This document shows, piece by piece, positions 1 to 64,000 of a DNA stretch of 64,000 nt. A program made the position numbers and the translations under genes. The number at the start of each line of letters is the position of its first letter. The first letter of the stretch is position 1. The stretch comes from Collinsella phocaeensis (GTDB taxonomy: Bacteria; Actinomycetota; Coriobacteriia; Coriobacteriales; Coriobacteriaceae), in assembly GCF_900119895.1 (NCBI RefSeq), contig NZ_FQLR01000004.1, forward strand, positions 744,001-808,000, in the 5' to 3' direction. Below the pieces are notes generated by a model that was not told where the DNA came from, ran no database searches, and saw nothing but the letters and a program-made list of their open reading frames with translations.

Positions 1-56
1 ACACGCTGTTCCTCGTGGCGCTCGCGGCGGTCTACATCGCCATCGTCTACGCCTAA
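1..56 (+). CDS. C-terminal end of a membrane protein (partial)
   Basis: An open frame enters from the left edge and stops at TAA 54-56. The last 17 residues are almost all hydrophobic (LFLVALAAVYIAIVY), as in a terminal transmembrane helix. Nothing more can be said of its family because the rest of the gene lies outside the window. Confidence 0.5.
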   Translation, partial: TLFLVALAAVYIAIVYA

Positions 57-74
57 ACCCCAGATAGGGGCCGC

Positions 75-103
75 CTCAAAAAGGGGACAGGCACTTTTCT
101 GAG
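75..103 (+). repeat. 29-nt palindromic repeat, forward copy
   Basis: Imperfect palindrome with outer CTCA and TGAG ends and the core GGGGACAGGCAC. It is the first of a family of repeats found in the intergenic spaces up to 27.5 kb. It lies 18 nt behind the partial gene at the left edge. No reverse-oriented partner is seen downstream before the next gene. Confidence 0.8.
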
Positions 104-313
104 AACGGGCGCGCGCCGCAGATTGGCGGCAGGCGCTCGTTGGAGGCTCCAATATAGGCCTCCATGTGAAATCTCGGAGCGTTCCCCCAGCTCAGGGGCA
201 TGGCAAAGACGTTCGCCATGCCCCTATTGCGACGTTCGAGCGCGGCGATGGTCTCTATGGGGTATAACTTCGCGAAAGGCTATGCCCGCCGCGCGCTTTA
301 GGGGGTGCCGATT

Positions 314-946
314 ATGCAGAACATGAGCGTGGGTCCGCGAATACGAGAGCATCGCGAGAAGGCGGGTTTGACTCAGGCGCAGCTTGCCGAGGCGGTTTTT
401 GCCACGCGGCAAACGGTGGGTAATTGGGAGCGCGGCGTGACGCTGCCGGACATTCATAGCCTGCGGCTGCTGGCGGACGTCTTCGGTACGACGGCGGATG
501 GGCTGCTCGGTGGCGATGCCGCAGAGCTGGCGCGTGCTGCAGCAGACGATAGGCGGTCTCTGCTGCGTTCCTTCGTCATCGACGTTGCCTGCGTGGCGGT
601 GCTCATCGCGCTCGCCTTGGTCCGCGTGGGGCTGCGCGATCGTGCTGGAACCGAGGCGTCCTATCAGGGATGCAACCTGGTGCTCCTCGTTATCCAGTTT
701 GTCACCATGGCGTACACGTGGAAGGCGACGTTCAGCAGGGATCGGGTCTTGAGGGCGCGCAACCTCATGGCGGCGACGGACGTGGTGGCGTTTCTGGAGG
801 GGCGCGCGTCGCCGGATGAGCTGCCGCGCGACTGGTTCTATCGCTGGGTTCTCGCTAAGTGGGACTGGTGGCGCTACGGGGTCACCGCCGCGTTAGCCAT
901 CGCGGCGGTGGTGCTGGTGGCGAGCGCAACGATCGCGAGCGCCTGA
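314..946 (+). CDS. XRE-family helix-turn-helix regulator with membrane domain
   Basis: A 210-residue protein. Residues 1-65 are an XRE/Cro DNA-binding domain (GLTQAQLAEAVFATRQTV helix-turn-helix, then WERGVTLPD). The rest has about three hydrophobic stretches (two in the middle, one at the C-terminus), so it is probably a membrane-tethered regulator. The ATG at 314 is chosen because AGGGGGTG ends 7 nt upstream; a GTG at 305 and an ATG at 323 are also in frame. It is a paralogue of the regulator at 2184-2915: both share HTH, spacing, membrane helices and an 'AFLEG' motif. The target and signal are unknown; the neighbouring dehydrogenase is only a candidate target. Confidence 0.85.
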   Translation: MQNMSVGPRIREHREKAGLTQAQLAEAVFATRQTVGNWERGVTLPDIHSLRLLADVFGTTADGLLGGDAAELARAAADDRRSLLRSFVIDVACVAVLIALALVRVGLRDRAGTEASYQGCNLVLLVIQFVTMAYTWKATFSRDRVLRARNLMAATDVVAFLEGRASPDELPRDWFYRWVLAKWDWWRYGVTAALAIAAVVLVASATIASA

Positions 947-1007
947 TTCCGCTGGGCGCGCCCGCTTTGCACTGCGGCGGCGCTGCCGTAGCAGGCCGCT
1001 GCATGAC

Positions 1008-1036
1008 GACGGGCCCCTCGAGGCGAGGGGCCCGTC
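1008..1036. terminator. bidirectional hairpin terminator
   Basis: A perfect 13-bp stem (GACGGGCCCCTCG and its complement) with a 3-nt loop lies between two convergent genes, the XRE regulator ending at 946 and the dehydrogenase ending at 1070. There is no clear T-run on either side, so it would work best as a shared stop for both transcripts. Confidence 0.65.
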
Positions 1037-1069
1037 GCATGGGGGTGCTTCGATTGCCGTGCGTGAGCG

Positions 1070-1831
1070 TTACGGCATGATGCTGTTGGCGCCGTCCGCG
1101 ATGACGCTCTGGCCGGAGAAGTAGCAGGAGCCCGGACCGGCGAGGAAGGCGATGACCGGGGCGATGTCGCCCTCGGGGTCGCCGAAGCGCTTCATCGGGT
1201 TGAGGTTGACCTGCTTGGCGTACTCCTCCGGGAACTTCTCGGCCCACGCCTTGGCGGCGGGGGACTCGGCGCCGGGCAGGACGATGTTCACGCAGATGCC
1301 GTACTGGCCCCACTCCTTGGCGGCGATCTTGGTCAGGCCGCGCAGGGCCTCCTTGTTGGAGCCGTAGGCGAGCTGGCCGGCGATGCCGAACATGCCGGTG
1401 GCGGAGGCGAAGTTGATGATGCGACCCTCGTGCTGCTCCTTCATGTAGGGGAAGGCGGCCTGCATGTAGTTGAGGGAGCCGATTACGCCGGACTGCCACG
1501 CCTTGAGCATGTTGTCGTACTCGGTGTCCTCGACGGGCTGGGAGGGGACGATGGCCTGGCCGTTGTTGACGATGACGTCGATGGAGCCGTAGGTCTCGAC
1601 GGCCTTCTCGACGACCTCGAAGACGCGCTCGCGGTCGGTGGAGTCGCAGGTCATGGCGAAGCCCTCGCCGCCGAGCTCGCGGATCTCGGCGATAGTGGCC
1701 TCGATGGGCTCGAGGCGACGGCCGGTGGCGATGATCTTGACGCCGCGCTTGGAGAGACACAGCGCGATGCCCTTGCCGATACCCTGGCCGGCGCCGGTGA
1801 CGACGGCGACCTTCTCGTTCAGTTGCTTCAT
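1070..1831 (-). CDS. short-chain dehydrogenase/reductase (SDR)
   Basis: A 253-residue classical SDR. The NAD(P)-binding GAGQGIG motif is at residues 13-19, the 'NNG' strand motif at 89-91, a catalytic-type Ser near 143 and the YxxxK pair at Tyr156/Lys160. The Asn that normally precedes these in helix 4 is not obvious (the region reads WQSGVIG). The substrate cannot be told from sequence. The ATG at 1831 is preceded by GAGAGGG. It is divergent from the XRE regulator at 2184 and convergent with the one ending at 946. A longer in-frame reading upstream exists but lacks a ribosome-binding site. Confidence 0.85.
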   Translation of the reverse strand: MKQLNEKVAVVTGAGQGIGKGIALCLSKRGVKIIATGRRLEPIEATIAEIRELGGEGFAMTCDSTDRERVFEVVEKAVETYGSIDVIVNNGQAIVPSQPVEDTEYDNMLKAWQSGVIGSLNYMQAAFPYMKEQHEGRIINFASATGMFGIAGQLAYGSNKEALRGLTKIAAKEWGQYGICVNIVLPGAESPAAKAWAEKFPEEYAKQVNLNPMKRFGDPEGDIAPVIAFLAGPGSCYFSGQSVIADGANSIMP

Positions 1832-2183
1832 GATGAATTCCCTCTCTTGAGATCCGTTGCCGCCGAGGCCCCTCAGGCCTTCACGCGCGGTCACCGAATC
1901 ACAAGTCTGCGCGGGCTCGGCTGCGCGCCTACGCCGGCTCGGGCTTTGCCGGGCGGGCGGTGAGACGTCTGTCTGCTATCGGTTTGTCAAGTTTCATTTT
2001 CCTTTGCGAGGGAGGGGGCCTGTCTTGCGCGTTTTAAAAATGCCAGGTGGATGAGGGTGTAAAAGGATTTATACGCGAGAAACCGCGGTGAAACGCACCG
2101 CGCACCGTGCTGCCGTGGGTATAGTGGTCGCAGCGGGCACCTGTGGCGTGCGCCGCGAACCCCATAGGGATGCGGAGGTTGCC
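1832..2183. other. divergent intergenic region
   Basis: This 352-nt gap separates the leftward SDR gene from the rightward XRE regulator, so it must carry promoters for both. The stretch 1977-2080 is clearly richer in A+T than its surroundings (for example GTTTTAAAAATG and GGATTTATAC). I cannot assign -35/-10 pairs or an operator with confidence, and I see no gene. Confidence 0.4.
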
Positions 2184-2915
2184 ATGAGCGAATCGAGCTC
2201 GGGTCTCGTTGACCGTCGGTGCGATGAGGGTGTCGTTGCTTCGTCGCGGGAGTCCGGGGAGTCCGTACAGCAGGCGGGAGATGTGCGGCGAGTCGAATCC
2301 ACGGTGGGCGCGCGCATCCGATCCCTGCGCGAAGACGCGGGTATGACCCAAGGCGAGCTCGCCGCGCGCGTGTTCGTATCGCGCCAGACGGTCATCAACT
2401 GGGAGAAGGGTAAGACGTTGCCGGACGTCGAGAGCGTGAAGTTGCTCTCGGCCGTGTTCGGTATTTCGCTCGATGCGCTGCTGGACGATCGCTCCGAGGA
2501 GTATCTCGAGCAGACCGCCCGACAGCGCAGGACGATCGTGCTCGCGCTTGCGCTGAATGCGGTGCTTCTCGTCGAGGTGCTTATCGGCCTCATCGTGACG
2601 ACGCTGGCGTATGAGTTTCTCCCGTGGGATCAGGCGTATACGATCAGCCGGGTCGAGAATCTGGTGCGGTTCGCCGTCCTCATTCCGGCATCGGTGTTCG
2701 CAATGAAGATGGGCCGCATCAAGCGGGAGCACGAGCTTTCCAACATGCTTGAAATCGCGGCGTTCCTTGAGGGGTATCGACCGGGCGCGAAGCCGCCGCA
2801 GACTTTTATCTGGCGCCGCCTGCTGCCTCATTGGCCATTGTTCATAGGTCTCACCTGGGGGTTTGTTGTCGCGGCGACGCTTATTCCGCTCGTTGTTCTG
2901 CGCATGGCGTCGTAG
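2184..2915 (+). CDS. XRE-family helix-turn-helix regulator with membrane domain
   Basis: A 243-residue protein with a 34-residue polar leader, an XRE HTH at about residues 35-95 (GMTQGELAARVFVSRQTV, then WEKGKTLPD), and three hydrophobic segments, the last at the extreme C-terminus. The ATG at 2184 follows GGAGG at a spacing of 5 nt. It is similar along its whole length to the regulator at 314-946, so the two are paralogues on either side of an SDR gene. It probably senses something at or in the membrane; the signal is not known. Confidence 0.85.
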   Translation: MSESSSGLVDRRCDEGVVASSRESGESVQQAGDVRRVESTVGARIRSLREDAGMTQGELAARVFVSRQTVINWEKGKTLPDVESVKLLSAVFGISLDALLDDRSEEYLEQTARQRRTIVLALALNAVLLVEVLIGLIVTTLAYEFLPWDQAYTISRVENLVRFAVLIPASVFAMKMGRIKREHELSNMLEIAAFLEGYRPGAKPPQTFIWRRLLPHWPLFIGLTWGFVVAATLIPLVVLRMAS

Positions 2916-3642
2916 TTGACTGGATGACGCGGAGATGCGGCCGGGCGACTTCGATCAGACGATTGCGGCCGGGTGGCTTTGGCCGTGCCGCTTGACGCTT
3001 GGAGGGCGGAGGGGCTTCGCCGGCCGATCCTGTGCGTGAAGTCGTCTTCCGACAAGGCAATCCTGAACGCGGAGATTCCGATCGGCTCTACATCGCACGG
3101 TCTCTTGGTGTTGTTTGCCGCCTCCCGAAGCGATTGGCTGCGCATGGGGCACGTTTTTCGTACGGGTTCAGAGAAGGCGAAAGTATGCTGCTGGAATCGC
3201 AAATCCCTACCCGGGGTTTTATGGGTGGGCAATTCGGTCTACTAAGGGATTTCCAGAAGCAATACGAAAAACGTGGTGCATTGGTGCCCCTGGGTGCGCT
3301 CAAGGCATGGTGATCGAGCAGATGGCAGAGGTTTCGCCGTGCGTCCAGCCGTCTGGGCGCGGTAATCGTGCCGTGTGGACGAGGAACCCGAGTGCTGAGC
3401 TGAAAAATTTATTATCGTAGGACTGCGCGCAAGACCAAATCAACCAAAAAACCCACATCGGGGATAGTTTTAATCTGTATATTAAATGTTTCTCATTATG
3501 TTCTCTGTATTTATATGGGGAATTACAGTATTTGCGAAACGCGAGAGGCCGTCACCACTACGGCTGCTGGATTGACGGTTCGCCGCCAGCGATGCTCCGA
3601 CTTCCCGCAGAAAGCGCACCGAAGAGGGAAGGACGGAACAGC
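2916..3642 (+). other. gene-poor region with a possible decayed nitroreductase and an operator-like palindrome
   Basis: No intact gene is convincing in these 727 nt. Two overlapping rightward frames (about 2973-3245 and 2999-3313) carry weak resemblance to the C-terminal part of Acg-type nitroreductases, for instance LLVLFAASRSDWLRMGHVF in one frame and SMLLESQIPTRGFMGGQ in the other, as if a gene had been broken by a frameshift. This resemblance is from memory and is tentative. From about 3410 to 3535 the sequence becomes A+T-rich and holds the palindrome listed separately. Confidence 0.25.
3469..3486. promoter_or_regulatory. perfect palindrome, candidate operator for the SDR-kdgT pair
   Basis: TTTAAT and ATTAAA flank a 6-nt centre in an A+T-rich stretch about 160 nt upstream of the SDR gene at 3643. 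Perfect 6-bp arms in such a position are typical of a dimeric repressor site. No regulator gene lies immediately next to it, so the identity of the binding protein is unknown. Confidence 0.3.
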
Positions 3643-4392
3643 ATGGCATTTGACTTCACGGGCAAGACCGCGATTGTGACCGGAGGTACCCAGGGCATCG
3701 GACTTGAGATAGCCAAGGGCATCGTCGAGGGCGGCGGGCGCGTCGCGCTCATCGCGAGGAACGCCGCCAAGGGCGAGGCAGCGGTGGCCGAGCTGGGCGA
3801 GGGCAACAAGTTCTACCAGCTCGACGTCGCCGATGCACCCAAGGCGCGCGAGACCGTCGAACAGATCTTCAAGGACCTGCCCCAGACCAACGTCCTCATC
3901 AACTGCGCCGGCGTGATCAGCACCAAGAAGTTCGATGAGATCGACGACGCCGAGTGGCGCCGCACCATCGACATCAACCTCAACGGCACGTTCACCATGA
4001 TGAGCGCCGTGTACCCGCACTTCAAGGAGGCGCACGCCGGAACGATCGTCAACGTGAGCTCCGTTGCGGGCAAGATCGGCGGAGGCCTGCTGGGCACCGC
4101 TGCCTACGCCAGCTCGAAGGCGGGCGTCAACGGTCTCACGAAGGCGGTCGCCAAGGAGGGCGGCAAGTTCGGCGTGCGCTGCAACGCCGTGTGCCCGTCG
4201 CTCACCCTAACCGATATGACCTCCATCCTCTCCGACGAGAGCTCGCAGCGCATCATCAACGGCATCCCCCTGGGCCGCGCTGCCCAGGCGAGCGAACCGG
4301 CACAGATGGTGCTCTTCTTCGCATCCGACTTGGCGAGCTTCGTTAACGGCGAGATCGGAGACTGCGACGGCGGCATCGTCCTCGACGGGTAA
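3643..4392 (+). CDS. short-chain dehydrogenase, KduD / gluconate 5-dehydrogenase type
   Basis: A 249-residue SDR with GGTQGIG (residues 14-20), NCAG (87-90), helix-4 Asn (INLNG), Ser139/140 and Tyr155/Lys159, so all classical catalytic positions are present. The ATG at 3643 follows GGAAGGA. A gene for a KdgT-family 2-keto-3-deoxygluconate permease starts 111 nt downstream on the same strand. Taken together this suggests an oxidoreductase of uronate or ketogluconate catabolism, such as KduD. That function is inferred from the neighbour; SDR sequence alone does not fix the substrate. Confidence 0.8.
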   Translation: MAFDFTGKTAIVTGGTQGIGLEIAKGIVEGGGRVALIARNAAKGEAAVAELGEGNKFYQLDVADAPKARETVEQIFKDLPQTNVLINCAGVISTKKFDEIDDAEWRRTIDINLNGTFTMMSAVYPHFKEAHAGTIVNVSSVAGKIGGGLLGTAAYASSKAGVNGLTKAVAKEGGKFGVRCNAVCPSLTLTDMTSILSDESSQRIINGIPLGRAAQASEPAQMVLFFASDLASFVNGEIGDCDGGIVLDG

Positions 4393-4453
4393 TGCGCCAG
4401 GTGAACGGGGTGTCTTGCCGCAGGGCGCACGCCTCGCAGCTAATGTAGACAAT

Positions 4454-4491
4454 GCGGGGCATCGGGCCGCGAGCGCACGGCCCCGCGTTTT
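4454..4491 (+). terminator. intercistronic hairpin with short T-run (attenuator candidate)
   Basis: GCGGGGC at 4454-4460 pairs with GCCCCGC at 4480-4486, followed by GTTTT. It lies between the SDR gene and kdgT and ends just before the kdgT ribosome-binding site (GAGGAG at 4492). It may reduce read-through and so set the ratio of the two products, or it may be the end of the SDR transcript. Confidence 0.45.
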
Positions 4492-4503
4492 GAGGAGTCA
4501 TAT

Positions 4504-5508
4504 ATGAGTGAATCCAAAGCAGGCGAAACCAAAGAGCCCTTCTTCAGAATGTCATCGATCCCCGGTGCCAACATCTTGGTGCCGTTGCTGTTGGGATGCC
4601 TGCTCAACACGCTGTTTCCCAGTCTGTTCGAGACGCTCGGAAGCTTCACGTTGGGCATGACGCAGCAGGGCGCGAGCCCGCTCGTGGGCGCCTTTCTCCT
4701 GGTCGTGGGTACGACCATTTCGTTCAAGAGCGCGCCCGCGGCGGCTGCACGCGGCGCCATCATCATCGCGGTGAAGCAGGTCGTCGTCATCGCCGTCTCG
4801 CTGCTCATCCTGTACGTGTTCGACGACAATCTCTTCGGCATCTCCGCCATGGTGATGCTCGCCGCCTGCACCGGCGCGAACAACGCGATGTACGCCGGTC
4901 TCATGGGTACCATGGGCAACGAGGCCGAGCGCGGCGCCGTGGCCATCACCACGCTGATCGTCGGCCCTCCGGTGACCATGATCGTGCTTGGCGCTGCCGG
5001 CCAGGCACCCATCGGCTGGTCCCTCGTGGGCGCCGTGCTGCCCATCGTGGTCGGCATTATCTTGGGCAACGTCTTCCCGAGCTTCCGCAAGATGATGGCG
5101 CCCGCGCTTTCCGGCATCATCGTGCTTGTGTTCTTCGCCATGGGTTCGACTATGACCTTCGGTCAGCTCGTCAACGGCGGCCTGCCCGGCATCCTGCTCG
5201 GCGTCATCTGCTCGGTGGTCTTCGCGATTCCGACCATCCTGGTCGACCGGCTCACGGGCGGCACCGGCGTGGCGGGTGCGGCGATCTCCAGCTGCGCCGG
5301 CGCGAACGTGGCGACGCCTGCCGCTATGGCGAGCGTCAACGGGTCGCTTTACGGCGGGGCGGTGCTCGCTACGGCAACGGCTCAGGTCGCGGCCTGCGCC
5401 ATCGTCACGGCCATTCTCACCCCGCTGGTCACCAGCTGGTGCTATAGGCACTTCGGGGGCGAGGGCAAGAAGACGGAAGACGGCTCGGTTTCCGTCGCGA
5501 GGGCATAG
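4504..5508 (+). CDS. kdgT: 2-keto-3-deoxygluconate permease family transporter
   Basis: A 334-residue, very hydrophobic protein with about ten membrane helices, close in length to KdgT of enterobacteria. The conserved family stretch with ACTGANNAMYAGLMG and the later CAGANVATPAAMA resemble the KdgT family. It would carry 2-keto-3-deoxygluconate or a related sugar acid with protons across the membrane. The start is supported by GAGGAG 7 nt upstream. It follows an SDR of KduD type, which fits uptake and oxidation of the same substrate class. No KDG kinase or aldolase gene is in the window. Confidence 0.85.
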   Translation: MSESKAGETKEPFFRMSSIPGANILVPLLLGCLLNTLFPSLFETLGSFTLGMTQQGASPLVGAFLLVVGTTISFKSAPAAAARGAIIIAVKQVVVIAVSLLILYVFDDNLFGISAMVMLAACTGANNAMYAGLMGTMGNEAERGAVAITTLIVGPPVTMIVLGAAGQAPIGWSLVGAVLPIVVGIILGNVFPSFRKMMAPALSGIIVLVFFAMGSTMTFGQLVNGGLPGILLGVICSVVFAIPTILVDRLTGGTGVAGAAISSCAGANVATPAAMASVNGSLYGGAVLATATAQVAACAIVTAILTPLVTSWCYRHFGGEGKKTEDGSVSVARA

Positions 5509-5559
5509 GTGCCTTCGCTGCGGGGCGTATTGCCGGGCGTCGCGTCGCCGATGTCCCGA

Positions 5560-5600
5560 GGGGGCGCCTCCGGTTGCTGCCGGAGGCGCCCCCTGTCTTG
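5560..5600 (+). terminator. intrinsic terminator of kdgT
   Basis: A perfect 14-bp stem (GGGGGCGCCTCCGG and complement) with a 6-nt loop, followed by the moderately T-rich TGTCTTG, stands 51 nt after the kdgT stop codon. Confidence 0.75.
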
Positions 5601-5889
5601 CTGGCTCCTCTTGGACGGTGAGGCTCTTTTGCCGGCTGCCGCGCGCGGTCGGCGTCCTTGGGTCGGTAACGCGCCCTGCTGCCGCAGGGCGCTCCTTCTT
5701 GGTTGGCGGATTTGAGCGCATGCCGTGCATCTTCTTGTGGGGCCGAATGCGGCTCCACCGGAAACGCAGGGCTTTTGCTCGTCGCTTTCGGGCACTTGCC
5801 GCCCGACCTTTTGCTTATGCATGCATAGTGAGATATGGGACAGAAATATACCTCGATTATGCATGGGTCCCGACGGCATGCAGCGAGAG

Positions 5890-6116
5890 TGGTCAAAAAT
5901 TCGGTCGAGACAGTATCGTCCGCGATTGCTGGCGGCCCATTGGGCTCCTTCGTGTGTCCCGGGAGGCTTGTTGCGTCGCGATCTGCTGAGATTTGGCATA
6001 CCGGCAAGGAATATAGCGATACACATGTCTCTCAACATGTGGCTTCCAGCGAGACGAGGGGAGTCCGATTCCATGTATACGCGCGCCCGATACTGTCTCG
6101 ACCGTATTATTGACCA
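5890..6116. mobile_element. 227-bp element bounded by 29-bp inverted repeats (MITE-like)
   Basis: The segments 5890-5918 and 6088-6116 are inverted copies of each other with 27 of 29 positions equal; CGGTCGAGACAGTATCG is fully shared. The 169 nt between them hold no gene but include an internal 7-bp hairpin (CACATGT / ACATGTG at 6022-6041). The layout suits a non-autonomous transposable element; a pair of regulatory binding sites is the alternative. I do not see a convincing target-site duplication. Confidence 0.45.
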
Positions 6117-6302
6117 GGCGCGGATCACCCCGCGCGGCGTGCCGGCGGCCAGGCGCCTGCGTCAGCCTAGAGCTGCCGGTTCAGGCTGGGCGTCCGCTTC
6201 TGCTCGGAGTCGCTGGCCTCGGTTGCACGCCCGCGCTTGTTCGCAGCCGCTTCGACGGCCCGAGTTGCATCTAGCTCAATTGGCGTCGGTTCTCAAGTGT
6301 GA

Positions 6303-8627
<2,325 letters not shown>

Positions 8628-8653
8628 CGTCGAGCCGAGGCCGCTGCCGGTAC

Positions 8654-8714
8654 CTCAGAAAGGGGACAGGCACCGAATTGAGGCTCTCAAAAAGGGGACA
8701 GGCACCAAATTGAG
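8654..8714 (+). repeat. two tandem forward copies of the 29-nt palindrome
   Basis: Copies at 8654-8682 and 8686-8714 are separated by 3 nt and share the core GGGGACAGGCACC. The first has a left arm CTCAGAAA and a right arm GAATTGAG, the second CTCAAAAA and AAATTGAG. In both copies the two arms do not match each other fully, as if halves of different versions had been joined. Confidence 0.8.
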
Positions 8715-8853
8715 GGAAGGCTTGGCGAGTTCCCGCACCGTGGCGACCCGTTCGACGGGGGAGTGCTGCCCGGCCGGGCCTCGCGAGGGCTAAGTGCGTG
8801 TGGCGCGTGCAGCGCGAAGTGCGAAGCGCGAAAAGGGCCGAGGTTCTGCTTCA

Positions 8854-8929
8854 CTTCAAAAAGGCCTGTCCCTCAATTGAGAGGGGGCAGCCCCCCACGC
8901 CTCAAAAAGGTGCCTGTCCCCAAATTGAG
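8854..8929 (-). repeat. two reverse copies of the 29-nt palindrome
   Basis: Copies at 8854-8881 (degenerate, 28 nt) and 8901-8929 have the inverted core (GGTGCCTGTCCCC in the second). Together with the forward pair at 8654-8714 they form a facing arrangement about 140 bp apart. Confidence 0.75.
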
Positions 8930-9102
8930 CACGGGCGGGTGGCTGAGTCGGTGGCCGCTGTGCTTCTCTACCGCTTCCGTCTCGCCAGCCGACCCGTTCT
9001 CCAACTCGTTCCTTTTCTCCGAGCCTGCCCGGCGCCCATGCTGCTCGCCCGAGCGCAATCCGGTACAATCGCTGAGGCTTATTGACGACAACGGAGGTGC
9101 CC

Positions 9103-9993
9103 ATGGCCCACGACCCCAAGACGACCCGCGCCGTACCCGCTCACCATCTGGTCCCCGACGCGCTCACGCCCGAGCAGATCGAGTCGAAGGCCGAGCACGT
9201 CGCCATCGGCAAGGCGAACATGCCGCTCGTGAAGCTCTTCGTGCTCGCCATGTTCGCCGGTGCTTTCGTCGCCCTGGGCGCGGCGTTCTTCACCGTCGTC
9301 ATGGGCGATGCGGAGATGGGGTTCGCGGTGCAGCGCGCGCTCGGCGGCCTCTGCTTCTGCCTGGGCCTGGAGCTCGTCCTGCTGTGCGGTGCCGAGCTCT
9401 TCACCGGTAACGCCCTCATGGTGCTCGGCAAGGTGTCGGGCAAGATCTCCGGCCGCGGCCTGGTGCGCAACTGGACGATCGTGTGGTGCGGCAACTTCGT
9501 GGGAGCCGTCGCGATCGCCGCGCTCATCTTCGGCTCGAACCTGCAGGCGCTCGACGGCGGGGCGGTGGGCGACGCGATGGTGTCGCTCGCGGTGGGCAAG
9601 GTGACCCCCGCCTGGCACACCCTGTTCTTCAAGGGCGTGCTGTGCAACCTGCTGGTGTGCCTGGCGGTGTGGATCGGCTTCGGCGCACGCACCACGGCCG
9701 ACAAGGTGCTCGGCATCATCCTGCCCGTCGCGGCGTTCGTGGTGATGGGCTTCGAGCACTGCGTCGCGAACATGTTCTTCCTGCCCATGGGGCTTGCCGC
9801 GAAGGCCGCGGGATTCGGCACGGCGGTCGCCGGCGCGGATGCGCTCACCCCGGGCTCGCTGCTGTACAACCTCTCCGCCGCCACGCTCGGCAACATCGCG
9901 GGCGGCATCCTCATCGTGGGCGTGGGCTACTGGATCGCCTACGGCCGCGAGGCCCACAAGCACGAGGTCGAGGTCGAGGAGCTGGCGGAGTAG
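9103..9993 (+). CDS. formate/nitrite transporter (FNT) family protein
   Basis: A 296-residue member of the FNT family (FocA, NirC, FdhC), pentameric channels for small monovalent anions. Six hydrophobic helices are visible, and the hallmark FEHCVANMF, holding the central pore His, is at about residues 211-219. An N-terminal cytoplasmic helix and charged C-terminal tail fit the fold. The ATG at 9103 follows GGAGG by 5 nt. No pyruvate formate-lyase or nitrite reductase gene is adjacent, so formate, nitrite or hydrosulfide cannot be told apart. Confidence 0.9.
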   Translation: MAHDPKTTRAVPAHHLVPDALTPEQIESKAEHVAIGKANMPLVKLFVLAMFAGAFVALGAAFFTVVMGDAEMGFAVQRALGGLCFCLGLELVLLCGAELFTGNALMVLGKVSGKISGRGLVRNWTIVWCGNFVGAVAIAALIFGSNLQALDGGAVGDAMVSLAVGKVTPAWHTLFFKGVLCNLLVCLAVWIGFGARTTADKVLGIILPVAAFVVMGFEHCVANMFFLPMGLAAKAAGFGTAVAGADALTPGSLLYNLSAATLGNIAGGILIVGVGYWIAYGREAHKHEVEVEELAE

Positions 9994-10008
9994 TCCCTCA
10001 GCGCGCCC

Positions 10009-10037
10009 CTCAAAAAGGGGACAGGCACCAAATTGAG
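10009..10037 (+). repeat. 29-nt palindromic repeat, forward copy
   Basis: Arms CTCAAAAA and AAATTGAG around core GGGGACAGGCACC, 15 nt after the stop of the FNT gene. The reverse partner is at 10235-10263. Confidence 0.8.
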
Positions 10038-10234
10038 GCCCGTTCGCCCGGTTGAGGCCCGCCCGTTCGATTGGGGCTCGCGCAATCGAGGTCCGTCCGG
10101 TTGAGGTGCGTCCGAGGGTCAACGCGAAGGCTGCCCTCGGTGTCGAGAGGATGCGTTCGTTTTCGATTCGCGTGCCCAAGATGCGGGAGCAGAGTGTTCT
10201 GAAAAGCAGCCGCTCCTCAATCGAGCGCTCGATG

Positions 10235-10263
10235 CTCAGAAAAGTGCCTGTCCCTAATTTGAG
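10235..10263 (-). repeat. 29-nt palindromic repeat, reverse copy
   Basis: Arms CTCAGAAA and TAATTTGAG around the reverse core GTGCCTGTCCC. It faces the forward copy at 10009 across about 200 bp. Confidence 0.75.
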
Positions 10264-10272
10264 CGCTTATAA

Positions 10273-10311
10273 GGAGGGCGCCGTCGCTCGTGGTGAGTGA
10301 CGGCGCCCTCC
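10273..10311 (-). terminator. hairpin terminator of the ybjQ remnant
   Basis: A perfect 13-bp stem (GGAGGGCGCCGTC and complement) stands 18 nt past the original ybjQ stop. On the leftward strand it is followed by TTATAAG, a weak T-rich end. Confidence 0.6.
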
Positions 10312-10328
10312 TGCATGCGAATCCGCAC

Positions 10329-10560
10329 CTAGCGCTCGATGCGCCGCACCTTCACCGCGGTGCCGCTCGCGCAGGACCTCCTCGCGCGCCTGCTTCATCT
10401 CGTCCTCGTAGCCGGCGGAGCGCCCGCCGAAGACGTTGCGCAGCCCGGCGCCGATGTCACGGAACATGTTGATGCCGCTGACGGCCTCGCCGGTGACGAT
10501 GCCCAGGTACTCGACGATTTCGTAGCCGTCGAGGTTGTTGGTGGTGGTGATGGTGAGCAT
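10329..10560 (-). pseudogene. YbjQ/UPF0145 family gene with internal deletion and frameshift
   Basis: The N-terminal two thirds match the YbjQ (heavy-metal-binding domain) family: MLTITTTNNLDGYEIVEYLG, then a GINMFRDIGAGLRNVFGGRS stretch and EDEMKQAREE. The reading frame then runs off into an unrelated Arg/His-rich tail that continues through the terminator hairpin. In another frame the genuine family ending ASGTAVKVRRIER and a TAG at 10329-10331 are still readable directly behind the break. Family members have about 105 residues, whereas only 232 nt remain here. An internal piece of roughly 90 nt is therefore missing, and the frame is lost. The start at 10560 has AAAGGA upstream. The function of the family is not known. 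Confidence 0.75.
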
Positions 10561-10741
10561 GTGGCGTCCTTTCGCTCGCCGGTAGAACTTGCTCGCGGAT
10601 ATACCCAGATTCCGCCTTCCTGCCGTTGGCAAAACAAAATCAGCCACCTATCCTGCAGGGGTGCTTTAGCTAGATGATGTGCTATGTTCGTCGCAACGGG
10701 GCGCACCAGTGCCCCGGCGGGCATCAGGGGGCGAGGTCGAC

Positions 10742-13306
10742 ATGCTGCTTCGCATATTCCGAATCATCGCGCGCAGGGTTGCCTCGTGTAGGGTGCTCGT
10801 GGTTATGCTCCTGGCCCTGCAGGTGCTCTACCTGCTTCCCGTCCTGGGGTCGAGCTACCTCGATGGCTGGCAGGAGGTCGAGCGGATCGAGGTCGATAAT
10901 GTCCGCTCTTACGCTTCGAGCGACGCGCTGGATGATCAGGCCTATTCCGTCGACAACGCCGTGACCGCATGGCTGGGCGAGGGCGGACGGAAGAAGGCCG
11001 CAGCGGCGGATCGGATGATCGAGCGCTACGATGCGGGCGATGCGCACGGCTACTTCGAGGCGGCTGCCGATTATTATCGCGTGACGGCCGAGGTTCAGGG
11101 CTATGCCGGATCGCAATCGCTTATTGATCGGGCGGAGGCGTACCAGGCGCTCGCCGATTCCGGGGCGAGCGACCTCTACATGGTGCCCGATCATATGCCG
11201 GCGTCGCTCTATGCCGTGTTTGGACACAAGCTGCTTCTTGCGCTCCCCGGTGCTCAGCTGCCGCTCATCTACACCGCACAGGGCGACGGGATGATGACGT
11301 ATAACGGGCAGTGCGAGCTCTTGTTCTGGATGGTTCCCCTTGTGGCGGTGTGCGGGCTCGGCGCCTCTTTGCAGACTCGGGGCCGCTTGGCGACCCAAGC
11401 TCCGTGCACGCACAGGAGGCGATTGCTGCTGGGCACCCTCGCGTCGGCGTCGATCGCCCTTACGGCCCTGGTCGTCGTCTGCGCCCCCGCTCTCGTCGCG
11501 CAGATGCTGCGCGTTGGCGTCGGCGATCTCTCGTATCCCGTGCTGTTCGGCTCCGGGCCCGCGCTGGTCGTCTCGTCGGTGGGGGAGGTCCTCGCGCGCA
11601 ACATCGTGCTCATGGTGCTGGTGTCGCTTGTCGTCTCGCTCGCGATGCATCTGAGCGCCTCGCTTTTTGACTCCGTCCTCCCGTCGGTCGTCCTGCTCGG
11701 ATGCATGATGGCGCTTCCGCTATTCCCCGGCTACTTCGGGGAGTTCTCGCGCTACCGCGATATCGCCCCGTATCTGCCGTCCTCGTACCTGTGGACCGAG
11801 TACGCCGCGGGGTCGCTGGGTTACGGCGCGATCCCCTCGCCCCGCTTCCTCGCGGGCGTCACGTTCGGGCGGGGCTGCCTGGTGCTCGGGGCGACGGTTG
11901 CCGGCGCCGGCGCGCTGCTCGCCCTGCTGGCTCCCCTGGGGGCGCTGGTGAGCTGGGGGGACCGCGGGCCGCGGCGTCGCGGTGGTCTTCCTACGCGGAG
12001 ACCCGGCGGAGCCCATGCGCGCGGTCACGGCGGCGCCCATGCGCGGCCCCGTCATGCGGCGGCCTCGGTGGAGGCGCCGGCATCGTCTTGGCTGTCGGAT
12101 TTCGCGGGCTATTCGGCGGCGTTGGCACGCATGCTGCTCGCGGGCCCCGGGTTGTACGCGCTCGCGCTCATCATGGCTTCGGCGCTTGTTTTGCCGGCGG
12201 TCTTCTCAGTCGACCCGGATACATCCGAGTTCTCCCATGCGCGCTATGAGGGGAACCAGCTGAAGTCCCTTTACGGCGCCCTGTCCTCTGGCGTCTACGA
12301 AAAGGGCTCGGCGGAGGCGGGGGCGCTCGAGCGCCTTGCGGATGCGTTGAGCGGGTATGTGTACTCGGCCACGCTCCAAGAGGGCTACGAGAGCCTTGCG
12401 GAGTACGAGCGGCTGCGCCTCGAGGTGGCGGGGCTCGGGCCGGCAGGGCCGCCTGCCGAGCTGCAGATCCCCGAGGTCGATCCCGTGAGCGATCCGGTAG
12501 TCGTCGAGGGAAAGATCGCGTTGCTCGAGGGGATGGCATCGTTGGACGCCCCCGAGGTCTATGGTCTTAGCACCCTGATGCCCGGCTCCTACTACCTCTC
12601 CTTCATCTTCGGCGTTGCCCCGTTCGCGTTCTGGCTCGTTCCCGCGGTGGCGTCCGCTCTGGGCATCGCGCGTCTGCGCTGCAAGGGGGCGCTCGTGCAG
12701 CAGGCGCCGGTGTCGAGCGGGGTCGAGCTCGCTGCGGGCGTCGTGGTCGCGGGCGCCATCGCGATCGTCATGCTCGCATGCGTGATCGTGCCAGGCACCG
12801 CATGCGCGACGATGCGCCACGGCATCGGCGATTGGGGCCAGCCGGTGGTGTTCGTGCAGGGTGGCGAGGTCGTGTGCGCGACCGTTTTGTCGTCGCTGCT
12901 ATCCGGAGCGGGCATGGAGATGCTCGCGAGCGGTTTCGTCGTCGCGTTCCTAGCATGCGTCGAACGCTTGACGCAGAGCTTCCGGAGCGTTTGCGTCGCC
13001 GCCGTGCTCGCGCTCGCGGCATCCGCGCTTGCCGTCCAGGCGTCGCTGCTGGCGCCCGCCGACGGCGTCGCCGCCCTCGTCTTGGGCTGGCTGCCGCTGA
13101 CGTACCTCGACGTCGCCCGCGTGGTCGGGGCAGCGGGGTACACAATCGCCGCGGCGTGCGGGGCGTCGCGCCTCATCGGAGCCGCGGTGCTTGCCGCATC
13201 GATAGCCTTCCTGCTGGTGTTCGCCTGCATCGCCCCGCGTGTCTCTGCGGCCATAGCCGCCCGCGGGGCTCGGGTCAGGGATCGCTCTTGCGTCATTCGA
13301 ATCTGA
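10742..13306 (+). CDS. ABC-type permease with two fused homologous halves
   Basis: An 854-residue membrane protein encoded just upstream of an ABC ATPase gene. Each half has one N-terminal membrane helix, a large presumably external domain of about 150 residues, and then a block of about five helices, like an ABC-2 type permease. The halves are related: MLRVGVGDLSYPVLF in the first corresponds to TMRHGIGDWGQPVVF in the second, and YLPSSYLW to WLPLTYLD. They are joined by an Arg/Gly/His/Ala-rich linker around residues 415-455. The ATG at 10742 follows GAGGT. Export of a peptide, lipid or protein is plausible, but no substrate can be named. Confidence 0.75.
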   Translation: MLLRIFRIIARRVASCRVLVVMLLALQVLYLLPVLGSSYLDGWQEVERIEVDNVRSYASSDALDDQAYSVDNAVTAWLGEGGRKKAAAADRMIERYDAGDAHGYFEAAADYYRVTAEVQGYAGSQSLIDRAEAYQALADSGASDLYMVPDHMPASLYAVFGHKLLLALPGAQLPLIYTAQGDGMMTYNGQCELLFWMVPLVAVCGLGASLQTRGRLATQAPCTHRRRLLLGTLASASIALTALVVVCAPALVAQMLRVGVGDLSYPVLFGSGPALVVSSVGEVLARNIVLMVLVSLVVSLAMHLSASLFDSVLPSVVLLGCMMALPLFPGYFGEFSRYRDIAPYLPSSYLWTEYAAGSLGYGAIPSPRFLAGVTFGRGCLVLGATVAGAGALLALLAPLGALVSWGDRGPRRRGGLPTRRPGGAHARGHGGAHARPRHAAASVEAPASSWLSDFAGYSAALARMLLAGPGLYALALIMASALVLPAVFSVDPDTSEFSHARYEGNQLKSLYGALSSGVYEKGSAEAGALERLADALSGYVYSATLQEGYESLAEYERLRLEVAGLGPAGPPAELQIPEVDPVSDPVVVEGKIALLEGMASLDAPEVYGLSTLMPGSYYLSFIFGVAPFAFWLVPAVASALGIARLRCKGALVQQAPVSSGVELAAGVVVAGAIAIVMLACVIVPGTACATMRHGIGDWGQPVVFVQGGEVVCATVLSSLLSGAGMEMLASGFVVAFLACVERLTQSFRSVCVAAVLALAASALAVQASLLAPADGVAALVLGWLPLTYLDVARVVGAAGYTIAAACGASRLIGAAVLAASIAFLLVFACIAPRVSAAIAARGARVRDRSCVIRI

Positions 13307-13480
13307 TGGCTCCCGGTGGCGGGGCGTGCCGGCCGGGTTGGCTGCCGCGCCTCCCGGTGGGGCGTGCCGGCCGATCGGTCAGTTATCCCGCACCCTCCAC
13401 GGCGATGTGGGCGTGCCGAAGATACCCGCATCGACGGGATCGGCCTGATCGAATGAACGAGCGAAATAGGGAGCAAGATC

Positions 13481-14164
13481 ATGCTATCGGTTTCTCATCT
13501 CACGCTGTCATATCGCGGCGGCGTGCTGCTGGACGATGTCTCCTTTGGATTGGAGCCCGGCCGCATCATGGGGCTGGTCGCCCCGAACGGCTATGGAAAG
13601 ACGACGCTGCTCAAGGCCATGGCGGGCATCAAGGGCGCGCGCGTCTCCGGCATCGTCGATGTCGACGGCCTTCCCGCCAACCAGGTGGCGCGCCGCCGCG
13701 CCCGCGTCTTCTACGCTCCAGGAGAAGGGACGCTGCTGTATCCCGGGATGACCGTCGCGGAGCATCTCGCCATGACGCGCAAGCTTTGGAAATCCGAGCG
13801 CGATCCCGCGGACGTGGCTCGCGCCTGCAGGATCGACGGGTTTCTCGGCAAGCGGGTTCGAGCTTGCTCGCAAGGTATGAAGCAGCAGCTCACGCTTGCC
13901 ATCGCATATATGACGGGCGCGCGCTACCTGCTGCTTGATGAGCCCATGAACGCGCTCGATCCGACCAACGTGCAGCTCAACTCGCGAATTTTGCGCGGCC
14001 TCGCCCAGCGCGGCGCAGGCGTGCTCATGTCGTCGCATATCTTGGAGAACGTGGACCAGTTGAGCGATGAGATCCTGTTTGTGAGGGACGGCAAGCTGGT
14101 GATGTTCGACCCTGACGCCGGCCCCGCCCGCGCGCTCGACATCTACAACCAGCTCTACCTGTAA
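13481..14164 (+). CDS. ABC transporter ATP-binding protein
   Basis: A 227-residue ATPase with Walker A APNGYGKTT (about 34-42), a signature region CSQGMKQQL (about 129) that replaces the common LSGGQ, Walker B YLLLDEP and a switch His in SSHIL. It should power the duplicated permease encoded 174 nt upstream. The lipoprotein gene starts 13 nt downstream, so the three genes look like one unit. AGGGAG precedes the ATG. The closest functional class is the ABC-2/multidrug-type ATPases; this is inference from overall layout. Confidence 0.9.
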   Translation: MLSVSHLTLSYRGGVLLDDVSFGLEPGRIMGLVAPNGYGKTTLLKAMAGIKGARVSGIVDVDGLPANQVARRRARVFYAPGEGTLLYPGMTVAEHLAMTRKLWKSERDPADVARACRIDGFLGKRVRACSQGMKQQLTLAIAYMTGARYLLLDEPMNALDPTNVQLNSRILRGLAQRGAGVLMSSHILENVDQLSDEILFVRDGKLVMFDPDAGPARALDIYNQLYL

Positions 14165-14177
14165 GGGGGCGCTCGTT

Positions 14178-15029
14178 ATGAGTTGTAACGATGAACAGAG
14201 GGCTGTCCTGTCTCCGTCTTTGCGATACGGGGTCTGGGAGCGCCTTGCCGCTTGCGTTTTCGCGATGGCGCTCGCAGCGCTGTTGCTGACCGGCTGCTCG
14301 GCCGGGGAGGTCGATGTCCCTGCGGGGCGCGTGCTCGAGGTCGTTTCGCCCGTCACGTCCGAGGAGGTCGTCATGGTCGAGGGCGGATGCCGGCTGGTCG
14401 GCTCGCCGTCTGACGAGGCCATCGAGCTGCGTCCCCTGGAGTACAGCGACCCCAGGTTCTTCCTCGCGGACCGTCTGCCAGACGGGATGACGCGTGATGA
14501 CGTCTACTATTTCGATTTGCTGGATTCCGAGTCTGACGCGGGCGGGCGCTTGCCGTGCGAGGTCAACGGGGATACGACGCTTCCTGAGGGCTCTACATAT
14601 CTGGTTGTCGACGTCGATGTGCGCAGCCATGAGGACGAGAAGGTGGAGTTCTGCCTCGCGGACGCGATGTTGTGCACGTACGATTCCACGGCAGATCCGG
14701 GGCTGGAGTTCCCGGATGTGCCGAAGAACGAATACCCGCGCGTCGAGTTCGACCAGATGACGTACGGCGGGGCGGGTGCATATCGCGTGCTCGCCGGATG
14801 CGAGACGCCGGTCTGGGCGAGCGGCTACGAGCCGATGGGGCCGCGCCTGCCTGGCGAGGCGGCGGGAAACTATTGGCGCGACCTTTGGATCGATCCCGAT
14901 AAGCGCTTCCAGCTCTATTACATCGTGTCCGAGGAAGACGCCCGCCGTGGCGACCTTGCATGGGTTATGAGCGCCCGGGTGGATGTTGCGGACCCGCGGG
15001 TCTACGCATACCGCGTGGAGGTCGAGTGA
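14178..15029 (+). CDS. predicted lipoprotein of unknown function
   Basis: A 283-residue protein whose N-terminus has a basic/hydrophobic signal with the lipobox LTGC near residue 37, so the mature form would be a lipid-anchored, acidic, extracellular protein. I recognise no domain. The start lies 13 nt after the ABC ATPase stop, with AGGGGGC as ribosome-binding site. This coupling suggests that it works with the transporter, for example as a surface partner or substrate-handling factor. Confidence 0.7.
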   Translation: MSCNDEQRAVLSPSLRYGVWERLAACVFAMALAALLLTGCSAGEVDVPAGRVLEVVSPVTSEEVVMVEGGCRLVGSPSDEAIELRPLEYSDPRFFLADRLPDGMTRDDVYYFDLLDSESDAGGRLPCEVNGDTTLPEGSTYLVVDVDVRSHEDEKVEFCLADAMLCTYDSTADPGLEFPDVPKNEYPRVEFDQMTYGGAGAYRVLAGCETPVWASGYEPMGPRLPGEAAGNYWRDLWIDPDKRFQLYYIVSEEDARRGDLAWVMSARVDVADPRVYAYRVEVE

Positions 15030-15236
15030 ACACCTCATGATGCTTTTGATGCCGCCCACGTGCGACTCCCGGCACTCCATGCTGCATCCACCGCTCGCGG
15101 CGTATCTGCGCGCATCGCACTCGTTCCGAAAACACGACATTCGTTCCGCATTTCCCACAGGAGCAGCCCTGTGTCCGGATGCGCATCTAGAATAGGTCAT
15201 TCAGCCATGCTGTTCCGAAACGATGGGGAGGCGGAA

Positions 15237-17937
15237 ATGTACAGGTGCCTGGCGAAGCGCGCGCTCGCGATCGGCTTTGCCGCGATGCTCGCGGCGGGTT
15301 CGTCTGCGCTCGCGGGATGCGCCGGGGAATCACCCGAGCAGGGTTCGGCCGAGATGGGCGCGGAGGGGTTCGCCCGATCGGTGGCGATCGACGATTCGTC
15401 CAGCGTTCTCGATGCGGAGCTGGATTTCATCTACGGAAACCTTGATGAGGTCAAGCTGGGCCTCGTCCTCGAGCAGGGCGCGCTCGCCGATTCCGTCGAC
15501 CCCGCGCAGCTTCGCCTCGACGGCGCGCTGTCCGGCTGGTCGGTCGCCTCGGCGAAGCGCGTGAGCGACACCGAGCTCGAGGTCATGGCGCAGCGGCCCG
15601 AGGGGCTCGCCAACAACGGCGCATCCGTCGCCTACGTCGAGCTCGCCGCCGATGCGGTGGACATCCCCGCTTCCGATGAGGAGCCCGAGATCTCGGACGC
15701 CCCCCTCGACGAGATGACACCCGCCCCCGAGGGCGCCGAGGTCATCGAGGCGGATGTGCCGGCCGACGACGCCGCGGCCGCCGAGACTGCCGCCGCCGAG
15801 GCCGAGGAGCCCCTCTACCATGCGGTCTCCATCGCTTTCGTGGACCCGTACCTCACCGTCGACTACGACGAGTCGAAGCTCGACGGTTCCAAGCTGACGC
15901 TCGCCGTCGAGGCGCACGACTATTACTTCGGCGAGGGCGTCTCCGCGGACGACTTCAGCATCGAGGGCACCGACCTCTACTCCGTCGATTCGGTGCGCCG
16001 CGATACGCCCCAGGGCCTTTCGATTGTCTTGTCCCTGCTCGATGACGCCGAGAAGTCCGATAACCCGCTGTCCGCCCTCGAGGGCGCCGCGCTCGTGCAC
16101 GAGGGCAACGTCACGGGCGGCGAGGTGTCCTGCCTGCTCACCGCCGCCGAGCCCTGGGTCGACGTGGCCTTCGACTTCGAGGACGCCGACTCCGAGACGA
16201 TCGGCCTCGAGGCGGAGCTCCACAACAGCGACGACGAGCTTACCGAAGGCGACGTCACGGTGACCGTCGACGACAAGGAGGTCGACGGCGTCAGGATCGA
16301 GTCCAACGGCGAGAGCGCCTACAGCATCGTCGTCCCGAGCGACGGCGTCACCGCCGACTCGGTCGTCTCCGTGGATGTCGCGCCGGTGGAGGGCGTCTTG
16401 GGCCAGCAGTCCGATCCCGCGCCGGCGAGCGAGGCCATGGCGGCCCTCGACGAGTCCACGGCGCGCGATTTCGACGTGAAGGACATCATCATCTCCGGCG
16501 GCAAGTCCGGCCTCTCCGCCCTCGCGCAGATGGGTTGGAAGCAGGTTTGCAAGGCGTATCTCGACCCAGCGCTCGGCACGAGCCTCTACGAGGTGACCAA
16601 CAACGAGCTGCTCGCCGAGATCGTCAAGGTGCAGCAGCAGGTCGCCGACGTGTCCGGGCAGCTCAAGGCCCTGGCCGACGCCGTGGACATCGAGTCCAGC
16701 GAGCGCGCCATCGACGCGGCCCGCTCCTCGATCGAGAAGATCAGCTCCGCCGAGCGCTACCTGCGCGGCAAGATGGATAAGATCCAGAAGACCTCCGATC
16801 CCGCCGAGCGCGAGCGCCTCATCCTCCAGCTCAGCGAGAGCCAGCGCGACTCCAAGCGCATCGACGCGATCGCCGACGAGCTCCCCGTGCTCTACAACCG
16901 CCTCATGATGCCCAACTACTCCGGCAAGGGCGGATCCAACCTGGTCGAGATGTACGACAACCTGCTTGCGAAGTCGTACAACTGGGGCGTCCAGACCTTC
17001 CCGCTCCGCGGGAGCTTCCGCGAGAGCCTCGCGCTGGTCTGGGCCCAGGGAGCGCAGATGGTCCAGCTCGCCTACGGTGCCGACGACGACGGCGAGTACG
17101 CCGACGTGCTGGGCGAGCTCGACGAGATGACGCGCGGGGTGGACAAGCTCATCAACGAGCAGTGCAAGCTCGACGTCACGTCCTTCTACTATTACGACGG
17201 CATCGAGCAAGATCTCGTCAACGGCTTGAGGGGGGGCCGAGCCGCAGGCGCCCGACAAGACCTGGCTCATCGGGGAGATTCTCAAAGACAGCTCGCTGTA
17301 CGATTCGTGCTGGGAATATACGCTCAGCGACGATGATTATGCAGAGCTTGTGTGGTATCGCGAGCAGCTGAAGACCTACGAGGAGGCGAAGGCCAGCTAC
17401 GACCAGGCCCTCGCCGCCCGCGTCGCGAGCGCGTCGCAGTACTGCAACACCACGGGCAGGTGGTATCACCCGCTCTCGGCGACCGACGCCGGCAAGGGCT
17501 GGTCGCGCGCTCAGCAGCAGAACCTTTCCAACATGCAGGGCGGGAAGAGGTGGGAGGCGGAGTCTCCGTTCCGCTCCTTCACGAAGTCCGGCAGCACCTA
17601 TCGCGGCGACTTCGACTGGACGTCGCGCTACATGGGCACCGAGGAGGCGAAGCAGATGGCCGCGCGCCTGCGCGGCACCGCGACGCTCAAGCAGGAGCTC
17701 AGCGACATCGGGTTCGCCTCGGCCCGCCACCTCATCACCTCCGACCGCTTCGATACGGGATGGAAGGAAGACGTGTGGAAGATGGACACGTTCGAGGTCG
17801 CCAGCGTGACGAATGCCAAGGACGCGGGCTTCACCGCCGACAAGGCCCATTTCTCCGGGCGCTACCCCGCGTACACCAACTGGCAGACCCCGCTGCAGGA
17901 CATGTTCGTCCTGCAGGTCGTCACGAGGGGCAAGTAG
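15237..17937 (+). pseudogene. large lipoprotein gene interrupted by a frameshift in a G7 run
   Basis: The ATG at 15237 (GGGGAGG upstream) opens a protein with a signal peptide and lipobox ALAGC. An acidic Ala/Glu-rich region, repeats of beta-type sequence and a helical section (about residues 460-600) follow. Near 17230-17236 there is a run of seven G. In the present frame the protein ends after 33 foreign residues at 17336. If the run had six G, the frame would continue through EPQAPDKTWLIGEILK and on to a stop at 17937, giving 899 residues. It is either a true phase-variable or broken gene or a sequencing error. No known domain is recognised. The protease gene follows after 21 nt. Confidence 0.7.
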
Positions 17938-17958
17938 GAGACGGGAGAGGAGGGCTCG

Positions 17959-19710
17959 ATGCTTGCAGGTGGACCGCATAACCGTTCGCTCGGCTCGCGC
18001 AGGCCGCCCGTCCGCCGCGGGCTCCGTGCGCTGCCCGTCGCCCTCGCGGCCGCCCTCGCCGTCTTGTCGGGCGGCGCGGCGTGCGCCCGCGCCTGGCGCA
18101 TCGAGGGGATCGACGCGGGCGCCATCCAGCGCTTCGAGGTTCGCGACGGCGAGCTCGAGCTGCTCGAGTCGCTCGACGCGGCCTCGATGGGGTCGGGCGA
18201 TACCCTGGGCGGCTTTTTGGCGTTCTGCGCGGACGAGGCGCCGAGCGAGCGCGCGGCGGTCGTGCTGTGGAACCATGGCGGCGGCCCGCTGGGCGGCGTC
18301 TGCTTCGACGAGAACGAGGGCTACGACTCGCTCGGGATCGACGAGCTCGAGGCCGCCCTCGCCGCGGGCGCGGAGGCCCGGGGCGGCGTCCCCTACGACA
18401 TCGCGGGTATGGACGCCTGCCTCATGGGTTCGGCCGAGGTCGCGGGCGCCCTCGCGGGCGAGGCGCGCTACCTGGTCGCCTCCGAGGAGCTCGAGCCCGG
18501 GGAGGGCTGGGACTACGAGGCGCTCGTGGATGCGCTCGCCGAGGGGCCCGCGCTCGACACGGAGGACGTCGCCGCCTCCATCTGCGACGCCTTCTGGGAC
18601 CGCTGCGAGCGGTTCGGGACGGAGGCCTCTGCGACCCTGTCCGCGATCGACCTCTCGGCCATGGACGTGGTCGGCGAGGCGCTGGACGCGGCGATCGACG
18701 TGTACGCGGACGCCGACGAGCCGAAACGCGCCCTGTCGGCGCTTGCCGACGGCGCTCGGGCGGCCGAGGCGTTCGGCGCCGATGACGACGAGGGCGTCGA
18801 GCCGACGAACATGATCGACCTCATCGGTTTCGCGGAGGCGAACTCCCGCGACGGCGGTCCGGCGGGGGAGGCGTTCTCGGCGCTCGCCGACGCCGCGTCC
18901 GATGCCGTGGTCCATTGCGTTGCCGGCTCCGCCACGGCGGATGCGCACGGCCTGTCGTTCTACTACCCCGTCGCGTTCAGCTCCGACGAGCTTTCCGCCT
19001 ACGACGAGGTCACGCCGTTTTCCGGGTACGCGGAGGGGCTCGCTCGCATGTACGGAGCGGGTTCGGCGCACGTCGAGCTCGCCGACGCGGGCTCCATCGA
19101 GGACGGGGTGCTCTATGCCCGGGCGGAGCAGGGATCGCGGTACGACCTGTACGACCTCTCGCTGGTAGTGCGCCGCATCGACGGGACCCCCTTCATGTGC
19201 GAGGACATCGACATCATCGACGACTGGGAGGCCCTGCGCTTCGGTGCGGAGCTCCCCGCCGACTGCATCGCGCTGGACGGCATGCCGCTCGATTCCCATG
19301 TGGTCGACGCCGGCTACGACGAGGGCTACATCGTCTACACCGCCCCCGTCACGGTCAACGGCGAGCCCGCCAACATCCGGTTCGCCTGGATCTGGGATGG
19401 CGAGGTCGTAGAGGACGACCTGGGGCCGAAGGAGACGGGGCATTTCCAGATCCTCGGGATCTGGGACGGAATCGATCGCGTGACGGGGCTTTCCGACCGC
19501 TACCTCGGCTCGTTCGAGAAGGGCGACGTCGTCTGCGCGCTCTCCAGCGAGACCCTCGAGCCGCGCGGGGACGAGATCGTGGTGGGCGCCGATGCCCCCG
19601 GACTGGATGAGGTTCCGCTCGAGGAGGGCGCCTACGAGTGCTGGTTCGAGTTCACCGACGTCTACGGAGGCGTCACCACCTCGGCGAAGGCCACGTACAC
19701 GATCGGATAG
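17959..19710 (+). CDS. clostripain-family (C11) cysteine protease, secreted
   Basis: A 583-residue protein with a signal peptide (twin Arg, hydrophobic core, cleavage near AACA-RAW). The C11 catalytic residues are visible: His106 in LWNHGGG and Cys154 in GMDACLMGS. The family cleaves after basic residues, mainly Arg. The characteristic N-terminal strand with a 'YM.GSDLE' motif that usually precedes the QRFEVRDGELELL region is absent; the signal peptide joins the fold late. The enzyme may therefore be a shortened variant. The C-terminal 250 residues look like an added beta-rich domain. It is encoded 21 nt after the large lipoprotein gene, with GAGGAGGG as ribosome-binding site, so the two are likely cotranscribed. 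Confidence 0.85.
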   Translation: MLAGGPHNRSLGSRRPPVRRGLRALPVALAAALAVLSGGAACARAWRIEGIDAGAIQRFEVRDGELELLESLDAASMGSGDTLGGFLAFCADEAPSERAAVVLWNHGGGPLGGVCFDENEGYDSLGIDELEAALAAGAEARGGVPYDIAGMDACLMGSAEVAGALAGEARYLVASEELEPGEGWDYEALVDALAEGPALDTEDVAASICDAFWDRCERFGTEASATLSAIDLSAMDVVGEALDAAIDVYADADEPKRALSALADGARAAEAFGADDDEGVEPTNMIDLIGFAEANSRDGGPAGEAFSALADAASDAVVHCVAGSATADAHGLSFYYPVAFSSDELSAYDEVTPFSGYAEGLARMYGAGSAHVELADAGSIEDGVLYARAEQGSRYDLYDLSLVVRRIDGTPFMCEDIDIIDDWEALRFGAELPADCIALDGMPLDSHVVDAGYDEGYIVYTAPVTVNGEPANIRFAWIWDGEVVEDDLGPKETGHFQILGIWDGIDRVTGLSDRYLGSFEKGDVVCALSSETLEPRGDEIVVGADAPGLDEVPLEEGAYECWFEFTDVYGGVTTSAKATYTIG

Positions 19711-19714
19711 GGGC

Positions 19715-19743
19715 CTCAGAAAGGGGACAGGCACCTTTCTGAG
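19715..19743 (+). repeat. 29-nt palindromic repeat, forward copy with matching arms
   Basis: Arms CTCAGAAAGG and CCTTTCTGAG are perfect complements over 10 bp around a 9-nt centre GGACAGGCA. It begins 5 nt after the protease stop codon and could act as its transcript end. Confidence 0.85.
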
Positions 19744-19862
19744 GCGGTCCGGGGCCGAGATGGGCTTTCGGCTTCCCGGCGTGCCCTGGCTTCGGGCAGC
19801 TTGGGCCCCAGAAACACGGGATGCGCCCGTTCCCTCCAGAGTCCCTCAGCTCGGAAGCGCGC

Positions 19863-19891
19863 CTCAGAAACGTGCCTGTCCCCTTTCTGAG
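19863..19891 (-). repeat. 29-nt palindromic repeat, reverse copy
   Basis: Arms CTCAGAAA and TTTCTGAG around the reverse core. It faces the copy at 19715 across about 120 bp. Confidence 0.85.
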
Positions 19892-20116
19892 GATTCCGTT
19901 CGGATGCCGGGGTGTCGATCGGTGCGCTGCGCGGGCGCGGCCGGAGGGTCATGGGGTGCGCGTCCCCTCTCCGCGTTCACCCCGTCCTTCTCGTCCACAG
20001 GCGGTGTTGCCGGGGCGCGTCGCGCCCACCGCGCGCTACGATGCGTCTCGATGACCCAATGGGCGAGAAGCCGGTCCGCATCGGTTCCGGCCGCCCGCGA
20101 AACGAGAGGAGCGCAG

Positions 20117-20623
20117 ATGGACCTCACGGCGCTGTTCAAGATGAGCTACGGCCTGTACGTGGTGTGCGCCGACGACGGCGCGCAGCGCGCCGGCTGCATC
20201 GTCAACACGGCCACGCAGGTGACCGCCGACCCCGTCCAGATCATGGTCGCGGTGCACAAGGACAACGTGACGACGGGCGTGATCGAGCGCGCCGGCGCCT
20301 TCGCGGTGACGGTGGTCGACCGCACCGCCGACATGCCGTATATCGGCAACTTCGGGTTCCGCTCGAGCGACACGTACGACAAGTTCGGGAAGTATGAGAC
20401 GCGCGTCTCGGAGGTGGGGGCGCCGTACTGCCCCGAGCACGCCTGCGCGCTCGTCGCCTGCCGCCTTGTCGAGACGGTGGACGTGGGCACGCACATGCTC
20501 TTCATCGGCGAGGCCGAGCAGATCGAGCGCCTGGCCGACACCGAGCCGCTCACCTATGCCGCCTACCATAGCGAGCTCAAGGGCAAGACTCCGCCCAAGG
20601 CGTCGTCCTACCAGGGGCAATAG
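20117..20623 (+). CDS. flavin reductase-like domain protein (FMN-binding split barrel)
   Basis: A 168-residue protein of the flavin reductase / flavoredoxin type. It begins with MDLTALFKMSYGLYVVCA and has the conserved GCIVNTATQVTADP and HKDN.TTGVIE segments, which form the FMN site of this family. Homologues are often the N-terminal part of larger flavoproteins or stand alone as electron carriers. The ATG at 20117 follows AGAGGA by 7 nt. No operon partner is visible. Its electron donor cannot be inferred from here. Confidence 0.85.
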   Translation: MDLTALFKMSYGLYVVCADDGAQRAGCIVNTATQVTADPVQIMVAVHKDNVTTGVIERAGAFAVTVVDRTADMPYIGNFGFRSSDTYDKFGKYETRVSEVGAPYCPEHACALVACRLVETVDVGTHMLFIGEAEQIERLADTEPLTYAAYHSELKGKTPPKASSYQGQ

Positions 20624-20649
20624 CGCTTCCGTAGCCTACGGACGGTCTG

Positions 20650-20678
20650 CTCAATCCAGGGGCAGTCCCTAAATTGGG
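20650..20678. repeat. variant 29-nt palindrome
   Basis: It has the same length and a CTCA left end, but the core is GGGGCAGTCCC in place of GGGGACAGGCACC. It is the first of a pair with 20777-20805. Confidence 0.6.
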
Positions 20679-20776
20679 GTTGGGAAAAGGACGGGGTGCA
20701 GCGTCGGTCACGCGCTGCGCTCCGCCTCACGTTCGCGCGCGGCGTACGTCCTGCCGCCTCCCCGCTGTGGTTGCAC

Positions 20777-20805
20777 CTCAACTTAGGGACCGTCCCTAAT
20801 TCGAG
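20777..20805. repeat. variant 29-nt palindrome
   Basis: Ends CTCA and CGAG, with the palindromic core AGGGACCGTCCCT. Its spacing of about 100 bp from 20650-20678 resembles the facing pairs of the main family. Confidence 0.6.
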
Positions 20806-20930
20806 GGGTATCCCGAACTCGAGGTCTTCCGTTTTGCACAGGACGGCTGTGTTCCCGGCTGTAGACTACGGTGAGGTCTCGACTAGGGTGAGGCCTCGGG
20901 TTCCATGCGGCTTGGGGAAGGGGCGCTCCG

Positions 20931-23386
20931 ATGGGGAAGCAGCCGGATCATATCGTCGTGCGCGGAGCGCGCGTGCACAGCCTGAAGGACGTCGATGTCG
21001 ACATTCCGCTCGGCGAGCTCGTGGGCATCGCCGGCGTCTCCGGGTCGGGCAAGAGCTCGCTCGCCCTGGGCACGCTCTACGCGGAAGGCTCGCGCCGCTA
21101 CCTCGAGGCGCTGTCGACCTACACGCGCCGCCGCCTCACGCAGGCGAGCCGCGCCTCCGTCGACGAGGTGCTGTACGTCCCCGCCGCCCTCGCGCTGCAC
21201 CAGCGCCCGGCCGTTCCCGGCGTGCGCTCCACGTTCGGCACGATGTCGGAGCTCAACGCCAGCCTGCGCTTGATGTTCTCGCGGCTTGCGTCGCATGCCT
21301 GCCCGGCGTGCGGCGCCTATGCGGACCCTGCACTCAACGTCGCGGCTGGCAGGCCCATCCGCTGCGCGGCATGCGGGCGCGAGTTCTGGGCGCCTTCCGC
21401 CGAGGACCTCTCCTTCAACGGGGGCGGCGCCTGCCCCACGTGCTCGGGCACGGGCATCGTGCGCACGGTGGACGAGGCGTCGCTCGTCCCCGACGAGTCG
21501 ATCTCCATCGCGGACGGCGCCGTCCTTCCCTGGGGATCGCTCATGTTCGACCTCATGAAGAACGTGTGCGAGGCCATGGGCGTGCGCATCAACGTGCCGT
21601 TTTGCGAGCTCACGCCCGCCGAGCGCGAGATCGTGTTCCACGGGCCCATGGAGAGCAGGCACATTCTCTACAAAGCCAAGAAGGGCACGGATTTCGCCGA
21701 GCTCGACTTCAACTACTACAGCGCCGTGTTCACGGTGGAGAATGCGCTGGCCAAGGTGAAGGACGAGAAGGGGCTCGCCCGCGTGGCGAAGTTCCTGCGC
21801 GAGGAGCCCTGCGCCGACTGCGGAGGCTCGCGCCTTTCCGCCGCCGCCCGCGCCCCGCGCATCCGCGGCATCGGCCTCGCGGACGTCTGCGCGATGGCGC
21901 TCGACGATGCGGTGGCGTGGGTCGTGGGCGTGCCCTCCGCTCTGCCGGAGGAGCTGCGCGCCATGGCGGCCGATATCTGCGACTCGTTCGGCGATACGGC
22001 CCGGCGCCTGCTCGACCTGGGCCTGGGGTACCTCGCGCTCGACCGCGCGGGCTCCACGCTCTCCACGGGAGAGCGCCAGCGCGTCCAGCTCGCCCGCGCG
22101 GTGCGCAACCGCACCACGGGCGTGCTCTACGTGCTCGACGAGCCGTCGATCGGCCTGCATGCCGCCAACGTCGACGGGCTCATCGGCGTGATGCGCGACC
22201 TGGTGGCCGACGGCAACTCGGTCGTGGTGGTCGACCACGACACGCGGGTGCTCGAGGCGTGCGACCATCTGGTGGAGATGGGGCCGGGCGCGGGCGCGAA
22301 CGGCGGCCGCGTGATCGCGCAGGGCGCCGTCGACGAGGTCGTCGGCAGCGCGGCGAGCCGCATCGCGCCCTTCCTGCATGCGGTGCCGGCGCGGGTTCGC
22401 ACCCAGGTCGATCCGGATGAGCTGTTCGACCGGGGGCGCATAGCGCTTTCCACGAATCGCCTGCACACCGTGGCACCCCTCGAGGTCCAGATTCCCCGCG
22501 GCAGGCTCGTCGCGGTGACGGGGGTGTCCGGTTCGGGCAAGACGACGCTCGTGCTCGAGGAGCTGCTGCCGGCGCTTGCCGCCGCGTCCGCGGGCGCGGC
22601 CCTGCCCGCATGCCTGCGAGGCGTCGACGCGGAAGGGATCGCCCGGGCGAGCCTTATCGACGCGACGCCCATCGGCGCCAACGTGCGTTCCACCGTGGCA
22701 ACCTATGCGGGCGTCCACGACGAGCTGCGCCGTGCGTTCGCACGCACCGAGGAGGCGGCGGCGCAGGGGCTCAAGCCGGGCGATTTCTCCTACAACACGG
22801 GCAGCCTGCGCTGCCCGGTCTGCGACGGCACGGGCTCCATCTCGCTCGACGTGCAGTTCCTGCCCGACGTCGAGGTTCCGTGCCCCGAGTGCCGCGGAAC
22901 CCGTTACGCGCCGACGGCTCCCTCATCACCTTGCCGCAGCTCATGGCCATGAGCGTGGACGAGGCGCTCGACGCCTGCTGCGGACTCAAGAAGGTCGTGC
23001 GCAGGCTCGAGACCCTCTCCGATCTTGGCTTGGGCTATCTTTCGCTCGGTGAACCCACGCCCGCGCTCTCGGGCGGCGAGGCGCAGCGCCTCAAGCTGGC
23101 GAGCGAGATGGGGCGCGCGCAGGGCGACGCGGTGTTCGTGTTCGACGAGCCCACGATCGGGCTGCATCCGCTCGACGTGCGCACGCTGCTCACAGTGTTC
23201 GACCGCCTGGTGAGCGCCGGGGCGACCGTGGTGGTGATCGAGCACGATCTCGACATGATCCGCAACGCCGATTACGTGATCGACATGGGGCCGGGCGGCG
23301 GAGAGGACGGCGGGCGCGTGGTGTTTTCCGGCGCGCCGTCCGATCTTGCGTGCTGCGGGGCGAGCGTCACGGGCCGATACCTGTAG
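20931..23386 (+). pseudogene. UvrA-family ATPase paralogue with a frameshift
   Basis: It is a UvrA-type double ABC ATPase: Walker A GVSGSGKSS (near residue 39) and GVSGSGKTT, signatures STGERQRVQLA and SGGEAQRLKLA, CxxC zinc modules and VVVIEHDLD. The segment after CPACG lacks the UvrB-binding insertion of canonical UvrA, so this is the short paralogue class often linked to drug tolerance. The first frame ends at 22952 with a foreign tail; homology resumes in the next frame at DGSLITLPQLMAMSVDEAL. A single missing base (or a small deletion) near 22905-22930 explains this. Restored length would be about 818 residues. AAGGGG precedes the ATG. Confidence 0.8.
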
Positions 23387-23439
23387 CGAGGCCAATCGGG
23401 GCGGTGCCCCCGATCGCTTTCTCCCGCGGGCGCCGCCAC

Positions 23440-23468
23440 CTCAATTTGGGGACAGGCACCAAATTGAG
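23440..23468 (+). repeat. 29-nt palindromic repeat, forward copy with matching arms
   Basis: Arms CTCAATTTGG and CCAAATTGAG are perfect complements, a third arm version beside the AAAAA and GAAA versions. Confidence 0.85.
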
Positions 23469-23649
23469 GCATGGGCGATGGGGGGAGGTCGAGGCCCGTT
23501 TCCGGGGCCCGGTGCGCCAAAGGGGTGCGTCCCTTTTGGCACGAGGGATACGTCCCCGATGCCGCGGGCGGCGCCATGGGACGCGGCTGCCCCATTTGCC
23601 AGATGGGGGGTTCGGTCTGTTCCGGGTCTTCGGGACCCGGCGCCGCCAC

Positions 23650-23678
23650 CTCAATTTGGTGCCTGTCCCCAAATTGAG
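23650..23678 (-). repeat. 29-nt palindromic repeat, reverse copy with matching arms
   Basis: This is the exact reverse complement of the copy at 23440-23468. The same short flank GCCGCCAC precedes both. The enclosed 181 nt carry no gene. Confidence 0.85.
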
Positions 23679-23706
23679 GTTTCCGGGCCCGGCGCGCCCC
23701 CGCTAT

Positions 23707-23748
23707 GTTTCGAAACAGATTGTTTTGAGCCCGGAAACAATCGGGCTC
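23707..23748. promoter_or_regulatory. overlapping palindromes, candidate operator of the lctD-etfBA operon
   Basis: Three nested signals lie 40-80 nt upstream of the start codon: GTTTCGAAAC (23707-23716, perfect palindrome), ATTGTTT / AAACAAT (23719-23741) and GAGCCCG / CGGGCTC (23727-23748). Their overlap suggests a regulator site or two alternative RNA hairpins. No adjacent regulator gene is present. Confidence 0.35.
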
Positions 23749-23789
23749 CATACTGTATGCACTCACTCCATCACAGTAAAGAGGTTGAC

Positions 23790-25400
23790 ATGCGGGGCAT
23801 ACGGGACTGGGCGCCGGAATTCGACGAATACCGGCGTGACGAATCGAGAACCATGGGCGAAGCCTCGTCCATATCGTTTCCGACCGACGAAGCGGAGCTT
23901 CGCGCCGTCCTGGCCGAGCTCGAACGCACCGCGCCGGATGCGCCCATCACGGTCCAGGGGGCCCGCACGGGCCTTGCCGCCGGCGCCGTGCCGCACGGCG
24001 GCCATGTGCTCAACCTTTCGCGGATGAACCGCTATCTCGGTCTTCGGCGTGACGAAGGGGGCGCGTTCCATCTGCGCGTCCAACCGGGCGTGGTGCTCGC
24101 CGAGCTGCGTCGCCTGCTCGCCGCCAAGGCGCTGCCGCAGGCCGGTTGGGACGCGGCGTCCCTCGCGGCGCTCGATGCCCTCTACGGCGGCCCCGCGCAG
24201 TTCTTCCCGACCGATCCTACCGAGACGTCCGCCTGCGTGGGCGGCATGGCGGCGTGCAACGCCTCGGGCGCGCGCAGCTATCGGTACGGTCCCATGCGCC
24301 CGCACGTGAGCGCCCTGCGCGTGGTGCTTGCCGACGGCGACGTGCTCGACCTGCGCCGCGGGGAGCACCGGGCTCACGGGCGCACCCTCGAGCTCGTCAC
24401 GGAGGGCGGGCGCGCGCTTGCGCTCGATGTGCCCGGCTACACCATGCCGCGCACCAAGAACGCCTCGGGCTACTACGCCGAGGACGACATGGACGCCGTG
24501 GACCTCTTCATCGGGTCGGACGGCACGCTCGGCATCATCAGCGAGCTGGAGCTGGTGCTCAGCCCGGAGCCGTGCGTCACCTGGGGCATCAACTGCTTCT
24601 TCGCGAGCGAGGCCGCCGCGCTCGACTTCGTGTCGGCCGCCCGCCCCCGGCTCTCGTGCGCCGCGGCGCTCGAGTACTTCGACGGCAGCGCCCTGGGGAT
24701 CCTGCGCTCCGCACGCTCGGGCTGCGCCGCGTTCGTCTCGCTCCCGGCGGTGCCCGAATCTTTCGCCGCCTGCGTGTTCGTGGAGCTCGAGTGCGACGAC
24801 GAGGGGCGGGCGTACGACGAGCTGGAGTGCACGGGCGAGCTCATGCGCTCGGTGGGCGGCAGCGAAAAGGACTCCTGGGTGGCCCGCACGGACGTGGACC
24901 GCGAGCGTCAGCGCCTCTTCCGCCATGCTGTCCCCGAGAGCGTCAACATGCTCATCGACCGCCGCCGCCGCACCGCGCCCGCCATCACCAAGCTGGGTTC
25001 GGACATGTCCGTGCCGGACGAGCGCCTGCACGACGTCGTGGCCCTCTATCGCCGCACGTTGGCGGAGGCGGGTCTCGAGAGCGCGACGTGGGGCCATATC
25101 GGCAACAACCACCTGCATGTGAACGTGCTGCCGCGCGACGAGCGCGACTACGCCGCGGGCAAGGAGCTCTTCCGCTCCTGGGCGCGCGAGGTCACGGCCA
25201 TGGGCGGCGCGGTCTCGGCCGAGCACGGAGTGGGCAAGATCAAGCGCGACTTCCTGCTCGCTATGTACGGTTCCGATGCTATCGACGAGATGGCGCGCCT
25301 CAAGGTCGCGCTGGACCCGCGCGGCCGCTTGGGCCGCGGCAACCTGTTCGACGAGGCGCGGCTCGATGCGGCCGTCGCCGCGATGCGGAAAGGGGAGTAG
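23790..25400 (+). CDS. lctD: FAD-binding D-lactate dehydrogenase / glycolate oxidase (GlcD) type
   Basis: A 536-residue flavoprotein with an N-terminal FAD_binding_4 domain (VQGARTGLAAGAVPHGG, then FPTDPTETSACVGGMAACNASG) and a C-terminal FAD-oxidase domain ending in the conserved AEHGVGKIKRDFL. The gene is followed without a gap by etfB and a ferredoxin-EtfA gene. This gene set is that of the lactate dehydrogenase/Etf complex known from Acetobacterium woodii (LctBCD), in which lactate oxidation by NAD+ is driven by simultaneous ferredoxin oxidation. Lactate as substrate is inference; another 2-hydroxyacid is possible. GAGG precedes the ATG. Confidence 0.85.
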   Translation: MRGIRDWAPEFDEYRRDESRTMGEASSISFPTDEAELRAVLAELERTAPDAPITVQGARTGLAAGAVPHGGHVLNLSRMNRYLGLRRDEGGAFHLRVQPGVVLAELRRLLAAKALPQAGWDAASLAALDALYGGPAQFFPTDPTETSACVGGMAACNASGARSYRYGPMRPHVSALRVVLADGDVLDLRRGEHRAHGRTLELVTEGGRALALDVPGYTMPRTKNASGYYAEDDMDAVDLFIGSDGTLGIISELELVLSPEPCVTWGINCFFASEAAALDFVSAARPRLSCAAALEYFDGSALGILRSARSGCAAFVSLPAVPESFAACVFVELECDDEGRAYDELECTGELMRSVGGSEKDSWVARTDVDRERQRLFRHAVPESVNMLIDRRRRTAPAITKLGSDMSVPDERLHDVVALYRRTLAEAGLESATWGHIGNNHLHVNVLPRDERDYAAGKELFRSWAREVTAMGGAVSAEHGVGKIKRDFLLAMYGSDAIDEMARLKVALDPRGRLGRGNLFDEARLDAAVAAMRKGE

Positions 25401-25402
25401 CC

Positions 25403-26197
25403 ATGCGGATCGTCGTATGCGTGAAGGCGGTGCCCGGAAGCACCGAGGTGAAGATGGATCCCAAGACCAACACCATCGTCCGCGACGGGGGCGCGGCGGT
25501 CATCAACCCCTTCGATGCCGCGGCGCTCGAGATCGCCCTGCGGATCAAGGACAAGCTGGCGATCGAGGGGGAGCCGTGCCGCGTGACCGTGCTGTCCATG
25601 GGCATCCCGGCGACCGAGTCGCTGCTGCGCGACTGCGTGGCGCGCGGCGCCGATGCGGCCTTGCTGCTTTCCGACCGCGCCTTCGCCGGCGCGGACACCC
25701 TTGCCACGACCTATGCCCTGAGCTGCGGGATCGCACGGCTGGAAGAACCCGATCTGGTGCTGTGCGGCAAGATGGCCGTGGACGGCGATACCGCGCAGAT
25801 CGGCCCGGAGCTCGCTGGGTCCCTGGGCGTGCCGTGCGCCGCGGGCGTGGCCGCGCTCGATGCGGTCGGCCTGCGTGCCGTGACGGTCGAACGCGAGGTC
25901 GACGGCGGCATGGCGACGGTCGAGGTCCCGCTGCCCGCGGTTCTTACCGTGGCGAAGGACGCCGCGCAGCTCCGTTTCGCGAGCATCGCGGGCATCCGGG
26001 CGGCCGAAGGCGCGCGCGTCGACGTGCTGACGGCCTCCGCATGCGGTGCGGATGCGGCGCGCACGGGGCTCGCGGGCTCGCCCACGCAGGTGGTGCGCTC
26101 TTTCGTTCCCGAGCGCATCGAGCGAGGCGTGACGATCGAGGGGGATGCCGCCGCCCAGGCGCGGGCCGTGGCGGAGCTGTTGGAGGCGATGGCGTGA
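25403..26197 (+). CDS. etfB: electron transfer flavoprotein beta subunit
   Basis: A 264-residue EtfB with the family opening MRIVVCVKAVPGSTEVKMD, NPFDAAALE and the CGKMAVDGDTAQ.GPELA segment. It starts 2 nt after the dehydrogenase stop (AAGGGGAG as ribosome-binding site), and its own stop overlaps the etfA start. With EtfA it would accept electrons from the dehydrogenase flavin; in bifurcating Etf proteins the beta subunit holds the NAD-reactive FAD. Membership of the bifurcating group is inferred from the gene set. Confidence 0.9.
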   Translation: MRIVVCVKAVPGSTEVKMDPKTNTIVRDGGAAVINPFDAAALEIALRIKDKLAIEGEPCRVTVLSMGIPATESLLRDCVARGADAALLLSDRAFAGADTLATTYALSCGIARLEEPDLVLCGKMAVDGDTAQIGPELAGSLGVPCAAGVAALDAVGLRAVTVEREVDGGMATVEVPLPAVLTVAKDAAQLRFASIAGIRAAEGARVDVLTASACGADAARTGLAGSPTQVVRSFVPERIERGVTIEGDAAAQARAVAELLEAMA

Positions 26198-27405
26198 TGA
26201 GCGGACTTACGATCGATGCGGATGCCTGCGTGGGCTGCGGGCGCTGCGTGCGCGCGTGCGGCAGCGCCGGCGTGGTGGTGGAGGGCGAGCGCGGTGCGCG
26301 CCGAGCCCGCGTCACGGACGGGTGCATCCTGTGCGGGGCGTGCGTGGACGCCTGTCCCGTGGATGCGATCTCGATCGAGCGCGCCGCGGGCGATGCGGCG
26401 CTGATCGACCTTTCGGCCCACCGCGACATCTGGGTGTTTGCCCAGACGGACGCCGAGGACCGCGTGCTAGACGTTGCGTTCGAGCTGCTGGGCCGTGCGC
26501 GCGAGTTGGCTGACGAGCGCGGATGCGCCCTCGTGGCGCTGCTTGCGGAAGGGGCGGGGGATCCGGGCGCCTCGAGCGCGCGGCAGCTGGTCGCCGCCGG
26601 CGCCGACACGGTCCTGCGCTGCCGTGACGAGCGCTTCTCGTCCCGCGACGCCGGGGTTTTCGCCGAGTGGGTCTGCGCGCTCGTGCGCGAGCGCAAGCCC
26701 GAGACGGTGCTCTTCGGCGCGACGGTCTTCGGCCGCGAGCTCGCCCCGGCGGTCGCGGTGCGCCTGCAGACCGGCCTCACCGCCGACTGCACGGTGCTCG
26801 CCATCGACCCCGAGACGGGCCTGCTCCAGCAGACGCGCCCGGCCTTCGGCGGCAACCTCATGGCGACCATCGTGTGCCCCCGTCGCCGTCCCCAGATGGC
26901 GACGGTCCGTCCCGGCGTCTTCGCGGCGCCCGCGCCCGACCCGTCCCGTGCGGGCGAGGTGGTCGACGTCGAGCTCGACTGCGGCGCGGCGCCGCGGATG
27001 CGGGTGCTGTCCGTCGCGGGCTCGGCCGCCGGAGACTCGATCGCGACGGCCGAGGTGCTCGTGGTGGCGGGCCGGGGCATCGGCTCGAAGAAGCGCCTTC
27101 CGCTCGTGCGCGAGCTCGCGGAAGCCCTTGGCGCCCAGGTGGGCTGCACGCGCCCGCTGGTCGAGGCGGGTTGGCTGGAGGGTTGGCAGCAGGTCGGGCA
27201 GACCGGCGTGTCGGTGGCGCCGCGCGTGCTGCTGAGCCTGGGCGTGTCCGGCGCGATTCAGCACGTCGCCGGCATCTCGGGCGCCCAGACGGTGATCGCG
27301 GTCAACGATGACCCCGCCGCGCCGATCTTCGCGTCGGCGCAGTACAAGGTCGTGGGCGACTGCGTGTCGTTTGCCGAGGAGCTGCTGGAGCTCCTGCGCG
27401 CATAG
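26197..27405 (+). CDS. etfA: electron transfer flavoprotein alpha subunit with N-terminal ferredoxin domain
   Basis: A 402-residue EtfA. The first 60 residues are a 2[4Fe-4S]-type ferredoxin module with two Cys clusters (CVGCGRCVRAC and CILCGACVDAC). The Etf alpha core and the C-terminal FAD domain (GIGSKKRLPLVRELAEALG, then LGVSGAIQHVAGI and AVNDDPAAPIF) follow. The ferredoxin extension is a mark of the LctC-type subunit that feeds ferredoxin electrons into the complex. The start codon overlaps the etfB stop (TGATG), so translation is coupled. Confidence 0.9.
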   Translation: MSGLTIDADACVGCGRCVRACGSAGVVVEGERGARRARVTDGCILCGACVDACPVDAISIERAAGDAALIDLSAHRDIWVFAQTDAEDRVLDVAFELLGRARELADERGCALVALLAEGAGDPGASSARQLVAAGADTVLRCRDERFSSRDAGVFAEWVCALVRERKPETVLFGATVFGRELAPAVAVRLQTGLTADCTVLAIDPETGLLQQTRPAFGGNLMATIVCPRRRPQMATVRPGVFAAPAPDPSRAGEVVDVELDCGAAPRMRVLSVAGSAAGDSIATAEVLVVAGRGIGSKKRLPLVRELAEALGAQVGCTRPLVEAGWLEGWQQVGQTGVSVAPRVLLSLGVSGAIQHVAGISGAQTVIAVNDDPAAPIFASAQYKVVGDCVSFAEELLELLRA

Positions 27406-27416
27406 GACCGCCCCGC

Positions 27417-27476
27417 CTCAAAAAGGGGACAGGCACCGAATTGAGGTCTCGAAAAGGGGACAGGCACCTTTCTGAG
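27417..27476 (+). repeat. two tandem forward copies of the 29-nt palindrome
   Basis: Copies at 27417-27445 and 27448-27476, 2 nt apart, begin 11 nt after the etfA stop. Arms are CTCAAAAA/GAATTGAG and CTCGAAAA/CTTTCTGAG around GGGGACAGGCACC. No reverse partner follows. Confidence 0.8.
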
Positions 27477-27495
27477 GTGTGGATCCGAGGTGTCC

Positions 27496-27519
27496 GGGAC
27501 GCGCCGACGGGCGCGTCCC
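27496..27519. terminator. short GC hairpin behind etfA
   Basis: GGGACGCGCC and its perfect complement with a GACG tetraloop. No T-run follows, so terminator activity is uncertain. Confidence 0.35.
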
Positions 27520-27617
27520 CAATGGCATGGCCGTATAGCGGAGGCGGGCGCGCGGCCGTCGTCGGCCGGGGCGCGGTATCATGCCGGGGAGCGAAAACCT
27601 GAACCGAGGAGGACCGG

Positions 27618-28502
27618 ATGCCCACCGTCGACCGCGACCGCGCACGCGCGGCGTTTGAGGCCTATGTCGGGCCGTATGACATCGCGAACCCGCGCATCGC
27701 GCTCAAGGTCGCGCACACCTACCGGGTGGCCGCGATCGCCGAGCGCATCGCGGCGGCGGAAGGTTGGACCGCCGAAGACATCGACCTAGCCTGGCTGTGC
27801 GGCCTTTTGCACGATATCGGCCGCTTCGAGCAGCTCCGCCTCTGGGACACCTTTCGCGACGCCGGCTCGGCGAGCCATGCGGCCCTCGGCGAGGCGGTGC
27901 TCGCGGGGAGCGATCCGGCCGGCGTGCCCGCGAACGCCCCCGTCCTCGCGGATCCGGCGCCGGCGCACCATCCGGCGTGCCCGTTTCCGGGCTCGGGCGC
28001 GCTGCGCTCGTTCACGGACGCTTCCGCCGATGATGCCCTCATCCTCGCGTCGGTGGCGCAGCACAGCGCGTTTCGCGTCGAAGGCGGGCTCGATGGTCGC
28101 ACGGTCGCGTTCTGCGACCTTGTCCGCGATGCGGACAAGGTCGACATCCTGCGGGTGAACTGCGAGAACACTCCGATGACCATCCTGGGCGCCACGGACG
28201 CCGAGTTTTTGGCCAGCAGGTTTTCGCGCGCTGCGCTGCAGGCGTTCGCCGAGCGTCGCTGCATCGCCCGCGATGAGCGCCGCGAGCCCGCCGACCAGCT
28301 GCTCGGCATGGTCTGCTTCGTGTTCGAGCTGGTGTATCCCGAGAGCCTGCGCATCGTGCGCGAACAGGGCCATCTGGACCGCCTGCTGAGGTGCCCGTTC
28401 GGGGTCTGCGAGCCGTTTGCGCATGCGGACGCGCGCGCAGCGTGGGCACGCGTCGGCCGCGAGGTGGAGGCGTGGATGGACGGGCGCCTGCGTTCCTCGT
28501 AG
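27618..28502 (+). CDS. HD-domain phosphohydrolase
   Basis: A 294-residue protein with the HD metal-binding set: His33 in VAHTYRV, His65-Asp66 in GLLHDIGRFEQ, further His at AHHPACPF, and the later Asp in VRDADKVD. HD proteins remove phosphate from nucleotides or hydrolyse cyclic dinucleotides; the exact substrate is not shown. GAGGAGG precedes the ATG. It stands alone between the Etf operon and a convergent acetyltransferase gene. Confidence 0.85.
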   Translation: MPTVDRDRARAAFEAYVGPYDIANPRIALKVAHTYRVAAIAERIAAAEGWTAEDIDLAWLCGLLHDIGRFEQLRLWDTFRDAGSASHAALGEAVLAGSDPAGVPANAPVLADPAPAHHPACPFPGSGALRSFTDASADDALILASVAQHSAFRVEGGLDGRTVAFCDLVRDADKVDILRVNCENTPMTILGATDAEFLASRFSRAALQAFAERRCIARDERREPADQLLGMVCFVFELVYPESLRIVREQGHLDRLLRCPFGVCEPFAHADARAAWARVGREVEAWMDGRLRSS

Positions 28503-28620
28503 GGTCTGCCGCCCGCTCCGACGGCCCTGCGAACCGCGCGACGCCCTCCGGGGTCCCCGCCGGCATCGCCGCCCGGCACGTCCCTGCGACCCCGTGCCCG
28601 TTGCTCGAAGGCCTCCGGCC

Positions 28621-29244
28621 CTACAGCTCGCGGACCACGCGTGCAGGCACGCCGGCGACCATCACGTTCGCTGGGAAGGAGCGCGTCACCACGGCCCCCG
28701 CGGCAACGATGACGTTGTCGCCGAGCGTCACGCCGGGCAGGATCGTGGCGTGCCCGCCGATCCAGCAGTTGCTGCCTATCGTCACGGGCTCGCCCCATTC
28801 GCGGCCGCATGCGCGCTCGGCCGCATCGACCGGGTGGGTCACGGCGTAGATGCCCACCTGCGGCCCGATGAGCGTTCCGGATCCGATCTCCACGCGTGCG
28901 CAGTCCAGGATGACGCAATCCACGTTGATGAACACGTCGTCTCCGAGATGGATGTTGCATCCGTAGTCGCAGCGGAATGACGACTTCACGTTGACGTGCT
29001 CGCCCACGCCGCCCAAAAGCTCGCGCAGGATGGTGCGGCGCGTCTCGCGGTCCGCGTTGGTCGTGGCGTTGAGCGCGTCGGTGAGCTCGTAGCAGCGCCG
29101 GCGCATCGCGCGCAGCTCGGGATCATCGATGAGGTAGAGCTCGCCGGCGAGCATCTTCTCGAGCTCGGTGCGGGGACCGTGCGGCCGGTCGACGGGGGAG
29201 GAGGTGCTGCTCGGGAACTTGGGTTCGGACGTGGATACGGTCAT
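28621..29244 (-). CDS. hexapeptide-repeat O-acetyltransferase (maltose/galactoside acetyltransferase type)
   Basis: A 207-residue member of the NodL/LacA/Maa group. It has an N-terminal Mac domain (EKMLAGELYLIDDPELRAMR, CYELTDALN) and a left-handed beta-helix with repeats such as CNIHLGDDVFINVDCVIL and VTIGSNCWIGGHATILPGVT. It would transfer acetyl from acetyl-CoA to a sugar. The first 25 residues are Ser/Pro-rich and may be disordered. GAAAGG precedes the ATG at 29244. The gene is single. Confidence 0.9.
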   Translation of the reverse strand: MTVSTSEPKFPSSTSSPVDRPHGPRTELEKMLAGELYLIDDPELRAMRRRCYELTDALNATTNADRETRRTILRELLGGVGEHVNVKSSFRCDYGCNIHLGDDVFINVDCVILDCARVEIGSGTLIGPQVGIYAVTHPVDAAERACGREWGEPVTIGSNCWIGGHATILPGVTLGDNVIVAAGAVVTRSFPANVMVAGVPARVVREL

Positions 29245-29473
29245 GGCGGTGCCTTTCGGTGGCGCGGGCGTCTCTGCGTATGCGCCCATGGTACCGTGAG
29301 CGGGCAAAAGGTGGATGCCCGTCCACCGTCCATATGGCGCTCTGGTTGGCGAGCGAGCGCCACATGTCCCCTTTGGGACAAACCGTGCGCGCTCGTTCTT
29401 GCCGTATGGGATATATCGTTTGGGGATATGCCGGGTCACAATGAATGCGTTCGGCCGACGACAGGAGGTTGTG

Positions 29474-29995
29474 ATGGCGGCATTGGATTGCTTGATGAGG
29501 CGCCGCAGCGTCCGCTCGTACACCGGTGAACCGGTGACGCGCGAGGAGCTTGAGAAGATTCTTGTGGCGGGCCTGATCGGCCCGACTGGCAAGGGCAAGA
29601 AGCCGTGGAAGTTCGTGGTGGTCACCAACCCGGAGAAGCTGGAGGCCCTCTCCTCGATGCGCCGTCCGGCACCCGGTGCGTTCAAGACGGCTGGAGCGGC
29701 TATCGCGGTGTTCGGCAACCCGTCCGTGTCCGACACATGGGTCGAGGACTGCGCCGTCGCGATGGAGAACATGCATCTGGCGGCAGATGACTTGGGGCTC
29801 GGCAGCGTATGGATCCAGGGGCGCTTGCGCGAGGCGGACGCGGGCGGTTCGGCGAGCGACCGCGCGCGTGCGGTTCTCGGCGTCGAGAGCGGCCTGGAGC
29901 TCGAGGCGGTCTTGCTGGTGGGGCGCATCGAGCATCATCCGCCGTTTCACAGTGAAGCCGATGCCGACTGGTCGTTCGTCTCATGGGACGACTGA
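29474..29995 (+). CDS. nitroreductase family protein
   Basis: A 173-residue FMN-dependent nitroreductase. It opens with LMRRRSVRSYTGEPVTREEL, the usual FMN-phosphate-binding start, and includes GKGKKPWKFVVVTN and an AMENMHLAADDLGLGSVWI helix. Family members reduce nitro compounds, quinones or flavins with NAD(P)H. CAGGAGG precedes the ATG. A terminator follows at 30011. Confidence 0.9.
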   Translation: MAALDCLMRRRSVRSYTGEPVTREELEKILVAGLIGPTGKGKKPWKFVVVTNPEKLEALSSMRRPAPGAFKTAGAAIAVFGNPSVSDTWVEDCAVAMENMHLAADDLGLGSVWIQGRLREADAGGSASDRARAVLGVESGLELEAVLLVGRIEHHPPFHSEADADWSFVSWDD

Positions 29996-30010
29996 TGGCG
30001 TCGAGATGAC

Positions 30011-30050
30011 ATGGGGCAAGGTCGCTCAGCGGCCTTGCCCCATAGTTGGT
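30011..30050. terminator. bidirectional hairpin terminator
   Basis: ATGGGGCAAGG pairs perfectly with CCTTGCCCCAT (30033-30043). It lies between the nitroreductase gene and the convergent 2-hydroxyacid dehydrogenase gene and is followed by AGTTGGTT on the + strand. Confidence 0.7.
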
Positions 30051-31006
30051 TAGAGCTGGCAGATGTTCTGGCTGCGGCCCTCGGTGTAGGCGAGCACGTT
30101 CTCGAACTCGATGATTGCGCGACGCTCCATGGATTCACGCGTGAGGAAGGCCACATGGGGCGTGAAGACGCAGTTGGCGGCGTTGACAAGGGGATAGTCG
30201 GCAGGGATGGGCGGTTCCATGTCGAACACGTCGATGCCCGCGCCGGCGAGCTTGCCGGCATTGAGGGCATCGGCGAGGGCGTCGTTGTCGACGATGGCTC
30301 CCCGGGCGCAATTGATGAGGATGGCGCCGTCTTTCATCTGGGAGATTTGACCTGCACTGAAGCTCTTGCGCGTGGATTCGTTGCTCGGCAGATGCAGGCT
30401 CACGATATCCGCCTGGTTGAGCAGCGTATCGAGCGGAACCTGCTCGATGCCCGCCGCGGCGGCTTCCGGGTGCTCGTGGCGGGAGTAGCCCAGCACGCGG
30501 GCGCCCAGGGCACGGAACAGGCGCCCGGTTGCGCAGCCGATCTTGCCGCAGCCGATGATGCCGACGGTCTTTCCAAAGATTTCGGTTCCCATCAGGCCGG
30601 CGCTCGTCTCGCCCTTTCGCACGGCGCCGTCGGCGGCGACCACCTTTCGCAGCACGTCGATGGTGAGTCCGAGTGCGAGCTCGGCAACGGAGATGTCGGA
30701 ATAGCCGGCGCAGTTGCGCACCTCGATCCCGCGCGCGCGGCACGCGTCGAGCGCCACATGATCGATGCCCGTGAAGGCGACTGCGATCATCTTGAGCGCG
30801 TCGGACGCCTCGATGACCTCGGCGGGATAGGGATTGTTGGCGATCATGACGATTTCGGCCCCGGCGCTGCGGCGCGTGAGCTCGTCGGCGTCGGTGGTCT
30901 TGGTATCAAAGTAGACGAACTCATGACCTGCGGCCTTGAGAGGCGCAGCCAGTTCGTCAATGGTTTTGCCGGGGATGCCCAGCGGTTCCAGCAGCGCGAT
31001 GTTCAT
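30050..31006 (-). CDS. D-2-hydroxyacid dehydrogenase
   Basis: A 318-residue NAD-binding dehydrogenase of the D-isomer 2-hydroxyacid family. The Rossmann motif GIIGCGKIGCATG is near residue 150. Substrate/catalytic Arg (CARGAIVD), Glu (DVFDMEPP) and His (TPHVAFLT) are in place. It ends the leftward arm of the allantoin island, 45 nt after the esterase-like gene. Reduction of glyoxylate or hydroxypyruvate would fit an allantoin pathway; that is inference. AAAGGA precedes the ATG. Confidence 0.85.
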   Translation of the reverse strand: MNIALLEPLGIPGKTIDELAAPLKAAGHEFVYFDTKTTDADELTRRSAGAEIVMIANNPYPAEVIEASDALKMIAVAFTGIDHVALDACRARGIEVRNCAGYSDISVAELALGLTIDVLRKVVAADGAVRKGETSAGLMGTEIFGKTVGIIGCGKIGCATGRLFRALGARVLGYSRHEHPEAAAAGIEQVPLDTLLNQADIVSLHLPSNESTRKSFSAGQISQMKDGAILINCARGAIVDNDALADALNAGKLAGAGIDVFDMEPPIPADYPLVNAANCVFTPHVAFLTRESMERRAIIEFENVLAYTEGRSQNICQL

Positions 31007-31051
31007 GATGGTTCCTTTCGATTGGCATGACGATTTGGGTTCGATAGGTTG

Positions 31052-31921
31052 TTACCGCTCAGTCGGTTCGAGCGCCTCGTCCAGGTAGGCGAGAGCGTCC
31101 CGATAGGTCTCGCTTCCGGCGGGATTCGATGTATCCCGATCGAAGTCGTGCTCCAGGTAGTACACCTGATGCATGCGGTGGCGGGGAGTCGAGCGCATGA
31201 GCGTCTTGGACTGCTTGAGCGGTACGTCGTTGTCGCCGGTGCTCGCGGTTATGAACACGGGCGGAAGCCGTGCAAGGTTTGCGGGCGACAGCGAAAGATC
31301 GCTTGCGTTCGCGTCGGTGATGCCGAGCATCTTCGCCCAAAGCCCCTGCTGGCGCGCGTGCACGTAGAGCGCGTAGCGCGTGGCTTTGGGGCCATGGAGC
31401 ACGAGGGAGCCGGAAGGGCCGCAGGCGTTCACGGCCGTCGCTTCGTCCACGGCGGGAAGCGTGAGGTAATGGGCGTTCGGGGTGTTCGTGAAGGGGTCGG
31501 CGAGGTCCCAGTATCCGTAAAAATCCCAGATGGCTGAGGGTTGAAGCAGCTGCGGGTGCTCGGCCCGCATGCGATCGGCCAGCTTGAGCGCCAGATATGC
31601 ACCCGCGGAGCGGCCGAAAAGCGCATATCGCGTGCAGCAAAGATCGGGCAGCACGCGCTCCACGACATGACAGAGGGCCTGGAGGGACAGGGCCAGCGAG
31701 CGCTCGAGTGCCGTTTCGGGGCAAAGCGGATAGTCCATGGCGATCAGGGTGTGCCCTGCGTCCTCGATCATCTCCATATAGGGCTCGGGCAGGTCATCGC
31801 GATCCCCGTACAGCATGCCTCCTCCGTGGTAGTACACGATGGCGCATCCTGTCGAGGCCCCTTTGGGCGCACGGATGGTCGCGTGGATCTCACCCTCCTC
31901 GATGGGTACCGTCAGGTTCAC
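31052..31921 (-). CDS. alpha/beta hydrolase (esterase-like)
   Basis: A 289-residue hydrolase with an oxyanion-hole HGGG (YYHGGGMLYG), nucleophile elbow GRSAG and a late His in LEHDF. These are marks of the hormone-sensitive-lipase/acetyl-esterase group. The start is GTG at 31921, with AGGAGG 5 nt upstream inside the end of the pucR gene; the two genes are 9 nt apart and surely cotranscribed. Its substrate in the allantoin island is unknown; a carbamoyl ester or ureido compound is conceivable but unsupported. Confidence 0.8.
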   Translation of the reverse strand: MNLTVPIEEGEIHATIRAPKGASTGCAIVYYHGGGMLYGDRDDLPEPYMEMIEDAGHTLIAMDYPLCPETALERSLALSLQALCHVVERVLPDLCCTRYALFGRSAGAYLALKLADRMRAEHPQLLQPSAIWDFYGYWDLADPFTNTPNAHYLTLPAVDEATAVNACGPSGSLVLHGPKATRYALYVHARQQGLWAKMLGITDANASDLSLSPANLARLPPVFITASTGDNDVPLKQSKTLMRSTPRHRMHQVYYLEHDFDRDTSNPAGSETYRDALAYLDEALEPTER

Positions 31922-31930
31922 GGCGTCCTC

Positions 31931-33523
31931 CTATCTATCGATCAGATGGTAGATTCGCGCGCCGAGCGCGAGCTGCAACCGGTCGTCGGGATTGTGCAGG
32001 TCGATTCCCGCGAGCCTGTGGATGCGTTCGGCGCGGTAGCGGATCGTCTTCGGGTGCACGTAGAGCTGACGTGCGGTCTCTTGGTAGTTGAGGTTGTTTT
32101 CGCACAAGGCGCAGGCCGTTTTGAAGAAATCGGGGCTCTTGTCATGAAGCTCGATTACGCGCGGGTCCAAAAACCTCATGAGCTCAGATGAGTCAGTCAC
32201 TTGCATGAACAGCTTGTAGATGCCTAGATCTTCGAAGCGGATGAGGCTGTTGCGGTACTGGTCCCCATCGAAGAAGCGATCGATCTCGGTGACTTCCCGC
32301 ATGAGCTCCGGCAGGTTCGCCGAAGTCCCCAAGGAGGAGATGGCTCCCAGGTACGTAAACGACGGCAGCGCCGGTACGTTGCGCACGTCTTCCATGGCAG
32401 CTTTGATGCTGTCGGTGCCGAATCTTGCCTGGGGCGACTTTACGTTGTGAAGGAAGACGATGGATTTGCTCGCCTCCAGGTAAGCGATATCGGGGTAGAT
32501 CATCTTGATGCAGCGGCGCGCCATGATCAGGATGTCGTCGCAACGGTCGACGGCGTTCGGGCCGTCCAGGTCGATTCTCAGCAAGAGCGCCTCGAAGTGG
32601 GGGTGCGCGCCGATGTTCAAGGACTCGAGGGCATCCTTCACGCGCTCGGCTCCGAGCGTGGGATCGGTCAGCAGCTCGCGCATCAAGTTGTTGGTTTGGA
32701 AGAAGAGTCTGCGGTCGAGGGCGCTTTGCTTGAGCACCTCCATCTGCAGCAACGACACCACGTTCTCTACCGCCATGATGTCGAGCGGGGAGAGGCGCTC
32801 GAGCGCCACGTGCAGAATCAGATAGCGGATTCTGTCGTCTGAGCTGGGTATGAGGACGGCGGTCGCATGGCGCGTGACATCGTGGTACGAGAGCTCGGCA
32901 TCGAAATAGTGATGGCTTTGGTACGGATTGCCCTCGAGTTCCGTCAGGCGCGGCATGGTGAAGCGGGAGAGCTCCTGGCTCGTCGTGACGCGGCGATCCT
33001 TGGTGCTGTCGAAGAACGTTATGTCGGCATGGATGAGGCTGCGCAGCTTGAGTAGGATCTCGAGCACGGTGGGCTCGCGAAGCGCGAGGTCCATCGTCTG
33101 ACGATGCAGGTCGTAGAACCGATTGAGAAGTGTGAGGTTCGAGTCCAGGAACGTGCCCAGCACATCGAGCAGCAGGCTCTCGTACTTGGTGCTCGACGGG
33201 ATCTGGATAAGCGGGATCTCGTGCTTGTCGCACTGATCGATGATCTGTCTCGGCGCCTGCGCAACCAGGCGCTCGGGCTTGAAGACGATGGCGCCGATCC
33301 CGGTCCTGTCTGCCTCGTCGAAGAACGAGGAGAATGCCGCAGGGGAGAGATTCTCGAATGCGTAGAAGCTGGTGATGAGCATCTGTCCCCGTTTGCCCCA
33401 TATATCGATGTCGGGCGCTTCGACGATCATGGCGGTGGAGACTTCACGTGCGAGGCCGTTTCTGCCCGCGATCACGGTGGCGCCCTCGAACGAGGGGAGC
33501 TTCAGCGCGTCGGATACGTTCAT
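31931..33523 (-). CDS. PucR-family transcriptional regulator
   Basis: A 530-residue regulator with an N-terminal PucR domain (about 1-125, MNVSDALKLPSFEGATVIAG), a middle region like the CdaR GGDEF-like segment, and a C-terminal HTH_30 (ENNLNYQETARQLYVHPKTI then RYRAERI). PucR of Bacillus subtilis controls purine and allantoin catabolic genes in response to allantoin-type effectors; the position inside the island supports the same role here. AAAGGAG precedes the ATG. The operators are likely in the divergent region 40200-40451, but I cannot identify a site. Confidence 0.9.
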   Translation of the reverse strand: MNVSDALKLPSFEGATVIAGRNGLAREVSTAMIVEAPDIDIWGKRGQMLITSFYAFENLSPAAFSSFFDEADRTGIGAIVFKPERLVAQAPRQIIDQCDKHEIPLIQIPSSTKYESLLLDVLGTFLDSNLTLLNRFYDLHRQTMDLALREPTVLEILLKLRSLIHADITFFDSTKDRRVTTSQELSRFTMPRLTELEGNPYQSHHYFDAELSYHDVTRHATAVLIPSSDDRIRYLILHVALERLSPLDIMAVENVVSLLQMEVLKQSALDRRLFFQTNNLMRELLTDPTLGAERVKDALESLNIGAHPHFEALLLRIDLDGPNAVDRCDDILIMARRCIKMIYPDIAYLEASKSIVFLHNVKSPQARFGTDSIKAAMEDVRNVPALPSFTYLGAISSLGTSANLPELMREVTEIDRFFDGDQYRNSLIRFEDLGIYKLFMQVTDSSELMRFLDPRVIELHDKSPDFFKTACALCENNLNYQETARQLYVHPKTIRYRAERIHRLAGIDLHNPDDRLQLALGARIYHLIDR

Positions 33524-33612
33524 GTGGCTAGTCTCCTTTGCTCACGGTTGCCGGTCGGACGATGGCCGTTTCATTCGGTCTCGGTACCGCCCCCGATGGA
33601 TGGTAGTGCAAA

Positions 33613-33643
33613 GGGCCCCGGGGCGCACATGGCGCCACGGGGC
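33613..33643 (-). terminator. hairpin terminator behind allE
   Basis: On the leftward strand GCCCCG-T-GGCGC pairs with GCGCC-C-CGGGGC, followed by CCTTTGC. It stands in the 206-nt gap between allE and pucR, so the regulator gene probably has its own promoter as well. Confidence 0.5.
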
Positions 33644-33729
33644 TGTCTGAGAATCAACAAGGGCGCGCGCTCGCGCGGCCATGCAATGAGAGGAGTGGTG
33701 CCGCGGGGCTTGGTGCGAGGCGCTTGCCG

Positions 33730-34518
33730 CTACAGGCGAACGTCGCGGTTGCAGTCCTTGCTGTAGATATAGGCGAAGTCCTCGTCGCGGCCGATGCCGT
33801 AGGCTGCTTGCGGACAATAGGCGCCCATATAGAGATAGTCGCCCTTCTTGACGGGAAGCCACTCGTCCTCGAGCACGTACATGCCCTCGCCCGAGAAAAT
33901 GTAGGCCCCGTGCTCCTGGAAGTGGGTCTCTACGTAGCCGTGGCAGGCGCCCGGCTTGAAGGCGAGGATATGCATGTTCATGTCGAAGCCCAGGTCGGTG
34001 GCGGAGGGCAGGAAATCACAGCACTTGACATCGGTCATGCCCTCGTAGTCGACCCATTCCAGATCGTTGGAGTTGCCGATCACGGTGTGCGCCTCGTGAC
34101 CCTCGATGCGGTCGTAGAGCCGCTTGTACATGAAGCCGTGGGCGTCGCCTTCACCCTTGTTCTCGAAGAAGATCTTCTTTCCCTCGGGGACGAAGATATA
34201 GCCGCCATCGGTCACGGTCTGGGTGGTCTCGCCATCGGAGACCTCGACGGTGCCGTCGAAGAAGTAGATGAAGAGTTCCTCGCCCGGCTGTCCCCAGCCC
34301 TGGGAGTTCTTGCCGCCTGCGTGCACGGTGAGCAGGTAATCGGCGAAGGTGGCGCCGAGCTTGGGCGAGCCCAGGATGGTGATGTCGCAGTTCTCGAAGC
34401 CGGGAATGACGTTCTTCACGCAGCCGTCGGGCTCGATGACGGCCCAGTTGCGCTTGACGACAGAGCGGTTCTGCAGGATGTCGTCGCGGTATCCGGTGTT
34501 GTTGTTGCGATAGCCCAT
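33730..34518 (-). CDS. allE: (S)-ureidoglycine aminohydrolase
   Basis: A 262-residue bicupin matching AllE/YlbA (about 261 residues). The C-terminal cupin carries the metal-binding Glu/His set in VETHFQEHGAYIFSGEG, the manganese site of this enzyme. It converts (S)-ureidoglycine to (S)-ureidoglycolate and ammonia. It lies between the MFS transporter gene and pucR in the leftward arm. A strong AAGGAAG site precedes the ATG. The product is the substrate for AllD, encoded on the other arm. Confidence 0.93.
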   Translation of the reverse strand: MGYRNNNTGYRDDILQNRSVVKRNWAVIEPDGCVKNVIPGFENCDITILGSPKLGATFADYLLTVHAGGKNSQGWGQPGEELFIYFFDGTVEVSDGETTQTVTDGGYIFVPEGKKIFFENKGEGDAHGFMYKRLYDRIEGHEAHTVIGNSNDLEWVDYEGMTDVKCCDFLPSATDLGFDMNMHILAFKPGACHGYVETHFQEHGAYIFSGEGMYVLEDEWLPVKKGDYLYMGAYCPQAAYGIGRDEDFAYIYSKDCNRDVRL

Positions 34519-34613
34519 GATTGCTTCCTTTCTTTTGGGCGGTTTGGGTATGAGGTGCGCGCAGGCGCGGACATGTGCCGCGTGCGCGGGAAAGGTCGAG
34601 GGGATGCGGGGCG

Positions 34614-35849
34614 CTAGGCGGTCTGCTTGGTCTTGGCCAGGCGATTGACCAGGAAGAACAGAAGGGTGCCCGCAAGGATGATGGCGACGGCCAGATAGAA
34701 GCCGAGGATCTTGGACCCCGTGGCATCGGAGATCGCGCCGGTCACCGCAGGAGCTATGACCGAAGACGTCATTCCGAAGAAATTAAACACACCGTACATC
34801 GTCGCTACGGATCCGCCTGAGGCGAAGCCTGAAAGCCAGGAAATGATGATTGGCTCGACGGCGAGCTTGCCAAAGAATCCGTACGCCACGATTCCGATGA
34901 CGAGTAGCGTCTGGTTGCCGGTGTTGATCATGAAAGCAAGCATGGCGGCGGCTATGAGCTCGAGCGCAATGATGATGGCGACCTTGCGTTCAGGGAGCTT
35001 ATCGGCGAGTCGGCTGAAGAGAAGCGCTCCGGGGATGGCCGCGAAGAACACGAGCGAGCTCGCTACGCCCACCGCCGTGCCCTCGAAACCGCGTTCGGTC
35101 TCAAGGAAGTTGGGCAACCACGTGTCAATGAGGTAGTAGGCATACATGGTGGAGAAGTACAGCACGTAGGCTGCGATCATCTGCGGCTTGAAAAGTGCCT
35201 TCACGTCGGTCTTCCCGGTGGCTGCGGGAGCTCCGGGCGTCTTGCAGGCGGCGGCCTCCTCAGGCGAGCGAACGGTGCGACTGAAGACGAAAACCATGAC
35301 GAGAGCGAGGACGAGCGCGATGATGGTCATGGTCTGCCAGGGGAATGCGCCGGACCCTACGAGCGCGGATGCGCTGATGAGCCCCAGGCCCGAACCGATG
35401 GCCATGCCGGAGTTGACGATGGCGGTGGAAAGGCTCTTGCGGTCGACCGGTACGTTTTCCGCGGTGAGCGAGTAGGCGCATCCGTAGAACGTGCCGCACC
35501 CGACGCCCGCAAGGGCCGAGCCGGCATAGAGAACGGGCAGGGTGGTCGAAGCGCTCACGATGGCGGAGCCGATGGCAAAAAGCGTGAAGCCTGGAACGAT
35601 CACGCGCTTTTGTCCAAACCGATCGACAAGCAAGCCTGAAGGGATCTGCATGATGACATAGCCGAGAAAGTAAAAGCTCGAGATACTGCCAAGAGCCGCG
35701 TCGGACGCTCCGCCGAAGTACTCGGAGAGGATGGAATAGACCGGTGTGAGCGCACAGCGGTAAATCCAGATGACGATCCATCCTGCGGTGAGGATGGCGA
35801 CGATGCGCTTCCAGTACGTGTCCTGCTTCTGCTGCTCGCTGTTGGTCAT
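34614..35849 (-). CDS. major facilitator superfamily transporter
   Basis: A 411-residue MFS protein with about twelve helices. The loop 2-3 motif is present as GLLVDRFGQKRVI and its counterpart as SRLADKLPERKV. It belongs to the anion:cation/ phthalate-type look of MFS carriers, but I cannot name a substrate. Since an NCS1 allantoin-type permease is encoded two genes upstream, this one might import another intermediate or export oxamate. That is speculation from context. The ATG at 35849 is chosen over the longer frame because the extension has no ribosome-binding site. Confidence 0.85.
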   Translation of the reverse strand: MTNSEQQKQDTYWKRIVAILTAGWIVIWIYRCALTPVYSILSEYFGGASDAALGSISSFYFLGYVIMQIPSGLLVDRFGQKRVIVPGFTLFAIGSAIVSASTTLPVLYAGSALAGVGCGTFYGCAYSLTAENVPVDRKSLSTAIVNSGMAIGSGLGLISASALVGSGAFPWQTMTIIALVLALVMVFVFSRTVRSPEEAAACKTPGAPAATGKTDVKALFKPQMIAAYVLYFSTMYAYYLIDTWLPNFLETERGFEGTAVGVASSLVFFAAIPGALLFSRLADKLPERKVAIIIALELIAAAMLAFMINTGNQTLLVIGIVAYGFFGKLAVEPIIISWLSGFASGGSVATMYGVFNFFGMTSSVIAPAVTGAISDATGSKILGFYLAVAIILAGTLLFFLVNRLAKTKQTA

Positions 35850-35884
35850 GGGTTGAAGCCCCTTACGGTTGATGGAACAGGTGA

Positions 35885-35920
35885 GGGGCCCGGCACTCAA
35901 GGGTGAGCGGGCCCCGTTTT
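35885..35920. terminator. strong intercistronic hairpin between allB and the MFS gene
   Basis: GGGGCCCG pairs with CGGGCCCC, extended by an inner CTCA/TGAG helix. The T-run (GTTTT) is on the + strand side, where no gene is transcribed; on the leftward strand it would act as a processing or partial stop signal. Confidence 0.45.
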
Positions 35921-35934
35921 AAAGCGTGTGGGCG

Positions 35935-37299
35935 CTATTTGATGAACTTGCCGGGGAAGTCTTTGCAGACGCCCTCGTCCTTCGCATAGGTGGTCTCACC
36001 GCGCAGGATGGTGCGAGCGACCTGGCAGCCGATGGTGCGGCCGATGTACGGCGTGATCTTGTTTTTATACTCTAGATCTTCGGCTTGCAGCGTGTAGGGA
36101 CTATTGGGCTCGATCAGGCAGAAATCAGCGTCTTTCCCGACTTCGATGCGACCTTTGTCGGTAAGGCCGAAGCGATCGGCGACGTTGGTAGACATGACCT
36201 TGGCAAAGAGGGCTGCGCTCAGACCGCGCTTCTGGACCATCTCGTCGTACATAACATCCATGCAGTTCTGGATGCCCGAGATACCGCCCCAGGCGTCAAA
36301 GGCATTCTCGGGAGCCTTGAGGTCGGGCGTGCAGGGGGAGTGGTCGGAGACAACCATGGAGATGGCGCCGTCGGCGAGCAGCTCCCACAGGGCGTCCTGC
36401 TGAGCCTTGTCGCGAATCGGGGGAGAGCACTTGGTGATGTTGCCAATGGCGTCGAGCTCATCGGTCGTGAAGTACAGGTAGTGCGGGCAGGTCTCGCAGG
36501 TGATGTCGTAGCCCTCCTGCTGAGCGGCGATAACCTCTGCCACGGCCTCTTTGCAGGTGCAGTGGCAGATGTTGACGCGGCAGCCGGTCTGCTTGGCAAA
36601 GAAGATCACGCGACGGACGGCCTCGGCCTCGGTAAACGGGGGTCGGGTGGCGACGTAATCAGAGACCTTGCCCTTGCCGGCGGCCTTTGCGAGTGCGCCG
36701 AGCTTGTTGGTGACGGGGGCGTTCTCGCAGTGGACATCGAGCACCTTGCCGGTCTTGGCGATCTGGCGCATGCCCTCCCACAGCGAGTAGTCGTCAACGT
36801 CCTCAAAGTCGCCGTTGTCGGGGATGGTGCGGTCGCCGCAGCTGGCGACGAACGCCTTGTAGCCCACGACGCCGCCCTCGGCGAGCTCCTGGATGCCGCC
36901 GTCGAGGTTGTATGGGGTCAGGCTGCCCAGAGATGCGACGTCGACGCGAAGCTTTCCGTCGCCTGCAGCCTCCTTGATCTTGAGGCGCTCTCCGTTGGTG
37001 GTGGCGGGAACCTGGTTCAGAGGCATCTCGACGATCGAGGTGATGCCGCCCTTGGCGCAGGCTGCAGTGCCGGTGAGGTAGCCCTCCCAGCCGTCGCGAT
37101 AACCGCCGCCGGGGTCGGTGATATGGGCATGGCCATCGATCATGCCCGGGCTCACGACGAGGCCTGTGGCATCGATGGTCTCGGCGCCCTCAAGATCTGC
37201 GCCGATAGCGGCGATCTTGCCATCGGCAACGGCGATGTCGGTAACAGTCTCGCCGTCCTCGAGGATGACAGTGCCGCCTTTGATTACGAGATCGTACAT
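35935..37299 (-). CDS. allB: allantoinase
   Basis: A 454-residue amidohydrolase, equal in length to E. coli AllB. It hydrolyses allantoin to allantoate. Visible metal ligands: DGHAHITDPG (His-x-His), the carboxylated Lys in VGYKAFVA, His in VHCEN, His in ICHCTC and Asp in SDHSPCTPD. The ATG at 37299 follows GGAGG; a longer in-frame start would add a 28-residue polar leader without a ribosome-binding site. It follows the permease gene and uses its substrate. Confidence 0.94.
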   Translation of the reverse strand: MYDLVIKGGTVILEDGETVTDIAVADGKIAAIGADLEGAETIDATGLVVSPGMIDGHAHITDPGGGYRDGWEGYLTGTAACAKGGITSIVEMPLNQVPATTNGERLKIKEAAGDGKLRVDVASLGSLTPYNLDGGIQELAEGGVVGYKAFVASCGDRTIPDNGDFEDVDDYSLWEGMRQIAKTGKVLDVHCENAPVTNKLGALAKAAGKGKVSDYVATRPPFTEAEAVRRVIFFAKQTGCRVNICHCTCKEAVAEVIAAQQEGYDITCETCPHYLYFTTDELDAIGNITKCSPPIRDKAQQDALWELLADGAISMVVSDHSPCTPDLKAPENAFDAWGGISGIQNCMDVMYDEMVQKRGLSAALFAKVMSTNVADRFGLTDKGRIEVGKDADFCLIEPNSPYTLQAEDLEYKNKITPYIGRTIGCQVARTILRGETTYAKDEGVCKDFPGKFIK

Positions 37300-37455
37300 T
37301 GTTCCTCCCTTAGGTAGGGTGTCTGCGTTCTGAGCAGACGTTGCGGAATTGACCTTTACAGGGATGTGCAGTTTGCGCGCCAACGGTACATCCCCGGAGA
37401 GGTTGAAAAGGGATTGAGTCGCTTGCTTGTCCCACGTATATGTCTCTACGGGGCC

Positions 37456-38940
37456 TTATTTCGTCTCGACGTTTGCCTGCGAGGTTGAGAACTTGCGAAT
37501 GACGAGGTAAATAGCGAAGGCCGCGAAGAAACCGACAAACCATGAAATGCCCGAGATGAATGAGAGTGCGGGGATGATCTGTCCAGAGAGCGAGATCACG
37601 AGTGCGGCGATGGTCGCGATGTAAGCGGGGACGTTGACGCCTTGATAGGGGTTGGATCTATCCTGCTTGTCCATATCCATGTAGAGCGCGTCGAGATCGA
37701 TCTTGCGCTTTGCGACGAAGTAGTAGTGGGCGATCATGACGCCGGCGACGGGACCGAGGACTGCTCCGATGGTATTGAGGAACAAGTAGATGGAACTGGA
37801 GTTCTCCATGAGCTTCCAGGGCATGATCGCGAAGCTGATGAGACTGGCGATCACGACGCCGCTGCGGTAGGTGAGCTTCTTGGGGAACAGCGCCGCCAGC
37901 TGGTAGCCCGCCGGGATGATGTTGCCCGTCGCGTTGGTGGATATGGTGGTGAGCAGGAAGACCGCGGTCGCACCGATGACAACCGGGACAGAATCCCAGG
38001 AGTCGATGACGGTCGTGATGTCCCAGTGCTGCGTGCCGGTGGCGAGGGAGGCGCCGATGAGAATGACGACGCTGCAGAAGGCGAAGACCACGTAGGCGAC
38101 AAGGAGCGAAAGGGTCTGGCCGCGGCGCTGGGTTGCGGTGGACGTAGCGTTCTGCGTGAAATCCGAGACGCTGGCGCCGGGTGCGGCCCAGACGGCGATG
38201 ACGGAATTGAGAATCATGAGAAAGACGTAGACAGGGTTGAAGTCCTCCGCTGGTGCGGGGTTGAAGGCAAGTATGTTGCCCAATCCGCCCGCGGCGTTGA
38301 CCGCCCAGACGGTCATGCCAATCACGACGACGTAGATAAGCGGGGAAAGAATAGCGGTGAATTTGTTGAGAATTCCTCCGCCACCCAAGCCGATCGCCAG
38401 GTTCAACAACCAGAAAATGACAAATGAGATAAGCTGCGGAATGCCGATGCCCAAAACTTCCGCCCCGCCGCCAAGCTCTAGGAAACCGGGGAACAGTTTT
38501 CCCAGGATGATGGTGAGCGCAAGCGATCCTGTGTAGGTTTGCAGTCCGAACCAGGCGATGGCCGCAACGCATCCACGCAGGAACCCGGGAAGCTTCGCAC
38601 CCAAGTTGCCGTAGGTCGAACGCAGGTGCATAGCGAAGGGGATGCCGTATTTCGATCCTGCTTCACCGTTGATCACCATGAAAGCCGCTACTAGCACGGC
38701 GCTGACCACAAGGGCGAACATGACCCCCATAGGGGAGAGGCCCAGGAAGAGGAACCCTCCGACGGCGGCGTAGTTGGGGATGTTGTGGACAGATCCCATC
38801 CAGAGCGTGAAATAGTTCTTGAGCCCCATGTTGCGTTTATCGGCGGTTTTGGGGAGCATGTCGTCGTTGTAGCCGCGTGCTCGGTAACGCTCGACTTCTT
38901 CAACGGTTACGCAGTGGTCGGCTGAATCGGGATTAGGCAT
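37456..38940 (-). CDS. NCS1-family permease, probably for allantoin
   Basis: A 494-residue membrane protein of the nucleobase:cation symporter-1 family (cytosine, uracil, allantoin, hydantoin). About twelve helices are visible, with the conserved WMGSVHNIPNY and GASVSDFTQNA regions. Its place between allC and allB makes allantoin the likely cargo, as for PucI or YbbW. GGGAGG stands 4 nt before the ATG at 38940; an in-frame GTG/ATG further up is less likely. It is 32 nt behind allC and so in the same transcript. Confidence 0.9.
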   Translation of the reverse strand: MPNPDSADHCVTVEEVERYRARGYNDDMLPKTADKRNMGLKNYFTLWMGSVHNIPNYAAVGGFLFLGLSPMGVMFALVVSAVLVAAFMVINGEAGSKYGIPFAMHLRSTYGNLGAKLPGFLRGCVAAIAWFGLQTYTGSLALTIILGKLFPGFLELGGGAEVLGIGIPQLISFVIFWLLNLAIGLGGGGILNKFTAILSPLIYVVVIGMTVWAVNAAGGLGNILAFNPAPAEDFNPVYVFLMILNSVIAVWAAPGASVSDFTQNATSTATQRRGQTLSLLVAYVVFAFCSVVILIGASLATGTQHWDITTVIDSWDSVPVVIGATAVFLLTTISTNATGNIIPAGYQLAALFPKKLTYRSGVVIASLISFAIMPWKLMENSSSIYLFLNTIGAVLGPVAGVMIAHYYFVAKRKIDLDALYMDMDKQDRSNPYQGVNVPAYIATIAALVISLSGQIIPALSFISGISWFVGFFAAFAIYLVIRKFSTSQANVETK

Positions 38941-38972
38941 GATGCCTCCCATCTATTCTGTGCGAGTGCCCA

Positions 38973-40199
38973 TTAATAGGCGAGGTCATACAGGGCGGCG
39001 CCGAGCATATCGATGCCTGCCTTAAGGTCGGCCGCCTCGGTGTACTCGGCGGGATTGTGGCTGATGCCCTTCACGCTTGGGACGAAGAGCATGCCGGTCG
39101 GCACGTGAGGGGCGATGATCTGCGAATCGTGGCCGGCGCCGGAGTGCATCATGCGGTAGTTGGCGCCGGAGTCCTTGGCAACCTGCTCGATCGTGGCCAC
39201 GAGCTCGGGGTCCATGGGAACGGGATCCTCGTCCATCCAGCGGTCGATTTCGATCTCGACGCCGTGCTCTGCGGCGATGCGGGCCATGTCCGTCTCGATC
39301 TGCTCGCTGAATCGCGCGAGTGTGGCCTTATCGGTGTGTCGGCAATCCATGGTGAACATCGCATCGCCGGGAACGACGTTGACCGTGTTCGGAGTGACTT
39401 CGATGTGCCCGAAGGTGAGCACCAGCGGATCGCCTTCGGCATTCGCCTTGGCAATGGACTCGGTTACGATTTGGGAGAAGACCTGAACCACGTCGTGGCG
39501 GTAGCACATGCGGGTGGTGCCGGCATGGTTGGCCTCTCCGTGCAGCCGGATGTTGTAGCGGCGCTGCCCGGTGATCGCGGTGACCACGCCTACCTTCTTT
39601 CCCTCCATCTCGAGCGTGTTGCCCTGCTCGATATGGAGCTCCAGGAAGGCCTTCACGTTGTCAAGCGGGCTGCTCGATGCGGTGCGCATGTGGAAACCGC
39701 AGGAGGCCATGGCGTCCGTGAAGGAGACCCCGTCGCTGTCGACGATGTTTGAGAGGGCGGACTCGGGCACGGTTCCCACGAGGTTCTTGCTGCCCCAGAA
39801 CACGAAGGGGAAGCGACTGCCCTCTTCTTCAGCCATCGAGATGATGCGAAGGCTCTTCTTGGGCGCGCCGTATGTTTCGATGAGGTCCTTGATGGCGAGG
39901 TAGCCGCCGAAGATTCCGAGCGCACCATCGAGCTTGCCGCCTTGGACCACGGTGTCCACGTGGCTACCGCAGGCGATGACGTCATCGGTCCCATCGGTGC
40001 CTTGGTACGTGCCAACGAGATTGCCCACCTCGTCGAACTCGGCGACCATGCCCAGCTCTTCAAACTTCTGCTTGAGCGCGAGCTGGGCATCGAGCCAGTC
40101 GGGGGTGAACAGCAGGCGCGTCATGCCGCCTGCGGGGTCGGGGCCAAAGGATGCGAGCCAATCGCGAGCCGACTCCACGTCTTTCACGGAGGTACTCAT
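38973..40199 (-). CDS. allC: allantoate amidohydrolase
   Basis: A 408-residue M20-family metalloamidase. Metal-ligand motifs: GSHVDTV, DGALGIFGG, AEEEGSRF, ELHIEQG and a final SHNPAEY. AllC cleaves allantoate to (S)-ureidoglycine, ammonia and CO2. It is the first gene of the leftward arm, with AAAGGAG before the ATG, and starts 252 nt from the first gene of the rightward arm. N-carbamoyl-amino acid hydrolases share this fold, but the neighbours decide for allantoate. Confidence 0.92.
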   Translation of the reverse strand: MSTSVKDVESARDWLASFGPDPAGGMTRLLFTPDWLDAQLALKQKFEELGMVAEFDEVGNLVGTYQGTDGTDDVIACGSHVDTVVQGGKLDGALGIFGGYLAIKDLIETYGAPKKSLRIISMAEEEGSRFPFVFWGSKNLVGTVPESALSNIVDSDGVSFTDAMASCGFHMRTASSSPLDNVKAFLELHIEQGNTLEMEGKKVGVVTAITGQRRYNIRLHGEANHAGTTRMCYRHDVVQVFSQIVTESIAKANAEGDPLVLTFGHIEVTPNTVNVVPGDAMFTMDCRHTDKATLARFSEQIETDMARIAAEHGVEIEIDRWMDEDPVPMDPELVATIEQVAKDSGANYRMMHSGAGHDSQIIAPHVPTGMLFVPSVKGISHNPAEYTEAADLKAGIDMLGAALYDLAY

Positions 40200-40451
40200 A
40201 TCTACACTCCTTTTGCAGTGGTTGTGGACCGAGGGCCGCTTGGCGTGATGTCCGGTCCATTTCGATGGCTTTCACGATAGTGGGCGCCAAAATACGCAAC
40301 AATGTCCCCTTAGGCTAAAGAAATGTATGAAGGACTGGCAAGATGGGATAATGAAGGGATGTTTGCTACGTGCTTAACTGATGCCAGATGCTCGCTTCCG
40401 TTACGGCCATGACGTAATGGTGCGCCCCTCGAGACAAACAGAAAGTCGGCG
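40200..40451. promoter_or_regulatory. divergent control region of the allantoin island
   Basis: These 252 nt part allC (leftward) and the fdrA-allG fusion (rightward). The stretch 40275-40380 is markedly A+T-richer than the genes. It holds a small palindrome TTAGGCTAA (40310-40318) and a -10-like GATAAT near 40346 for the rightward arm. It is the natural place for PucR sites and both promoters, but no operator consensus can be confirmed by eye. Confidence 0.45.
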
Positions 40452-43400
40452 ATGCAGATGCTTTATACGGTTGTAAAGGAAAACTCGTATCAGGACTCCA
40501 TCAACCTGATGCTGCTTACCAACAAGATCAACGCTATGCCGGGCGTGGCCCAGAGCCAGATCATGATGGGCACCGATGCCAACAAGGACATCTATGATGC
40601 GGCGGGCCTGCTTACGCCCGAAGCTGCCGTCGCCAGCCCTAGCGACATGGTGATCGTCGTCGAGGCGGATGACGAGAAGATCGTGGACGAGGTGCTGTCC
40701 GAGACCGAGGCGTTCCTCGACGACCTGTCCGTCAAGAAGGCGGCTGACGGCGGAAGCGCGACCGCCACGTCCTGGGAGGAGGCCGTTGCGGCGCTTCCCG
40801 ATGCCAATCTGGCGCTTTTCTCCATTCCCGGCGAGTACGCCGCGCCCGAGCTCGAGCGAGCCCTCGACCTGGGCCTCAACGTGTTCTCCTTCACCGATAA
40901 CGTCGCGCTCGAGGATGAGGTCCGCCTCAAGCGGAAGGCACACGAGAAGGGCCTGCTCTTCATGGGCCCCGACTGCGGCACCGGCGTGATCAGCTCCGTG
41001 CCCGTGGCGTTCACCAACGTGATCAACCCCGGCAACATCGGCATCGTCGGCGCCTCGGGCACCGGCATCCAGGAAGTCACCTGTGCCATCGACCGCATGG
41101 GCGGTGGTTGCGTGCACGCCATCGGCACCGGTGGCCGCGACCTCAACGCCAAGGTGGGCGCCGTCACCGTCAAGGACGCCATCGTGGCGCTCGAGAACCA
41201 TGACGCCACCGATGTTATCTGCGTCATCTCCAAGCCGCCTGCGCCCGAGGTGCGCGACGAGGTCATCGACTTGCTCGAGAAGTGCGAGAAGCCGGTCGTC
41301 GCCATCTTCATCGGCGAGAAGCCCGAAGCGCACCTGGGCCATGTGCACCTGGCCCACACGCTCGAGGAGTGCGCGCAGATCGCCGTGGACCTGGCTGCCG
41401 GCCGTGAGGTCAAGGCTAATTACTGCGAGCCGGTCGACGTCAAGGTCGCCGAGCCCCTTTCTGAGGACAAGACCGTCGTCGGCCTGTATTCCGGCGGCAC
41501 GCTTGCCGGCGAGGCCGCGATGATGATCGCCGAGGCGCTTGAGCTCGGTCATATCATCAAGGAAGACGGCTACATGCTCCGTCACGGCGGCTACGACGTC
41601 ATCGACCTGGGCGACGACGTGTACACCCAGGGCCGCCCGCACCCCATGATCGACCCCGAGGTCCGCGTCAAGATGATGCGCGAGTACGCCGCCAAGCCCA
41701 CCACGGGCGTCATCGTCTTCGACTGCGTGCTGGGCTATGGTTGCCACCCCGATATGGCAGCCGAGCTCGCCCCGGTCATCACCGAGTGCATCGAGACCGC
41801 GCGCTCTGACGGCCGCGAGCTCCACTTCGTGGGCACGGTCGTGGGCACCAGCCACGATCCGCAGGATTACGACCGTTCCCTCAAGCTGCTGACCGATGCC
41901 GGTGCCGTCATGGAATCGAGCAATGCCCGCGCCGTGCGCGCCGCGCTCGCCTTCAAGGGCGTCGACTACACCGAGGAGGACCGTCCGACCGTCGACTACA
42001 CGGTCAAGGACGACTCACCGCTTCCCGAGCCCTCCGATGCCGTGATGGAGCTCCTCAACACCAAGCCGCGTGTGATCAACGTGGGCGTCGAGAGCTTCGT
42101 CGACCCGCTCATCACCTACGGCGCCGAGGCGGTCCAGTATGCCTGGAAGCCCATGGCGGGCGGCAACAAGCGCATGATCCATCTGCTTACCGAACTCGCC
42201 AAGCACGATGAGATCGATGAGCAGAACGGCCGCATCATCGAGCGCTTCCGCGCCTCCCAGCCGTTCCTGGTCGACGTCAAGCCCGCCGGGGAGCTTATCC
42301 CCGAGATCAACGGCAAGGTCATTCTCCATGCCGGTCCTCCGATCGAGTACAGTCATATGACCGACCCCATGCAGGGCTCCTGCGTCGGTGCCGTCCTTTT
42401 CGAGGAGTGGGCCGACAACGAGGCCGACGCCCGCAAGCTGCTCGAGAGCGGCGAGGTCACGTTCATCCCGTGCCATCACGTGCACGCCGTGGGTCCCATG
42501 GGCGGTATCACCTCGCAGAGCATGCCGCTCGTCGTGGTTGAGAACCGTGTCGACGGCACCGTGGGCTACTGCACCATGAACGAGGGCATCGGCAAGGTTC
42601 TTCGTTTCGGGGCCTACTCCGAGGAGGTCGTCAACCGACTGCGCTGGATGCGCGATGTGCTCGGCCCGGTGCTCTCCGAGGCGCTCAAGCTCAAGGACGG
42701 CGGCATCAACCTCAACGTCCTCGTGGCGAAGGCCATCACCATGGGCGACGAGTTCCACCAGCGCAACATCGCCGCCTCCCTGTGCTTCCTCAAGGAGGTC
42801 GCGCCGCTCATCACCCGCATGGAGTGGGATGCCAAGGAGAAGGAAGAGGTCATCCAGTTCCTGGCCGATACCGACCAGTTCTTCCTCAACATCATGATGG
42901 CCATGGGCAAGGCGATCGTGGACTACGTGCGCAAAGATCGAGAGGGCTGCGTGGTCACCACCATGTGCCGCAACGGCGAGAACTTCGGCGTGCGCGTCTC
43001 CGCGCTCGGCGACGAGTGGTTCTGCGCCCCCGTCAACACTCCCAACGGCCTGTACTTCACGGGTTTTGCCCCCGAGGACGCGAACCCCGATATCGGCGAC
43101 TCCGCGATCACCGAGACCGTGGGAGTGGGTGCCATGGCCATGATCGCCGCGCCCGGCGTCACCCGCTTCGTCGGTGCCGGCGGCTTCGAGGACGCGCTCG
43201 CCACTTCCAACGAGATGGAGAAGATATGCGTCACGCATAACCCCGCCTGGACCATTCCCACATGGGATTTCAAGGGTACCTGCCAGGGTATCGACATCCG
43301 CAAGGTCGTCGCCACCGGTATCACGCCCCTCATCAACACCGGCATCGCCCACAAGCAGGCTGGCGTTGGCCAGATCGGTGCCGGCACCGTGCGCGCGCCG

Positions 43401-43457
43401 CTCGGTTGCTTCGAGAAGGCGCTCGAGGCCTACTGCGCAAGCCTGGGAATCGAGTAG
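40452..43457 (+). CDS. fdrA: FdrA-AllG (YlbE) fusion, oxamate carbamoyltransferase large subunits
   Basis: A 1001-residue protein that joins two polypeptides which are separate in E. coli. Residues 1 to about 530 are FdrA: succinyl-CoA-synthetase-alpha-like Rossmann parts with GIVGASGTGIQEVTCAIDRM and later the VFDCVLGYGCHPD region. Residues from about 535 are the DUF1116 (YlbE/YahG) protein: VINVGVESFVDP, then PMGGITSQSMP and GVGQIGAGTVRAPLGCF. Together with AllH these form the enzyme that splits oxalurate with phosphate into oxamate and carbamoyl phosphate. AllH is encoded 4 nt downstream. The ribosome-binding site is weak (GAAAG). Confidence 0.88.
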   Translation: MQMLYTVVKENSYQDSINLMLLTNKINAMPGVAQSQIMMGTDANKDIYDAAGLLTPEAAVASPSDMVIVVEADDEKIVDEVLSETEAFLDDLSVKKAADGGSATATSWEEAVAALPDANLALFSIPGEYAAPELERALDLGLNVFSFTDNVALEDEVRLKRKAHEKGLLFMGPDCGTGVISSVPVAFTNVINPGNIGIVGASGTGIQEVTCAIDRMGGGCVHAIGTGGRDLNAKVGAVTVKDAIVALENHDATDVICVISKPPAPEVRDEVIDLLEKCEKPVVAIFIGEKPEAHLGHVHLAHTLEECAQIAVDLAAGREVKANYCEPVDVKVAEPLSEDKTVVGLYSGGTLAGEAAMMIAEALELGHIIKEDGYMLRHGGYDVIDLGDDVYTQGRPHPMIDPEVRVKMMREYAAKPTTGVIVFDCVLGYGCHPDMAAELAPVITECIETARSDGRELHFVGTVVGTSHDPQDYDRSLKLLTDAGAVMESSNARAVRAALAFKGVDYTEEDRPTVDYTVKDDSPLPEPSDAVMELLNTKPRVINVGVESFVDPLITYGAEAVQYAWKPMAGGNKRMIHLLTELAKHDEIDEQNGRIIERFRASQPFLVDVKPAGELIPEINGKVILHAGPPIEYSHMTDPMQGSCVGAVLFEEWADNEADARKLLESGEVTFIPCHHVHAVGPMGGITSQSMPLVVVENRVDGTVGYCTMNEGIGKVLRFGAYSEEVVNRLRWMRDVLGPVLSEALKLKDGGINLNVLVAKAITMGDEFHQRNIAASLCFLKEVAPLITRMEWDAKEKEEVIQFLADTDQFFLNIMMAMGKAIVDYVRKDREGCVVTTMCRNGENFGVRVSALGDEWFCAPVNTPNGLYFTGFAPEDANPDIGDSAITETVGVGAMAMIAAPGVTRFVGAGGFEDALATSNEMEKICVTHNPAWTIPTWDFKGTCQGIDIRKVVATGITPLINTGIAHKQAGVGQIGAGTVRAPLGCFEKALEAYCASLGIE

Positions 43458-43461
43458 CTCG

Positions 43462-44307
43462 ATGGTCATCGATGCGCGACGGGTTTCTCCTTTTGTCGGA
43501 CCGCTCTTGAGTGGGAGCCGCGCCGGTTGCGTGCAGGGGGTGTTCTCAACGAGCTTCAACGTCGAGTTCGACGGCAGGATTGTCCACGTCGGGCGCGATT
43601 CCGACCTGTTCTCCTGCACGGGGTTGTCGATCACGCAGGATGACATGGCGGCTCTTGCGCCCGGCCTCGTCGCCGGCAACATCGCGACGATTCGCGATGG
43701 CGTCTTACGCCTGTATGCCACTATGGGCGTCGTCGAGGTGGACGTTAATGGGGCGACGGTGGTTCCGTGTGCGGTTCCCCGCGTCCCCGACGAGAAAAGC
43801 GCAGGGTGGGCTGCATCTCGTCTTGCCGGGCTTCCCCTCCGCGAACGGACGGGACTTCCGAGTTCGCAGGAGACGCGCAGGGCTTTGAGCGCGCTCGCCG
43901 ATTCCGGTTCCCTTCCCCATGCGGTCGAGGAGGCGGTTGCGCACCTCACCGGGCGCGGGCCGGGCCTCACGCCTTCGGGTGATGACGTGCTGCTGGGATA
44001 CACCTGCTGTCGCGTCGCGTTCGGGATGGGTGATGGGTTGGCGGACCTCGTGGTGCGCAAAGCCACGGGGGCTACCACGCCGGTATCGGTTTCCTATGCC
44101 CAGGCGCTCGCGGAGGGTTTCATCAACCCCGTCTATCGAAAACTGCTTTGTGCGGCAACGGATTGTAACCAATTCGAGTTCATGGAGGCGGTCCGCATGA
44201 TCGAGCGCGTCGGTCATACCTCGGGCATCGATGCCCTGCTTGGGCTCTCGCTTGGATTCTCGTACGTATGCACGCGCGCGGCCAGCCCCATCCATGAGGT
44301 CGCGTAG
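43462..44307 (+). CDS. allH: DUF2877 protein AllH (YlbF), oxamate carbamoyltransferase subunit
   Basis: A 281-residue DUF2877 protein, close to YlbF of E. coli (about 271). The signature GRGPGLTPSGDDVLLGY is at about residues 168-184. It starts 4 nt after the FdrA-AllG stop with no clear ribosome-binding site, so translation is probably coupled, as expected of a subunit of the same complex. A 11-bp hairpin lies in the gap before allD. Confidence 0.88.
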   Translation: MVIDARRVSPFVGPLLSGSRAGCVQGVFSTSFNVEFDGRIVHVGRDSDLFSCTGLSITQDDMAALAPGLVAGNIATIRDGVLRLYATMGVVEVDVNGATVVPCAVPRVPDEKSAGWAASRLAGLPLRERTGLPSSQETRRALSALADSGSLPHAVEEAVAHLTGRGPGLTPSGDDVLLGYTCCRVAFGMGDGLADLVVRKATGATTPVSVSYAQALAEGFINPVYRKLLCAATDCNQFEFMEAVRMIERVGHTSGIDALLGLSLGFSYVCTRAASPIHEVA

Positions 44308-44310
44308 CCG

Positions 44311-44344
44311 CTTGCGCGCCGTCGCTTCTTCCTCGGCGCGCAAG
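44311..44344. terminator. intercistronic hairpin between allH and allD
   Basis: CTTGCGCGCCG pairs perfectly with CGGCGCGCAAG over a 12-nt loop. There is no T-run, so it is more likely a processing or stability element than a full stop. Confidence 0.35.
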
Positions 44345-44411
44345 GATGCACCGTGGTCCACGCGGGCGCACGCCCGCTGCTAGTAATCATTTAGACCCCA
44401 AGGAGGTCACC

Positions 44412-45464
44412 ATGCTCGTCAAGCGCGAAGAACTCAAGTCCCTCATGAAAAACAAGTTCATGGCGGCAGGTCTGCACGAGGACCACGCCGACAAGATGGC
44501 CGAGGTGCTCACCTGGTCTTCCGAGCGCGGCCTGCACAGCCATGGAGAGGTGCGCGTCGAGTACTACACCGAGCGCATCTCCAAGGGCGGCATGACGATC
44601 GATCCGGATTGGACGTGGACCCAGACCGGTCCCTGCACCGGTATCGTCGACGGCGACAACGGCTGCGGATATCCGTTTGCCATTCTGGGCCTTGAGAAGG
44701 CCATGGAGCTTGCAAAGGAGAACGGTATCGGCGTCGTGGGCGTCAAGCGCGTCTCGCACACCGGTGCCCTGGGATACTACACCGAGATGGCCGCCAAGAA
44801 CGACCTGTGCTGCCTTACTATGTGCCAGTCCGATCCGATGGTCATCCCGTACGGCGGCGCCGAGCCCTTCTACGGCACCAACCCCATCGCCTTCGGAGCC
44901 CCCACCGCCGATGAGCGCTTCGTCAACTTCGACATGGCGACAACCGTCCAGGCTTGGGGCAAGATCCTTGACGCGAAGAGCGCCGGGCGCTCCATTCCCG
45001 ACGACTGGGCGGTGGATGTGGACGGCAACCCCACGACCGATCCTCATCAGGTCAACGCCCTGCGCGCCATCGCCGGCCCCAAGGGTTACGGCCTCATGAT
45101 GGTCGTCGACATCCTCTCCGGTATCCTGCTGGGGGTGCCCGCCGGCAAGAACGTTTCCTCTATGTACCACGACCTTTCCGAGGGCCGCGAGCTCGGACAC
45201 CTGCACATCGTCATCGACCCTTCGCGCTTCTGCGGTCTCGACGAATTCAAGCAGCACATGTCCCGCACGCTTGACGAGCTGGGCGCTGTCAAGCCCGCCA
45301 CCGGCTACGACAAGGTGTACTACCCCGGCGAGCGCGCCCTTATCCGTAAGGCGAAGTGTGACGCGGCGGGCGGTATCGAGATCGTGGACGACATCTACGA
45401 CTACCTGGTCTCCGACAAGCTCTATATCCACAGCTGGGACCACAAGAACCGCTTTGCCGAGTAG
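44412..45464 (+). CDS. allD: ureidoglycolate dehydrogenase
   Basis: A 350-residue member of the LDH2/malate-lactate oxidoreductase family; AllD of E. coli has 349. Landmarks: HSHGEVRVEYY at the N-terminus, the catalytic His in KRVSHTGALGYY, GTNPIAFGAP and GPKGYGLMMVVD. It oxidises (S)-ureidoglycolate to oxalurate with NAD+. AGGAGG stands 5 nt before the ATG. It supplies the substrate for the carbamoyltransferase encoded just upstream. Confidence 0.93.
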   Translation: MLVKREELKSLMKNKFMAAGLHEDHADKMAEVLTWSSERGLHSHGEVRVEYYTERISKGGMTIDPDWTWTQTGPCTGIVDGDNGCGYPFAILGLEKAMELAKENGIGVVGVKRVSHTGALGYYTEMAAKNDLCCLTMCQSDPMVIPYGGAEPFYGTNPIAFGAPTADERFVNFDMATTVQAWGKILDAKSAGRSIPDDWAVDVDGNPTTDPHQVNALRAIAGPKGYGLMMVVDILSGILLGVPAGKNVSSMYHDLSEGRELGHLHIVIDPSRFCGLDEFKQHMSRTLDELGAVKPATGYDKVYYPGERALIRKAKCDAAGGIEIVDDIYDYLVSDKLYIHSWDHKNRFAE

Positions 45465-45488
45465 CGGCTTCGCACCGTGCCGCTCGCG

Positions 45489-45523
45489 CTTCAGGGCCGG
45501 TCGCCTTGATCGGCCCTGAAGCT
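45489..45523. terminator. intercistronic hairpin between allD and carbamate kinase gene
   Basis: GCTTCAGGGCCG pairs with CGGCCCTGAAGC, followed by TTTCACAGGCTTTT. It may stop part of the transcripts ahead of the carbamate kinase gene. Confidence 0.45.
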
Positions 45524-45557
45524 TTCACAGGCTTTTACAAGAAGAAGGAGGCTATTG

Positions 45558-46496
45558 ATGGCCGAGCGTATCGTTATCGCCCTGGGCGGCAACGCCATTC
45601 TCACCGATGACCCCACCGCGCAGGCGCAGATGAAGGCGCTGGATGTCACGTGCGACTACATCGTGCCGCTTATTGCCGCCGGCCACGAGGTCATCATCAC
45701 CCATGGCAACGGGCCCCAGGTCGGCAATCTCCTGTTGCAGCAGGAAGCTGCCGATTCGCCCGAGAACCCGGCGATGCCGCTCGATACGTGCGTTGCCATG
45801 ACGCAGGGTTCCATCGGGTACTGGACCATGCTCGCCATGCGTGGCGCGCTCAAGCGAGCCGGTATCAAGAAGCTCGTCCAGGTTCTTGCCATGACCGCCA
45901 CCGTGAGTCCGGACGATCCTGCGTTCAAGCATCCCACCAAGCCCATCGGGCCATTTTATACCGAGGACCAGGCCCGCGAGCTTATGGCCGCCAACCCCGA
46001 TGAGACCTATATCGAGGATTCCGGCCGCGGATGGCGTCGCGTGGTGCCCTCGCCGGAGCCCATGGAGCTTCCCGGCTGCGCCGGCATCGAGGCGCTCGCC
46101 GATGCGGGCATCGTGGTCATCTGCACCGGCGGCGGCGGAATTCCCGTGCTCGAGGACGACAAGGGCGTCTATGGCGTCGAAGGCGTTATCGACAAGGACC
46201 TCACGGCCGAGAAGATCGCCGAGACCGTTAACGCCGACCACCTGGTGATCTGCACCGGCGTGGACAACGTGTGCGTCGACTTCGGCAAGCCTTCGCAGCG
46301 CGCTCTCTCGACGATCTCCATCTCCGAGGCTGAGCGCTATATCGAGGAAGGTCAGTTCCCCGCCGGCTCCATGCTGCCCAAGGTGCGTGGATGCATGCGC
46401 TTCGTGCAGTCTGGCGAGGGGCGGCGCGCCACGATCACCTCGCTCGAGTGCCTGTCGAGGCTGAGCGAAGGGGCGGGTACGACCATCGTGCGCTAA
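45558..46496 (+). CDS. allK: carbamate kinase
   Basis: A 312-residue amino-acid-kinase-family enzyme with IVIALGGNAIL, ITHGNGPQVGNLLLQQ, CTGGGGIPV and the GVEGVIDKD segment. In the catabolic direction it makes ATP and carbamate from carbamoyl phosphate and ADP, the energy-yielding last step of oxalurate fermentation. AAGGAGG gives a 6-nt spacing to the ATG at 45558; a TTG directly before it is also in frame. The symbol follows the allantoin-linked kinase of E. coli (ybcF/allK); the family is also called ArcC. Confidence 0.93.
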   Translation: MAERIVIALGGNAILTDDPTAQAQMKALDVTCDYIVPLIAAGHEVIITHGNGPQVGNLLLQQEAADSPENPAMPLDTCVAMTQGSIGYWTMLAMRGALKRAGIKKLVQVLAMTATVSPDDPAFKHPTKPIGPFYTEDQARELMAANPDETYIEDSGRGWRRVVPSPEPMELPGCAGIEALADAGIVVICTGGGGIPVLEDDKGVYGVEGVIDKDLTAEKIAETVNADHLVICTGVDNVCVDFGKPSQRALSTISISEAERYIEEGQFPAGSMLPKVRGCMRFVQSGEGRRATITSLECLSRLSEGAGTTIVR

Positions 46497-46545
46497 CTCA
46501 GGTACATACGCGGCTCGGGGACGTGCGGGCGGCGTTTGTATATAG

Positions 46546-46583
46546 GGCGCCCGCGGCAGACGGACAGCCGCGGGCGCCTTTTT
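46546..46583 (+). terminator. intrinsic terminator of the carbamate kinase operon
   Basis: A perfect 12-bp stem (GGCGCCCGCGGC and complement), 9-nt loop and TTTTT make a textbook Rho-independent terminator. The insertion sequence begins 2 nt after its last T. Confidence 0.9.
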
Positions 46584-46584
46584 A

Positions 46585-46601
46585 ATATGAGTTGAACATT
46601 G
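46585..46601 (+). repeat. left 17-bp inverted repeat of the insertion sequence
   Basis: Perfect inverse of 48095-48111; it marks the edge next to the terminator of the carbamate kinase gene. Confidence 0.85.
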
Positions 46602-46894
46602 TCAAGTGGCAAAAAGGCCCTGCCCTCCGCGGAGCTACCGCGGAGGGCAGGGTCCATCTATCTTCACCCGGTGGCCGCGCCGCTTGAGGGCGTGTCTGCT
46701 CGACGCACGTTCGGCACTCTAATATCCGCGGGTCGGAACCGCATCTCGTTGCTACGGCTGGGGGCCTCCGCTCGGTCGCAGTCTCGTGGCGGGCGTGGCG
46801 GTCTCCCGCCGCCCAGAAAAAGGACTGGAACGGCCTCCCAACGGCCTCGAGCGCGGCGAGCCCCCGGGGTCGGACTCCTATGGGGCCGCGGGCG
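46602..46894 (-). ncRNA. noncoding end of the insertion sequence, candidate bridge RNA region
   Basis: These 293 nt lie between the transposase stop codon and the left inverted repeat and encode no protein. IS110-family elements are known to produce a structured bridge RNA from a noncoding end; in the IS1111 branch it lies downstream of the recombinase, as here. Several GC hairpins are visible, including the terminator at 46613-46652. The RNA itself and its guide loops are inferred, not seen. Confidence 0.4.
46613..46652 (-). terminator. intrinsic terminator of the transposase transcript
   Basis: A perfect 15-bp stem (CCCTGCCCTCCGCGG and complement, 46618-46652) with a 5-nt loop, followed on the leftward strand by CCTTTTTG. 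It would also define the 3' end of any RNA made from the noncoding end. Confidence 0.8.
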
Positions 46895-47998
46895 CTACCG
46901 GGCCATGAGCGCTATCGCCCAGACCCAGCAGGCCATCTCGCGGGCCGTCGCGCAGTTCGCCACGCACGGCCTCTTCCCCGCCTGGGACATGGCGTCCCGC
47001 CTGTCCTGCAGGCGGCGGTTGCACTTCGCGGCGTGCCTCGACACGGCCGGCGCGACCCCGTGGCCCGGCCTCGGCTTCTTGGGGTGCCTCGTCGACATCG
47101 GGACGTGCCAGGACGCCTCGACCAGCGCGCGCCGGACGTGGCCGTTACCGGCGCGGGTGATCCCGCCGCGCGACTCCGTCTCGCCGCTCGAGCGCTCCGA
47201 GGGGGCCAGGCCGCACCACGAGGCGAACGACGGCGCGGTCGGGAACCTCGAGAAGTCGCCGGCCTCGGCGGCGAGCAGGAAGGCACTCGCGACGTCGATG
47301 CCCTTCACCAGGCAGAGCGCGTCGACGACAGGCGCCCACTCGGGGCGCGCGGCGGCCTCCTCCACCTTGCGCTCGAGCTCCCTCTTGGCCTCGGCGCAGC
47401 GCTCCACGGCGTCCATGTAGTGCTCGTAGGCGGCCGCGTCGTCGGCCTCGCCGAACTCGATCGACCTCGCCCACCTCCAGTACGCCTCGGTCCAGTTCGA
47501 CCTGCGGCGCCCGGCCGGCGTCGTCTCGTCGAACACCAGGCCGTGCCTGAGCAGGAACTTGGACATGCGCTGCCTGGCGCGCTGCAGGTCGTCGCGGGCG
47601 TCCTCGAGCGCGCGGGAGAGGTCCCGGGCGGCCTCGGTGCGGTCATCGGGCACCCACACCTCGACGACGTTGCGGCAGGCGAGGAGCCTGGCCAGCCACT
47701 CGGCGTCGCGCCGGTCGTTCTTGCGGCCCCGGTCGGCCGCGGGCCGGTGCATCTTGGAGACGGCGCCCACGGCGCAGTCGACGCCGAGGGCGCGCAGGGC
47801 GCGGCACAGGTGGAAGCCGGTCGGGCCGCTCTCGTACACCGCCTTGGGCGACTCGAACCCCAGGACCCACTCGGCGACCGACGCCGGGTCGTAGCCGAAC
47901 CTGGCCCGGACCACCTCGCCGGTCATGGGGTCGAAGGCGCATGCGGAGATGCTCCTCGCGTGGACGTCGAGACCGATGGCTGTGACATAATTGGACAT
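46895..47998 (-). CDS. IS110-family transposase (DEDD recombinase)
   Basis: A 367-residue recombinase. The N-terminal RuvC-like domain has Asp11 (GLDVHARS), Glu56 (YESGPTGF) and Asp95/Asp98 (KNDRRDAEWLARLL). The C-terminal Transposase_20 domain contains LVKGIDVASAFLLAAEAGDF and the SWCGLAPSERSSG/ RGGITRAGNGHVRRALVEAS stretch with the catalytic-type Ser. Length and motifs are complete, so the element may be active. GAGAGGGG precedes the ATG at 47998. Confidence 0.93.
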   Translation of the reverse strand: MSNYVTAIGLDVHARSISACAFDPMTGEVVRARFGYDPASVAEWVLGFESPKAVYESGPTGFHLCRALRALGVDCAVGAVSKMHRPAADRGRKNDRRDAEWLARLLACRNVVEVWVPDDRTEAARDLSRALEDARDDLQRARQRMSKFLLRHGLVFDETTPAGRRRSNWTEAYWRWARSIEFGEADDAAAYEHYMDAVERCAEAKRELERKVEEAAARPEWAPVVDALCLVKGIDVASAFLLAAEAGDFSRFPTAPSFASWCGLAPSERSSGETESRGGITRAGNGHVRRALVEASWHVPMSTRHPKKPRPGHGVAPAVSRHAAKCNRRLQDRRDAMSQAGKRPCVANCATAREMACWVWAIALMAR

Positions 47999-48094
47999 GG
48001 CGGGCCCCTCTCCGTCGCATGTGGCGCGCGGCCACGGTTGGCGTTACGACCATTGTCGCCCGACCCACGATAGAGCTACAAGGGGAGGGGCTCC

Positions 48095-48111
48095 CAATGT
48101 TCAACTCATAT
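48095..48111 (-). repeat. right 17-bp inverted repeat of the insertion sequence
   Basis: Perfect inverse of 46585-46601; it lies about 95 nt upstream of the transposase start. Confidence 0.85.
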
Positions 48112-48165
48112 CGTCTCGCGTCGCATGCCGAGGACGCTCTCCCTGATCGTCCCTCTGCACACACG

Positions 48166-48202
48166 GCGCGGGCGGACCGCCGATATGACGATCCGCCCGC
48201 GC
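48166..48202 (-). terminator. hairpin behind pucG
   Basis: GCGCGGGCGGA pairs with TCCGCCCGCGC over a 15-nt loop, 30 nt past the pucG stop on the leftward strand. No T-run follows. Confidence 0.4.
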
Positions 48203-48231
48203 GCCTCAGGGTCCCGCTGTCCTCGAATCCG

Positions 48232-49479
48232 CTATGCGGCGTACACCGCCTCGGCGGCGGCTGCTCCGGCGGCTATGTCCACCTGCGCCCCTGCGTCGAG
48301 CAGCGCCGAACCCAGGGCGAGCAGGCATGTCATAACGCAGTCTTTGCGGGCATTGGAGCCCATGATGCCCACGCGCCAGATTTTGCCCTGGAGCGGGCCG
48401 AAAGAGCTTGCGATCTCGACGGCGTAGTTTTCGAGCAGGGACGCTCGTACGGAATCGGTGACTCCGTCGGGGATCACGATGCCGACGACGTCGTTCATGC
48501 GCGTTGCCTGGTCACCGTAGAGCTCGAGGCCCATGCCGGAGACGCCGGCGGCCATGGCGGCGCCGTTCAGGCGATGGCGCTCGACGGCCTCGTCGATGCC
48601 CTCCTCGCAGATAAGGCGGAGCGTCTCGTGTGCGGCGTAAAGCATATGGGTGGCTTCGGTGTGGTGGTTGATGCGGCGCGGCCCCCAATAGTTCACAAGC
48701 TGGGGGAAGTCGAAGTAGTTGGAGCGGATGCGCTGCTCGGCGGGCAGCAGGTCGGCGGGGGAGTCGGCGATGCCCTCCTCGACCGACTCGCGCGCCTTCA
48801 TGGCTTCGAACGCCGCCGGCGAGACGACGATGGGGGACATGCCCGCGGGCCCGCCCATGCATTTCTGCATGCCGGCGGTGGCGATATCGATGCCCCATTC
48901 CGCGCAGCGCAAATCGTTTCCCACGAAGGAGGCGGTGGCATCGGTCATGAGGAAAGCGCCTGCGGCATGGCAGATGTCCCCCAGACCCTCGAGCGGCTGC
49001 AGCATGGTGGTCGAGGTGTCTCCAGCGACGGTGCATACGAGCTTGGGCCGCGTCTCGTCGATGGCGGCGGCGATTTCTTCGATGGTGAAAACATGGCCCC
49101 AGTCCTTGGCGATCGTGGTCACTTCGCCGCCCACGCGCGTGGCGATCTCGGCCAACAGCAATCCGAAACGGCCTGCGGAGCATACAAGGACCTTGTCGCC
49201 CGGGGTGATGATGGACACGAGGGCGCACTCGATCGCGGCGCGCGAGGAGCCGTCGACCATGAGGGCTTCATAACCAGGCGCCTTGAAGCAGTAGCGCAGC
49301 ATGTCCTGCACTTCGTTCATGATTCTGAGCATATAGGGGTCGAACTGACCGACCGTGGGGGCCGCCATGGCGGAAAGGATGCGCGGATCAACCGTGGTGG
49401 GTCCCGGAGCCATGAGCAGGCGGTGGGGCGGATTGATGCGCTGTATGCTTCGTACGTTGGAGGTTGCGGTCTGATTCAT
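48232..49479 (-). CDS. pucG: (S)-ureidoglycine-glyoxylate aminotransferase (PucG) type class V aminotransferase
   Basis: A 415-residue PLP enzyme of the serine-pyruvate/alanine-glyoxylate group. It has LLMAPGPTTVDPRIL at the N-terminus, DGSSRAAIECAL, TDATASFVGN (cofactor Asp) and the Schiff-base Lys in GMQKCMGGPAG. In this context it is likely PucG, which moves the amino group of ureidoglycine to glyoxylate, giving oxalurate and glycine. Plain serine-glyoxylate transamination cannot be excluded by sequence. GGGAG precedes the ATG at 49479. The insertion sequence lies behind it. Confidence 0.85.
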   Translation of the reverse strand: MNQTATSNVRSIQRINPPHRLLMAPGPTTVDPRILSAMAAPTVGQFDPYMLRIMNEVQDMLRYCFKAPGYEALMVDGSSRAAIECALVSIITPGDKVLVCSAGRFGLLLAEIATRVGGEVTTIAKDWGHVFTIEEIAAAIDETRPKLVCTVAGDTSTTMLQPLEGLGDICHAAGAFLMTDATASFVGNDLRCAEWGIDIATAGMQKCMGGPAGMSPIVVSPAAFEAMKARESVEEGIADSPADLLPAEQRIRSNYFDFPQLVNYWGPRRINHHTEATHMLYAAHETLRLICEEGIDEAVERHRLNGAAMAAGVSGMGLELYGDQATRMNDVVGIVIPDGVTDSVRASLLENYAVEIASSFGPLQGKIWRVGIMGSNARKDCVMTCLLALGSALLDAGAQVDIAAGAAAAEAVYAA

Positions 49480-49580
49480 AGTCGGTCTCCCAGATTTAGG
49501 CATGTACTGACAAAAGCCTATCCCAACGAATGGTGCCGCATGGGATAAGAATAGATGCGAAATGCTGTCACAACAAGTAA

Positions 49581-49609
49581 TTGACATCACTATTCCGTCG
49601 AGTTATATG
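49581..49609 (+). promoter_or_regulatory. sigma-70-type promoter for the adenosyltransferase gene
   Basis: A perfect -35 TTGACA (49581-49586), exactly 17 nt, then TATATG (49604-49609). It would give a leader of about 170 nt before the GTG at 49788. Confidence 0.6.
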
Positions 49610-49741
49610 CGCAGCTGTTTCCAGGGGGGGGTTCGTGCGACATGCCTCGATAACCGAAGATGGCGTTGACATGGCTTGCGCGGATTCCGTCATCGAGATG
49701 TCCGGTGAGGCCTTATGTTCAAATCGGGTATGCTCTCAGCG

Positions 49742-49764
49742 GGGATGACGCTTCGGCTCATCCC
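49742..49764 (+). promoter_or_regulatory. leader hairpin ahead of the adenosyltransferase gene
   Basis: GGGATGA pairs with TCATCCC over 9 nt; an outer GTATG/CATAC may lengthen it. The hairpin ends 10 nt before AAGGAG and could influence translation. Confidence 0.3.
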
Positions 49765-49787
49765 ATACGCTTGGAAGGAGACCCGCC

Positions 49788-50426
49788 GTGCCGTCCAGCC
49801 AAACATCCGCATTGCCGGAAAACGATGCGATCCGTCCTCTCGGGGAGTCCGCGGAAGCCCCTTGCGCCCGGGCTCGATTCCGCACCGCTTCGGGGGAGCC
49901 CCTTGACGAGAAGCCCGCGCACATGACGCACCTGCTGGGCACGGCGCTGGTGAGCAAAGCGCATCCCCGCATCGTGCTGCGGGGCAAGTCGGACAGCCTT
50001 CAGGCCCAGATGCTGCTGGCGCGGCTCGCTGCGCTGGATGCCGGCGACGAGCGGACTTCGGAGGCGCTCGGGGAGCTCATCGCCTATGCGCGCGCCCTCA
50101 TGGCCGCTGAGGTCGCCGATTCCGTCCCCGTGGAGCTCACCATGCTGGGCATGGATGCCGACCGTATCCACGAGGCGTCGCACGATCCCAAGCGCTGGAT
50201 AGGGGTGGGGCACCTGCTGCCCGATGTGCGTATGGGCGCGGTCGCTTTGCACGTCAACGCGCTGCGGTGTGTGGCGCGCGAGGCCGAGCTCGCCTGCGTC
50301 GCGGCGTATGAGCGCGATGACGGATCGTGTGCGCGTCCCGATATGGTACAGGGCTACAACCTGTTGAGCAGCGCGTTGTACGTGCTCGAGCTGCTCGCCG
50401 CAGCGCGCTTCGAGCACCTGGGGTAA
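49788..50426 (+). CDS. eutT: EutT-like cobalamin adenosyltransferase
   Basis: A 212-residue protein that follows the EutT pattern: KPAHMTHLLGTALVSKAHPR, RGKSDSLQAQMLLA, the LTMLGMDADRIHEASHDPKR stretch, then HLLPDVRMGAVALHVNALR and a C-terminal YNLLSSALYVLELL helix. EutT adenylates cob(I)alamin to coenzyme B12. The Cys-rich metal motif that precedes THL in enterobacterial EutT (CC-x-x-C) is absent here. The start is GTG at 49788 with AAGGAG 8 nt upstream. No ethanolamine genes are near, but a cobalamin riboswitch follows directly. Family assignment is from motif memory. Confidence 0.7.
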   Translation: MPSSQTSALPENDAIRPLGESAEAPCARARFRTASGEPLDEKPAHMTHLLGTALVSKAHPRIVLRGKSDSLQAQMLLARLAALDAGDERTSEALGELIAYARALMAAEVADSVPVELTMLGMDADRIHEASHDPKRWIGVGHLLPDVRMGAVALHVNALRCVAREAELACVAAYERDDGSCARPDMVQGYNLLSSALYVLELLAAARFEHLG

Positions 50427-50732
50427 TATAGGCGGATGCGGAGGCGCCTCCGTGCCCCGCTTGTGCCGGGCGCGCACGCGCCGCCGTACACAATGCATGT
50501 TGGCCCGACAGATGGTGCGGAGACGCACGGGGACGCCGCACGTGGCGTCGTCCTTGGGGGAATCGGGGTGCAAGGCCCCGGCTATACCAGTAACCGTGAT
50601 TCCAGCGCACGGGAGCGCGAACTGCAGATCGGACAGCTCGCCCGCGCGGTAAAGGATGAGCCGGATCGCCTCTCTGTCTGAGATACGCCCGCGTGGCCGG
50701 GCGGGGCCCTGGAGAGAAAGGGTTTTCTAACC
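50427..50732 (+). other. intergenic region with the cobalamin riboswitch
   Basis: The 306 nt between the adenosyltransferase gene and the first DUF4430 gene consist mainly of the riboswitch and its expression platform. No gene is seen. Confidence 0.6.
50500..50690 (+). promoter_or_regulatory. cobalamin riboswitch
   Basis: The conserved core is recognisable: GGGGGAA, then GGTGCAAGGCC, GGCT and ACCAGTAACCGTGA, which match the GGGAA / GGTG-AA-CC / GCTG / CGCAACTGT pattern of the cobalamin aptamer. At the 3' side GATGAGCCGGATCGCC corresponds to the AGCCAGGA-ACC-GCC box. P1 can form from GACAGA (50507-50512) and TCTGTC (50673-50678), closing an aptamer of about 170 nt. A GCCCG/CGGGC hairpin (about 50687-50702) before the ribosome-binding site may be the switch. 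It should repress the DUF4430 genes when adenosyl- or other cobalamin is abundant. Confidence 0.8.
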
Positions 50733-53573
50733 ATGTCCAGACCTATACGGCCTGCGCTTCGCTCCGCCGGTTCCTGGCGGCGCTCGCTCGCCGCGGCACT
50801 CATCGCCGCACTGCTCGTGTGCCAGGTGCCCACGCCGGCCCTTGCGGAGATGGCCGATGCGGCCGCATCGTCCGCAGCGGCGGCGCAGCAGCAGGAGTCC
50901 GTCGTCGATGCCGCGGCATCCGGCGCCGGGCAAGACGCTGCAGCCGAAACGACGGAGGGCACCGCTGGCGATGCGGCCTCCGAAGCCGGAGGCGCCGCCG
51001 ACCCTGCGACCGAATCGGTAGGGGATGGTGCGCTCGGCAGCGATTCCGCCGACACCGATACCTCCCAGGACGGCACGGATGCCGCCGAGGATCCGGCGGC
51101 GGCCGACGCCGTCGACGACGGGGGCGCCCCGTCCGCATCCGATGAGACCGCGGCCGAAGCTGGCGACCGGGACCGGGCCGTCACCGTCTCGGTCGCCGTG
51201 GTGGGCCCGGGCGCGGACGGCGTGACCGCGCGCTGGGCCGGCGCCGAAGCGCTGACGCTCGATGCCGGCTCCACCGCAGCCGATGCCTCCGAGGCGCTCT
51301 TCGAGCAGGCGGGCCTTGCGGCCGATACGGGCGTCGGCGCGTACGGCTGGTTCCTCAATTCCATCACCTCGCCCTACACGGGCGAGCAGCTGGGCTGGGA
51401 TGGGGCCACGGGCCGCTACTGGCAGCTCTTCGTCGACGGCAAGCCGTCCGAGACGGGCGCCGGCGGCATCGAACTTGCCGACGGCATGGCCGTCACCTGG
51501 GCGTACTCGGCGTTCGGTGACGGCGTGCCCGAGGTGGATGCCCTCGAGGTCTCCGTCTCCGTGATCGGTCCCGACGCGAACGGCGCCGACGTGCGGTGGG
51601 CCGACGCCGCGCTGAAACTCGATGCCGGCTCCACCGCGGCCGACGCCTCCGAGGCGCTCTTCGCGCAGGCGGGCCTTGCGGCCGATGCCGGCATCGGATC
51701 GTACGGCTGGTATCTCAACTCAATCACCTCGCCCTATACCGGCGAGGCGCTGGGCTGGGACCAGCCGACCGGGCGCTACTGGCAGCTCTTCGTCAACGGG
51801 GAGCCGTCGGATACGGGTGCCGGCGGCGTGGTTCTTTCGGCGGGTGACACCGTCTGCTGGGCGTACTCCGCGTTCGGTGACGGCGTGCCCGAGACGTCTC
51901 CCGTCGTGCCCGACCCGGATGCGGAGCGGCCCGACTGGGAGAGCGCCTGGCCGGGATACGGCAGCTCCGTGCCCGAGGGTGCCGGCCTGCCCACCGGCGC
52001 GGTTTCCGAGTCCTGGGTTTCCCAGATGAAAGATCCTTCAGACTGGGCGACGAACGTCTCCGACCCGATCGTCGCGGGCGGCCGCGTCTTCGTGGCGGTC
52101 GGTTCCGAGCTGCGCCAGCTCGACCCCGCGACGGGCGAGGTGCTGCGCCGCGGCGCGCTTGCCGCCCCCATCGACTCGATCGCGCGCATGGTCTATACCG
52201 ATGGCGTCGTGGTGGTGCCGCTTTCGGGCGGCCGCCTGCAGGCGCTCACGGCCGATGCGCTCACCACCGTCTGGGTGACGCCCACTCTCGCTGCCGGCGT
52301 GGCCGGCGCGCAGCAATCCTTGAGCTCGCTCACCGTGGGTGACGGCTGCGTCTACTTTGGCACCGCCGACGCCGACTGGTCGACCACCTACGGCGGCTAT
52401 CTCGTGTGCGTCGACACCTCGACGGGCAAGGTGCTCTGGACGCAGCAGAACAAGGAGGCGGGATACTACTGGGCCGGCGCGGTCCGCGTCGGCGGCTTCC
52501 TCGCGATCGGTGACGACACGGGCGTCGTCCGCGTGCTTGACGCTGCGACCGGCACCGCCGTGTCCTCGCTGTCCGTGGGCGCCCGCGTGCGCTCGACGCT
52601 TGTTGCCGGCGCGGACGGCTCCACGGTCTACGCCGTCACCTACGACGGCGTGCTCCACCGTCTGGCGGTCGGCCAGGACGGCGCGATCGCCCAGACGGGC
52701 AGCGTCAAGTTCGCCAAGAGCTCCGTGGGCACCCCGACGCTCGTGGGCGGCAAGCTCTACGTGGGCGGTCAGTCCGAGGAGTACGTGCAGGTGAACAAAT
52801 ACACCAAGGCGTATCTCGGCGTGATGGCCGTGATCGATGCGGAGACGCTGTCCGTCGAGCGCGCGGTCTCCACCGTGGACGGCGCTCCGCTGATGGGCGA
52901 CAAGAGCTCGGCCGACGTGATGGGCGCACCGGTCGTCGCGACCCGTGATGGCGAGACCTACATCTACTTCACGGCTAACTGCAAGCCGGGCGGCGTGTAC
53001 CGCTACCGCGTGGGCGCCGCGTCGGCCGAGCTGGTCTACACCCCGTCCGAGGCGAATCAGAACTTCTGCATGGCCTCCATCGTCGTGGGCGACGACGGCT
53101 CGCTGTACTACGTCAACGATTCCGGCGCTCTGTTCGCGCTCGCGGGCGACGGCGTCCTCGTGCCCGAGACCCCGGAGACCCCTGAGACCCCTGAGACCCC
53201 GGAGGCGCCCGAGGTCCCGGAGACGCCTGAGGCTCCGGAGACCCCGTCGACGCCGCCTGCCGGCGAGAATCACGACGGCGGCAAGCACCAGGCCGGCGGC
53301 GCGGTCCCTGCGGGCAAGAAGCCCGTCGCCGCGCAGGCCGCGGGCAAGTCCGGCGAGACGGAGAGGGATGTTGGTGAGGAGAAGGGCGTGTCCGCAGATG
53401 AGGTGTCTGAGGACGCCTCCGGTACCCGCAAGGTGTCGGCCGCCGGCGTCGCGGTGGAGGGCTCCGTCGCTGCGTCCGGCATGAACCCGCTGGCAGTGGC
53501 CGGTGTCGTCGCGGGCGTCGCTGGCCTCGTGCTCGTCGGTGCGTACATGGCGATCGTGAGGAAGCGTGGCTAG
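50733..53573 (+). CDS. secreted, membrane-anchored protein with two DUF4430 domains and a PQQ-like propeller
   Basis: A 946-residue surface protein. In order: signal peptide (1 to about 38, cut after ALA), an Ala/Asp/Glu-rich spacer, two nearly identical DUF4430 domains (about 150-266 and 271-386, each with GRYWQLFV and WAYSAFGDGVPE), a beta-propeller of PQQ-like repeats (about 438-805), a Pro-Glu-Thr repeat region (about 810-840) and a C-terminal membrane helix with IVRKRG tail. DUF4430 is related to the C-terminal domain of transcobalamin. With the riboswitch upstream, a role in cobalamin binding at the surface is likely but unproven. The ligand of the propeller is unknown. Confidence 0.85.
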   Translation: MSRPIRPALRSAGSWRRSLAAALIAALLVCQVPTPALAEMADAAASSAAAAQQQESVVDAAASGAGQDAAAETTEGTAGDAASEAGGAADPATESVGDGALGSDSADTDTSQDGTDAAEDPAAADAVDDGGAPSASDETAAEAGDRDRAVTVSVAVVGPGADGVTARWAGAEALTLDAGSTAADASEALFEQAGLAADTGVGAYGWFLNSITSPYTGEQLGWDGATGRYWQLFVDGKPSETGAGGIELADGMAVTWAYSAFGDGVPEVDALEVSVSVIGPDANGADVRWADAALKLDAGSTAADASEALFAQAGLAADAGIGSYGWYLNSITSPYTGEALGWDQPTGRYWQLFVNGEPSDTGAGGVVLSAGDTVCWAYSAFGDGVPETSPVVPDPDAERPDWESAWPGYGSSVPEGAGLPTGAVSESWVSQMKDPSDWATNVSDPIVAGGRVFVAVGSELRQLDPATGEVLRRGALAAPIDSIARMVYTDGVVVVPLSGGRLQALTADALTTVWVTPTLAAGVAGAQQSLSSLTVGDGCVYFGTADADWSTTYGGYLVCVDTSTGKVLWTQQNKEAGYYWAGAVRVGGFLAIGDDTGVVRVLDAATGTAVSSLSVGARVRSTLVAGADGSTVYAVTYDGVLHRLAVGQDGAIAQTGSVKFAKSSVGTPTLVGGKLYVGGQSEEYVQVNKYTKAYLGVMAVIDAETLSVERAVSTVDGAPLMGDKSSADVMGAPVVATRDGETYIYFTANCKPGGVYRYRVGAASAELVYTPSEANQNFCMASIVVGDDGSLYYVNDSGALFALAGDGVLVPETPETPETPETPEAPEVPETPEAPETPSTPPAGENHDGGKHQAGGAVPAGKKPVAAQAAGKSGETERDVGEEKGVSADEVSEDASGTRKVSAAGVAVEGSVAASGMNPLAVAGVVAGVAGLVLVGAYMAIVRKRG

Positions 53574-53574
53574 C

Positions 53575-54615
53575 ATGGCAGACGATATGGCAAGAGTTCC
53601 CGGTCGGCCGACGCCGGAAGGCGGCTCGCCGTCCGATACGCACCCGGAGCCCCGCCCCGTGCCGAACGGGTCCTTTGAGGCCCCCGCCGCGGGCGGGTCT
53701 CCTGCCGACGCCCCCGGTGCGGACGTCTCGGCGACCGACCGCGGGTCGTCGGCGCCATCCCCCGAAGACGCCCCCCGCGTCCCGTCCGTCCGGTTTCCCG
53801 GAACGGATGAGGGCGATGCGGGCACGGGCGCGCTCGAGGTTCCCGAAGCGCCTGCCGTTCGCCGTGCGCCCGCCGCGCTCGCCGGCGCGCTGGCGCTGGG
53901 CTGCGTCATCCTCATCGCCGTCTCCCTCGGCTTTGTGCGCCCCGCTGCGGACGGCAGCTGGTCGCTCGCGTGGGTCTTCGGTGCCTCCGGGTCCTCGTCG
54001 GTCGTCGAGATGGGCTCTGCGGAGGGCTCGACCGAGGACGCGGCCGCCGATGGCGCGGCAGACGGCGGGCAGGCAGACGGCGGGCAGGCCGAGCAGGACG
54101 CCGCCGCGCAGACCGGCGGCGCCAAGGGCGACGCCTCCTCGGATGGAGCATCTGCCGAAACCTCCGCATCCGGCACGGGCGCGGACTCGTCGGGATCGGG
54201 CGGGTCGTCGTCCGGTTCGAAGGGCGGGGGCTCTACCTCGCATGCGGGTTCGGCCGGCGGTACCTCGTCGAGCGGTGGCAACGCCTCCGCGCCCGCCCCG
54301 GATCCCGACACGGTGACCGTCACGGTGTCGGTGGATTCCTCGGCGGCGGACGGCTCGGTGTCGGGCGGCGGCACGTTCACCTTCGAGCGCGGGGCGACGG
54401 CCTACGACGCGCTGCTCGCCTGCGGCCTCACGGTGGGCGCCGAGAACTCGCCCATGGGCATCTACGTGTACTCCATCGGCGGCCTCGCCGAGAAGCAGTT
54501 CGGAGGCGGCAGCGGCTGGAACTATGCGGTCAACGGCTCCACGCCGGGCTTTTCCTGCGGGGCCTACGAGCTGTCCGACGGCGATGCCGTCAGGTGGTTC
54601 TACGTGACGGGCTGA
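53575..54615 (+). CDS. membrane-anchored DUF4430 protein
   Basis: A 346-residue protein with a ~98-residue Pro/Ala-rich N-terminal part, one membrane helix (about 100-120), a long Ser/Gly/Asp/Ala-rich linker and a C-terminal DUF4430 domain (about 246-346, with GGGSGWNYAVNG and LSDGDAVRWFYVTG). The order implies a type II orientation with the domain outside. It starts 1 nt after the preceding gene; a GTG at 53566 is the alternative start (GAGGA lies between the two usual spacings). It shares the riboswitch-led transcript and would be a second cobalamin-binding surface protein. Confidence 0.8.
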   Translation: MADDMARVPGRPTPEGGSPSDTHPEPRPVPNGSFEAPAAGGSPADAPGADVSATDRGSSAPSPEDAPRVPSVRFPGTDEGDAGTGALEVPEAPAVRRAPAALAGALALGCVILIAVSLGFVRPAADGSWSLAWVFGASGSSSVVEMGSAEGSTEDAAADGAADGGQADGGQAEQDAAAQTGGAKGDASSDGASAETSASGTGADSSGSGGSSSGSKGGGSTSHAGSAGGTSSSGGNASAPAPDPDTVTVTVSVDSSAADGSVSGGGTFTFERGATAYDALLACGLTVGAENSPMGIYVYSIGGLAEKQFGGGSGWNYAVNGSTPGFSCGAYELSDGDAVRWFYVTG

Positions 54616-54955
54616 TCTGTCGGTCAGCGGTCTATGCCGCAGGTGCCATGACGTTCAAACGGGGGCGCGCGGGGAACATGGTCCCCGCGCGCCCTTCTTC
54701 ATGGTGCTGGCGCTCTGAAGGAGGCGCTTCCCCTTCGGGGATGTCGGGCTGTCTGCGGCGCGGGCGGGGCGTGCCGTAGCTGCGGTTTCGACGCGCTGCC
54801 GCGTCTATGCTCATCACCCGTTGCGCACCGGGTGCCGCGATTCCGTTTCCCGCTTGATGCCGGTTTGCGTACCCTGCGCGCTCGGCCGACTAGAGCCCCG
54901 TGTTACGGGTATGCTTCGTCTAACTGTTGTAAAGCAAGTAGGAGATGATGCATCC
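54616..54955. other. intergenic region after the DUF4430 genes
   Basis: 340 nt that hold the terminator at 54663-54700 and, at the right, the AGGAG ribosome-binding site of the FMN reductase gene. The rest shows no gene and no recognised motif. Confidence 0.5.
54663..54700 (+). terminator. intrinsic terminator of the DUF4430 operon
   Basis: A perfect 13-bp stem (GGGCGCGCGGGGA and complement) with a 6-nt loop, followed by TTCTTC. Confidence 0.75.
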
Positions 54956-55475
54956 ATGTCGAACATCAAGATCGTCGCGATCGTCGGTTCGCTGCGCGAG
55001 GGTTCGTTCAACCGCGTTCTCGCCGCGGCCGCCGCGTCATCGTTGCCCGCTGCCGCCGAGATGGAGTTCCTCGATTACGGGGACGTGCCCTTCATGAACC
55101 AGGACATCGAGTTTCCCGCTCCCGATCCGGTCACGCGCGTCCGTAGGGCGGTCGAGGAGGCCGATGCGGTCTGGATCTTCACGCCGGAGTACAACTACGG
55201 CCTGCCCGCACCGCTCAAGAACGTGCTCGATTGGTTGAGCAGGCCGCTTGCGGCGGGCGACTACGCCACCCCGCGCCCGCTTACGGGCAAGCCGGTCGCC
55301 ATCGCGGGCGCCGGCGGGCGCAACGCCGCCGCGGGCGCCCGCAAGGCCGCGTCCGACCTGCTCACCTACTTGGGTGCCCGTCTCGTCGGCGGGGAGGGGG
55401 AGGGTGTACGAGCCCGATGCGGAGGACCTGCGCCGCATCGGGGCGCAGGGCGAGGCGCTCATCGCCGCGCTCTGA
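54956..55475 (+). pseudogene. NAD(P)H-dependent FMN reductase with a frameshift
   Basis: It has the flavodoxin-like FMN reductase motifs VGSLREGSFNR (phosphate loop) and TPEYNYGLPAPLKNVLDWLSR. The frame is lost near 55391-55407 in the purine run GGGGAGGGGGAGGG. In the next frame the family-like end RVYEPDAEDLRRIGAQGEAL and a stop at 55475 follow. Removing one G restores a 172-residue protein of normal size. A sequencing or assembly error is as likely as a real mutation. AGGAG lies 11 nt before the ATG. Confidence 0.75.
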
Positions 55476-55547
55476 TAGGATACGGTACCGATCGCATGCG
55501 CGGGCGGGCCTGCAAGGGCCGTCCGCGCCCTCTGAAAGGACCTCTGC

Positions 55548-56429
55548 ATGCTCGCTATCGGCTGCCATCTTTCCACCACCAAGGGCTACCGGGCCATGGG
55601 GGAGGCCGCGCTCTCCATCGGTGCGACGACCTTCGCCTTCTTCACGCGCAACCCGCGCGGCGGCAGCGCCAAGCCGCTCGACCCCGCGGACGTCTCGGCG
55701 CTCGCGCGCCTGCTGGACGAGAACGGCTTCGCGCGCCTGATCGCCCACGCCCCGTACACCTACAACCTGTGCTCGGCCAAGGAGGACGCCCGGGCGTTCG
55801 CCCTCGAGGCGATGGCCGACGACCTGCGCCGCCTCGAGATGCTGCCCGGCCACTACTACAACTTCCACCCCGGCTCGCACGTCAAGCAGGGCGCTGAGCG
55901 GGGGATCGAGCTCATCGTCGACGGCTTGTGCCAAGTCATGGCGCCCGGGCAGCGCACGGTCGTCCTGCTCGAGACCATGGCGGGCAAGGGCACGGAGGTG
56001 GGCTGCAGTTTCGAGGAGATCGCCGCGATCATCTCCGGGGTGGCAGAGCGCGCTCCCGAGCTCGCGCGCAACCTGGGCGTCTGCCTCGACACCTGCCACG
56101 TGAGCGATGCGGGTTACGATATCATCCACGACCTCGACGGGGTCCTTGCGGAGTTCGATCGCGTCGTGGGCCTCGACCGCCTGCGCGCCGTGCACATCAA
56201 CGACTCGAAGAACCCGTGCGGGGCGCATAAGGATCGCCATGAGGTCATCGGGGCGGGGTACCTGGGGTCGTCGGAGCTCGGCGGCGGTGAGGACGTGCTC
56301 GCGCGCATCGTGCGCCATCCCGCCCTGCGGGATCTGCCGTTCATTCTGGAGACGCCGCACGACGACCTCGTGGGCTACGCGGGCGAGATCGCGTACCTGC
56401 GCGGCCTGGCCGAGCGGAAGGATGCGTAG
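55548..56429 (+). CDS. nfo: deoxyribonuclease IV (endonuclease IV)
   Basis: A 293-residue AP endonuclease. Metal-site motifs: NFHPGSH, the Glu in [29 protein letters not shown] and [12 protein letters not shown]. It cuts at abasic sites in base-excision repair. AAAGGA precedes the ATG by 7 nt. The LOG-family gene follows 76 nt downstream on the same strand. Confidence 0.93.
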
Positions 56430-56505
56430 GGGCCGGCGGGGCCGCGGCGCACGGATGCGGATGCCGTCCGACATGAGGCGGCGCGCAGGATGGGAGCGAT
56501 AGGCG

Positions 56506-57294
56506 ATGAAGAGAGTTGGCGCGGACGCAGCGGGCGCGGTGCCGGGCGCAGATGCGGGACACGAGGGCGATTCGGCGCCTTGGGGCAAGACCTACCGCCG
56601 AGGCCCGGTGATCATGCGCGGCAGCATGGTCCCGCAGGACACGACGTATGGGAACCTGCTGGAGCCCGAGGCGTCCACCGACTGGCTGCATATGGACCCC
56701 TGGCGCGTCATGCGCATCCAGGCGGAGTTCGTGGACGGCTTCGGCGCGCTCGCGGAGGTCGGTCCGGCCGTCGCCGTGTTCGGTTCGGCGCGCACCCCCG
56801 CAGACGACCCGATGTACGCCGCCGCCCACCGCGTCGGCTCCGAGCTCGCCGCACGCGGTCTCGCGGTCATCACTGGAGGCGGCCCGGGGATCATGGAGGC
56901 CGCCAACCGCGGCGCTGCCGAGGCGGGCGGCGTCTCGGTGGGGCTCGGCATCGAGCTGCCGTTCGAGGAGGGCCTGAACGAATGGGTCAACCTCGGCATG
57001 AGCTTCAGGTACTTCTTCGTCCGCAAGACGATGTTCGTCAAGTACTCGAGCGGTGCCATCGTGTTCCCCGGGGGCTTCGGGACCATGGACGAGCTGATGG
57101 AGCTCCTCACCCTCGTGCAGACGCATAAGGTCAAGCGGATTCCGATCGCCTTGATGGGATCGAGTTTCTGGGGCGGCCTGTTCGACTGGATCGAGGGCAC
57201 CATGCGTCCAGCCGGGATGATCTCCGAGGTCGATCGCGACCTCGTGCACATTACCGACGACGTCGACGAGGCCGTGCGCCTCGTCTGCCCGTGA
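56506..57294 (+). CDS. LOG family protein (Rossmann-fold nucleotide-binding, TIGR00730 type)
   Basis: A 262-residue protein with VAVFGSART, GGGPGIMEAANRGA and the PGGFGTMDELME motif of the LOG (lysine decarboxylase-like) family. Such proteins cleave nucleoside 5'-monophosphates to base and ribose phosphate. About 60 residues before the Rossmann core are additional to the short LOG form. A strong shared terminator follows. Confidence 0.88.
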   Translation: MKRVGADAAGAVPGADAGHEGDSAPWGKTYRRGPVIMRGSMVPQDTTYGNLLEPEASTDWLHMDPWRVMRIQAEFVDGFGALAEVGPAVAVFGSARTPADDPMYAAAHRVGSELAARGLAVITGGGPGIMEAANRGAAEAGGVSVGLGIELPFEEGLNEWVNLGMSFRYFFVRKTMFVKYSSGAIVFPGGFGTMDELMELLTLVQTHKVKRIPIALMGSSFWGGLFDWIEGTMRPAGMISEVDRDLVHITDDVDEAVRLVCP

Positions 57295-57410
57295 CGCCTG
57301 CGCACCGCCCCGGCACGGCGATAGGCCGACCGTGGGCATCCGGGGCTTAAGCGGCACCTCGTCGCCCCTCGTCCGCCGGGGCGAAATGCGTCCCGATTTT
57401 CGCGCTTGTG

Positions 57411-57460
57411 AAAGCAGGGCCGACTCGCATCCGTTCGGGGGTGCGAGACGGCCCTGCTTT
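57411..57460. terminator. bidirectional terminator
   Basis: AAAGCAGGGCCG and CTCGCA pair with TGCGAG and CGGCCCTGCTTT, with one A:A mismatch. It lies between the convergent LOG and alcohol dehydrogenase genes and has T's on one side and A's on the other, as expected of a two-way terminator. Confidence 0.8.
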
Positions 57461-57503
57461 GTTTCGGTTGAGGCGCTCGGGCCGTCGTAGGGGAAGCCGG
57501 CGC

Positions 57504-58748
57504 CTACAGCGCGCTGCGGTAGATCGCGCGGGCGTCGTCGAGCGTGAGCTTCTTGAAGGAACCGAAAGACTCGCCGCGGTTGATGGCGAGGCCGGGCATG
57601 AGGTGCTCGATGTCGTCCTCGCTCATGCCGAACTCGGACAGCGTGCGGGGCATGCCGAGCGATACGAAGAAGTCCTGCAGTTCGTCGATCGTCGCTTCGA
57701 CGGCGTCGCGGACGGCGCGCTCGGGCGTGATCTCCTCGTCGATATCCGACAGGTCGTCGACTGCGGGGTCCACCGGCTCGATGCCGAACACCTGGCTGCC
57801 GAAGGCGAGGAAGCGCTCGGGGTGCTCGCGCCAGACGTAGTGCATCCAGGCGGGGAAGATCACCGCGAGGCCCGCTCCGTGCGTGATGGAGGTGTCGAAG
57901 GCGGAAAGCTCGTGCTCGAGCCCGTGGCAGGTCCAGTCGCCGTCGCGGCCGGTGCCCGGGACGCCAAGGCCGCAGCCCGCCAGGCCGTTGTGCGCGAGCG
58001 TGCCCGCCCACATGAGGGCCGCGCGCGCGTCGTAATCCTGGGGATCATCCATGACGCGACCTGCCGCATCGATCACGGCGCGGATGATGCCGCAGGCGAT
58101 GTTGTCGGTGACGTGTGCCGCCGGCTCGCCCGAGAAGAAGCGCTCCATGATGTGGGCGATCATGTCGGTGACCCCTGCGGCCGTCTGGTACGCCGGCAGG
58201 GTAAAGGTGAGCTCGGGGTCGAGGAACGAGATGACGGGACGGTTGAGATCGGTGTTGAGGCCGCACTTGAGGTGCTCCTCGTCGTTGCTGATCACGCAGG
58301 AGTTGGACCCTTCGGAACCGGAGGCGGGGATGGTCACCACGCAGGCGGTGTCGATGCGCGCGGCGGGGACGGCGCGCTTGCGGAAGAAGTCCCATACGTC
58401 GCCGTCATAGACGGCGCCCACGGCGATGGCTTTCGCGGCGTCCATGGTGGACCCGCCGCCCACGGCCAGAATCAAGTCGACGTCGTGCTCGCGCGCGAGC
58501 ACGACTCCCTCGCGCACGGAGGCGATCTCCGGGTTGGGTCGGACGCCGCCGAGCTCGACGTGTCCGATGCCGCTGGCGTCAAGCGAGGCCTTCACGCGGT
58601 CGAGGGTGCCGCAGCGCACCACGGAGCCGCCGCCGTAGACGAGAAGCGCGCGCCGGTAACCTGCCGTCTCGAGCTCTGTGCCCACGCGGTCGCAGACCCC
58701 GCGGCCGAAGACGAAGCGGGTGGGGGAGTAGAAGGTGAAGTCGTTCAT
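57504..58748 (-). CDS. iron-containing alcohol dehydrogenase
   Basis: A 414-residue group III alcohol dehydrogenase, closest in look to the butanol dehydrogenase/YqhD type. It has the cofactor loop AVGGGSTMDAAKAIA, metal ligands in GVTDMIAHIMERF, CHGLEHELSAFD and ITHGAGLAV. It would reduce aldehydes to alcohols with NAD(P)H. It follows the LUD gene by 66 nt on the same strand and is probably cotranscribed with it. Confidence 0.9.
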   Translation of the reverse strand: MNDFTFYSPTRFVFGRGVCDRVGTELETAGYRRALLVYGGGSVVRCGTLDRVKASLDASGIGHVELGGVRPNPEIASVREGVVLAREHDVDLILAVGGGSTMDAAKAIAVGAVYDGDVWDFFRKRAVPAARIDTACVVTIPASGSEGSNSCVISNDEEHLKCGLNTDLNRPVISFLDPELTFTLPAYQTAAGVTDMIAHIMERFFSGEPAAHVTDNIACGIIRAVIDAAGRVMDDPQDYDARAALMWAGTLAHNGLAGCGLGVPGTGRDGDWTCHGLEHELSAFDTSITHGAGLAVIFPAWMHYVWREHPERFLAFGSQVFGIEPVDPAVDDLSDIDEEITPERAVRDAVEATIDELQDFFVSLGMPRTLSEFGMSEDDIEHLMPGLAINRGESFGSFKKLTLDDARAIYRSAL

Positions 58749-58814
58749 GGGTTCCTTTCGGTCAGAGGGAGGCGCACCGCGCCTCGCGTCGGGGTCTTTG
58801 CGCGCCTTGCGGGG

Positions 58815-59453
58815 CTAGAAGCCGAGGCTCTCGCCGACGAGGATGACGTGGATGCGCCCTGCGTGGCGCGAGTGCCGGGTGATGACCTCCTGGCAGCACA
58901 TGCAGCCCGCGGCGTGGCAGTCCGCGCAGAATCCGGTCGCCTCGCAGGGCGTGCCCGTGTGCAGGCGCGCGGCGTTCATGGGGCAGGCGACGGCGCGGAC
59001 GCGCGCCAGGCCGCTCGCGACATCGGGGACTACCTTGTTCATGCCGCAGATGACGAGCACGTGCTCCGGTCCGTGGACGAGCAGCGAGAGGCGGTCGCCG
59101 TTGCCGTCGATGTTGACGAGCTCGCCCTTCTCGGTGATGGCGTTGGAGCTCATGATGAGCCAGTCGGCGCTCGCGCGGTCGCGCCACATGGCGCGCTTCT
59201 CGTCGTCGGTGATCGCCTTCGTGCGGTCGAGCATGCGGTAGTCGCCCGCCTCGAGGGCGGCCTTGAGGCCGGATTCGGTGAAGCTCACCGAGCCGCCCCA
59301 GGTGACGGAGGATCCCGCCTCGATAAGGTCGAGCGCTGCGGCCACCGCCTCGTCTGCGGTCGCGCACCAGCGGCCCTCCATGTTCCTGAGCTTGAGGTTC
59401 TTGATGATGGTCTTGGCCTGGACGGCCCAAGCCGCCTTCCTGATCTCGTCCAT
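58815..59453 (-). CDS. LUD domain protein (LutC/YkgG-like, DUF162)
   Basis: A 212-residue LUD-domain protein. Recognisable parts are NLKLRNMEGRWCATADEAV, VTWGGSVSFTESG and SSNAITEKGELVNIDGNGDR. The Cys-rich end (FCADCHAAGCMCCQE) is unusual for LutC and could bind metal. LUD proteins take part in lactate oxidation complexes (LutABC) but also stand alone in anaerobes; lutA and lutB are not in this window. AGGCGG precedes the ATG. Confidence 0.85.
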   Translation of the reverse strand: MDEIRKAAWAVQAKTIIKNLKLRNMEGRWCATADEAVAAALDLIEAGSSVTWGGSVSFTESGLKAALEAGDYRMLDRTKAITDDEKRAMWRDRASADWLIMSSNAITEKGELVNIDGNGDRLSLLVHGPEHVLVICGMNKVVPDVASGLARVRAVACPMNAARLHTGTPCEATGFCADCHAAGCMCCQEVITRHSRHAGRIHVILVGESLGF

Positions 59454-59619
59454 ATCCGCCTTCCTTCCGATATCGTTTCCATGCGAGACGATTATACGCC
59501 GCGCGTCGCGGCGACCGCCGTCCTGCGCGGTTCGGAGACATCATGCGCACGCGAGGCCGCGCGTCCGCATCGCGTGCCGCCTCGCGCTGCCGCGGGCCTC
59601 CTTCTCCGCCGAGCGCGTG

Positions 59620-60102
59620 CTAGGGGCGCCCTCGTCCGTGCCGCTCGATATCGCGCATGTCGTCGAAGGCGATGCAGAGCGATCCCAGGTGCAGGCGGCG
59701 AAAGGTCAGCTCTATATCGGACACGATCCCGGTCCGGGCGACGTAGCCGTCGCGGTCGTAGTAGGTGACGCGCACGAGGTCCCCCTTCTTCGTCTGCATT
59801 ATCGCCCGGGAGAGCGCCACGGCCTCCTCCTCCGTGAGCTCGTGGCGCGGCTCCACGATGCGCTCCTGCTCGCGTACCAGGTCGTAGTAGCCGGTGAGCG
59901 CTGCGAAGGGCATGAACTGCGCGGCTCGGCTCGCCCGTCGCCTTCCGTCGGCGCGCGTCCGCGCCCCGTCCGCCGGGCCGTCTGCGTGCGGGCTTGTCGT
60001 GCCGGCCGGATTCGCCTCGGCCTGCGGGTCCTGCGGCACGGTCTCGAACGCGAGCGTTCCCCACGGCGTGTCGACGCGGCGCGTCTCCCGATTGCTAGGC
60101 AT
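59620..60102 (-). CDS. YolD-like protein
   Basis: A 160-residue protein whose C-terminal 100 residues fit the YolD-like family: RAAQFMPFAALTGYYDLVRE, then ELTEEEAVALSRAI and a beta-rich end. YolD proteins are encoded next to Y-family polymerases in many Gram-positive bacteria and mobile elements. Its start overlaps the polymerase stop by 8 nt, so the two are translationally coupled and share the SOS-type control region. The N-terminal 60 residues are low complexity. GGGAGG precedes the ATG. Confidence 0.85.
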   Translation of the reverse strand: MPSNRETRRVDTPWGTLAFETVPQDPQAEANPAGTTSPHADGPADGARTRADGRRRASRAAQFMPFAALTGYYDLVREQERIVEPRHELTEEEAVALSRAIMQTKKGDLVRVTYYDRDGYVARTGIVSDIELTFRRLHLGSLCIAFDDMRDIERHGRGRP

Positions 60103-61627
60103 GGTGTCCTCCCACCTGCTCGTTGCGCTCGCGCCCCGTTGCCTCCGTGCGCAGGCTCACTCCTTTGAGAAGGGAGTTCTTCCCGTATTTGCCGTGCACG
60201 GCGATAAGGGTCCGCGCGAGCTTCCGCTCGTCTCCATCGGCCTTCGGGTCGCTGAAGAGGTCTGTCGTGGCGAAGTCCTCGGGCAGCAGGTTGCCGAAGC
60301 CGATATTGATGCGCTTGATGGGCCGGGCCGCATCCACGGTCTGCGACCAGAGCACGTCGAAATAGCCCATGAGGCGCCTGAAGGAGTTCGTGCGCTCGCC
60401 GAGCTTGCGCGAGGTCTCCGCGTACCCGTATGCGCGCCGTCCCGCCCGCGTGCGCGCCCCGTGCTCACCGCGAAAGACTTCGCCCGGCATGGCCGCCGGG
60501 GCGCCCTGGGCGGCTGCGGCGGGGCGGCGCTCGGCGGCCGGTCGCGGAGCGCGCGGCGGCAGGCTGGGCGCCGCGCGCTCCCCCGGGCCCGCGACCCGAT
60601 CGGGCAGCAGGCCCTCCGTGCTCAAGCGGCGCGTGCCGCAGGCGTCGACGAACTGGGCGGTGCCCGAGGCGCCGATCCGCGCCGTCTCCCGGGCGTCGTT
60701 CGCGTACCCCACGAAGAGCGAGACCTGCCCGCACACCGCCTGCTTTTCGACGAGGTCGAGCACCGAGGCGTGGACCATCTCCCGAAGCACCGTGTAGGCC
60801 TCTTCGTAGCTGTAGGCCCGTGCGAGCACCTGCCCGCTCGTCGTGCTGGCGGCTTCTGGGCGGTACGCGTGTATCTCGGCGATGGTGCAGGGCTCGCGGC
60901 CGTGGGCGTGGTCGATGAGGTACTCCGCGTTCACCCCGAACTCCCGGTAGAGCACGCGCTCGTCGAGGGCGGCGACGCCGCGCAGGTCGTGGACGTTGAG
61001 GTGCGCCAGGCGCCGTGCGATGCCCGGGCCTATGCCCCAGATGTCGGTGATGGGTCGATGGGTCCACACCGTATCGCGAAACGCCTGCTCGTCCAGGACG
61101 CCTATGCCGTTCGGATCGTTCTTGGCGCAGATGTCGAGCGCGACCTTGGCGAGGAAGAGGTTGGGTCCGATGCCCGCCGTGGCGCAGATGCCGCACCGCC
61201 GCCTCACGGCGTCCATGAGGTTGCGGGCGAGGCCCTCGGCGCTCACGCCGTAGCGGGGGAGGTAGGCGGTGGCGTCGATGAAGCACTCGTCGATCGAGTA
61301 GACGTGGATGTCCTCGGCGCTCACGTACTCGAGGTAGATGCCGTAGATCTGCGCCGACACCTCCATGTATCGCCGCATGCGCGGCTTCGCCATGATGTAG
61401 TCGATTCCGGGGGGTATCTCGAAGACGCGGCACCGGTTGCGCACGCCCAGGCGCTTCATGGCGGGGCTGACGGCGAGGCATATGGTGCTCGTCCCGCGGT
61501 CCGGGTCCGCGACGACGAGATTCGTCGTGAACGGGTCGCGCCCTCGCTCAGCGCATTCCACGCTCGCGTAGAACGTCTTGAGGTCGATGCAGATGTACGT
61601 GCGTCGTTTCTCGTCGCGTGTCGTCAT
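60095..61627 (-). CDS. Y-family DNA polymerase (UmuC/ImpB type)
   Basis: A 510-residue translesion polymerase. Catalytic motifs: YICIDLKTFYASVE (first metal Asp) and VYSIDECFIDA (Asp-Glu pair). DIWGIGPGIARRL is the helix-hairpin-helix, and the little-finger domain follows. A ~70-residue Arg/Pro/Ala-rich insert lies around residues 335-405, inside the C-terminal part. The ATG at 61627 has AAGGGG upstream; a TTG seven codons earlier is also possible. Two LexA-like boxes stand 20-60 nt upstream. Confidence 0.92.
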   Translation of the reverse strand: MTTRDEKRRTYICIDLKTFYASVECAERGRDPFTTNLVVADPDRGTSTICLAVSPAMKRLGVRNRCRVFEIPPGIDYIMAKPRMRRYMEVSAQIYGIYLEYVSAEDIHVYSIDECFIDATAYLPRYGVSAEGLARNLMDAVRRRCGICATAGIGPNLFLAKVALDICAKNDPNGIGVLDEQAFRDTVWTHRPITDIWGIGPGIARRLAHLNVHDLRGVAALDERVLYREFGVNAEYLIDHAHGREPCTIAEIHAYRPEAASTTSGQVLARAYSYEEAYTVLREMVHASVLDLVEKQAVCGQVSLFVGYANDARETARIGASGTAQFVDACGTRRLSTEGLLPDRVAGPGERAAPSLPPRAPRPAAERRPAAAAQGAPAAMPGEVFRGEHGARTRAGRRAYGYAETSRKLGERTNSFRRLMGYFDVLWSQTVDAARPIKRINIGFGNLLPEDFATTDLFSDPKADGDERKLARTLIAVHGKYGKNSLLKGVSLRTEATGRERNEQVGGHHA

Positions 61628-61645
61628 GGGCCCCTTCTTTCTCGC

Positions 61646-61684
61646 CAAACACGTGTTCGATGATAAAGATGAAACATATGTTCG
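61646..61684 (-). promoter_or_regulatory. two LexA (SOS) box candidates upstream of the polymerase gene
   Basis: CAAACACGTGTTCG (61646-61659) matches the Gram-positive consensus CGAAC-N4-GTTCG at 9 of 10 fixed positions. GAAACATATGTTCG (61671-61684) matches at 8. The centres are 25 bp apart, and both lie just upstream of the polymerase start codon, so DNA damage induction of the polymerase/YolD pair is likely. Confidence 0.65.
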
Positions 61685-61910
61685 TCAAACGCGCAGGTAG
61701 GATGAGCGGATGCGTGTAAACCCCCCAGGTCAGAACAACGGCACGGCACGCCCGTGCTAAGAAAATCGATGAATCTTGACGGATATGTGCGAGCGATGGG
61801 AGCGCATGCGCGTCTTCGTTCGCCCGCGCGGGGCCGCTAGAATGGCTCTTCGCGTCCGGCGCGCGCCCGCGTGCCCGGTGTTCCGACATGCCGAACGAAA
61901 GGGTGGAATC

Positions 61911-62645
61911 ATGAACGACAGCGGCCATCTGAGGGGATCCGGTTCGCTTCGGGCGTATTCGCTGCGGCTCGTCGCGCTCATGCGGGCCCATCGCCGCCTC
62001 GTCGTCGCGCTGGCGGCCCTGTCGGTGTTCCTGGTGCTGCTCGCGCGCATTCTCGCCGGCGACATCATGGCGCTCGACCGCGCCGCGTACGCGTTGATCG
62101 TCGAGAACCTGCGCGCCGGTTGGCTGACGCCGATCATGGAGGGGTTCTCGGCGCTGGCGACCCCCGTCGTGCTCGTCACCCTGCTGCTCGTCATCGCTGC
62201 GTTCGCCCCCGGTGCGCGGCCGGGCTGGTGCTGCGCGCTCAACCTCGCGCTCTCCACGGTGGTGAACCTTGTGCTCAAGGCGCTGGTCGCCCGTCCCCGT
62301 CCCGAGGGGTTCCGGCTCGCGCAGGCCTCGGGCTTCAGCTTCCCCTCGGGCCACTCGATGGCCGCCATGGCGTTTTTCGGCCTCATCATCTGGTTCGTCT
62401 GGCGCTACGAGCGCAATCCCCGGATGCGCGCCGGGCTCACGGCGGCGTTCTCCTTCATCATCCTCATGATCGGCGTGAGCCGCGTCTACCTGGGCGTGCA
62501 CTACGCTTCCGACGTGGTGGGCGGGTTCTGCGCCGCGCTCATCTGGCTCGCGCTCTACACCCGCATGGCCGTCCCGCTGTTCATGGGCGCGGACGGGGCG
62601 TCCCCGGATCTTTCGGAGGGCGGCGGGGAGAGCCGATCGTCGTAG
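61911..62645 (+). CDS. PAP2-family membrane phosphatase
   Basis: A 244-residue membrane protein with the three phosphatase motifs: KALVARPRP, PSGHS and SRVYLGVHYASDVVGG. Five to six helices surround them. Such enzymes remove phosphate from undecaprenyl pyrophosphate or phosphatidyl lipids. AAAGGGTGG precedes the ATG at 61911. It is divergent from the polymerase gene. Confidence 0.9.
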   Translation: MNDSGHLRGSGSLRAYSLRLVALMRAHRRLVVALAALSVFLVLLARILAGDIMALDRAAYALIVENLRAGWLTPIMEGFSALATPVVLVTLLLVIAAFAPGARPGWCCALNLALSTVVNLVLKALVARPRPEGFRLAQASGFSFPSGHSMAAMAFFGLIIWFVWRYERNPRMRAGLTAAFSFIILMIGVSRVYLGVHYASDVVGGFCAALIWLALYTRMAVPLFMGADGASPDLSEGGGESRSS

Positions 62646-62986
62646 GGCGCTGCGCACCTCGGCCCGTTTCTGCCCAGACCTTAAAGTAATCCCAGGATAA
62701 CTTATGGAGTATCCATGGATGGGGCGGGACGGAGGGACCGGTCGGCAATAGTTCGCTATAGTTAACTTATCAACGGACGGGGCAGGCGATATATAAGAAC
62801 CCTCCGGTGCGAACAGGACCGCATCCTCCCCTCTGTGCGGTCGAACGTATGGCATGAGAGGCCCGCTGGCGGATGAACCGAGCCAGCGGGCCTCTCGTTG
62901 TGTCGGGGGCCGATCCGGCCGCCCCGTTATGTTCTTCGGCGCCGCGTGCAGGCGAATGGCCTGGGCGCGCGAGCGGGCGGGGGCCC
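62646..62986. other. intergenic region before trpS
   Basis: 341 nt between the phosphatase gene and trpS (convergent). The part 62690-62800 is A+T-rich with repeated ATAGTT and TATATAAG. A perfect hairpin follows at 62856-62896. A small RNA transcribed rightward and ending at that hairpin is possible but unproven. No gene is seen. Confidence 0.35.
62856..62896. terminator. bidirectional hairpin terminator
   Basis: GAGAGGCCCGCTGGC pairs perfectly with its complement over 15 bp and an 11-nt loop. It lies between two convergent genes, 90 nt beyond the trpS stop. Confidence 0.65.
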
Positions 62987-64000
62987 TTAGTAGACCATGC
63001 CCATCGCCTCGCGAACCTCGGCGAGCGTGGCCTCGGCCACCTCGTTGGCGCGGCGGTTGCCCTCGCGTAGCACGTCCTTGACGTAACCCATGTCCTGGAC
63101 GAGCTCCTCGCGGCGGGCGCGGATGGGGGCGAAGTACTCGTTCACGCTCTCGGTGACGTACTTCTTGAGCGCGCCGGAGCCGCCCATGCCGATCTCCTCG
63201 GCGATCTCGACCTCGGAGCGGCCGGTGCAGATGGCGGCGGTGGAGAGCAGGCCGGACACGCCGGGGCGCGCCTCGGGGTCGAATGTGATCATGCGCTCGC
63301 CGTCCGTCTGGCTCTTCTTGATGCGCTTCGCGGTCTCCTCGGCGGTCATCGAGATGTTGATGGCGTTGCCGTAGGACTTGCTCATCTTGCGGCCGTCGAG
63401 GCCCGGCAGCAGCGGCGTGTCGGACAGCAGCGCGTCGACCTCGGGGAACACCTGGCCGTAGCGGTTGTTGAACTTGCGCGCGATCGTGCGGGTGAGCTCG
63501 ATGTGGGGGAGCTGGTCACGGCCGACGGGGACCACGTTGCCCTTGCAGAACAGGATGTCGCAGGCCTGGTGCACGGGATAGGTGAGGAGCAGGCCGGTGA
63601 GCTCGTGGCCGGAAGCCTCCATCTCGGCCTTCACCGTGGGGTTGCGCTGCAGCAGCGCCTCGGAGACGAGCGAGAGGAAGGGCAGCATGAGCTGGTTGCA
63701 TGCGGGAACCGCGGAATGCGCGTAGATCATGGTCTTGTCGGGGTCGAGGCCGCAGGCCAGGTAGTCGATGACCATGTTGTAGACGTTGTCCTGGATGTTG
63801 TCCGTGCTGTCGCGGTCGGTGATGACCTGGTAGTCGGCGATGAGCACGTTGGTGTGCACGCCCAGCTCCTGCAGCTCGACGCGGCTCTTGAGCGTGCCGA
63901 AGTAGTGCCCGAGGTGCAGGCGGCCGGTGGGGCGGTCGCCGGTGAGCATGGTGTACTTCTCGGGGTGCAGCGGGAGGTCGGCGCGGATCTGGTTGCTGCG
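62987..64000 (-). CDS. trpS: tryptophan-tRNA ligase (5' end outside the window)
   Basis: TrpRS charges tRNA-Trp. The visible 337 residues include the class I HIGH-type motif RLHLGHYFG, GRDQLPHIELTR and the KMSKS loop in DGRKMSKSYGN. The frame stays open to the right edge of the window (residues such as IRADLPLHPEKYT precede the MLTGDRPTG start of the fold), so the true start lies beyond 64000. The stop is TAA at 62987. Confidence 0.93.
   Translation of the reverse strand, partial: RSNQIRADLPLHPEKYTMLTGDRPTGRLHLGHYFGTLKSRVELQELGVHTNVLIADYQVITDRDSTDNIQDNVYNMVIDYLACGLDPDKTMIYAHSAVPACNQLMLPFLSLVSEALLQRNPTVKAEMEASGHELTGLLLTYPVHQACDILFCKGNVVPVGRDQLPHIELTRTIARKFNNRYGQVFPEVDALLSDTPLLPGLDGRKMSKSYGNAINISMTAEETAKRIKKSQTDGERMITFDPEARPGVSGLLSTAAICTGRSEVEIAEEIGMGGSGALKKYVTESVNEYFAPIRARREELVQDMGYVKDVLREGNRRANEVAEATLAEVREAMGMVY

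Follow-up and report, generated by a model that had tools for sequence, protein, structure and literature searches.

The locus lies within a window of 64,000 nucleotides, the whole stretch of DNA analysed here, in a genome of 2.1 Mb that is 98.8% complete. Read along the + strand, an adenosyltransferase gene is followed by a leader RNA (50504-50732), two overlapping genes and a strong hairpin, with the following features.

49788..50426, + strand: EutT/PduO-type cob(I)alamin adenosyltransferase, 212 aa (PF01923, 51.9 bits against a cut-off of 24)
50504..50680, + strand: predicted riboswitch aptamer of the cobalamin clan, AdoCbl-II-like (RF01689 at 25.8 bits, sub-threshold; relatives; covariance model)
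50681..50732, + strand: probable expression platform and ribosome-binding site (sequence conservation; putative mechanism)
50733..53573, + strand: surface protein, 946 aa, with a signal-peptide-like segment, two DUF4430 domains, a BamB-like beta-propeller and a C-terminal membrane span
53566..54615, + strand: membrane-tethered protein, 349 aa, with an N-terminal membrane span, a low-complexity linker and a C-terminal DUF4430 domain
54661..54696, + strand: strong hairpin followed by a UUCUUC tail, probable transcription terminator (-33.9 kcal/mol, z -4.8)

The leader shares with AdoCbl-II and Cobalamin riboswitches the aptamer core GGGAAUC..GGGUGCAA..CCC..GCUAUACCAGUAACCGU and a closing P1 helix, in which GACAGA (50507-50512) pairs with TCTGTC (50673-50678). 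Most leaders bear an extra 3' hairpin with GCAGAUCGGAC, and a conserved GGNCCTGGA...AGG-like motif sits beside the start codon, within 50681-50732. Scanning genome contigs with the first protein yielded 20 homologs, in named genomes from Collinsella, Enorma, Slackia and Gordonibacter, which together with the Collinsella record L005 make 21 loci; the sole match of a plasmid search, a distant Collinsella homolog, was taken as the seed. In each of the 21 loci, the leader core CCAGTAACCGT lies 5' of the homolog. Compensatory, two-sided changes occur at 22 of the 31 pairs, with 96.1% paired, in an alignment of 29 distinct sequences that leans to the structure because it was fitted to the covariance model, and at 14 of the 31 pairs of the consensus structure in an independent MAFFT alignment. 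In the alignment of 29 sequences, covariation is 0.547 compared with 0.167 when shuffled; none of 500 shuffles attains the former value, which is far beyond slid controls as well. Our own covariance model, built from the MAFFT alignment of homologous leaders, scores the window's leader at 154 bits as the one strong site in this genome; 18 of the 20 genus members scanned have a site, as do 51 of the 120 genomes from the order. A second candidate in the same genome, at C3:218834, has an E value of 0.42 and was taken as chance.

Standard family models see far less of this RNA. An Rfam scan of the window at gathering thresholds gives no match; AdoCbl-II (RF01689) scores 25.8 bits against a gathering score of 36.5 (E 9e-4 on 501 nt), and Cobalamin (RF00174) scores 16.8 bits, the sole candidate of that family in the genome. 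By itself, the window's score is weak evidence for clan membership. Matches to the clan (CL00101) with E up to 1 are nonetheless present in 20 of 20 relatives' leaders tested (17 AdoCbl-II, 3 Cobalamin), five of which exceed the gathering score, a same-genus leader with 41.4 bits among them; the L034 leader also lies above it, at 36.6 bits. From the conserved, covarying leader together with the clan matches of its relatives, it follows that this is a predicted cobalamin-clan aptamer close to AdoCbl-II and under-detected by Rfam in Coriobacteria, whose response to cobalamin is itself a prediction. The window and most relatives differ from the established AdoCbl-II and Cobalamin families in scoring below the gathering cut-off. 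An earlier note on this DNA had called a cobalamin aptamer here, and the conserved leader, the compensatory changes and the relatives' clan matches bear this out; since the window's own aptamer scores below the gathering value, the Infernal search with Rfam models that the note proposed succeeds only by way of relatives above it.

The three DUF4430 domains read by the earlier note are all above the Pfam cut-off, two in the first open reading frame and one in the second (PF14478, 79.8 bits for the pair and 41.9 bits, cut-off 23.8), and the genome has no others. In the first protein they occupy residues of about 149-266 and 271-386 and are followed, at about 400-805, by a beta-propeller (PF13360, E 1.4e-15; BamB-like in the fold search) that had been missed, leaving the earlier account of this protein incomplete. 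The second gene starts over the stop codon of the first and encodes a protein with its membrane span near residue 100. Neither surface protein has an LPXTG motif. Of the proposed pair of a secreted and an anchored protein, the anchored second one stands, but the first is also membrane-anchored, through its C-terminal span. The stability of the 3' hairpin is compatible with the terminator proposed to close the locus, but a terminator consensus scan does not list it.

The structure model of the DUF4430 domain (pLDDT 93.8) superposes on haptocorrin 4KKI with a Z score of 14.8 and an rmsd of 1.7 Å over 100 residues. Z scores run from 14.8 to 11.9 for haptocorrin (HC), intrinsic factor (IF) and transcobalamin (TC) and from 8.8 down for unrelated beta-grasp folds, a margin of at least 3 Z units between this group and the next fold. 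The best 15 structural matches are all TC/HC/IF or a bacterial relative (Ruminococcus gnavus 3U7Z), and Foldseek agrees with the TC/HC/IF likeness. In a search of the DUF4430 profile against the PDB, transcobalamins are five of the best six matches, at E values of 0.09-0.9 that are not significant alone. The likeness to transcobalamin and intrinsic factor, for which the earlier note had suggested superposition, is thereby upheld, and the model identifies DUF4430 as the predicted beta-grasp domain of the TC/HC/IF beta-domain fold, the same fold as in 4KKI, 2PMV, 2BB5 and 5NP4. Tight binding of B12 by transcobalamin uses an alpha/alpha-toroid, the domain type that closes over the vitamin. The window's proteins differ from TC/HC/IF in being membrane-tethered and in having a beta-propeller where Pfam and fold searches of the window's proteins find no such toroid.

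Homologous loci reveal a highly variable first protein, whose open frames reach 2,588 codons, with Ig/ZirU-like stalks and two to four DUF4430 copies. In L018, L021 and L023, the N-terminal regions are very long stalks made of Ig/ZirU-like repeat arrays and aBig_2, which are absent in the window's copy; an alpha/alpha-toroid in the N-terminal regions of the long homologs was ruled out, these being Ig/ZirU-like stalks with no PDB match. Other genomes of the same genus have a shorter arrangement, in which the riboswitch precedes a small lipoprotein-like gene with one DUF4430 domain and then an EcfT-like gene. In one relative (L076 477-2036, G091), the first gene of the riboswitch operon encodes a secreted protein that carries DUF5648 and weakly resembles an alpha/alpha-toroid (sub-cut-off Prenyltrans match, E 0.005); DUF4430, ECF and CbrT genes come next, and the arrangement is possibly a split transcobalamin. 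In two others, the region directly downstream of the DUF4430 pair holds an FMN riboswitch (L018 11549-11742 and L022 11510-11703) and, after it, an ECF S component and module.

The earlier note placed the partner importer, taken to be of the BtuCDF type, outside the window. A FecCD/BtuC permease (PF01032) was not found in this genome by a search that matches 14 of 14 control genomes. ECF genes lie 3' of the two surface genes in Slackia (L023) and Gordonibacter (L024), and CbrT-like S components are encoded downstream in the riboswitch operon of these two as well as of L076 and L077 (G063). The profile of the Slackia and Gordonibacter S component matches 6FNP (E 1.4e-9), the solved structure of the ECF-CbrT B12 transporter of Lactobacillus delbrueckii (PMC5997447). 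The genome that holds the window has one S-component ortholog (C1:1369316-1370041), with E values of 8e-47 to the Slackia/Gordonibacter profile and 7e-10 to 6FNP, adjoined by a fused ATPase (A) gene and a T-like gene in an ECF cluster at C1:1369-1373 kb; EcfT-like genes have no Pfam match and are assigned by position and mutual similarity. The likeness to ECF-CbrT lies in the S component, which relatives encode in one operon with the DUF4430 genes, whereas here the S gene has T-like and A genes of its own, and the cluster is 0.57 Mb from the riboswitch locus. No riboswitch was found at this CbrT operon. Given the missing FecCD permease and a CbrT-like ortholog at such a distance, the importer does lie elsewhere but is apparently of the ECF type, and the likely partner is the ECF-CbrT-like transporter at C1:1369-1373 kb, with a substrate predicted from homology. 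At L014 3609-4897 (G000:C1 about 1428.6-1429.9 kb), a tandem pair of membrane proteins, alike and resembling S components, precedes a fused ECF ATPase and EcfT, beside an rRNA methyltransferase-like gene; with a weak TrpP match or nothing, they were set aside as importer candidates.

Five family searches of the genome, for the B12-binding domain, RTPR, NrdJ_Z, EutB and QueG, returned no B12-dependent enzyme above cut-off. The B12-binding domain PF02310 has two matches only, both below cut-off; for class II ribonucleotide reductase (RNR) there is no RTPR match, and NrdJ_Z gives sub-cut-off matches only, to the class I RNR that is the RNR found in this genome. QueG was not found in it either. 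This genome holds the riboswitch, the capture proteins, an ECF-CbrT-like importer and an adenosyltransferase, but none of these searches brought up a B12-dependent enzyme above cut-off.

Taken together, we consider it quite probable that the locus serves its Coriobacteriaceae cell in the capture of corrinoids (vitamin B12), as a module composed of a riboswitch-controlled two-gene operon that works with a CbrT-type ECF importer. What is observed or computed comprises the covarying, conserved leader with its clan assignment, the fold predicted for DUF4430, the pairing of the genes, the ECF-CbrT homolog and the operon linkage in relatives. Surface capture of B12 is well supported by inference from the conserved cobalamin-clan riboswitch, the transcobalamin/haptocorrin fold and the CbrT-type ECF transporters that are co-operonic in relatives. 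In the proposed mechanism, the cobalamin-sensing leader would control the two-gene operon, and both products would be tethered to the cytoplasmic membrane with their transcobalamin-beta-like DUF4430 domains facing outside, where these, perhaps with the propeller, would most likely catch B12 or other corrinoids. The captured corrinoid would be handed to the CbrT-type ECF importer, imported and adenosylated by the EutT-like adenosyltransferase; sensed by the riboswitch, it would lower expression of the capture proteins. Ligand binding, hand-off and the sign of this regulation are the parts of the model that we infer. Against the model stand the lack of an alpha/alpha-toroid, a window aptamer below the gathering score, a CbrT operon at which no riboswitch was found and the lack of a B12-dependent enzyme above cut-off in the families searched. 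A more elaborate version, which we hold as possible but doubtful, would make the first protein one side of a two-part clamp, with the propeller replacing the alpha-barrel and B12 held between it and the DUF4430 domains before hand-off to the second DUF4430 protein and ECF-CbrT. It would further take the leader as a Coriobacteriia-specific riboswitch subclass that is mostly missed by Rfam, and the first gene as a modular slot, filled in one relative by an alpha/alpha-toroid-like protein instead of the one with the propeller.

The same lack of a B12-dependent enzyme above cut-off would be accommodated if the ligand were something other than cobalamin, either another corrinoid or a tetrapyrrole-like compound (cobinamide, other cobamides, a different cofactor). 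Burroughs et al. and their reviewer cautioned that the clade may include binders of other ligands (PMC1796856), and cobinamide can be imported by B12 transporter families (PMC6593275). However, the riboswitch clan, the CbrT homology and the adenosyltransferase all indicate corrinoids, and we regard such a ligand as unlikely. Quite unlikely, in our judgement, is a role in which the surface proteins, though members of the cobalamin regulon, bind no free B12. Instead they would be a scaffold, an adhesin, or a receptor that recognises either a B12-producing neighbour or B12 in complex with a protein, and DUF4430 would be a beta-grasp module for binding proteins. The tandem DUF4430 copies would suit this role, as would the Ig/ZirU-like stalks in homologs, which are about 1,000 residues long or longer and typical of adhesive surface proteins, and a propeller whose closest structures are BamB, beta-propellers often being protein-binding. 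By contrast, the small relatives, with their single DUF4430 domain in a lipoprotein-like product and an EcfT-like gene, fit substrate delivery, and the isolated human TC-beta domain binds cobalamin alone (PMC5599065).

Adjacency on the same strand and a common relation to cobalamin would also allow the adenosyltransferase, the riboswitch and the surface genes to form one conserved functional operon. The adenosyltransferase reading frame called by the earlier note is real by its PF01923 match, but it starts near 49788 and not at 49581, and its score of 95.9 bits with the NCBIfam EutT equivalog misses the cut-off of 226; the protein has no PDB sequence match, and EutB was not found in this genome. 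The placement of this gene within the locus did not hold up, as tblastn finds no adenosyltransferase gene near homologous or same-genus riboswitch loci, so that the three-part locus reflects either chance or a neighbourhood specific to the lineage. An IS110 element about 2 kb upstream is compatible with local rearrangement. Since the riboswitch sits between the adenosyltransferase and the surface genes, the former falls outside the controlled unit. As such, a single conserved operon is very improbable, and the adenosyltransferase is functionally related to the capture module while not being a conserved member of it.

In the gut, B12 is in short supply and competed for. To our knowledge, surface capture of B12 by Gram-positive-type cells exists solely as a prediction made in 2007. 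In Gram-negative Bacteroides, surface capture is proven for BtuG and BtuH, which likewise work beside a membrane importer, and BtuG is a beta-propeller, but the binding-domain family, the envelope and the importer (the TonB-dependent BtuB) are different (PMC6143338, PMC10404256, PMC8941943). The window's propeller has BamB-like best folds, and BtuG is not among its sequence matches. Burroughs et al. predicted in 2007 that bacterial transcobalamin-like surface proteins, mainly of low-GC Gram-positives, are B12 scavengers, and described secretion or anchors, beta-propeller fusions, a second paralogous SLBB gene and CbiO/CbiQ (ECF) neighbours, with riboswitches unmentioned (PMC1796856). Surface DUF4430 proteins, a propeller fusion, paired paralogs and an ECF association are common to those systems and the one described here, whereas the Coriobacterium host, the presence of a riboswitch and an importer that can be named as CbrT-like set the latter apart. 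The idea of bacterial scavengers resembling transcobalamin has thus been known since that prediction, and the riboswitch finding and the CbrT-like importer are added here. In a Lacticaseibacillus proteome, an 'additional lipoprotein component of putative cobalamin ECF transporter' is listed, with a DUF4430 gene near rtpR (PMC9963975). The portions of the DUF4430 literature covered here hold no report of B12 binding by a bacterial member.

The locus offers a compact, regulated and widely conserved system, its leader occurring in 18 of the 20 genomes examined from the genus, for a direct test of the 2007 prediction. It likewise allows a test of the proposed descent of animal transcobalamins from bacterial scavengers, and it brings to light a cobalamin riboswitch group that standard annotation overlooks in most Coriobacteria examined.

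Upstream of the adenosyltransferase gene, the window carries ureide catabolism genes (43174-49590), with an AllD ureidoglycolate dehydrogenase at 44346-45464, the carbamate kinase ArcC at 45555-46496 and a class-V aminotransferase at 48232-49590 (- strand), and this region is likely an anaerobic allantoin/purine degradation cluster. The IS110-family transposase (46895-47998, - strand; NCBIfam 200.8 bits, cut-off 140) belongs to the element noted above, which lies between the carbamate kinase and class-V aminotransferase genes.
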